Source: Sedimentisphaerales bacterium (GTDB lineage Bacteria > Planctomycetota > Phycisphaerae > Sedimentisphaerales > SM23-30). Taken from it: DNA of 37,706 nucleotides. The notes below the pieces were generated by a model that worked only from the letters and a program-made list of their open reading frames with translations, ran no database searches and had not been told where the DNA came from. The DNA lies in contig JAFGFX010000193.1 in NCBI GenBank assembly GCA_016930855.1, positions 1 to 37,706 of the forward strand, in the 5' to 3' direction. The first letter of the stretch is position 1, and every line of letters begins with the position of its first letter. This document shows positions 1-37,706 of the stretch, one piece after another. Made by a program: the position numbers and the translations under genes.

Positions 1-1278
1 CAGATTCCGCGCCACGAAGCGGAAATCCTCGCCCCGGGGAATCAACCGCCCCAAGGGGACCTTCGATTCGCGACGGTAAAAATACAACACCATGCCGTGG
101 GCGGCGGCATAACTGATCGAGCTGGCCACCGCCGACCCGGCGATGCCCATCTTCGGGATCAGCAACAGATTTAAGACGACGTTCAGCGTCAGGGTGAAAA
201 ATCCCGTCACCGTGACATAGAGGGGTTTCTCGCGGGCGGTCAGGTCGCTGGAGATGATCGAAGAGCCGCCCAGGACCGCGATCCCCGGCAGCAACCAGAG
301 AAACGACGGGATCATGCCGGCGTATTCGTAGCCGTACAGGACCAGGGTGGCCGGAATCCCGACGATGCCCAGGACGAGCATGGAGCCGAAGGAAATGATC
401 GTCGTATAGCGAAACACCCGGGGGACCTGTCCCTGCCGGTTGTCCCACTCGTTGGCCAGGCGGGGCAGAAAGGCGCTGGCGATGGAGTTCGGCAGGAGCT
501 TCAATTTTTCGGCCATGCCCACCGCCACCACATACAGGCCGATCTGGATATCCGAAACCATGTAGTTCAGGATCCCCTGGTCCAGCCGGTACAGCAGAAA
601 CCCCGCCAACGTCGACAGGCTGACCTTGGCGCCGAAGCCCATGCTCTTGCGGAACATCGCCCCGGAAAAATGCCGCACGCGCAGCGAAACATAATCCCTC
701 ACCGCCCAGAGGCTCAGCAGGATGATCAGCAGCCGGTCGACCGCCATGACGATCAGGGCCGTCTTGATGCGGCCGTGCCAGAACACCATGAAACCCAGCA
801 GCAGCACGAAGGAGAGCATCGCGTGCCCGGCGTTGATCGCCGCCGAGAGGGTGATCCGGCCGACGCCGTTCACGAAGGTGGGCAGGACCATGCCCAGGAT
901 CATCAGGGGGGTCATGACGATGACCAGATAGACCATCTCGTGGTCGAACTGGCGGTATTGGCCCAGCGGAATCGGCAGCCAGAAAAAAAACGCCAGGATC
1001 AACACGGCGCTCAGGACCGCCCCGAACAGGGTAATCAAGAGGGACTGCTGGAAGAGGTGGCGGCGCTGGTCCTTGTAGAGACCGGCGAAGGTGGCGTTGA
1101 CGGTGGGCATGCCGAAGCTGCAAAAGGTGGCCATGACCATTGGCAGCAGCAGTGCCAATCCCAGCAGGCCGCGGTCGGCCCGGCCCAGCATGCGGGCCAG
1201 GATGATGGAGGTCCCCAGGCTTAGGGCGGTGCTAAAGACATTGGACCCCACGGTAACGCTGATTTCTTTTTTCAACAT
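1..1278 (-). CDS. Wzx-like polysaccharide flippase / oligosaccharide translocase (3' truncated by window edge)
   Basis: Not in the ORF track (open at the edge). Manual minus-strand translation from ATG at 1278: MLKKEISVTVGSNVFSTALSLGTSIILARMLGRADRGLLGLALLLPMVMATF...; multiple hydrophobic helices, typical MATE/MVF-type flippase N-terminus, no stop down to base 1. Confidence 0.88.
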   Translation of the reverse strand, partial: MLKKEISVTVGSNVFSTALSLGTSIILARMLGRADRGLLGLALLLPMVMATFCSFGMPTVNATFAGLYKDQRRHLFQQSLLITLFGAVLSAVLILAFFFWLPIPLGQYRQFDHEMVYLVIVMTPLMILGMVLPTFVNGVGRITLSAAINAGHAMLSFVLLLGFMVFWHGRIKTALIVMAVDRLLIILLSLWAVRDYVSLRVRHFSGAMFRKSMGFGAKVSLSTLAGFLLYRLDQGILNYMVSDIQIGLYVVAVGMAEKLKLLPNSIASAFLPRLANEWDNRQGQVPRVFRYTTIISFGSMLVLGIVGIPATLVLYGYEYAGMIPSFLWLLPGIAVLGGSSIISSDLTAREKPLYVTVTGFFTLTLNVVLNLLLIPKMGIAGSAVASSISYAAAHGMVLYFYRRESKVPLGRLIPRGEDFRFVARNL

Positions 1279-1407
1279 AAATGGCTGTACCCTTCGGCAC
1301 TCCATCGCCGGGTCTGGCTCGGCCGCCGCCTAGGCAAGCACCCTGGGGATCTGACGAAAAAATACGGTAGTCTCAAGGCCCCGGCCGGTAACGGACAAGG
1401 CTAGGCA

Positions 1408-1953
1408 TTACGGCGTCGGCGGCTCGATCTCGATGCCGTATTGCGCGTACACCCGGTTGCGGTATTCCACCACGTCGGCATCGCTGATCTGGGCGGGGTC
1501 CTTGCCGGCATAGGGCGCCCGGATCATCAAGTCGCGCGGGCGTCTCTGGAGATAGTCCTCCAGGCGGCACAGGATCCGGGCCGGCACGCCGGCGGCCACC
1601 GAATCCGCGGGGATATCCCGCGTGACCACGCTGGCGGCGCCCACGATCACGTTATCCCCGATCGTCACGCCCGGCATGATCACGGCTCCGTAGCCGATAA
1701 AGCAGTTGTCGCCGATATGCACCGGCGCCACCTTGCATTCGCCGGTATGGATATAATAGCTGGCGTCGTGGGTCAGGACGACGGCATGGGGGGCGAACAG
1801 GCAGTTGCGGCCGATATGGACCAGGCGGGGGAAATTGCCGTCCAGGTTCGAGGGGAACACGCGCGAGCCCGCCCCGATGTCACAGGCGGCAATGGGTGTG
1901 TATGGATTTACCTTTTTGCGGCCCAGCAGGGCCCGTAGGATTCTGCGCAACAT
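1408..1953 (-). CDS. Left-handed beta-helix (hexapeptide repeat) acyltransferase
   Basis: 181 aa; hexapeptide repeats (NCFIGYGAVIMPGVTIGDNVIVGAASVVTRDIPADSVAAGVPARIL). Confidence 0.88.
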   Translation of the reverse strand: MLRRILRALLGRKKVNPYTPIAACDIGAGSRVFPSNLDGNFPRLVHIGRNCLFAPHAVVLTHDASYYIHTGECKVAPVHIGDNCFIGYGAVIMPGVTIGDNVIVGAASVVTRDIPADSVAAGVPARILCRLEDYLQRRPRDLMIRAPYAGKDPAQISDADVVEYRNRVYAQYGIEIEPPTP

Positions 1954-2013
1954 GGACTTGTTCCTGCAACGAAACGGATCTCCGGACGCCCAGCGCTACC
2001 AGGCCGTCCCGGA

Positions 2014-3336
2014 TCACTCCAGGTACAGCGCCCGGGCGCGGGCGACCCATTTTTCCAGCAGCGCCCGGGGGATCCTGCCGTGAACGGGCACATTGAGTAT
2101 ATGGCCGGAAAGATATTCCCCCTCGGGACACGATCCAGCGGCATAGCCGGCCCCCTCCCAGTCGCTTTCTACCGGGTGGACCGGATCGTTCAGCCAGAAG
2201 CCGGGCGTGATCCGAAACGTATTTAAGAGACGAATCCAGGGCTCCCGCCGCCGCACGACGAAGGGGAAGCGCACCCAACTGGGCAGGGCCTTGGTATGGT
2301 CGTACTTGGCCACGGCGACACCCATCGCGCCCAGGGCCCCTTCCAGATGCGCGGCCAGTCGCCGCCGGTGACGCAGGTCCCGCTCGATCCGGAGCAACTG
2401 CCGCAGGCCCGCGTAGGCCATCAGGTTGCCCAGCCGCGCCGGGTAGGGCGTGAAGCGCCGGCAGTTGATCTCGCAGGCGTAATTGGCGGCGTCGAAGGTC
2501 AGCACCCGCATCACGCCGGCCAGCGACAGCCTTTTCGCCAGCAACTCGAAGGTCCGCGTCCGCGGCTGGAGCAGCGGATACCCGCACAGCGCCGCCCGAT
2601 AACACCAGCGCCACAGGCAGTACAATTCCTGCCGCGGCGGGAAGAACTCCGCCTCCTGCTGGATGGCCCGCAGCCTCTCGTGGAGCGCCGCGTCGTCGGT
2701 CAGGGCATAGCCGCCCCGCTCCGTACTGAACATCTTGCTGCCTTCGGTGGAGAAGAAGGCCGCCAGTCCGAAGCCGCCGACCGGCCGGCCGGCCCAGCGG
2801 GCCCCGATGGCGTGGGCGCCGTCTTCGATGATCGGTATCCCGTACCGCCGGGAGACCGCCGCCAGCTCGTCGAGGTCGCAGGGGACCCCGAAGGTGTGCT
2901 GGGCGAGAATGGCGCGGGTTTTTTGGGTGATCGCCGCGGCAATCCTGCCCAGATCGATATTGAAATCATCCCGGGACACGTCCACGTACACGGGCTTTAG
3001 CCCGGCGAAGCGGATGGCGTTGGCGGTGACGATGCAGGTATAGCCCGGCAGGATGATCTCGTCGTCCGGCCGCAGGTCCATCGCCCGCAGGATGGCGTAC
3101 AGCGCCATGCGGCCGGCCCCGAAGGACACGGCGTAGCGCACGCGGTGGTAGCGGGCCAGGGCGTCCTCGTACTGGCCGATATAACGGCCGTCGCCGAGGG
3201 ATTCGCCCGCCGCCCACTTCCGCAGCAGGACAAACGCATCGTGCGCCTGCGACGTGCCGCCGACATAGGTGTATTGGTAGGGCCGGCAGGCGTCCGCCGC
3301 GATCCGCAGGGCATTGGCGATCTTGGTTCGTATCAT
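2014..3336 (-). CDS. DegT/DnrJ/EryC1 family PLP-dependent aminotransferase
   Basis: ORF track opens at 3594 but the protein most likely starts at MIRTKIANALRIAAD (ATG 3336), overlapping the upstream stop as ATGA. Conserved IIEDGAHAIGA and FFSTEGSKMFSTERGG (PLP-Lys region). Confidence 0.87.
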   Translation of the reverse strand: MIRTKIANALRIAADACRPYQYTYVGGTSQAHDAFVLLRKWAAGESLGDGRYIGQYEDALARYHRVRYAVSFGAGRMALYAILRAMDLRPDDEIILPGYTCIVTANAIRFAGLKPVYVDVSRDDFNIDLGRIAAAITQKTRAILAQHTFGVPCDLDELAAVSRRYGIPIIEDGAHAIGARWAGRPVGGFGLAAFFSTEGSKMFSTERGGYALTDDAALHERLRAIQQEAEFFPPRQELYCLWRWCYRAALCGYPLLQPRTRTFELLAKRLSLAGVMRVLTFDAANYACEINCRRFTPYPARLGNLMAYAGLRQLLRIERDLRHRRRLAAHLEGALGAMGVAVAKYDHTKALPSWVRFPFVVRRREPWIRLLNTFRITPGFWLNDPVHPVESDWEGAGYAAGSCPEGEYLSGHILNVPVHGRIPRALLEKWVARARALYLE

Positions 3337-3932
3337 GCCGTCGTGACACCCCCCGTCTGGTCCAGGCGCCGCACCGTTCGACAGGGGATCCCGCAGGACA
3401 GGCTGCGGGCCTCGACGTCGCGGTTGACCAGGCTCAGGGCGCCCACCGCGGCAAGCTCCCCGACGGTCACGCCATGCAGGATCACCGCCTGCATGCCGAT
3501 CCACGCGCCCCGCCGGATGCAAACCGGCCCCTCCCGGCGCGGGAAGAACTCCTGCAGGGGCCGATCGCCGGGATCGGCGTGCGTGGTGATGCACACCCGC
3601 GCCGACAGGGCCACCTCGTCCTCGATCTCGATCCGGTTGGCCAGGTCGAGAAGGCAGCCCGGCCCGATATACACGTGCCGGCCGATCCGGAGGTTGCTAC
3701 AGTCTCCGTCGCGGGCGTTCTGGATGCGGATATCGTATTCGATCGTCACGCCGGCGTCGATCTTGGCACCCAGCAGACGCAGCACGATCGCCGCCGGCAC
3801 CAGGCGGGCATAGGCATTGAGCCGGTAGAGAATGTACTGCCGACCCAGCAGCAGCCGTACGATCCGCAAATGCGCCTTGACGATCAGCAGCTTGAGCAGT
3901 CGCCACATTTTTTTCAGGTTGTTCATGGTCAA
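3333..3932 (-). CDS. Hexapeptide repeat acyltransferase (WbbJ/maltose-O-acetyltransferase-like)
   Basis: 199 aa; LbH repeats (LRIGRHVYIGPGCLLDL...IRRGAWIGMQAVILHGVTVGELAAVGALSLVNRDV). Confidence 0.85.
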   Translation of the reverse strand: MTMNNLKKMWRLLKLLIVKAHLRIVRLLLGRQYILYRLNAYARLVPAAIVLRLLGAKIDAGVTIEYDIRIQNARDGDCSNLRIGRHVYIGPGCLLDLANRIEIEDEVALSARVCITTHADPGDRPLQEFFPRREGPVCIRRGAWIGMQAVILHGVTVGELAAVGALSLVNRDVEARSLSCGIPCRTVRRLDQTGGVTTA

Positions 3933-4101
3933 ACGGGAAAGGCCGCGAGGTCGTGTTCTAATCCCGGCATCAGGCGCTGGCAGTGCCGAACAACGCCGGC
4001 CGCGTCAGAGTCGCGCCGGCGATCCAGTCGGCACACAGTCATCCAACTGAAGAAAGGCCAATAGCCCCATCGAGGTGATGAGATGCCTAGGTCGGATATT
4101 T

Positions 4102-5271
4102 TCAGTCGGCGTAAAATTCCAGAACCGTCCGGACGACGTAGTCCTTCATCTCGTCGGTCAGTTCCGGGTAGATCGGCAGGGCCAGTACCTCGGCCGCCGC
4201 CTGCTCGGAGACGGGAAAATCCCCCTGGCGGTGGCCCAGATAGGCGAAGCACTCCTGCCGGTGCAGCGGCAGCGGATAATAAATCTCGCAGCCGACCTGC
4301 TTTTCCCTCAGATGCTCCAGCAACTCGTCCCGCCGGGCCGCGCGAATGACGTACTGATTGTAGATGCTGACGCATTCGGGAAGGATCGCGGGCGTCCGGA
4401 CGACCGACCCGGCAAATTTCTTATCATAATAGGCCGCGTTGCGCCGCCGCGCCTCGCTCCAGCGGTCCAGGTGCGGCAGTTTCACGCTCAGGGCCGCCGC
4501 CTGGATGGGATCCAGCCGGAAGTTCGCCCCGACGTACTTGTGGTAATATTTCGGGTGGCCGCCGTGGTTCCGCATCAACTTTAGACGTTCGTAAAGCGAT
4601 TCGTCGTTGGTCACCACCATCCCGCCGTCGCCGATGCCGCCGAGATTCTTGCTGGGAAAGAAGCTCAAGCACCCGCAGGTCCCGACGCTGCCGGCCTTCT
4701 TGCCCTTGTAGGTGCTGGAAATGGACTGGGCGGCATCCTCGATCACCGCCAGGTTGTGCCGCTCGGCCAGGGCCACGATCGGGTCCATGTCGGCCATCTG
4801 CCCAAAGAGATGGACCGGGATGATCGCCCGGGTCTTTTCGCTGATCGCCGCCTCGATTTGCGCCGTATCGATATTGAACGAGCGGGCATCGATATCCACG
4901 AACACCGGCCGCGCCCCGACCCGGTGGATGCACCCGGCGGTGGCGAAGAAGGTGAACGGCGTGGTGATCACCTCGTCGCCGGGGCCGATCTCCAGGCTCA
5001 TCAGGGCGTTCAGGATCGCATCGGTGCCGCTGGAGACCCCCACGGCGAAGCGGCAATCGCTGACCGCCGCGACCTGTTTTTCGAGGGCCTCGACCTTGGG
5101 CCCGCCGATGCAGCGCTGGGTCTCGAGCACCTCGGCAACCGCCGCCAGAATCTCGTCCTTCAACTGCGCATACTGCGCCCGCAAATCCAATAACGGCACC
5201 TGCATGTTCTTCTGCACCCTAGCCTTCCTTGCGTACCTTTCATCTGCTATTCTGATTGCCGCTGTTTCCAC
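4102..5271 (-). CDS. wbpE: DegT/DnrJ/EryC1 aminotransferase, WbpE/WlbC-like (UDP-2-acetamido-3-keto-glucuronate transaminase)
   Basis: MQVPLLDLRAQYAQLKDEI...CLSFFPSKNLGGIGDGGMVVTND...; adjacent to WbpD- and WbpB-like genes. Real start may be the internal Met (MQVPLLDL), removing a 25-bp overlap with the upstream gene. Confidence 0.88.
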   Translation of the reverse strand: METAAIRIADERYARKARVQKNMQVPLLDLRAQYAQLKDEILAAVAEVLETQRCIGGPKVEALEKQVAAVSDCRFAVGVSSGTDAILNALMSLEIGPGDEVITTPFTFFATAGCIHRVGARPVFVDIDARSFNIDTAQIEAAISEKTRAIIPVHLFGQMADMDPIVALAERHNLAVIEDAAQSISSTYKGKKAGSVGTCGCLSFFPSKNLGGIGDGGMVVTNDESLYERLKLMRNHGGHPKYYHKYVGANFRLDPIQAAALSVKLPHLDRWSEARRRNAAYYDKKFAGSVVRTPAILPECVSIYNQYVIRAARRDELLEHLREKQVGCEIYYPLPLHRQECFAYLGHRQGDFPVSEQAAAEVLALPIYPELTDEMKDYVVRTVLEFYAD

Positions 5272-5951
5272 TGGCGATAGCCCTTCGTGCCGGTCGCCTT
5301 CTCCGCCGGTAGGGGCGCCTCCTCATCGAGATCCAGGCAGCGCACCACGTCCGGCGCGACCTGCCGGTAGCGGTAGCCGCTTTCCGGACAGACCATTATA
5401 CCGTCGCCGTCGGGTCCGGGCAAACGATGTCCGTGCCGGCTGATCCAGCCGACCCGCCGGGCCGGCACCCCCATCATCAAAGCGTAATCGCACACCGGGC
5501 GGGTCACCACCGCCCCGGCCGAGATCAGGCAATAGCGGCCGAGCTGGGTTCCGCAGACGATCGTGGCGTTGGCCCCGACCGTCGCGCCGCGCCGGATCAG
5601 CGTCGGCTCGTACAGGCTATGCCGGTTGATCTGGGAGCGCGGATTGCTCACGTTGGTCAGCACGCAGCTGGGGCCCAAAAACACGTCGTCCTCGATCACC
5701 GTGCCGGTATAGATCGACACGTTGTTCTGGATCTTCACGTTGTCGCCGATGACGACGCCGTCGGCCACGAAGACGTTCTGCCCCAGATTGCAGTTCGCCC
5801 CCAGCCGGGCCCCCTTCATGACATGGCAGAAATGCCAGATACGGGTACCGGCCCCGATGTGGGCCCCCGCGTCGACTAGCGCCGTCTCATGGACGAAATA
5901 CTCCGGCGGCACCTGGCTGTCGTCGGCGTTGGATTGTCCTGCTGCCGTCAT
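5247..5951 (-). CDS. wbpD: WbpD/WlbB-like UDP-2-acetamido-3-amino-2,3-dideoxy-glucuronate N-acetyltransferase
   Basis: VHETALVDAGAHIGAGTRIWHFCHVMKGARLGANCNLGQNVFVADGVVIGDNVKIQNNVSIYTGTVIEDDVFLGPSCVLTNVSNPRS is the characteristic WbpD/WlbB hexapeptide acetyltransferase sequence. Confidence 0.9.
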   Translation of the reverse strand: MTAAGQSNADDSQVPPEYFVHETALVDAGAHIGAGTRIWHFCHVMKGARLGANCNLGQNVFVADGVVIGDNVKIQNNVSIYTGTVIEDDVFLGPSCVLTNVSNPRSQINRHSLYEPTLIRRGATVGANATIVCGTQLGRYCLISAGAVVTRPVCDYALMMGVPARRVGWISRHGHRLPGPDGDGIMVCPESGYRYRQVAPDVVRCLDLDEEAPLPAEKATGTKGYRQWKQRQSE

Positions 5952-5981
5952 ACTGATTGCCTTCCTTGTCCTCTTCGTCTG

Positions 5982-6932
5982 TCAGACGGTATATTTTCCG
6001 GCCAGGATGGGGTGGTATTCGCCCTGGATCCCGATCGGCTGGGCGTTGCGGATCGTCGAAACGATCTCAATCGACTGGATGACCTGCTCGGGCCCGAAGC
6101 CGCGGCCGGCGAGAATCTGGCGGTAACTTTCCGTGTGCAGATCGGTAAAGCCGCCGGAAAACTCGATCTCCTCGCCGTCCACGCGGATGGAACGGTAGGT
6201 CATGGGCCTGCCCGGTTCGGGCGCGAAGGGCAGATCGTGATAATCCAGCGACAGGAACCAGCGGACCCGGGCCCGCTGGAGAGCCAGGAAGCCGGCCGCC
6301 CGCCGCGGCTCGGACACATGCACGACATTGCCCTGCACCGGGCCGAAGATCCAGGCCAGCATGTCGAAAAAATGCACCCCGATGTTGGTGGCGATCCCGC
6401 CCGATTTGCTCGGGTCGCCCTTCCAGCTGACCATGTACCAATGGCCGCGCGAGGTGATGTACGTCAGGTCGATCTCGTAGGTCCGATCCGCCGGGCCCTG
6501 CTCGATCCGCTGCTTGAGCGCCTGGATCGCCGGATGCAGGCGGACCTGCAGGATGGAGTAGATCTTCCGCTCGGTCTCCTTCTGCGTCTCCAGCAGGGCC
6601 GAGACGTTCCAGGGATTCAGTACCAGCGGCTTTTCGCAGATGGCATCGGCGCCGATCCGCAGGGCAAAGCGGATGTGGGCGTCGTGCAGATAGTTCGGCG
6701 AGCAGATGGCCACGAAATCCACGTCCCGGCCCTCGCGCCGCCGCTTTTCCAGGTGGCGGTCGAAGCGCTCGAACTCGGTGAAAAAATCGCAGTCCGGAAA
6801 ATACTGATCCAGCACGCCCACCGAATCGTTCTTGTCCAGGGCGGCCACCAGCACGTTGCCGGTCTCCCGGATCGCCTGCAAATGGCGCGGGGCGATGTAG
6901 CCGCCGGCGCCGATCAATGCGAAATTCTTCAT
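5982..6932 (-). CDS. wbpB: WbpB/WlbA-like Gfo/Idh/MocA oxidoreductase (UDP-GlcNAcA 3-dehydrogenase)
   Basis: ORF track starts at 6977; likely start is MKNFALIGAGGYIAPRHLQAIRETGN (ATG 6932). ICEKPLVLNPWN and GGIATNIGVHFFDMLAWIFG are typical of this family. Confidence 0.9.
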   Translation of the reverse strand: MKNFALIGAGGYIAPRHLQAIRETGNVLVAALDKNDSVGVLDQYFPDCDFFTEFERFDRHLEKRRREGRDVDFVAICSPNYLHDAHIRFALRIGADAICEKPLVLNPWNVSALLETQKETERKIYSILQVRLHPAIQALKQRIEQGPADRTYEIDLTYITSRGHWYMVSWKGDPSKSGGIATNIGVHFFDMLAWIFGPVQGNVVHVSEPRRAAGFLALQRARVRWFLSLDYHDLPFAPEPGRPMTYRSIRVDGEEIEFSGGFTDLHTESYRQILAGRGFGPEQVIQSIEIVSTIRNAQPIGIQGEYHPILAGKYTV

Positions 6933-7040
6933 AAGACCTCTTCCTTGTCTAATCCTCTGGTTTCCGGTCGAATCCAAATCCGTTATGCGTTGTGGTTGGC
7001 AACCGTCCCGTCCCTATCCATCCGGCCGGGCGCCAGACCG

Positions 7041-7982
7041 CTAGCGGCGCAGCCATTCGACGAAGCGCCGCAGCCCCTCCGGCAAATCGGTCCGCGGATC
7101 GTAGCCCAGCTCCGCCTGGGCCCGCGAGATATCCGCGTAGGTCTGCCTGACGTCGCCGGGCGGAACGGGTCGGCGCTCGATGGCGGCCTTTTTGCCCAGC
7201 GACTGCTCCAATGCCCCGATCAGGGCATCCAGCCGATAGGGCCGCGACTCGCCCAGGTTGTAGAGGCGATAGCCAGGCCAATGGTCCAGGGCGGCCAGCA
7301 CCCCGTTGAGAATGTCGTCGATGTAGGTGAAATCGCGGGCCATGGAGCCGTCGCCGAAGACGGGGATGGATTTGTCGGCTTCGATCAGGCGGGCGAACTT
7401 GTGGATCGCCAGGTCCGGCCGCTGCCGCGGTCCGTACACCGTGAAAAACCGCAGGCAATTGATCCGCATGCCGAAAAGATGATGGTAGGTATAACAGAGC
7501 AGCTCGCCCGCCTTCTTGGTCGCCGCGTAGGGCGAGATCGGATGATCCACGTTGTCCGTCTCGCTGAAGGGCACCTTGTCGTTGTTGCCGTAGACGCTGG
7601 AGCTGGAGGCAAACACGAATCGGTCTATCCGCGCCCGGCGGGCCGCCTCCAGCAGGACCATCGTGCCGCGGACGTTGACATCCTGGTAGCCCAAGGGATC
7701 CGCGATCGACGGCCGCACGCCCGCCCGGGCCGCCAGGTGCACGATCAGCTCGATTGCCTCGTCCGCCAGCACGTTATCGACCCGTTCCGCATCGCGGATA
7801 TCTGCCTCGACCAGGCGGAATCGCTTCCGGCCGACCAGGGCCGACAGGTTGTCCTGCTTGATCCGGCGATCGTAGAAGGGATCGAAGTTGTCAAGGCCCA
7901 CGACCCGATCGCCCCGGCCGACCAGCCGCTCGGACAAGTGCGACCCGATAAATCCCGCCGCGCCCGTAACCAGTATATTCAA
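7041..7982 (-). CDS. SDR nucleotide-sugar epimerase, UDP-glucuronate 4-epimerase type
   Basis: [20 protein letters not shown]...GLDNFDPFYDRRIKQDNL...YAATKKAGE...RFFTVYGPRQRPD; GxxGxxG and YxxxK motifs, GAE-like DNF(D)PFYD. Confidence 0.88.
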   Translation of the reverse strand: MNILVTGAAGFIGSHLSERLVGRGDRVVGLDNFDPFYDRRIKQDNLSALVGRKRFRLVEADIRDAERVDNVLADEAIELIVHLAARAGVRPSIADPLGYQDVNVRGTMVLLEAARRARIDRFVFASSSSVYGNNDKVPFSETDNVDHPISPYAATKKAGELLCYTYHHLFGMRINCLRFFTVYGPRQRPDLAIHKFARLIEADKSIPVFGDGSMARDFTYIDDILNGVLAALDHWPGYRLYNLGESRPYRLDALIGALEQSLGKKAAIERRPVPPGDVRQTYADISRAQAELGYDPRTDLPEGLRRFVEWLRR

Positions 7983-8099
7983 GAGCGATTTCCTTCCCGA
8001 TCCGCATCCGACTCTATTATTGCGATATCACCACATCTCGACAAATCGATCCACACCCTATTGACCAGGTCCCAAATATCGCGTCTCCGGCAGGTCGAA

Positions 8100-8966
8100 T
8101 TATAACGTCTTGGCCAGGTCCCGTATGTATTGCCGCAGGTCGTCGGCCATATCCGGCCGCTTCAGGGCGAATTCCAGGTTGGTGCGGATAAACCCCTCCT
8201 TGTTGCCGATATCGCAGCGCCGCCCCTCCAGCAGACGGCCGTACAGCGCCCGGTCCGGCAACATCATCCGCATCGCGTCGGTCAGCTGAACCTCGCCGCC
8301 CTTGCCCGGCGCGGTGCGTTCCAGGCAGGCAAAGATCTCCGGCGTCAGGATGTACCGGCCGGCGACCGCCAGGTTGGACGGCGCCGCGGCCGGGTCGGGC
8401 TTTTCGACCAGGTCCTCCAGGCGGTATAGCCCGTCCTCGATCCGGCGGCCCCGGATCACCCCGTAGCGGCTGACCCGCTCAGGGGCGACCTCTTCCAACA
8501 ACACCACGCCGGCCTGGAACCGTTCATGCACCTCCAGCAACTGCTGCGCCGCCGGCCGGGCCGCGTCCATCACCGTATCGCCCAGCAACACCAGGAACGG
8601 CTCGTCGTTGACGTGATGCCGGGCGCAATACACCGCGTCGCCTAATCCCTTCAATTCCTTCTGCCAGACGAAGTGGATCTCGGCCATCTCGGAGATCCGC
8701 CGCAGGGCCTCCAGCTGATCCCTCCTGCCCTGGCTGCGGAGGCGATCCTCCAGCTCGAAGCTGCGGTCGAAGTGCTCCTCGATCGCCCGCTTGCCGCTGC
8801 CGATCACCATGAGGATGTCGGTGATCCCCGCCGCGACCGCCTCCTCCACCACGTACTGGATCACGGGCGTATCCACGATCGGCAGCATCTCCTTGGGCTG
8901 CGACTTCGTCGCCGGCAGGAAGCGCGTCCCCAGTCCCGCCGCCGGTATGACCGCCTTGCGAATCAT
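8100..8966 (-). CDS. galU: UTP--glucose-1-phosphate uridylyltransferase
   Basis: MIRKAVIPAAGLGTRFLPATKSQPKEMLPIVDTPVIQYVVEEAVAAGI is diagnostic of GalU. Confidence 0.94.
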   Translation of the reverse strand: MIRKAVIPAAGLGTRFLPATKSQPKEMLPIVDTPVIQYVVEEAVAAGITDILMVIGSGKRAIEEHFDRSFELEDRLRSQGRRDQLEALRRISEMAEIHFVWQKELKGLGDAVYCARHHVNDEPFLVLLGDTVMDAARPAAQQLLEVHERFQAGVVLLEEVAPERVSRYGVIRGRRIEDGLYRLEDLVEKPDPAAAPSNLAVAGRYILTPEIFACLERTAPGKGGEVQLTDAMRMMLPDRALYGRLLEGRRCDIGNKEGFIRTNLEFALKRPDMADDLRQYIRDLAKTL

Positions 8967-9982
8967 CTCGCGGCCCCCTCCCGCCGCACCACGTAGTGCG
9001 GCTTGATCACCTTGACCTTCATCTCGCCCAGAACCATCTTGAGCCGCCGGAACATCGCCTCATCCCGATAGGTCCCGACGATGGCGCCGCCGGAGCCGGT
9101 GAACTTGGCGCTGGCGCCGACCGAGCGGGCCGCCGCCACCATCTGCAGATTGTCCCGACTGATCCGATAGATCTTCCGGCGGCGGTCGAAGTTCGCATCC
9201 AGCAACCGCCCCAGCTTTGCCCCCTGGCCCCGCACGAGGCAGTTCCGAGCCTTGTCCGTCAGATCCGCCCAGTAGCGCATGGCGTCCACGACCGCCTTCT
9301 CGCCGCGGTTGAACCGCTCGCGGATCGCGTTATGAAACACCTCCGTCGGCTCGCTGAAATCCGCCCGATAGGCCACGTACAACGGCGGCAGCAACTTCGG
9401 ATCCATCGGCTCGTATTGGCCGTAGCCCTGCTTTTTCATGATCGCCTGGGCAAAATCCATGTACACCAGGCCCTCGTACACCTGGATGACGCGATCCTGC
9501 AGGCCGGCGGCGATGTTCAGCTCGTCGGCCTCCGCCGACAGGATCAGGTTCGCCTGGGTGAACAGCGGGATGCTCACCCCGTAAAAGGCCGTCAGGGCCC
9601 GCAGGCACGCCGTGATAATGGCGCTGGAGCCGGCCAGGCCCACGCCGTGCGGGATCGTCGAATGATAACGCAGCGTGAAGTTCTTGTCGTGCAGGGCGAT
9701 GTCGTTGTCCCGGCAGTAGTCGTAGAACCGCTTGACCGTCGCCTTCAGCAGGCGGATCCCCCCGTAATAGCCGTGCTGCACCACGTCGTGGACCAGTTCG
9801 CCGATGCCGTCGAACCGCGACTGGTCCTTGGCGCTGGGCAGGATCTCCAGCTCCGGCGACTCGTACAAGACCACCTCCGCCCGGAAGTTTCCCAAGACGA
9901 AGGAAATCGTCTTGCCGAAGTACCCGTCCGAGGGATTGCCGATCAGGCCGACCCGCGGATAGGCTTTCGTTCGAATAATCAT
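8963..9982 (-). CDS. GHMP kinase, glucuronokinase-like
   Basis: YPRVGLIGNPSDGYFGKTISFVLGNFRAEV...IPHGVGLAGSSAIITACL...NIAAGLQDRVIQVYEGLVYMDF...GASAKFTGSGGAIVG; GHMP motifs plus blocks recalled from plant glucuronokinase. Its TGA overlaps the galU ATG (ATGA, 8963-8966). Confidence 0.82.
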   Translation of the reverse strand: MIIRTKAYPRVGLIGNPSDGYFGKTISFVLGNFRAEVVLYESPELEILPSAKDQSRFDGIGELVHDVVQHGYYGGIRLLKATVKRFYDYCRDNDIALHDKNFTLRYHSTIPHGVGLAGSSAIITACLRALTAFYGVSIPLFTQANLILSAEADELNIAAGLQDRVIQVYEGLVYMDFAQAIMKKQGYGQYEPMDPKLLPPLYVAYRADFSEPTEVFHNAIRERFNRGEKAVVDAMRYWADLTDKARNCLVRGQGAKLGRLLDANFDRRRKIYRISRDNLQMVAAARSVGASAKFTGSGGAIVGTYRDEAMFRRLKMVLGEMKVKVIKPHYVVRREGAAR

Positions 9983-10009
9983 AATCCTGTCCCCATGCCC
10001 GGCGCCGTC

Positions 10010-11311
10010 CTACGGCCGGCCGATACCATGATACTCGATCCCCTCGTTACGCACATAGCCGGGATCGTACAAATTCCGCCCGTCGAAGATCACCGGCCGG
10101 GTCAATTTCTCCCGGATCAGGGCGAAATCCGGATTGCGGAATTCCTGCCACTCGGTGCAGACCACCAGGGCATCGGCGCCCTCGAGGGCCTCATAGGCGT
10201 CGGCCGCCGTCTGGAGCCGCCCGTCCAGGGCCGCCTGGGCCGCCGGCATCGCCTCCGGATCGTAGGCCCGCACCGTCAAACCGGCCTCCAGGAACCGCCG
10301 GGCGCAATACAACGCCGGCGACTCCCGCACGTCGTCGGTCCGCGCCTTGAACGCCAGGCCCCACAGCGCCAGCGTCGTGCGGCCCGGTTCGGCCCGAACA
10401 TACGCCAGGACCCGGTCGGCGAACCGCTCCTGCTGGCGGGCGTTGGCCGCCTGGACCGCCTGCACGACGGATAGTTCCCGCTGGTGCCGGCGGGCCGTGT
10501 GGAGCAGCGCCCGAACGTCCTTGGGAAAGCAACTGCCGCCGTAGCCCAACCCGCAGAACAAAAACGCATTGCCGATCCGCGAGTCGCTGCCGATGCCCGC
10601 GCGGACTTGTTCGATGTCCGCCCCGACCGCCTCGCACAGCGCCGACATCTCGTTCATGAACGAGATCCGCGTCGCCAGCATGGCGTTGGCCGCGTACTTG
10701 GTCATCTCCGCCGAGATCGGATCCATGAAGAGGATCCGGCTGGACTTCCGCATAAAGGGCGCATAGATCTGTTTCATGATCTCCCGCACCGCCGGATTGG
10801 TCGCCCCGACAATGACCCGGTCGGGCTTGAGGAAATCTTCCACCGCCGCCCCCTCCTTGAGAAACTCCGGATTGCTGACATAGTCAAACGGCAGGTCCGT
10901 CACCGCCCGGATCGCGTCGGCCACCTTCTGATGGGTCCCCAGCGGGACGGTGCTTTTGGTGACGATGATGCGGTACTCGGTCATGCATTTTGCGATGGCC
11001 GCGGCCGCTTCCAGCACCGCCGAGATGTCCGCGGAGCCGTCCGGCGCCGAGGGGGTCCCCACCGCCAGGAAGATGACCAGCGACTGATCCACCCCTAGGG
11101 CCAGGTCCGTCGTGAAGCTCAACCGGCCCGCCTGCAGATTGTGCCGGACGATCTCGGTCAGTCCCGGCTCGTAGATGGGTATCCGGCCCTCGTTGAGCTT
11201 GGCGATCTTGTCCGCGTCCGAATCCACGCATACCACGTGGTTGCCGGCCTCGGCCAGACAGCCGGCCGCCACCAGCCCGACGTATCCTGCTCCCACTACC
11301 GATACTCTCAC
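10010..11311 (-). CDS. ugd: UDP-glucose 6-dehydrogenase
   Basis: MRVSVVGAGYVGLVAAGCLAEAGNHVVCVD...FLAVGTPSAPDGSADIS...NPEFLKEGAAVEDFLKPDRVIVG...GLGYGGSCFPKDVRAL (catalytic Cys). Confidence 0.94.
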   Translation of the reverse strand: MRVSVVGAGYVGLVAAGCLAEAGNHVVCVDSDADKIAKLNEGRIPIYEPGLTEIVRHNLQAGRLSFTTDLALGVDQSLVIFLAVGTPSAPDGSADISAVLEAAAAIAKCMTEYRIIVTKSTVPLGTHQKVADAIRAVTDLPFDYVSNPEFLKEGAAVEDFLKPDRVIVGATNPAVREIMKQIYAPFMRKSSRILFMDPISAEMTKYAANAMLATRISFMNEMSALCEAVGADIEQVRAGIGSDSRIGNAFLFCGLGYGGSCFPKDVRALLHTARRHQRELSVVQAVQAANARQQERFADRVLAYVRAEPGRTTLALWGLAFKARTDDVRESPALYCARRFLEAGLTVRAYDPEAMPAAQAALDGRLQTAADAYEALEGADALVVCTEWQEFRNPDFALIREKLTRPVIFDGRNLYDPGYVRNEGIEYHGIGRP

Positions 11312-13002
11312 GGGTTGACCTCCTGGTTGGCTACGGACCGCCCCGCGGGCGCCGCCGGCTGGTCCATCCGGATCTCATAGATATTCTCCGTCGGCGAGAG
11401 GGCGAACGGCACCAGCGCGTTCGGGTCCGTCACCCAATCGGGACGGTAATCCTTCACATTCGACACGGTAAAGACCCGCCCGCCGGCCGGCAGGATCCGG
11501 ATCAGGGCTTGGCGATCCAGTTCCAGGAACACCCGCACATCCGGCCGGCGCTGCTCGATGTGCTGGAGATACAGAAGCGGCGGGATGGTCGTATGATCCG
11601 CCAGCAAGATGGCGCCGGCGGGCAGCCGGTCGAACACCTCGGTGGCGAACCGCCGCGGGCCCGTCTGGTCCTGCTGCCAGGGCTCCAGGTAATAGCGATA
11701 CACGTCCCGGTAGGGAATATGGCGCCGGGTGCCCAGCGGGATCTGCCGGCTGCGGGCCGCCTGCGCCATGACCGCATACGCCGGCGGCATCAGCAGCAGG
11801 CCCGCCGCCGTCAGGATTATTCCCAGCCGGCGGCGGCGGCCGCAGAGGGCCTCGAAGCCCAGGCCGATATACACACTGAGAAGGGCATACGCCGGCAGGA
11901 AAAAATGGTTCTGGTTGGGCACGTCATAGCGGACCGCAAAGAGGACATACGCCAAACCCAACACCAGCAACAGCCACGCCGCCGCCCGTCGGGGCAGCCG
12001 CGCCAGGCTGTACCAGAGGCCGGGCCCGGCCAGCAGCAGCAGCGGCGTCGGATAATTCAACACCAGCAACTGCACGCTGCGGTACGCCAGAGGCCCCAAC
12101 CGCCGCAGATTGAACACCGCCGGGCCCCAGCGCCCCCAGATCGCCGACTGCCAGGTCGCTATCCAGTCGCCCGTGCGCAGGTATTCCTGCCAGAGCACCG
12201 CCCAGAACAATCCCGCCCCGATCAGCCAGAACAATCCCATCCCCGCCACGGCCCAACCGGACAGCTTCCGCCGCCCCAGCCGCTCGATCAGCCAGATCAG
12301 CACGATCACCCAGGCGATCTGGCTGATCAGGTGGACACTCGCTCCCAGGCCGAAGATCAATCCCATCCAGAGCAGGTATTCGCCCTTGCCCGAGCGCTCG
12401 TAGGCCAGCATCAGCAGCAGGCCGCCGGTGATCGCCGCGGTGGCCATGCTGTAGGACTGCGCCTGCACGCCGACAAACCAGGGCGTATGGGCCAGTCCAT
12501 AGCTCAACGCCGCCAGCAGTGCCGGCCAGAGCCGCCCGGCCAACTGATAGACCAGCAAGAACAGGCTCGCCACCGTCAGCGCCGCAAACAGGGCGCTGGC
12601 CAGGTTGGCCGCATAGGCGTAGCTGAACCATCCCGGCCGGCCGAGCGCGTGGGCGACGACGATATACAGCGGATGGACCCGAACCGCGTCTCCCGGCCGC
12701 GACAGACTGCCCAGCGCCGCCTGGTACTGGTAATCCCCCTGGTCCTGCCAGACCAGATCCGGCGCCAAGGTCAGCAGATACACCACCAGCAGCGCCAGGA
12801 ATACCAGGCAGCAGGGGATATACGCCGGCAGCGGCCGGCGGCGGATTCCCGTCCGCCGGCGGCGAGGCGTCGGCGGACGAGCCGGCGAGGAATGGGGTAC
12901 ATTCGACTCGGAAGGCATCATGCAGGGCCCCTGATGGTCCGGTTCGTCAAACCGGATCGATCGTTCCCGTCGGGATCGATTATTGTCGATGGGAATGGTC
13001 AA
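11308..13002 (-). CDS. Multi-pass membrane protein, DUF2723-type (possible GT-C glycosyltransferase)
   Basis: 564 aa, many TM segments; N-terminal LTLAPDLVWQDQGDYQYQAALGSLSRPGDAVRVHPLYIVVAHAL resembles the DUF2723/GT-C first loop. Four-base ATGA overlap with ugd. Confidence 0.75.
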   Translation of the reverse strand: MTIPIDNNRSRRERSIRFDEPDHQGPCMMPSESNVPHSSPARPPTPRRRRTGIRRRPLPAYIPCCLVFLALLVVYLLTLAPDLVWQDQGDYQYQAALGSLSRPGDAVRVHPLYIVVAHALGRPGWFSYAYAANLASALFAALTVASLFLLVYQLAGRLWPALLAALSYGLAHTPWFVGVQAQSYSMATAAITGGLLLMLAYERSGKGEYLLWMGLIFGLGASVHLISQIAWVIVLIWLIERLGRRKLSGWAVAGMGLFWLIGAGLFWAVLWQEYLRTGDWIATWQSAIWGRWGPAVFNLRRLGPLAYRSVQLLVLNYPTPLLLLAGPGLWYSLARLPRRAAAWLLLVLGLAYVLFAVRYDVPNQNHFFLPAYALLSVYIGLGFEALCGRRRRLGIILTAAGLLLMPPAYAVMAQAARSRQIPLGTRRHIPYRDVYRYYLEPWQQDQTGPRRFATEVFDRLPAGAILLADHTTIPPLLYLQHIEQRRPDVRVFLELDRQALIRILPAGGRVFTVSNVKDYRPDWVTDPNALVPFALSPTENIYEIRMDQPAAPAGRSVANQEVNP

Positions 13003-13261
13003 TGAAAGGCAAAAGCCAAATCGATGTCACGTTCGCAAAGGACCTGGCGTCCCCCCCCCCGGCAACAAGATACGCCTCGCCCACGAAAAAGACCGTTGCC
13101 CCCTCGACGAGACGATAGGCCACGCCTGCGGAGGCAGGCATCCAGATTCTCGAGCAGATTCCAAGGAAGATTATGAAATAACGGATCTATATATTCCATT
13201 TTTATGACGGAATCGAAAGCGGAAATCCGCCGCCCCCTGCCGATCCGATGAAGTCCGGTCC

Positions 13262-14377
13262 CTACCAGTCACACAACCACGACGGCTCCCAATGGCATTC
13301 CAGCCACTGCTGGGCCAGCAGGGAAAAGTCCCGCAGATCCACCTGTTCGTCGTGCGGCTCGAAGTCCGCCCCCCAGCACCAATCGTTCTGCTCCGAGCAG
13401 TCGCCCTGGAGCCACTGCTCGGCGAACCAGATCAGGTCGGGAAGATCCACCCGGCAGTTTTCGTTCAGGTCGCCCGCGGTCAATCCCTGGCAAACCGCCG
13501 TGGTGGTGGTGATCTGTTCGATCCAGTCGGCGTGCGTACTGATCCGGACCGCATCCATCAGGTCGGGCTGATGCCAGTAGGGAACCTCCGGATGGCGAAA
13601 CCAGCTCTGGCCATACTGGGGCCAGGGCGTGCCGTGGGCCGTCACGGCCCGGCTCAGGCCGATCAGAAACCAGCGGCCGTCCTGAAAGCAGAACCAGCCG
13701 CCGCCCGAATCGTACTCGGCCAGCGTCCCCTCGTAAACGGTGGCGGAATAATGATCCGGATCGTCGAAGTCCGCCACCAGCAGATCGCCCCGATAGAGAC
13801 CCGTCTGGCCCTCCTCGGCGGCGGCCACCCGATTCGTGCACCAGCGCAACCGCTGATTGTGATTGTCCGGCCCGGTCGCCCAGGCATACCCGTAGGTCTG
13901 GGGCGGATCGCCGCCGGTCAGCACGCCGCCGCGGCCGCGGCCGTAGCCGGCCAGGCGGATTTCTTTGCCCGCCTCGTCCTGACCGGTGTACCAGGGTACG
14001 TACGCGGTCAGTTGGGCGTCGCGGCCGTCCGCGGTGGTCAGCCGCACCAGCCGCAGGTCCGCCGCCCCGTCGGCGCCACCGGTCCAGGCCGCATCGTAAT
14101 GACACCGATAGTCCACACCGTTGATCTGGACCGTCGGCGGCGAGGTATTCTGATGGCGGGTGGTAATCAGCCAGTTCGGGGCGATGACCACGAAGGACGC
14201 GTTGGTGCTCCACCGGCCGACCACCGCATCCGGGGGTCTATCCGTCCACTCCTCACCGGGTTCCGCTTCCGGATGCAGAATGATCCCCTCTGCAACATGA
14301 GCCGGAATGATGAGGATAAAGGCAACCCAAAAGATGGAGATACATAGAGTATCCCCTCGAAATCCCTTGGCCTCCAT
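13262..14377 (-). CDS. Secreted trypsin-like serine protease-fold protein with C-terminal dockerin-type repeats
   Basis: Track ORF starts at a TTG (14395); ATG at 14377 is preceded by AAGGAGG. Signal peptide-like CISIFWVAFILIIPAHVAEG; candidate triad WLITTRHQN / AADLRLVRL / YDSGGGWF; C-terminal GDLNENCRVDLPDLIWFAEQWL and DFEPHDEQVDLRDFSLLAQQWL. Confidence 0.78.
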   Translation of the reverse strand: MEAKGFRGDTLCISIFWVAFILIIPAHVAEGIILHPEAEPGEEWTDRPPDAVVGRWSTNASFVVIAPNWLITTRHQNTSPPTVQINGVDYRCHYDAAWTGGADGAADLRLVRLTTADGRDAQLTAYVPWYTGQDEAGKEIRLAGYGRGRGGVLTGGDPPQTYGYAWATGPDNHNQRLRWCTNRVAAAEEGQTGLYRGDLLVADFDDPDHYSATVYEGTLAEYDSGGGWFCFQDGRWFLIGLSRAVTAHGTPWPQYGQSWFRHPEVPYWHQPDLMDAVRISTHADWIEQITTTTAVCQGLTAGDLNENCRVDLPDLIWFAEQWLQGDCSEQNDWCWGADFEPHDEQVDLRDFSLLAQQWLECHWEPSWLCDW

Positions 14378-14398
14378 TACCTTCCTCCTTATCAAGCC

Positions 14399-14426
14399 AT
14401 TATACCAAATCGGCCGGATAAGGCAA
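14399..14426 (-). promoter_or_regulatory. Candidate sigma70-type promoter for the protease/dockerin gene
   Basis: Minus strand TTGCCT (14426-14421) - 16 nt - TATAAT (14404-14399), followed by AAGGAGG (14390-14384) and ATG at 14377. Confidence 0.6.
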
Positions 14427-14460
14427 GCCTTTTTTGACCCGGCAAGGGGTCTCGTCTCTC

Positions 14461-15420
14461 CTATTGCGGCGCTTTATCGGCGGGCCGATGGCGGTCGGCC
14501 AAGGGCCGGAAATATTCGATCACCTGCGGCAATCCGGCTTCCAGGGTCACCTTCGGGGCCCAATCCAACACCTGCTGCGCCCGGGAGATATCCGGACGCC
14601 GCCGGGTCGGATCATCCTGGGGCAGGGGTCTGTACACGATCGTCGAGGTCGAACCGGTCAGTTCCACGATCAACTCGGCGATCCGGCCGATCGAGCGCTC
14701 ATCGGGATTGCCCAGGTTCAGCGGCCCGGTCGTCCGGTCCTGCGCCATCAGGCGGATCAGGCCCTCGACCATGTCGTCCACGTAGCAGAACGAGCGGGTT
14801 TGGGAGCCGTCCCCGAAGATGGTGATGGGCTCGCCCCGCAGGGCCTGCAAGATAAAATTGCTGACCACCCGGCCGTCGTCGCAGCGCATGCGGGGCCCGT
14901 AGGTATTGAAGATCCGGGCCAGGCGGATATCGACGTGATGTTCCCGGTGAAAATCGAACATCAGGGTCTCGGCCACCCGTTTGCCCTCGTCGTAGCAGCT
15001 GCGCGGCCCGATGGTATTGACGTTGCCCCAGTACCCCTCCGGCTGGGGATGCACCTGGGGGTTGCCGTAGATCTCCGAGGTGCTGGCCTGCAAGACCCGC
15101 GCCTTGGTCTCCAGCGCCAGTTGCAGGGCGTTGATCGCCCCGGTCACGCTGGTCAGCACCGTCTTGACGGGGCTGCGCTGATAGTGGATGGGCGAGGCCG
15201 GACAGGCCAGGTTGAATATCCAGTCCACCTCCATGCGGTAGGGATCGGTCACGTCATGACGATACACCTCCAGATCCTCGTGAGGGACCAGATGGCGGAT
15301 GTTGTCCCGGCTGCCGGTATGGAAATTATCCAGGATGATCACCGAATGACCGTCCGCCAGCAGCCGCTCGGCCAGATGGCTGCCGATAAATCCCGCTCCC
15401 CCGGTGATCAATACCTTCAT
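14461..15420 (-). CDS. UDP-glucuronate decarboxylase (UDP-xylose synthase, SDR)
   Basis: [41 protein letters not shown]...[20 protein letters not shown]...[40 protein letters not shown] is diagnostic of UXS. Confidence 0.93.
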
Positions 15421-15607
15421 GTCGCGCTCGCAATCGTCCTGGGCGTTTTTCTGCCTTAAAAAACTGGGCCTGGCGTTTCATATTCCCAAAGTCACCGGCC
15501 GAAATCATACCGCCGATGCGGGAAAAAACCGGATAAATTTCTTCCTTCCTGATCACGTTAATATGCCGCCAGGCGGCCTCGGCGCGCACTGCGTGCCCGT
15601 CGGCATA

Positions 15608-15655
15608 CAAAAAAATTTCACCTAAACCATTTCAGTCAAAACATTTAGGTGAAAT
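15608..15655 (-). terminator. Rho-independent-like terminator / attenuator downstream of the NusG/RfaH-like gene
   Basis: Perfect 12-bp inverted repeat ATTTCACCTAAA (15615-15626) / TTTAGGTGAAAT (15644-15655), 17-nt loop; on the minus strand the stem runs directly into TTTTTTTG. About 15 nt past the stop at 15671. Confidence 0.65.
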
Positions 15656-15670
15656 ATCCCCGTGGACAGC

Positions 15671-16219
15671 TCAATCGATCGGTTCCAGCAGATCGCCGTC
15701 GATCTCCACTGCCGCCGCTTGGCCCAATATCTCAATTTGTAATATCAGCTTGGTCAGGTTCTTCTTTTGGATCAGGATCCCCTCCGTCCCGGCCAGCGGC
15801 CCGCCCGTCACCCGGCAGCGATGGCCGGTCTTCAGGTAGGGATGGGGATCCAGCCGCGCCCCGCCGCTTAGGGCCCGGTGGATCTGGCTCAGCTCGCCTA
15901 TGAGCCTGTCCTGATCGACCACCTCGATCACCTGGGCGATCCGGTTGCTGCTCAGGGCGGTATAGCGGCTTTCCACGTCGCCGCTGAAAAAGAGGTAGCC
16001 GCTGAACAGCGGCAGCATACTCGTAAAACGGCGATTCTTATGAACCGTCACCTTTTCCCGCAGGGGCAGGAAATAGGCGATTTCGCTCTTGGCCAGGAAC
16101 CAGGCCAGCGACTTCTCGTTGCGGGCCTTGGTATGAGCCACCCACCACTGGCCACAAATATCTTGCAAACAAGCATTTACCGGATAGAGGATCGGAGGAT
16201 TGTCTTCCAGCTTGATCAT
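15671..16219 (-). CDS. NusG/RfaH/UpxY-like transcription antitermination factor
   Basis: GQWWVAHTKARNEKSLAWFLAKSEIAYFLPLREKVTVHKNRRFTSMLPLFSGYLFFSGD (NGN domain) and KTGHRCRVTGGPLAGTEGILIQKKNLTKLILQIEILGQAAAVEIDGDLLEPID (KOW domain). Confidence 0.88.
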   Translation of the reverse strand: MIKLEDNPPILYPVNACLQDICGQWWVAHTKARNEKSLAWFLAKSEIAYFLPLREKVTVHKNRRFTSMLPLFSGYLFFSGDVESRYTALSSNRIAQVIEVVDQDRLIGELSQIHRALSGGARLDPHPYLKTGHRCRVTGGPLAGTEGILIQKKNLTKLILQIEILGQAAAVEIDGDLLEPID

Positions 16220-16327
16220 GAACTTATCGGACTGCTTTCTCGATTATTCCTTCCACCCGACGGTCCGTCCGTTGTCGGATCACCGAGCAGGCGTTCCTGA
16301 AGGAATCTCCGGGGTGAAAGATCACTG

Positions 16328-16354
16328 CTTATCCCACTTTGGCCGCCCTGTCAA
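16328..16354 (-). promoter_or_regulatory. Candidate promoter for the antiterminator-headed operon
   Basis: Minus strand perfect -35 TTGACA (16354-16349), 15-nt spacer, GATAAG (16333-16328) as a weak -10; about 110 nt upstream of the NusG-like start. Confidence 0.4.
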
Positions 16355-16897
16355 TTCGTATAACCCCTAAATTATCAATACCACCCACAACGACCGATAT
16401 CGGCCAGACGGTGCGGCCCCCACCCTGCTATAACAGCGTAAGTCGGTCAATATGAAAATATTATCGTCCAGATCCCCCCGGGGATTGACCCGGTTTGCGG
16501 CTTTGTAGGCAACCGGCTGGCAACCGGTTCTTCCACGGCCCGTATACCAGGGGCAAAACGGCCAAAATCCGGCCTGGCGGCCCTGGGTATTCTTGGCTAT
16601 CTGGGGACGACATCGGCCCTGGATAATCATATTGTCATTTGAAATAAGCACTTACGGCAAAGCCCGGACATATATTCCCACCAGATTGGTAGGATGAGAT
16701 CTTGCTGAATTATCCTCATATACGTCATTTTGTCCGATCCGGTTCTGGTGGCCAACACGCCTGGTCGCCGGTTGGGCATCTGGCCCATGTAATTGCAAGT
16801 CATTACCTTCAATAATTTTACACATGTCTCGCCCAACTGGACCGCTGGGGCAGGCCGCATCGCTTTTCCCTTGAAACCGCCCCGGCAAGAAGACACA

Positions 16898-17536
16898 ATG
16901 TGGCCCATGACGAACGTTTCACGGGCTCTCAAGCGGGGATTCGATATCCTTGCCGTCTTGGCGGCCTGTCCTCTACTGTTGCCCCTGGTCGGAGCGATCT
17001 GGCTGGCATTGCGTCTTAGTGCCGGATCACCGGTGATTTTTCGCCAGGAACGCGCCGGCAAGGACATGAAATCCTTCACTTTCTATAAATTTCGCACCAT
17101 GCGCTCCGATGTGGATCCTTACGGTCCGTCGCCGCGAAGCGGTTCGGATCCGCGGCTGACGCCGCTGGGCCGCTGGCTGCGGCTGACCAGCCTGGATGAG
17201 CTGCCGCAATTGTGGAACGTCCTGCGGGGGGACATGTCGCTGGTGGGGCCGCGGCCGCTGTACCTGGAACAGGCCCGCCAGTGGAACGAACACCAGCGCC
17301 GGCGCCTGGAGGTCAAGCCCGGCCTGACGGGCCTGGCCCAGATCCGGGGCCGGGCCAGCCTGACCATCGAGGAGAAGATCGATCTGGACGTGCAGTACGT
17401 TCAGCGTCTGGGACTCTGGCTGGACGCCAGGATCCTTCTGGCCACGGTGGTCCGGCTGCTTTCGCCCCGGCATATTTACGAAAAACGCTACTCCCGGGAT
17501 CGGGACACCTGGAACAACGATAAGCCGATCGCCTGA
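16898..17536 (+). CDS. Bacterial sugar transferase (monotopic phosphoglycosyl transferase, initiates glycan assembly)
   Basis: Track ORF opens at 16793; likely start at 16898 or 16907 (MTNVSRALKRGFDILAVLAACPLLLPLV). SPVIFRQERAGKDMKSFTFYKFRTM, LTSLDELPQLWNVLRGDMSLVGPRPL, KPGLTGLAQIRGR. Confidence 0.92.
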   Translation: MWPMTNVSRALKRGFDILAVLAACPLLLPLVGAIWLALRLSAGSPVIFRQERAGKDMKSFTFYKFRTMRSDVDPYGPSPRSGSDPRLTPLGRWLRLTSLDELPQLWNVLRGDMSLVGPRPLYLEQARQWNEHQRRRLEVKPGLTGLAQIRGRASLTIEEKIDLDVQYVQRLGLWLDARILLATVVRLLSPRHIYEKRYSRDRDTWNNDKPIA

Positions 17537-17640
17537 CGGGCCCGGCGCCGAACGATGCGGTCCAGGATTCTAGGCGTAAAACGGGCCCGCCGGATCGTCG
17601 CCTCCGGGCAATTTTGCGGCATCCTCTTCGGAGAACGACC

Positions 17641-19560
17641 TTGTGCGGTATTGCGGGAATCCTGGACCTGTCGGGCGGCCGGCCGGTGGAGGCCGCCGAG
17701 CTGACGGCGATGGCCGCGACGCTGGCCCATCGCGGGCCCGACGACCAGGGCTGCTATGTCGATCCGGCCGGGGGGGTCTGCGGACTGGCCCACCGGCGGC
17801 TCTCGATCATCGATCCGGCCGGCGGCCATCAGCCCATGGCCGACAAATCCCAGACCATCTGGATCTGCTATAACGGAGAGGTCTACAACTTTCCGGAGCT
17901 GCGCCGCCGGCTGCAAGCGGCCGGATATGTCTTTCGCAGCCGCAGCGATACCGAGGTGCTCATCCACCTGTACCGGCAATACGGCCCGGCCTGCGTGGAC
18001 CATCTGCGGGGGATGTTCGCCTTCGCCATCTGGGATTCCCCCCGGCGGCAGTTGTTTTTGGCCCGGGACCGGCTAGGCCAGAAACCGCTGTACTATTGCC
18101 TGCAGGACGGCCGCTTTCGCTTCGCCTCCGAGTGCAAGGCCCTGCTGCACTCGCGGCGGATCGAGCGGCGGATCGATCCGGAGTCGATCCTGTATTACCT
18201 GCTGCTGCAGTACGTGCCCCATCCACGGAGCGGATTCGCCGGCATCCGGCAACTGCCGCCGGGTCATACGCTGACGGTTACGCCCCAGGACCGCTCGGAA
18301 CCATCAAGCCGCGCCTACTGGAGGCTGCCCACGGAAGAGACCTGGCCGGGCAGTTGGCAGTCGGCCGAGGAACGCCTGCGCCAGGAACTCCAGCAAGCCG
18401 TCGAGATGCGGATGATCAGCGACGTGCCGCTGGGGGCGTTTCTCTCGGGCGGCCTGGACTCGACGATCATCGTCGGCCTGATGAGCGAAGTCAGCGCCGA
18501 GCCGATCCGGACCTGCGCCATCGGGTTCGAGCCGGAATTATACAACGAGCTGCCCTACGCCCGCCTGGCGGCCGAGCGGTTCGGCTGCGACCACGTCGAA
18601 AACATGGTGCGGCCCGACGCCCCGGAGGCGATCGAGAAACTCAGCTATTTCTACGACGAACCGTTCGCCGACAGCTCGGCGCTGCCGACCTGGTACCTCG
18701 CGCAGGCGGCCCGGGAGCGGGTGACCGTGGCCCTCAGCGGCGACGGCGGGGACGAATGCTTCGGCGGATACGATCGCTACCGGGCGATGTACCTGGCCGA
18801 ACGGATCCGCCGCAGCCGCCTGCTGCGGTTCCTGGCCCGGCGGCGGCTCTGGCGGCGGTTGGCGGCGGATGAGCACCACGGGCGGATCTTCCGCCTCCAG
18901 CGTCTGCTGGATGGATGCCAGCGGCCGCCGGGGCGGCGCTATCTGCAATGGTGCTCGCTGTTCGATCCGGATTTTTTGGCCCAGATCGTGGACCCGCAGT
19001 TCGGACGGGAGCTGCCGGAGGCCGAATCGCTCTGGGGGCTGCTGGATGACTGCTTCGGCGGCGACCGGCCCGAGCCGGACGATCCGGCCTGGGGCGCGGC
19101 GCGGGCCATGGTGGCGGACGGCCGGTTCTACCTGCCGGGCGACATCAACACCAAGGTGGACCGGGCGAGCATGGCGGTCGGCCTGGAGGTCCGCAGCCCC
19201 TTCCAGGATCACAAGGTGGTGGAACTGGCCTTTTCCCTGCCCACCCGCTGGCGCCACGACGGTAGGACCTCCAAGCGGATATTACGGCAGGCCTGCAAGG
19301 ACCTGCTGCCCGGCCGGATCGCCCGGCGGGCCAAGATGGGATTCGGCGTGCCGGTGGGCCGCTGGTTTCGCGGGCCCCTGCGGGATCTATTCCGCCAGAC
19401 CGTATTCAGCCGGCGGGCCCGCCAGCGGGGGATGTTCCGCCCCGAGGCCCTGGAGCGGCTGGCGGCCGAACACGAGGCCCATCGGGCCGATCACGGCCAC
19501 CGGATGTGGGCGCTGCTGATGCTGGAACTGTGGCAGCGGCGCTACGTGGATGGGGCCTGA
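17641..19560 (+). CDS. asnB: Asparagine synthase (glutamine-hydrolysing)-like amidotransferase
   Basis: CGIAGILDLSGG (Ntn Cys2) preceded by TTG at 17641 with GGAG upstream; GAFLSGGLDSTIIVGLM (PP-loop); KVDRASMAVGLEVRSPFQDHKVVELAFSLP. Confidence 0.92.
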   Translation: MCGIAGILDLSGGRPVEAAELTAMAATLAHRGPDDQGCYVDPAGGVCGLAHRRLSIIDPAGGHQPMADKSQTIWICYNGEVYNFPELRRRLQAAGYVFRSRSDTEVLIHLYRQYGPACVDHLRGMFAFAIWDSPRRQLFLARDRLGQKPLYYCLQDGRFRFASECKALLHSRRIERRIDPESILYYLLLQYVPHPRSGFAGIRQLPPGHTLTVTPQDRSEPSSRAYWRLPTEETWPGSWQSAEERLRQELQQAVEMRMISDVPLGAFLSGGLDSTIIVGLMSEVSAEPIRTCAIGFEPELYNELPYARLAAERFGCDHVENMVRPDAPEAIEKLSYFYDEPFADSSALPTWYLAQAARERVTVALSGDGGDECFGGYDRYRAMYLAERIRRSRLLRFLARRRLWRRLAADEHHGRIFRLQRLLDGCQRPPGRRYLQWCSLFDPDFLAQIVDPQFGRELPEAESLWGLLDDCFGGDRPEPDDPAWGAARAMVADGRFYLPGDINTKVDRASMAVGLEVRSPFQDHKVVELAFSLPTRWRHDGRTSKRILRQACKDLLPGRIARRAKMGFGVPVGRWFRGPLRDLFRQTVFSRRARQRGMFRPEALERLAAEHEAHRADHGHRMWALLMLELWQRRYVDGA

Positions 19561-19604
19561 TACGCGATAATCCCCTCTGCCGACGACAGGGACGACAGAG
19601 ATAT

Positions 19605-20834
19605 TCAGAGGCCCGGATTGGGCCCTTCCTCTTGCTCGGATTCGACACCTTCGGACGATTTGTGTTTTCGGGTTCCGCGGTAGAGTTCGTACCGCAGCAG
19701 CCGGCACTCGATCTGGGCGTTGAAGAAGGGCAATCGGCGGCTGGTTCGCAGGCCCACCTTCTTGGCCAGTTCCATATTGCCGGTAAAGAGATAGGCGGTA
19801 TAGCCGGCGCAGCGCTGCTTGAAGAAATCGCCAATCCGCTTGTAGGTTTCCTCGAGCCGGGCGATCTGGCCCAGCCGCTGGCCGTATTCCGGATTTAAGA
19901 GGATGATCCCCCCGCCCGGCTCGACGGGGCTGTCGGCGAAATCGCACACGGCGAAATCGATCAGGTGGTCGACCCCGGCCGTCCGGGCGTTCTGGCGGGC
20001 GGCCTCGACGGCCTCCGGGTCGAGGTCGCTGGCGACGATCCGGGCCGGCTGGTAGACGGCCTTGCCGCCCCGTTTTTTACTAAGCTTGAGGGCCTCGGCG
20101 CGGAGCCGCTGCCAGGCGGCCGGGTCGAAATAGTTCAGGTGCATGAATCCGAAATTGCTGCGCAGCAGTCCGGGCGGCCGCCGGCAGGCGATCAGGGCCG
20201 CCTCGATGGCCAGCGTGCCGCTGCCGCACATGGGGCACAGCAGCGGGCAGCCGCCGTCGTAGCCGGTCGCCATGACGATCGCCGCGGCCAGCGACTCGCG
20301 CAGGGGGGCCTTGTGGGGGATCTTGCGGTAGGTGCGGTCGGAGATCTTCTGGCCGGAGGTGTTCAGGTACAGCCAGCAGCGGTCCTGCTTCCAGTACAGC
20401 TGCACCACGACCTGGTGTTTCTGCTTGCCGGAGTCGGGCCGGGCGCCGGTTTGCCGCATGATCCGATCGGTGATCGCGTCCTTGACCTTCAGGCTGGGGT
20501 ACATGGTGTTGTCGATCGAGGGCGTATCGATGCGCCCGACGACGCTGAGGTATTTGTCCGGCGAGATGATCCGCTCCCAGGGCAGCTGAACCACCTGACG
20601 GTAGAGCTGCTCGGGCGAAGCGCAGGGAAAATGCGCCAGCAGGAACAAGACGTTGTACGCCGTCCGCAGATGGAGGTTGAGTTTCATGGCGTCGAGCAGA
20701 TCGCCCTGCAGCTCCAGGCCGGCGGCATGCTCGGAATCGACCGGATAGCCCAAGGCCTCGACCTCGCCACGCAGATACCCGGCCAGGCCCGGGGCACAGG
20801 TGATCAGGAGCGTGCTTTTTTGGGTGCTATCCAT
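19605..20834 (-). CDS. THUMP-domain class I RNA methyltransferase (RlmL N-terminal domain-like, m2G/m6A type)
   Basis: LITCAPGLAGYLRGEVEALGYPV; THUMP-like region; LCPMCGSGTLAIEAALIA; IILLNPEYGQRLG (variant NPPYG motif). Confidence 0.85.
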   Translation of the reverse strand: MDSTQKSTLLITCAPGLAGYLRGEVEALGYPVDSEHAAGLELQGDLLDAMKLNLHLRTAYNVLFLLAHFPCASPEQLYRQVVQLPWERIISPDKYLSVVGRIDTPSIDNTMYPSLKVKDAITDRIMRQTGARPDSGKQKHQVVVQLYWKQDRCWLYLNTSGQKISDRTYRKIPHKAPLRESLAAAIVMATGYDGGCPLLCPMCGSGTLAIEAALIACRRPPGLLRSNFGFMHLNYFDPAAWQRLRAEALKLSKKRGGKAVYQPARIVASDLDPEAVEAARQNARTAGVDHLIDFAVCDFADSPVEPGGGIILLNPEYGQRLGQIARLEETYKRIGDFFKQRCAGYTAYLFTGNMELAKKVGLRTSRRLPFFNAQIECRLLRYELYRGTRKHKSSEGVESEQEEGPNPGL

Positions 20835-21220
20835 GGGGGCGGTCTTCCTCGACGGCTGCTCAAATGATAGCTGGATCGAGACCGTCCCGCCAAGGCAAAA
20901 GTAACACCCGCTCCTCGGATCGGGTATGCCGCTATGGAATCCGCCCCGGACCGGATATAATACATTAGGGCGTGTATCCTCGATGGGTGATTATCGGACC
21001 ACCAGGCAGCGAGGGCCCAAACAGCGGCGGGGATTTTTGACGCCGGGTCACCCAAAGGAAAAATTTGCTTGTCGGATATACCGATAGGAGTACATAGGGT
21101 CACAGTATAGCTAGGGCGTCTGACAGGATGAATCAAACGAATCCGACCGGTTCGGCCGCAGGCGGCGGCGATTTGTTTTACGGGGCGCCGCAGACGTTTC
21201 CAGGACAGGGATAAATCCAT

Positions 21221-22201
21221 ATGGCAAGCAAAAAACGGGCGGTGATCTTGTTTCCCTGCGTGGGCCGGCGGGTGGCGCTGCTGGAGAGCTTTCGACAGGC
21301 CTGTCGGCGGCTGGGCCTGCGCGGCGTGATGGTGGGGACCGATTCGACCGAGTATTCCGCGGCGCTGCAGTGCTGCGATCGGAAATACATCGTGCCGTCG
21401 GTGCGGGACCCGCGCTACCGCCGCCGGATGACCCAGATCATCCGGCGGGAGAAGGTGGACCTGCTGGTCCCGACGGTGGACCTGGATCTGCCGCTCTGGG
21501 CGAGCCTGCGGGAGACGCTCACCCGGCAGGGCACTACGGCGCTGATCTCGCGGCCCGAGGTGGTGGCACTCTGCCAGGATAAGCGCAAGATGTTTCGTTT
21601 TCTCCGCCGGCACGGATTCGCCACGCCGGCGACCCAGACGGCGGCCCAGGCCCTGCGGCAAAAACGGCGGGAGTACCCCTGCTTCCTGAAGCCCTGGGAC
21701 GGCCACGCCAGCCGGGGCAATTACGTCGCCCATAACCGCCAAGAACTGCTGTTTTATTCCCGCCGGGTTCCCCACTGCCTGGTGCAGGAGTTCATCGTCG
21801 GCCAGGAACACACGGTGGACGTGCTGGTGGACTTCGCCGGGCGGGTCCGCTGCGTCGTGCCGCGCCGGCGGATCGAGGTCCGCAGCGGCGAGGTGAGCAA
21901 GGGTCAGACCATCCGGCATCCGCTGATGATCGAGCAGTGCCGCAAACTGATCGAGCTGCTGGGCGCCGGGCCGGGAATCATCACGATCCAGTGTTTCCTC
22001 ACGGCGGACGATCGGATACAATTCATTGAGATCAATCCCCGCTTCGGCGGCGGCGTGCCGCTGTCGATCCGGGCGGGTGCCGATTTTCCGCGGTGGATCC
22101 TGCAATTCTGGCAGGGCCGCCGGCCCCGCATCCAGCCGGACGGCTGGCAGGATCGCCTGCTCATGCTGCGCTACGACGAGGCCGTCTGGGTGGCGCCCTA
22201 G
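21221..22201 (+). CDS. ATP-grasp domain protein (carbamoyl-phosphate synthase / PylC-like ligase)
   Basis: 326 aa; YPCFLKPWDGHASRGNYVAHNRQEL, VQEFIVGQEHTVDVLVDF, IQFIEINPRFGGGVPLSIRAGADFP. Confidence 0.85.
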   Translation: MASKKRAVILFPCVGRRVALLESFRQACRRLGLRGVMVGTDSTEYSAALQCCDRKYIVPSVRDPRYRRRMTQIIRREKVDLLVPTVDLDLPLWASLRETLTRQGTTALISRPEVVALCQDKRKMFRFLRRHGFATPATQTAAQALRQKRREYPCFLKPWDGHASRGNYVAHNRQELLFYSRRVPHCLVQEFIVGQEHTVDVLVDFAGRVRCVVPRRRIEVRSGEVSKGQTIRHPLMIEQCRKLIELLGAGPGIITIQCFLTADDRIQFIEINPRFGGGVPLSIRAGADFPRWILQFWQGRRPRIQPDGWQDRLLMLRYDEAVWVAP

Positions 22202-22463
22202 AACGGTCTAAAACCCGGCATCCCGGCCGGAGGATCGACACCCCCGGCAAACGTACGCCGGCAAAGCAAACCGCAGGTCGATACCCGCCCGCGGCCCGAG
22301 ACATATGCAGCGGTGATCACTGCGGTTTTGTCTGTAACGAGACGGACTTCAGCGGTATCCTAGAGAAGGGTAAACAGGCGCACCGCCAGGAAGGCGCCCG
22401 CCAAGTCGGCCGGCGGCATCGGACGCAGGGGGCAAAGGGGGCAGGCAGAAAGGGTCCAAGAGG

Positions 22464-23669
22464 GTGCAGGTATCTATCTTCGGGGATGAAAATCCCCTCT
22501 CCCAGATTGTGCGGGATTATTGGCCGATCCTGCCCATCGCGTTCGCCGTGGCGCTGGTGGCCACGCCGCTGTGCCGGCGGGCGGCCTGGCGGCTGGGCGT
22601 GCTGGACTATCCGGACGAGCAGGCCAAGACGCACCGGGCGCCGACGGCGTATCTGGGCGGCCTGGCGATCCTGCTGGGCCTGCTGGCGGGCCTGGTGGCG
22701 GGGATGTTCCTGCTGGGCTCGGCCCCGATCGAGAGCACCCAGGGTGCGCACACCTCGCTGTTCGCCGGTCAGCACAATTACTACTGGATCCTGGCCGGCG
22801 TGGGCCTGGGGGCGGTGATCGCCTGCGGGGTGGGCGTTCTGGACGACCTGTACGACATCCGGCCGAGGCAGAAATTCCTGGGCCAGATCGCGGCGGCCGT
22901 GGTCTTGATCGCCGTGGGCGTGCGGCCGGACCTGAGCCACCTGCTGCATTACGTGAACGTGAAACTGCCGGAAAGCTGGGATTTCCTGCTGGGGGTCCCG
23001 ATCGTGTTGTTCTTCATCCTGGGGGCGACCAACAGCCTGAACCTGCTGGACGGGCTGGACGGGCTCTGCGCCGGGGTGACGGCGATCATCACGACGGCGT
23101 TCGCCCTGCTGGCGCTGATCCTGGCGACCTGGGGCTACAGCGTGGTGGGCGACCCGGTGCGCCTGATCCTCTGCCTGGCGCTGGTGGGTGCGACGCTGGG
23201 ATTTCTGCCGATGAACTTCCACCCGGCCCGGATCTTCATGGGCGACGCCGGGAGCATGCTGCTGGGATTCGTCGCCGGAACGCTGATGCTGCTGTTCGCC
23301 GAGACCTTCGGGCGCTGGACGGTGGCCAGCATCGTGATCTTCGGCCTGCCGATCCTGGATACGGCGGTGGCCCTGGTGCGGCGCTTCGTCAACGGCAAGC
23401 CCCTGTTCGTCTCCGACCGGGGCCATATCTACGACCAGCTCATGGATCGGGGCCAGGGGCTGCAAAAAACCGTGATCATCTGCTACGCCCTGGCGGCGCT
23501 GTATTGCCTGATCGGACTGCTGGCGGCGCTGCTGCGCTTCCGCTACGCCGTGATCGTGTTTCTGGTGGTGGCGATCCTTTCGGGCCTGGCCATCTGGCGG
23601 GGGAATTTCCTGCAGATCGGCCAGAACGCCGGCGGAGGCGACAAGGTCGAACCCGCGGATACCGTCTGA
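22464..23669 (+). CDS. MraY/WecA/TagO-family undecaprenyl-phosphate N-acetylhexosamine-1-phosphate transferase
   Basis: 401 aa multi-TM; DYPDEQAKTHRAPTAYLGGLAIL, GVLDDLYDIRPRQKFLGQ, TNSLNLLDGLDGLCAGV, MGDAGSMLLGF. Confidence 0.92.
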   Translation: MQVSIFGDENPLSQIVRDYWPILPIAFAVALVATPLCRRAAWRLGVLDYPDEQAKTHRAPTAYLGGLAILLGLLAGLVAGMFLLGSAPIESTQGAHTSLFAGQHNYYWILAGVGLGAVIACGVGVLDDLYDIRPRQKFLGQIAAAVVLIAVGVRPDLSHLLHYVNVKLPESWDFLLGVPIVLFFILGATNSLNLLDGLDGLCAGVTAIITTAFALLALILATWGYSVVGDPVRLILCLALVGATLGFLPMNFHPARIFMGDAGSMLLGFVAGTLMLLFAETFGRWTVASIVIFGLPILDTAVALVRRFVNGKPLFVSDRGHIYDQLMDRGQGLQKTVIICYALAALYCLIGLLAALLRFRYAVIVFLVVAILSGLAIWRGNFLQIGQNAGGGDKVEPADTV

Positions 23670-23800
23670 GGCGAACGTCCACGGGCCAATTCAAATCTTC
23701 TTTATCACCGATTGGCATCGTCCGGGCCGAACGGCCAGATGGGTGCTCGACGGAATCTCCGGGTCAAAGTAGCGAAGTCGTCGTCCGACCATTTTTTACC

Positions 23801-25519
23801 CTACCCACCGGCCGGACCGCTTCGGTCCGCGTCCAAGTCGGTATAGAGATCCAAGCCGCCGGCCAGGAGGTAGTGGACCGCGCGGATCAGGTCTTCAATT
23901 TGGGCGTCCAGGCCGGCGGCCAGCGCGGTCGGCTCGCCCGATTCGGCGGGGCAGTGGATACAGGGGACCGTGCCCCGTTGCCCGCACGCCGGACAGGGAA
24001 TCGTTCCCCAGCCCCGGCAGGTCGGACAGGTCTGCATGGGGATGTTGCGCCGCAGGGGCGCGGGCAGGGCGGGCAGGCCCGCGATGCGGATCTGTCCCCG
24101 GCCCTTGCATTCGGGACAACGCTGCCGGCCGGAGCCGCCGCAGAGTTCGCAATCGGCCTGGCGGGTGCCGCCGCAGGCGGTACAGATCGCCCGGGCGTTC
24201 TGCTGATCGCAGCGATCGAGCAGGGCCTCAAGGGGGCTGGCCAGAAAGACGCGGGACAGTGTCATAACCTGCGGGTCCACCGTGGCCTGGCGGAGCAGAC
24301 GGGCGGCGGCCAGATACCGCTGCTGCTGACAGGCCCGCAGTCCTCGGGCCAGGGCATCCAGATGCCGGCGGGACTGCTGGTGGTAGCGTTCTTGCAGTCG
24401 GGTGATCTGCCGGGCGGTCTGGATATCCAGGGGGTCCTCCCGCAGGGCCTGCCTTAGAAAGGCCAGCCGCGAGGCGTCCGTTAGAGGGGTGTTGGGGTCC
24501 ATCAGGGACCGGTCCCAGTTGACGGCTTGGCCGGCGGCGATCGGGGCGGCCGCGTCCGACCGGTTCAGCAGGAGGGTGTATTCCACGGCGGGCGTTTGAC
24601 CCCAATATTCGAAGTAATACAGCATGCTGTATTTCAGGTCCGGATCGTTCCGCAGACGCGACAGATAGAAATAGATCGGCTGCAGGTGGGCGGGATTCCG
24701 CTGGGGGGCCAGGTTGAAGGTGGGATCGAAGGGCACCCAGCCGTACTCGTCGAAATAGACCTCCGCCCAGGAATGCTTGGGGGTGTTGACCCAGCTGGTG
24801 GTCTGGCCGAACACCCAGCGGGCCGGCAGCCCCCGCGCCCGGCAGAGGGCCACGAACAGGGCCGTCAGTTCGTCGCAGTCGCCCCGGCCGTTCTGCGCCG
24901 CCCACTGGGCGCCGCGGGTCTCCTCGCTGAAGGTGTAGCGGACCTTCCGGGTGACCAGGCCGTGGATCTGCTTGACCAGGTCCACGGGCCGGTGGGCCCC
25001 CAAGTCGGCGGCCAGCTCCTGGATCTCGGGTGCGTCGACCTCGAGCAGCCGTTCCGCCTGTAGAAACACCCGCCGGTCGATCGGCTCCGGCGCCGCCGGC
25101 GGGCGGTTCATGGCGGTCAGCAGATCGTAGCGATAGATCTCGGCCCGGCCGGCGATCACCAGCAGGACGGGACTGCGGCCGGCGGGAAACTCGAAGGTGG
25201 CATAGTCATTCTCGCCCACCTGCCAGCGCCGCAGGGGCTTCTGGGAAAACCGCAGATCCGAGACGACCTGGCGCCGCTGGAGGGAGACCGGCAGCAAAAC
25301 GGTCAGGCGGGCCCGTTCGGTGCCCTCGGCCAGGGTGACGGTATAGTGGGCCTCGAAGACGAGCGTTTCGTCCGGCGCCGGCGGGGGCGCATCCCAGGCG
25401 GGCACGACCGGCTCGTCGGCACGTCCGAGCGGCGGGGGGGCGAATCCCAAACCGCCCCCCGCCGCGGCCAGCAGGGCCGGCAGAAACAGGCGCAGAAGAT
25501 ATATATATCGATGATTCAT
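23801..25519 (-). CDS. Secreted transglutaminase-like cysteine protein with C-terminal DnaJ-type CxxC zinc-finger repeats
   Basis: Part of the 1098-aa track ORF; likely start MNHRYIYLLRLFLPALLAAAGGG (ATG 25519, signal peptide-like), 2 bp past the upstream stop (TAG 25524-25522). Triad region GRGDCDELTALFVALCRARGLPARWVFG...KHSWAEVYFDEYGWVPFDPTFN; C-terminus CTACGG/CELCGGSG/CPECKGRG/CPTCRGWG/CPACGQRG/CIHC. Confidence 0.85.
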   Translation of the reverse strand: MNHRYIYLLRLFLPALLAAAGGGLGFAPPPLGRADEPVVPAWDAPPPAPDETLVFEAHYTVTLAEGTERARLTVLLPVSLQRRQVVSDLRFSQKPLRRWQVGENDYATFEFPAGRSPVLLVIAGRAEIYRYDLLTAMNRPPAAPEPIDRRVFLQAERLLEVDAPEIQELAADLGAHRPVDLVKQIHGLVTRKVRYTFSEETRGAQWAAQNGRGDCDELTALFVALCRARGLPARWVFGQTTSWVNTPKHSWAEVYFDEYGWVPFDPTFNLAPQRNPAHLQPIYFYLSRLRNDPDLKYSMLYYFEYWGQTPAVEYTLLLNRSDAAAPIAAGQAVNWDRSLMDPNTPLTDASRLAFLRQALREDPLDIQTARQITRLQERYHQQSRRHLDALARGLRACQQQRYLAAARLLRQATVDPQVMTLSRVFLASPLEALLDRCDQQNARAICTACGGTRQADCELCGGSGRQRCPECKGRGQIRIAGLPALPAPLRRNIPMQTCPTCRGWGTIPCPACGQRGTVPCIHCPAESGEPTALAAGLDAQIEDLIRAVHYLLAGGLDLYTDLDADRSGPAGG

Positions 25520-25521
25520 GT

Positions 25522-28008
25522 CTATTTCCCCGGCGCTGCGGCAGGCGCCGTGGGCTGCGAGTCTGCCAGTATCTCCCAGAGGATCAGATTGTAGATGCCG
25601 CTTTCGCGCAGGGCCCTCATGCCGCCCGCTGCGGCGAGGGCCGCCTGGCGCTGCCGGCGGATCGCGCCGAGAAGTTTCTGGGGCGGCCGGCCGGAGGCGT
25701 TCTGTTCGATCAGGATCTCGACCAGCAGCCCGATCGCCTCCAGCTGGCCGTGCAGATCCCGCAGGGGACTCGACTCGGTCAGCCGATCGGTCTGATAGCG
25801 CAATTCCAGCATGTCCAGCCGCACGGCGAACGACCCGGCCTTCGGATGGGTGCGGGCCAGGCGAAGGCACTCGCCGACCAGCGTCTGCAGGTTGCGGCGG
25901 AGCTGGCCGCCGGGATCCTGATAGACCGGGATCTTGTCGCCCAGCAGGTGCGCCGGCGGTTCGCCGGGCCGGGTCTGCCAGTCCAGATCGTGCAGCGCCT
26001 CGGCCATCCGCGCCGCGAAGAAGGCGCCGGCCGCCAGGAGCTTGAGCTGGGTCGTTTCCGCCGGCCCCAGCGACTCGAGCGATCCGGCGGAGGGCCCGGT
26101 TCCCGGCTGCAGGACCGGCCGCGAAACCGATCCGGCCGCCGTCGAACCGGCGGCGCCGCTGAGATAGGGATACCGCTGGGTGTAAAATTCCCACCACCAC
26201 TCGATGGTCTTTTTGCGCTGGGTCGTGGTATGGATCAGCGGCAGAACGGCGGGCGTGTTGAGCAGGGACTGCTCGGGCTGACCGCTGATGGTCCCCAGGG
26301 CGGTGAGTATCGGCTGAACCGCCTTTCGATCCGGGGTCTTTTCCAGGATCTCCAACAGCCGCAAGGGTATATCCAAATAGGGCATCTCCGCGAGGGCCGA
26401 ACAGATCCGCTGCAGGGTCGCCGGGCTGAGCTCCTGGGCGTCGGCCAGGACCTCCAGCAGGATCGCGGCGGCCTCCGGGGTGGCCTCGATCCGCAATTCC
26501 TCGATGGCGCGATACTGCAGCGCCGGGGGCAATGTTGCCTGCAGCATGGTCCGCAGGGTTTTGAGCCATTCGGCATCGGTCGCGCCGGAGGCGGCGGGCA
26601 CCGACGACGGCTTGAACACGGGGGCATCGACATGCTGCAGGAGCATCTCCAGTCGCTGGCGGGGTCGGTTTTGGCGCAGGAGCGGACCGAGCAGCGATTC
26701 GCTCGGGGACTGTCCCCACGCCAGCTCCTCCACCCTGGCGCAGGTGGCCAGCAGCTCCATCGCCAGATCCGCCAGGGCCAGCGTGTCCGGCGGGTCCGGC
26801 TGGAACGTCTGGCGGACTTGGCGGACGCGGTCGGAGAGGATCAGCTCCGGTTCCGGTTCGACGGCGGCCGGCGCCGGCGAATCCGGTACGGCCGGCGGTA
26901 CGGCATCGGCCGCCTCCGGCGGCAACGCGGTCGAATCGCCTTTGCCGCCATCGTCGGCGGGTTGCTCGGCAGTTTCGCCGGCCGGCGGGCGGACGCGGTT
27001 CGGAATCGGCTCCCGCAGGTTGTACGCCAGGAACCAGACGAACACCACCAGCGCCGCCGCGGGAATCAGACCCTGCATCAGCCGTTGCAGGATCCACCGC
27101 CGCGTTCGGCTAGGCCCAATGGATGGTTCGCTCGACCGATCCGGTTCGGCAATCTCGCCCGCCGCGATCGATCCCGGTCCCTCCGTCACCGACAAGGGAT
27201 CAGGCACGGCAGCGGTCGCCGGCGGTGCAACGGTATAGGTATAGGATGGCGCCGACTCGCTAGTCGGCCGGCCGGGCTTCGCCTGGCCGGATTCGATCGA
27301 GGGGAACAAGGGATCCTCGTCCACCAGGAAACCATCCGGGATGGCGGCCGACACCTGTCGGGCGATGATCCGGCAGGCCTGGTCAGGGGCAATCCCCAGA
27401 TGCTCGGCCAGCGTGCCCAGGCGGACCTCATCATCCGGAAGCAGCCGTCCCTGGCGAACGGCCAACTCCACGGCCTTGCGGAAGAATTCCGTCTCCCGCT
27501 GGTTGGGGACAAAACCCCTGGCCGAGGGCCGCGGGATGCCCTCGAACAAGACGCGGATATCGCCGGCGGAAAATCCCATCTGCTGGAGTTGTCCGGCCAG
27601 GACGGGCCGCTTGTCGTCTTCCAGGGACCCGTCCGGATTCAGGGCGGCCGTGACCAGCTCCTGGGCCCGCCTCAGGACGCGGGCGCGCTCGGCCTTGAGC
27701 CAGCCGGCCTCGCCCCGGCTGGCCTGCCGGCGGAGCTGCTCGTTATAGCGCCGGCGGGCGTCCGGATCGCGCAGCACCGCGGCGGCCGGTTCCAGACGCT
27801 CGGACTCGAACCTGAGCACCAGCGGAATGAAATGGGGGCCGGGGATGCCCTGGCGCAGGCGCTTCTTGCGCTCGAGAAGGGCCTGGTCCACGACCTCGGG
27901 CGCGCAGCCGTCCGGGTCCAGCCCGAGCAGATGGTAATGGGTCGGGTCATCGATCTGCTCGGGAAGATCGAGAAGCCGGTAAAATATTGTCCACGGCAAC
28001 GGTTCCAT
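25522..28008 (-). CDS. Membrane protein with N-terminal J-like domain, one central TM helix and a helical C-terminal region
   Basis: 828 aa; LDLPEQIDDPTHYHLLGLDPDGCAPEVVDQALLERKKRLRQ...LEPAAAVLRDPDARRRYNEQLRR resembles a J-domain without HPD; TM LMQGLIPAAALVVFVWFLAYNL; C-terminal helical repeat-like segments. Confidence 0.7.
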   Translation of the reverse strand: MEPLPWTIFYRLLDLPEQIDDPTHYHLLGLDPDGCAPEVVDQALLERKKRLRQGIPGPHFIPLVLRFESERLEPAAAVLRDPDARRRYNEQLRRQASRGEAGWLKAERARVLRRAQELVTAALNPDGSLEDDKRPVLAGQLQQMGFSAGDIRVLFEGIPRPSARGFVPNQRETEFFRKAVELAVRQGRLLPDDEVRLGTLAEHLGIAPDQACRIIARQVSAAIPDGFLVDEDPLFPSIESGQAKPGRPTSESAPSYTYTVAPPATAAVPDPLSVTEGPGSIAAGEIAEPDRSSEPSIGPSRTRRWILQRLMQGLIPAAALVVFVWFLAYNLREPIPNRVRPPAGETAEQPADDGGKGDSTALPPEAADAVPPAVPDSPAPAAVEPEPELILSDRVRQVRQTFQPDPPDTLALADLAMELLATCARVEELAWGQSPSESLLGPLLRQNRPRQRLEMLLQHVDAPVFKPSSVPAASGATDAEWLKTLRTMLQATLPPALQYRAIEELRIEATPEAAAILLEVLADAQELSPATLQRICSALAEMPYLDIPLRLLEILEKTPDRKAVQPILTALGTISGQPEQSLLNTPAVLPLIHTTTQRKKTIEWWWEFYTQRYPYLSGAAGSTAAGSVSRPVLQPGTGPSAGSLESLGPAETTQLKLLAAGAFFAARMAEALHDLDWQTRPGEPPAHLLGDKIPVYQDPGGQLRRNLQTLVGECLRLARTHPKAGSFAVRLDMLELRYQTDRLTESSPLRDLHGQLEAIGLLVEILIEQNASGRPPQKLLGAIRRQRQAALAAAGGMRALRESGIYNLILWEILADSQPTAPAAAPGK

Positions 28009-28264
28009 AGTCTCTCTATCGAGGATTATCTCAAGTAAAGTTTGCAGGAACGGCTCGGCGAATCCGGCGAGGTGGCAAAGCCACCTTTGATCGCCGCGGG
28101 CTCAATGGGCAAAACGACGGCTCATACTGAGCCTGCCTGGACAGCAAGGGCGGCGAAAACAAAACCACCGGCATAAGTCAAAATAGTCCACCGCCCACTG
28201 AGCACATACGCCTTATCGCCACAATGTTTCCATCAACGTTAGCCAACAAGAACCTCTACGTATC

Positions 28265-30823
28265 TTATTTATGTGACGTCGCGATTGGGGAGTTCTCCTC
28301 CAACCGGTCGAACAGCTCGGACCATTTCGCCGACTCGACGGGGTCGTGACGCAGACGAAACAGGGCCAGCAGCCGGCCGGCCTGATCGGTCTGCCCGGCC
28401 AGCCGGCAGCAGACGATCCACCGGTAATGGGCCTCGTACCAGCCGTCGCTGCGGGCCTCGAGGCCGTAGGCCAGCGTGCGCCACTGCTGGGCGGCGGCGT
28501 CGTACTGCTGCAACTGCTCATAGGTCTGCGCCAGGGATCGCACCACATCGCTGTTTGACCGGATTCCGTGGTCGGCCAGGATGCGGCGGTATTGATCGAC
28601 CGCCTCCAGTCGGCGCCGGCAGCGGAGCAGGTTCCGGGCCAGCCGGCGGCGCAGGATCGGTTCCTGCGACGCCCAGGGCGAATCGGGAGATTCGGACGCC
28701 TCGCGCAGGAACTGCTCATAGAGACGGACCAGCCGGATCCCGACCGCCTGCTCGGTCGCCGGCGAAACGGTCGGTCGATCCACCAGGAGCTCCAGCCGGT
28801 TGGCGGCCCGCACCAGGGCGGCCGCCGAAGAAGCGTCCGGCGACGGACGGGTCAAAAACACCTCCAGCCAGAGCGCCGCGGTCGGCAGATCGGCCTGGAC
28901 GACACAGGCCTCCAGCCGCAGCGCCGAGCGGCGCTGCCAGGAATCGTCGCCGTTGGCGGCGGCCCGGCCGGCCAGACGGTTGAGCAATACCTGCGGATCC
29001 CGCGTCGGCAGCAGGCCCGCGGTTTGTTCGATCCCGTCGAGCAGGCCCAGGGCGGCATTGGGATCGGGCGGCGAAACCTCCAGCAGCTCCCGGGCCACCG
29101 CCAGGCAGAGTTCGACCATCGACGTTGAGAGGGATTCGGCGTCCGCCGACGTTGACAGGGAGGTTTCGTCCGCGCCGCCGCCGGCCGTCGCCAGCGGCAG
29201 GAAGGTCTCGATGGCGCCCACCGCCCGCCGCAGGGGCTCCTGATCGACGCCGTCGGCCGGCCGGTCGGCCGCGGCGGCAAGTTTTCGCTGCTCGAACTGC
29301 CGGAAGGCCGCCAGGGCGCGGCCGTACAGGGCCGATCGATGGAATGCACCGCCGGGGGCGATCGATTCGAGCTGCCGCTCAGCGGCGGCGTATTGCTGGT
29401 CGGCCAGCAGGAACCAGCCGCGCGACCAGCGGCGCTCGTCCGGGGGCACGGTATCAGGCTGTCTGATATCCAGTAGATCCAAAAATAGCTTCACGTCCGC
29501 CGCCGCCACTCGCCGGTCGCCCTGCCAGTCCCGGCGGGCGGCGCCAAGCGCCTGCGGGTACATCCCGGCGGCGCGGGGATCGGATTCGTGCAGGGCGACG
29601 AAATCCCAGGCCGCCTGGAAGGCCTGGCTCCAGGCCTGCTGGTTCCAGCAGGCGGCGGCCCGCAGGTAGCGCAGATCCGCCGCCAGTTGCATCGCGGGGA
29701 CCTGCCCCAGGGTCAGCAGGCCGCTTTGGGCCTCGGCGGCGGCCCGGGCGTAGTCCTGCTTGTGAAAGTACCGGCGGGCCAGGATCATGCAGGCGGCCGG
29801 CGATTCCACGGCAAACGGCTCGATCAGGTCCGCCAGGCGGCCATGCCACGGCTGGCCGTAGGGATAGACGATGACGGCCACCCGCTCGATCCGCTGCCGC
29901 AGGGGGCCGGCGATGCTCCGGGCGGCCGGGTCCTCCAGCAGGGCCTTGAGGCTCTGGGCCCAGGACAGGGCCAGTTCCAGCTCCTGCGGGTCGTAGCTGG
30001 TCCGCTGGGTGTCGTGAAAATACTGCTCGGCGGCCCGCACGGCGTACCAAGGGGAGGGAACCGCCCCGGCGGCCGTCAGGCGCAGCCAGGTGATCTTCTT
30101 ATAGATCCGCTCGGGGGTGTTGGAAGCGTGGATGGTATCCAGATCCAGCCGCTCCAGGACCCGGTAATAGCGCTGCAACTGGTAGTAACAGAGGGCCTCG
30201 CCCAGGAAGCACTCGGCCACCACCGGATGGGCCCGATAGCCGGCATGGGTAAACTGGCCGAAGAGCCCCAGGGCCTCGGCGAGCAGCGTCTGCCGCTCCG
30301 CCGGCGCGGGCGTCACCAGCGCCAGGCTGTAGGCGGCCCAGGCCCGGTTGAAGGCGATCCGGGACAGATACCCGCCGACCTGGCGCCACCAGGCGTTCTT
30401 CTCCACGTCGGCGGCCAGCTTGCGTTCCAGCCGGTCGGCTTCGGCGGCCGCCTGTTCTTCCAGATTTTTATGGTCCAGAATGGTCTGCCGCAGCAGCTGC
30501 TGCGCCTGCTGGCGCAGCGGGTCCTGCTGCGGGTCCTTCTCCCAGGCCGCCGCCAGGATCCGGCCGTAGGTCAGATCGAGATGGGCCCGGAGAAAATCGC
30601 GCGTCAACGGCTTGACGCCCCCCGCCTCGGATTCGAGCTGCCGGCGGGCCCGGCCGAGCAGGTCCTCGGCGTCAGCCAGACTGGCAGAGGCCAGGGCCTC
30701 GGCGGCAAGCTGATCGATGCGGGCCTCCGGCGAATCGGCCTTCTCGTCCTCGGCGGCGGCCAATCCCGCCAGTTGCCCTGTCAGGATCAATCCCCAGAAG
30801 AGCAGCCAGCCCGTTCGGACCAT
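28265..30823 (-). CDS. Secreted alpha-helical repeat (TPR-like) protein
   Basis: Track ORF opens at 31141 and overlaps ExbD; likely start MVRTGWLLFWGLILTGQLAGLAAAEDEKAD (ATG 30823) with signal peptide, then many Ala/Leu-rich helical repeats (e.g. VRSLAQTYEQLQQYDAAAQQWRTLAYGLEARSD). Confidence 0.72.
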   Translation of the reverse strand: MVRTGWLLFWGLILTGQLAGLAAAEDEKADSPEARIDQLAAEALASASLADAEDLLGRARRQLESEAGGVKPLTRDFLRAHLDLTYGRILAAAWEKDPQQDPLRQQAQQLLRQTILDHKNLEEQAAAEADRLERKLAADVEKNAWWRQVGGYLSRIAFNRAWAAYSLALVTPAPAERQTLLAEALGLFGQFTHAGYRAHPVVAECFLGEALCYYQLQRYYRVLERLDLDTIHASNTPERIYKKITWLRLTAAGAVPSPWYAVRAAEQYFHDTQRTSYDPQELELALSWAQSLKALLEDPAARSIAGPLRQRIERVAVIVYPYGQPWHGRLADLIEPFAVESPAACMILARRYFHKQDYARAAAEAQSGLLTLGQVPAMQLAADLRYLRAAACWNQQAWSQAFQAAWDFVALHESDPRAAGMYPQALGAARRDWQGDRRVAAADVKLFLDLLDIRQPDTVPPDERRWSRGWFLLADQQYAAAERQLESIAPGGAFHRSALYGRALAAFRQFEQRKLAAAADRPADGVDQEPLRRAVGAIETFLPLATAGGGADETSLSTSADAESLSTSMVELCLAVARELLEVSPPDPNAALGLLDGIEQTAGLLPTRDPQVLLNRLAGRAAANGDDSWQRRSALRLEACVVQADLPTAALWLEVFLTRPSPDASSAAALVRAANRLELLVDRPTVSPATEQAVGIRLVRLYEQFLREASESPDSPWASQEPILRRRLARNLLRCRRRLEAVDQYRRILADHGIRSNSDVVRSLAQTYEQLQQYDAAAQQWRTLAYGLEARSDGWYEAHYRWIVCCRLAGQTDQAGRLLALFRLRHDPVESAKWSELFDRLEENSPIATSHK

Positions 30824-30899
30824 CCGCCAACCCGCCTGAGGCGTCGCCGGTACGGCGGCGGCCGCTCGCAAACCATATGGCGGGCCGGTCCGAATCACC

Positions 30900-31322
30900 T
30901 CAGTCTCCTCGGGCGGCAAAGGCCACCCGGCTGAATCCCACTTCGTAACAAAGATCCATGGCCCGCACAATCGCGGCGAAGGGGATCCGGTCCTGGCCGG
31001 CCAGGACCACCGGGATGTCGGCGATGGCCCGGCGCAGGCGGAGCTCCTCGGCCAGCGCGTCGAAATCCGCACAGGCCCGGCGGTCGCAGACGATGTGCAC
31101 CGTCTCTGCGTCGCCGGCCAGACGGATCCAGATCGGCTCATAGTCCTGCGGCTCGCGCACCGCGCCGCCGACCTGGGGCAATTGGGCCGACAGGCCGCTC
31201 TCGGTCGGCTGGAAGGACGTCGTACACATAAAAAATATCAACAGCAGGAATACTACGTCGATCATGGCGCCCATGTTCAGGCCCGGCCGGGTGAGCGTAT
31301 GGATATGTCGCATCAGGCGCAT
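30900..31322 (-). CDS. exbD: ExbD/TolR-family biopolymer transport protein (copy 2)
   Basis: GLNMGAMIDVVFLLLIFFMCTTSFQPTESGLSAQLPQ (single TM with conserved Asp). Confidence 0.88.
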   Translation of the reverse strand: MRLMRHIHTLTRPGLNMGAMIDVVFLLLIFFMCTTSFQPTESGLSAQLPQVGGAVREPQDYEPIWIRLAGDAETVHIVCDRRACADFDALAEELRLRRAIADIPVVLAGQDRIPFAAIVRAMDLCYEVGFSRVAFAARGD

Positions 31323-31343
31323 GGCGTCACTCCGCGGGACATT

Positions 31344-31775
31344 CTAGAGATCCTCGCTGTCGGCGTCGAGGACGGCGACCCGCACGTGCTGGATCGACTG
31401 GGCGGCGCAGAGTTGCAGCAATTCCCGCACCTGGCGCCAGGGCGTCGCCCGGTCCGCCCGAATCAGCACCGAGATCTCCCCGGCCGGGATCCGGCGGGTC
31501 TTGCGCTGCAGGAGCCAGGTCAATTGCTGGTGGTCGTAGGGCTGGCCCGCGATCATCAGCCGCCCGTCGGCAAACACGTTCAGGATCACCTGCCGGTCCA
31601 GCGGTTGGCCCGGGCGGTCCCCCTGGGTGGCCTGCGGCAGTTCCAGGGCCTCGATCTCCATCTGGGTAAACTGGGAGACCACCATGAAAAAGATGATCAG
31701 CAAAAAGACGACATCGATCAGGGGCGCGATATTGATATCAATGCCGTAGAGATGAGGTCGTTTTCGCAAACGCAT
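31344..31775 (-). CDS. exbD: ExbD/TolR-family biopolymer transport protein (copy 1)
   Basis: MRLRKRPHLYGIDINIAPLIDVVFLLIIFFMVVSQFTQMEIEALELPQA; start taken at internal Met (31775). Confidence 0.9.
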   Translation of the reverse strand: MRLRKRPHLYGIDINIAPLIDVVFLLIIFFMVVSQFTQMEIEALELPQATQGDRPGQPLDRQVILNVFADGRLMIAGQPYDHQQLTWLLQRKTRRIPAGEISVLIRADRATPWRQVRELLQLCAAQSIQHVRVAVLDADSEDL

Positions 31776-31820
31776 GGCCGATGTCTCCCAACTGGCGGGG
31801 CAGGGCACTTCCTGTTCGTA

Positions 31821-32579
31821 TCAGGCCGTCTGCTCCCGGCGGAAGCGCCCCATGAGTTTTTCCACGACCGATTCGGCCTCGGAGACGTAACTCTCGATCC
31901 GGCTGCGGAACACGGCCACGCAAAACATGGTGGGAATGGCGACGACCAGGCCCAGGCAGGTGGTCACCAGGGCCTCGGAGATGCCGCCGGCCAATTCGGA
32001 CGGCCTCGCCGCGCCCTCCGTTTCAGCGATCTTGTTGAACGCGCGGATCATGCCCGTGACCGTCCCCAGCAAGCCCATCATCGGGGCGCTGGAGGCGATA
32101 AAGGCCAGGTATTCCAGCTTGCGGTTCAAACGGGAGATCTCCCGCTCGCTGGTCTCCTGCATGGTATTCTGCATGTCGAAGAAACCAAACATCGAGCCCA
32201 TCTGGTTGAGGCCGGCGCCGACGACCTGGGCCAGGTAGGAGCCATCCCGGCCGCAGCGCTGTTTGGCCTGCTCGTACTGGCGATTGTGGACCAGCTCTTC
32301 CAGGTCCGCGATCAACTGGGCAGGCAGCAGGCGCTCGCGGCGGATGGTGAGAAAATGCTCGATGACAAAGGCCAGGGCGACCAGCGACATCAACAGGATC
32401 AGGTAGCCGATGACCCCCCCCGCGGCGATGGTGCTCCACAAACTGATTCGCTGTTCGGCGGCCAGCAGGGCCGCCGGGGTCGCCGAGGCCGATTCCGGAG
32501 CCAGCCAGGCAAGCGCGGCCAGGGCCGCCGCGCTGCCAAACACGCGTCTTGTGCGGATACGACAGAAGCACTGTGACAT
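31821..32579 (-). CDS. exbB: MotA/TolQ/ExbB proton channel family protein
   Basis: LEYLAFIASSAPMMGLLGTVTGMIRAFNKIAETEGAARPSELAGGISEALVTTCLGLVVAIPTMFCVAVF is diagnostic of ExbB/TolQ; N-terminal signal-like extension. Confidence 0.92.
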   Translation of the reverse strand: MSQCFCRIRTRRVFGSAAALAALAWLAPESASATPAALLAAEQRISLWSTIAAGGVIGYLILLMSLVALAFVIEHFLTIRRERLLPAQLIADLEELVHNRQYEQAKQRCGRDGSYLAQVVGAGLNQMGSMFGFFDMQNTMQETSEREISRLNRKLEYLAFIASSAPMMGLLGTVTGMIRAFNKIAETEGAARPSELAGGISEALVTTCLGLVVAIPTMFCVAVFRSRIESYVSEAESVVEKLMGRFRREQTA

Positions 32580-32674
32580 GAGAGGACCCTTTGCAAAGGT
32601 ATCGGGGCTGCCGGATGGCTCCCCAGGTTGGGGCAGGCGGCGTCAACGTCATCGAACGCTGCTGCTATAATACA

Positions 32675-33646
32675 TCAGGGGCGGCGCCGGATCGGCGCGG
32701 CGCCCGGAACAAAACGGTAGTGGCCGCGATTCTCCTCGGCGATCCGCATCAACTGCCGTTCGCCCTGATTGTCATGGAAGGCAATCGTGTGGATCTGGAC
32801 CTTGGCCTGCGGATTGGCCTGCTGAATAACGGTACAGGCCTGATCGTGAAAGAGGCCGTCCGAAAGCAGCCAGATCGCGTCCGGTTCCAGCGACAGGGCC
32901 TTGAGCATGGCCCCGGTCGGATCGGTCCCCCCGGACGATCCGATCTGCTCGACCCACTGAAAGGCCTGGGCCTTCTGGGCGTCAGTGCTCCGGACGAGGT
33001 TCTCGGCCGGCATGGCCGAAAAACTGTGGTTGTAAAACAGGATGAAGAACTGCGTATGGGCCGGCAGGGCCTGCACGGAACGATACAGTTCCGCCTTGGC
33101 CGCCCGCAGCTTGGCCCCCTGCATGCTGCCGGAGCAGTCCACCACGTAGATGAACTTGGTGCCCCGGGCCCGCAATCCGAAAAAGCTGGTCGTACCGGCG
33201 CCGTCGGCGCCCCCGCCGGCCAAAAAGCCGTTCCAGGCGTCCGTCATGGTCTCGGCGGTGCCCTGGGCGGGCCCGTCCACGCCGATCAGCGACTCGGCCA
33301 GCGGCTGGGGCCTTTCTGTGGGGATCGCCAGATCGGTGATCTGCCGGTTCTCCAGCGAATCGATGGAAAGGCTGGCCAGGGAGACCTCCGAGGCGTCCAC
33401 CGTTTCGGCCAGCAGCGGCGCCGGGGGGGCCTGCGGTTCCATGCCCTGCGGACCCAGGTAGATGCCGACCTCGGCCTGGCCGGGTCCCCCGCCGGTCGAG
33501 GCCGGCCGGGTGATCAGCATGAAGGCCACCAGCACCGTACAATGCAGGACCAGGGAGACCGTCCAGGAAACGGCCGTTTCCAGACGCCTAGCCGACAAGG
33601 CCCCTCTCGCGACTGGCGGGCTGACGGATTTGCGATGTTCGGGCAT
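32675..33646 (-). CDS. VWA-domain protein with TonB-like N-terminal membrane anchor
   Basis: TM SWTVSLVLHCTVLVAFMLI; VWA MIDAS KFIYVVDCSGSMQGAKLRAAKAEL (DxSxS), later GGTDPTGAMLKAL and AIWLLSDGLF. Confidence 0.85.
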   Translation of the reverse strand: MPEHRKSVSPPVARGALSARRLETAVSWTVSLVLHCTVLVAFMLITRPASTGGGPGQAEVGIYLGPQGMEPQAPPAPLLAETVDASEVSLASLSIDSLENRQITDLAIPTERPQPLAESLIGVDGPAQGTAETMTDAWNGFLAGGGADGAGTTSFFGLRARGTKFIYVVDCSGSMQGAKLRAAKAELYRSVQALPAHTQFFILFYNHSFSAMPAENLVRSTDAQKAQAFQWVEQIGSSGGTDPTGAMLKALSLEPDAIWLLSDGLFHDQACTVIQQANPQAKVQIHTIAFHDNQGERQLMRIAEENRGHYRFVPGAAPIRRRP

Positions 33647-33779
33647 GGCGGGCCTTCGATTCCTGGTTATCTCACCTGGCAGGTTTCCGGCGTCCCGGAT
33701 GTCACACGTGCGGTTTTATGTCCCCGGTCGCTGCTTTGGGGGCGGGTCGGCGCTGGTTGGCGTGTACTGCTTACATAAT

Positions 33780-33808
33780 ATTGTATCACAGGAACCGTCC
33801 CCCGACAA
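33780..33808 (-). promoter_or_regulatory. Candidate sigma70-type promoter for the VWA-ExbBDD operon
   Basis: Minus strand TTGTCG (33808-33803) - 17 nt - TACAAT (33785-33780), about 130 nt upstream of the VWA start. Confidence 0.5.
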
Positions 33809-33988
33809 GCCTTTTTACGCTAAAAACCTGCCAGGCAAACCCTTACGTCATCCTGGCAGTTCGCCGGACGCCTGTCTGTCTCTACCATCGGCCAGCGCCG
33901 AAATTATCTTGTGCTGTTCCAACGGAAATTTTACACTGTTTTACGGATACGAGATACGGAGTTTTACTCAAATGTTGGGAGTCGCACC

Positions 33989-35032
33989 ATGAAGACACCG
34001 GGCCTCTGGGGAATTCTGGGTCGAATGGTACTGGTTTTCACCCTGCTGGCGGCCGGCCGGCCGCTGGCGGCGGCCGACGACGAGCCCTGGCTCGAGCTGA
34101 AAGGCACCTCCGGTCCCGGCCAGGGAAAACATATCGTGTTCCTGGCCGCCGACGACGAGTATCGTTCCGAGGAGCTGATCCCGCAATTCGCCAAGATCGC
34201 CGCGCTGCACCACGGATTCCGCTGCACGGTGCTGTTCGCGATCAACAAGCAGACCGGCCAGATCGATCCGGCGACCCTGGACAATATCCCCGGCCTGGAT
34301 AAGCTAACCCAGGCGGACCTGCTGGTCATGTTGTTGCGCTTCCGGGAACTGCCGGACGAACAGATGAAATATATCATCGATTACACCCATTCGGGAAGAC
34401 CCATCATGGGCCTGCGGACCTCGACGCATCCCTTCAATTATAGCAAGCACCCGGCCGGTCCCTACGCCCGCTATAGCTACCGCAGCCAGGATCCACCTGG
34501 AGGCTACGGCCGGCTGGTGTTCGGCGAGACCTGGATCAGCCATTACGGCAGGCATCAGCAGGAAAGCACCCGGGGCGTGATCGTCCCGGACCGCCAGCTC
34601 GATCCCATCGTCCGGGGCGTCGAGGGGATCTGGGGGCCTTCCGACGTGTACGGCCTGACGAGCCTGCAGGGCGATTGCCGGCCGCTGGTCCTGGGCCAGG
34701 TCCTCTCGGGGATGCAGCCGGACGATCCGCCGGCAGCCGGCAAAAAGCTGGTGCCGGTTGCCTGGACCAAGACCTTTACCGGTCCGCCGGGCAAGACCGC
34801 CCGCGTGTTCTTCACCACCATGGGGCACGCCCACGACTTCAAGAACGAGGGATTCCGCCGACTGTGCATCAACGCCTGCTACTGGTGCCTGGGGATGGAG
34901 CAGGACATCCCCCCGCGAAGCAACGTGGAGCTGGTCGGCCAATACGACCCCGCCCCCATCGGCATGAACGGCTTCAAGAAGGGCGTCCGGCCCGCCGATC
35001 ATCGCCTGCCGGAACCGGCGGCGCCGAAGTAA
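33989..35032 (+). CDS. Secreted ThuA-like (trehalose-utilisation family, class I glutamine amidotransferase-like fold) protein
   Basis: Likely start MKTPGLWGILGRMVLVFTLLAAGRPLAAADD (33989); HIVFLAADDEYRSEELIPQFAKIAALHHGFRCTVLFA, DYTHSGRPIMGLRTSTHPF, RVFFTTMGHAHDFKNEGFRRLCINACYWCLG. Confidence 0.75.
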   Translation: MKTPGLWGILGRMVLVFTLLAAGRPLAAADDEPWLELKGTSGPGQGKHIVFLAADDEYRSEELIPQFAKIAALHHGFRCTVLFAINKQTGQIDPATLDNIPGLDKLTQADLLVMLLRFRELPDEQMKYIIDYTHSGRPIMGLRTSTHPFNYSKHPAGPYARYSYRSQDPPGGYGRLVFGETWISHYGRHQQESTRGVIVPDRQLDPIVRGVEGIWGPSDVYGLTSLQGDCRPLVLGQVLSGMQPDDPPAAGKKLVPVAWTKTFTGPPGKTARVFFTTMGHAHDFKNEGFRRLCINACYWCLGMEQDIPPRSNVELVGQYDPAPIGMNGFKKGVRPADHRLPEPAAPK

Positions 35033-35181
35033 ACCGCTCCAAAAAGAATTCCGGCCGAACGGTCCGAGTCAACAAGAAAAGGCGGCGCCCGGCAGCACAG
35101 CAGCAGGGCCAAGGTCGGCGGCACTCAAACGATCTACACCAGGTCTTTATTGCTTAGGCACTCTGGCAAGGAGGGCTAAAC

Positions 35182-36123
35182 ATGAAAGGTATGTTTGTCT
35201 GGTTGATCGCGGCGGGCCTGGTGGCATCTCTCGCGAGGGACGCCTTATCGCAGTCGCCGCAAGCTCCACCGCGGCCGCGGCCGCCCGATGCCGTCCGGAC
35301 GCCCCAGCCGCGAAGCATCCGCCCGGCCGCCGCCGATTCGGTGCGGCTGCTGGCTCGGCAGATCGAGACCCTCAAGGCCCGCCACCAGGAGGACATCCGG
35401 CAGTTCGAGTCCCTCCATGCGCTGGCCCTGGAGGAAAAGGCGACCCGGACCGCCCAGCGGGTGACTGAACTGATCCAGCGCCGGCAGATGGATTACCAAA
35501 GCCAGCTGGCGGCCCTGGAAAAGAGGATCGAGCGTATCGGCAAACCCGACGCGCCGGCCGCCGTTTTGGCCGATCCGAACGCCCCGGCCGCCCCGGCCGC
35601 CGGCAGGGCCGCGCCGAACTTCACGCTGGCCGGCTTCGACGGCAGGGCGGTGCGGCTTTCGGACCTCCGCGGCAAGATCGTCGTGCTGGAATGGTGCAAC
35701 TTCGCCTGTCCCTACTCGATTTACCATTACGACACCAAGCTGACGATGGTGACGCTGGCCCAAAAATACCAGGCGAAAAACGTGGTATGGCTGGCGATCA
35801 ACAGCACCCACGATGCTACACCGCAGGCCAACCGGGATTTCGCCCAGGCGCACAAGCTGCCCTATCCGGTCCTGGACGATTCTGCCGGCCCGACGGCCAA
35901 GAGCTACGGCGCCCTCACGACGCCCCACATGTTCGTCATCGATCCGGCCGGGCGGATCGCCTATGAAGGCGCCATTGACAACGCGCCGCTGGGCGCGGTT
36001 CCGGCGGGTCAGGAATACATCAATTACGTGGACGAAGCCCTTCGCGACCTGATCGACGGCAAACCGCGAGTCGGCATTGCCCGCACGATTCCCTACGGCT
36101 GCGCGGTGAGCTATCCGCAGTAA
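35182..36123 (+). CDS. Secreted thioredoxin-fold redoxin (AhpC/TSA / TlpA-like) with N-terminal coiled coil
   Basis: APNFTLAGFDGRAVRLSDLRGKIVVLEWCNFACPYSIYHYDTKL...AINSTHD...PHMFVIDPAGRIAYEGAIDN; C-terminal IARTIPYGCAVSYPQ. Confidence 0.85.
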   Translation: MKGMFVWLIAAGLVASLARDALSQSPQAPPRPRPPDAVRTPQPRSIRPAAADSVRLLARQIETLKARHQEDIRQFESLHALALEEKATRTAQRVTELIQRRQMDYQSQLAALEKRIERIGKPDAPAAVLADPNAPAAPAAGRAAPNFTLAGFDGRAVRLSDLRGKIVVLEWCNFACPYSIYHYDTKLTMVTLAQKYQAKNVVWLAINSTHDATPQANRDFAQAHKLPYPVLDDSAGPTAKSYGALTTPHMFVIDPAGRIAYEGAIDNAPLGAVPAGQEYINYVDEALRDLIDGKPRVGIARTIPYGCAVSYPQ

Positions 36124-36151
36124 AAGGCAAGCGGCCTGTCCCGTCGAAAGG

Positions 36152-37600
36152 TCAGCCGGCCGGCGGGGCCGATGCGTTCCCGCTCGGGGCGGGTACGGCG
36201 GGCTTTGCCGGCGGAGGCGTTTCCGTGTTCGGCGGCGTCTGCGGCGTCTGCGGCGGCCTGGCGGACGGGTCCCGCACGTCGAAGCAATACAGGCTGTCGG
36301 CATAGCGCAGATACAGCCGGCCGCCGATGACCACCGGATGGGCCCAGCTGGGCCCTTCGCCCTGGACCGCGACCGTTCCCCTTATCTCCAGGCCCTCCGG
36401 CGAGCAGGTCGCCAGGGCCGCCCGGCCCCCCTGCTCGCTGAACAGGTAGAGCATGCCGTCGGCGAAACAGATCGAGCCCTTGCCCACGCCCCGCTCGATC
36501 CACATGGTCCGGCCGCTCTTTAGCTCCAGGCAGGACCAGCCGTTGTCGTGGTTGCCGTAGATATACCCCTCGTGGACGATATACCCGCCGTGGTGGCAGA
36601 CCATGTCCCGGCTGGTCCAGGCCGGCTCGGCCAGGATCCGGTCCGGCAGGACCGAAAGCCTCAGGCAGATGCCGCCCTTGCCGTAGCCATTGGCCCAGAA
36701 CACGTACCCGTCGGCAAAGACCGCGTCCGGGCAGTTGGCCGTATTACCGGCGGACCAGTCGTTGTGCCAGAGCACCTCGCCCGTCTCGGGCCAGATGCCG
36801 ATGATCCCCTCCCGTGTGCCCGCCACGATCTGCCAGACATCCTGGTAGTGCAGCGGGATGCAGGAGCTGTATTCCGGCCCGGCCCGAAAACCCTCGGTAC
36901 TCCAGAGGGGCCTGCCGGTAAACTTGTCGAACGCCATGAGGCAGTTGTCCCCGCCGCACTTGGCGATGGCCAGATCCTGGAAAATCAATACGGATTCGGC
37001 GTATCCCCATTCGCCGGGCCGGCCGCCGAACTCGGCCAGATCCTGCTGCCAGATCCGCCGGCCGGTCTCGACCTGCATGCAGACCAGCAGGCCATGGCCG
37101 CTGAGCAGGTAGACCCGTTCCCGATCCACCGTGGGCGTCGATCGCGCGCCGGGAGAACTGCGGGACCAGGCCTCATCGACGGGGACCTTGCCGATCAGTC
37201 GGCCGTCCAGACCGAACACGGACATGACCAGCCGGTCGCCGATATCCCCGCTGGTAAAGATCCAGCCGCCGGCGACCGCCACGCTGGAAAAGCCGACGCC
37301 CAGGCCAGGCACCTTCCAGAGCAGCTTGGGTCCGAATTCGGGCCATTGCTTGAGCAGGCCGGTATCGGGGGACTTGCCGTCATGACGGGGCCCCCGCCAG
37401 CAGGGCCATTGGGCCGCCGCCCGGTCGGCCGGGATCAACGGCATCGAAGGGGCCGTCGCGGCCGCCGCGGCTGCCGGTTCCGCCGTATCGGTCGCAGTTG
37501 CCGCTGTCGCCGGGGCAGTCGTCTCCGCCGGCGCCGCGTCCAGCAGACCGCCGGCCGCCAGTAAAAACAGCAGCGCCCCCAGCGTCGTCATACCTCTCAT
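36152..37600 (-). CDS. Secreted PQQ-type beta-propeller repeat protein
   Basis: Likely start MRGMTTLGALLFLLAAGGLLDA (ATG 37600, AAGGAG upstream); WPCWRGPRHDGKSPDTGLLKQWPEFGPKLLWKVPGLG..., GNDCLMAFDKFTGRPLWSTEGF-type blades (the sequence reads GGDNCLMAFDKFTGRPLWSTEGF). Confidence 0.88.
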   Translation of the reverse strand: MRGMTTLGALLFLLAAGGLLDAAPAETTAPATAATATDTAEPAAAAAATAPSMPLIPADRAAAQWPCWRGPRHDGKSPDTGLLKQWPEFGPKLLWKVPGLGVGFSSVAVAGGWIFTSGDIGDRLVMSVFGLDGRLIGKVPVDEAWSRSSPGARSTPTVDRERVYLLSGHGLLVCMQVETGRRIWQQDLAEFGGRPGEWGYAESVLIFQDLAIAKCGGDNCLMAFDKFTGRPLWSTEGFRAGPEYSSCIPLHYQDVWQIVAGTREGIIGIWPETGEVLWHNDWSAGNTANCPDAVFADGYVFWANGYGKGGICLRLSVLPDRILAEPAWTSRDMVCHHGGYIVHEGYIYGNHDNGWSCLELKSGRTMWIERGVGKGSICFADGMLYLFSEQGGRAALATCSPEGLEIRGTVAVQGEGPSWAHPVVIGGRLYLRYADSLYCFDVRDPSARPPQTPQTPPNTETPPPAKPAVPAPSGNASAPPAG

Positions 37601-37706
37601 AATCCACTCCTTTTGTTCTGGCGGATTCGCCTGTCCGGCTTCGAAGGTACATAACCGTTTATCGTTGCCGTTCCTGCCACGCCTGGCAGAGCCCATCGAT
37701 CTGATC

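Follow-up and report, generated by a model that had tools for sequence, protein, structure and literature searches.

What does a proton motor of the ExbB/ExbD kind drive when no TonB gene is recognisable beside it, and which of the genes around it belong to the same machine? These questions are raised by a block of seven genes from a Sedimentisphaerales bacterium (Planctomycetota), located in a 37,706-nucleotide stretch of DNA, here called the window, which is the whole of contig G000:C204 from a 3.9 Mb genome that is 84% complete. A sequence-only reading of this DNA had named the seven kinds of gene and proposed a candidate energised envelope system. An ORF check of the window, with starts refined, and Pfam searches confirmed all seven on the minus strand: a VWA protein, read here as a force transducer (32675–33646, 323 aa); an ExbB/TolQ-like proton-channel subunit (31821–32579, 252 aa); two distinct ExbD/TolR-like subunits, ExbD1 (31344–31775, 143 aa) and ExbD2 (30900–31322, 140 aa); a secreted protein whose repeats are TPRs forming a solenoid (28265–30823, 852 aa); a J-like protein (25522–28008, 828 aa); and a secreted fusion of a transglutaminase-like domain with a DnaJ-type CxxCxGxG cysteine domain, the latter referred to as Zn (23801–25519, 572 aa). 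For ExbD1, the repeat protein and the transglutaminase, the likely start is downstream of the mechanical ORF start. Pfam matched VWA_3 (8.9e-12), MotA_ExbB (2.2e-31), ExbD twice (8e-23 and 1.5e-19) and Transglut_core (5.3e-23), and gave weak DnaJ-type zinc-finger matches on the transglutaminase protein.

From the VWA gene to the transglutaminase gene the gaps are 95, 45, 21, 76, 256 and 2 bp. The mostly short gaps that had been described are therefore present at five junctions (2–95 bp), including the reported 2 bp between the J-like and transglutaminase genes, but not between the TPR and J-like genes, where the gap of 256 bp contains a weak terminator-like hairpin found by sequence scan (28119–28133, minus strand); ten such hairpins were found against 5.1 expected by chance. 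The promoter suggested upstream of the VWA gene corresponds to a sigma-70-like site, TTGTCG-17-TACAAT with a TG extension (33808–33780, minus strand), which is a consensus match only; the region has four sigma-70-like sites with TG against 0.9 (sd 0.9) expected. GC3 is 0.82–0.86 across all seven genes, similar to that of the neighbouring genes.

The left part of the window (2014–23669) is a surface-polysaccharide locus. It contains two DegT aminotransferases, a hexapeptide transferase, a nucleotidyl transferase, a GHMP kinase, a UDP-glucose dehydrogenase, a TMEM260-like protein, an epimerase, an asparagine synthase, a PylC-like ATP-grasp protein and a WecA/MraY-type GT4. A link between the motor block and these genes was rejected, as the neighbours of the block vary among the relatives inspected.

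Conservation of the block was assessed by tblastn and HMM searches of relatives' neighbourhoods. The same gene order was found in five other genomes spanning three families of the order (G057, L047; G220, L049; G272, L054; G213, L169; G218, L170), and partial blocks were found at contig ends in G209, G245, G238, G327, G227 and G145, the last of which belongs to another class. This recurrence in other families places the block beyond chance and supports a conserved energised envelope system; a lack of conservation even in close relatives, which would have spoken against the proposal, is not what the searches showed. Most genes in the relatives overlap the next by 4 bp or are followed by it within 39 bp; wider gaps occur in G213 and G272 (81–116 bp) and in G209 (130–231 bp). 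The conserved order, together with these overlaps and very short gaps, marks the block as an operon-like unit.

To describe how the genes travel together, we distinguish the cassette of the window (type B) from a commoner one (type A) described below. In an order-wide sample of 148 genomes, the J-like gene was present in nine, a strong Zn match in the same nine, and a type B ExbB in ten; J-like and ExbB occurred together in seven (hypergeometric P of about 1.6e-8, a statistic that ignores kinship). In each of the genomes with ExbB only (G227, G238 and G327), and in G209 with J-like only, a contig edge falls inside the block. The one real exception is G235, 95% complete, in which a 1044-aa J-like-Zn fusion (L184:5403–8537) lies far from any motor gene. 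Independence of the J-like gene from exbBD, which had been raised as grounds for doubt, is thus contradicted by the co-occurrence and borne out in this single genome, where the orphan fusion indicates that the J-like-Zn module can exist alone. Across a phylum sample of 392 genomes, J-like was found in only five, including G134, with a short weak match, and G145, from the other class. The distribution of the block is narrow and patchy, but real, and J-like and Zn are accessory genes present in every complete copy.

The same data bear on an alternative in which the locus is two adjoining units, a known VWA-ExbB-ExbD-ExbD-TPR motor followed by an unrelated quality-control pair of J-like and Zn genes, with or without the transglutaminase. 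The hairpin-bearing 256-bp gap of the window, the 231-bp gap of G209, the orphan fusion of G235 and the fact that most vWA cassettes have no J-like/Zn pair would all fit such an arrangement. However, the TPR stop and the J-like start overlap or lie at most 20 bp apart in G057, G220, G272, G213, G218 and G145, and the co-occurrence of J-like with ExbB also argues for one unit. We regard two separate units as unlikely.

The transglutaminase fares differently. It had been included in the proposed unit, and as a core component it was rejected: it is missing from all five other complete copies (G057, G220, G272, G213 and G218). Solo homologues occur in about 15 genomes, all but one of which have no type B ExbB. 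The triad C215/H249/D265 is invariant in seven homologues, which places the domain in the transglutaminase-like superfamily, and the solo homologues elsewhere in the order keep the same triad; crosslinking and protease activity are both candidate functions for the window's domain. Within the block, the transglutaminase is fused before Zn in the window and after Zn in G209, two genera of one family, and these opposite orders point to two fusion events or a permutation linking the two domains. The transglutaminase is an optional add-on, found fused in the window's own family, so that the crosslinking or proteolysis once proposed for the system would be at most a lineage-specific addition. Two observations from single genomes may be recorded here. 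In G245 (L182:42–767) a TAG stop falls inside the stretch of the Zn gene that matches the sister G209. The G209 gene runs on into the transglutaminase, and the G245 contig ends 41 bases past that stop. In G281 (L050:9272–11208) two solo transglutaminase genes lie in tandem.

If the block is a unit, the next question is what its motor would act on. The VWA protein has an N-terminal TM helix (residues 28–46) that carries W28, S31 and H35, followed by a linker of about 110 residues and a VWA domain (165–313) whose MIDAS residues D170/S172/S174, T241 and D263 are conserved in aligned orthologues. W28, S31 and H35 are the invariant helix positions in four close orthologues, and S31 and H35 are invariant in ten aligned planctomycete VWA proteins that are 18–40% identical to the window's. 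SxxxH was found at the predicted helix in 35 of 36 VWA proteins encoded within 4 kb of an ExbB, whereas a control set of 600 further proteins from the same loci, each with a helix at the N-terminus, had it in 29; these proteins are related, and the counts are therefore non-independent, though identities reach low values. The single protein without the motif is an overlong ORF in which no helix was found, probably an ORF-calling artefact. A phylum-wide VWA search also catches generic VWA proteins and is unusable as a transducer count. SxxxH forms the first half of SHLS, the motif with which TonB docks on ExbB and TolA on TolQ (PMC12905483); the later L and S are only partly kept, the window having F42 at H+7 and T46 at H+11. 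The absence of TonB noted in the sequence-only reading does not stand in that form, as the VWA protein itself carries a TonB/TolA-type helix and is, on its sequence features, the putative missing 'TonB' of the block.

The motor subunits retain the residues of their families. In ExbB, T173, T207 and the TM3 proline P216 are conserved, and the TM aspartate D21 is invariant in ExbD1, as is the same Asp in ExbD2. ExbD2 orthologues mostly have conserved periplasmic cysteines (CD..C), which ExbD1 lacks; a disulphide is possible. In the ExbB tree, type B proteins form one group (support 93/80) nested in a clade of planctomycete, VWA-linked ExbBs (100/99) that is separate from the rest.

TPR_2 matched 8 of 10 orthologues of the repeat protein; the window protein alone gave no repeat assignment. 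Its AlphaFold model is an all-helical solenoid (pLDDT 86), and by eye the N-terminus is signal-peptide-like, with no TM helix in the protein. Foldseek returned generic helical-repeat solenoids, including a Campylobacter flagellar periplasmic scaffold, with TM-scores that support the fold class at most.

In the J-like protein, a J-like domain at the N-terminus is followed by a TM segment at about 300–332 and a HEAT-like helical C-terminal part. Relatedness of the domain to DnaJ is weak (E 0.019, Pfam; 0.012, PDB) yet domain-wide. HPD is replaced by IPG, IPS, APG or IHD in all ten orthologues (IPG in the window), and assignment as a canonical J-domain co-chaperone was rejected on this ground. 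The lack of HPD suggests that the protein is probably an adaptor, not a DnaK stimulator. From the topology, the J-like domain should be cytoplasmic and the remainder of the protein periplasmic. The structural model reaches only pLDDT 69, and Foldseek gave no match to it below E 1e-3, the best being HEAT/ARM-type repeat proteins. The Zn protein is cysteine-rich and, judging from its N-terminus, secreted; its cysteine domain occupies about 366–572 of the window fusion. J-like and Zn form a single ORF in G057 and G235, consistent with both parts lying in the periplasm, beyond the TM helix.

The type A cassette runs VWA, ExbB, ExbD, ExbD and TPR, without J-like or Zn. An additional secreted gene often lies between VWA and ExbB; it gave TPR matches in two of the four tested. 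VWA matches with E <1e-12 were present in 85 of the 148 genomes, and those inspected show the type A layout, whole or split. A type A-like VWA also occurs in 9 of the 10 genomes with a type B VWA, the window genome among them. The window block thus appears to be a second, paralogous copy beside the commoner cassette. Both types share the core genes and SxxxH, whereas the ExbBs form separate clades, type A has no J-like or Zn genes, and it often has an extra secreted gene or is divided between two loci. In the window genome, a type A VWA-ExbB pair lies at a contig edge (G000:C406; L172, 279–2500). Split type A cassettes occur in many genomes of the order, with a VWA-ExbB-ExbD half and a half made of ExbD plus a large secreted protein (L174, L177, L178, L179, L180 and L183); the halves flank clpX-like and 2-oxoacid oxidoreductase-like genes, read by eye, in a recurrent rearrangement.

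Taken with these features, we hold it very probable that the block encodes a vWA-type force machine. In the mechanism that we propose, the homologous subunits ExbB, presumably a pentamer, and ExbD1/ExbD2, as a putative heterodimer, would form a proton motor in the inner membrane. Like TonB and TolA, the VWA protein would use its SxxxH helix to dock on the side of ExbB. By way of the linker of about 110 residues, its metal-binding VWA domain would reach into the periplasm and may there grip a partner and pull or release it. The most likely partner would be the co-encoded TPR solenoid, a candidate periplasmic scaffold extending towards the outer membrane or surface layer. The J-like membrane protein would tie the machine to the cytoplasm by a presumed contact with the motor, while its helical-repeat part, outside, may bind the secreted cysteine-rich protein, as suggested by the topology and the gene fusions; this protein may also contact the motor, and in the window's family the transglutaminase-like enzyme would be added to it. 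The outcome would be force-dependent envelope maintenance or remodelling of a Tol/Agl-like kind. We consider this full picture, a PMF-driven Tol/Agl-like trans-envelope machine with a TPR scaffold and a J-like/Zn module, to be probable. Counting against it are the 256-bp gap with its hairpin in the window, the orphan fusion of G235, and the weak J-like assignment with its low-scoring model. For any particular cargo our confidence is low.

A further proposal extends this mechanism: the J-like protein might sense the state of the cytoplasm (a folding or cytoskeletal client, for instance) and gate or position the VWA protein, while the cysteine/transglutaminase protein fixes envelope proteins pulled by the motor, making a force-coupled crosslinking machine. 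We think this decidedly doubtful.

Improbable in our estimation is Ton-like uptake, in which the motor and VWA protein would energise import of a large polymer via an outer-membrane receptor, with the TPR and Zn proteins handling cargo. Planctomycetes do take up macromolecules. Ton systems share the ExbB/ExbD motor and a single-helix SxxxH transducer with the block, and a TonB_C search of the 84%-complete window genome found none. The block differs in its two ExbD genes, its extra genes and its transducer, which ends in a VWA domain where TonB has its own C-terminal domain. No block copy contains a receptor gene, and Pfam matched neither a TonB C-terminal domain nor a TonB-dependent receptor in the seven proteins; G057 and G209 carry TonB_C proteins besides the block, which is therefore not their TonB substitute; and VWA domains have no known binding to TonB boxes. 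The missing receptor and the separate TonB_C proteins make this reading less likely.

Equally improbable is an adhesion or gliding machine in which the motor would power a surface-located VWA adhesin with a TPR scaffold. The model for this is AglRQS-Glt of Myxococcus gliding, which likewise has one TolQ/ExbB-like and two TolR/ExbD-like subunits; these work with large TPR proteins of the periplasm and with GltG, a TonB-like membrane transducer that has a cytoplasmic domain (PMC3169522). A gliding role is also among the possibilities suggested for vWA transducers (PMC12204202). However, the VWA protein is not secreted but has an inner-membrane anchor, and no GltA/B/H-like barrels were seen within the blocks. 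A Pfam search of the seven proteins gave no Glt protein (FHA/TonB GltG, outer-membrane GltA/B/H). AglRQS-Glt remains the nearest working analogue, with homology shown for the motor only; the window has VWA and J-like proteins where Myxococcus has FHA/TonB proteins. Anti-phage defence was rejected, since PADLOC gave only a marginal ZorA match (Zorya, ZorAB; E 0.0043) that reflects the common ExbB fold.

Two known systems remain for comparison. To our knowledge, no periplasmic force transducers other than TolA and TonB have been well studied. Tol-Pal shares with the block a TolQ/TolR-like motor, a TolA-like helix and a TPR partner, which in Tol-Pal is CpoB. The window's TPR protein is 852 aa and its J-like and cysteine-rich proteins are extra, and no TolA C-terminal domain, TolB or Pal was found in the block loci. 

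The closest match is to the 'vWA force transducers' predicted bioinformatically, without known function, by Williams-Jones et al. 2025 (PMC12204202). These have an SxxxH TM helix, a linker of about 100 residues and a C-terminal VWA domain, and are encoded, in hosts including Planctomycetes, next to genes for a TolQ-like protein, two different TolR-like proteins and a TPR protein; an AF3 docking prediction was given for the core (PMC12204202). The window has the S-3x-H helix, the linker and VWA domain, and the tolQ-like, two tolR-like and TPR neighbours, so that by sequence its VWA-ExbB-ExbD-ExbD-TPR core is assigned to this group. The second family of that study, TPH-vWA, has no exbD/tolR neighbour and a transducer without SxxxH (PMC12204202), and was ruled out by the two ExbD genes and SxxxH of the window. 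The block had been called undescribed; this does not hold for the core, and it does seem to hold for the J-like and Zn accessory genes and the fused transglutaminase. The words DnaJ, J-domain, zinc and transglutaminase are absent from the main text of PMC12204202, the only match among open-licence full texts from 2020 for vWA with TolQ and TolR. The block gives the planctomycete branch of vWA transducers a defined gene set plus two constant accessory genes, one of them spanning the inner membrane, in genomes that keep two paralogous vWA motors, and single-residue predictions (VWA S31, H35 and D170; ExbD D21) open the idea of a force transducer to direct testing in a cultivated relative. Compared with the published loci (PMC12204202), in which the VWA gene lies downstream, the window block has it first, and the window's subclade adds a J-like membrane gene, a DnaJ-type cysteine gene and, optionally, a transglutaminase.
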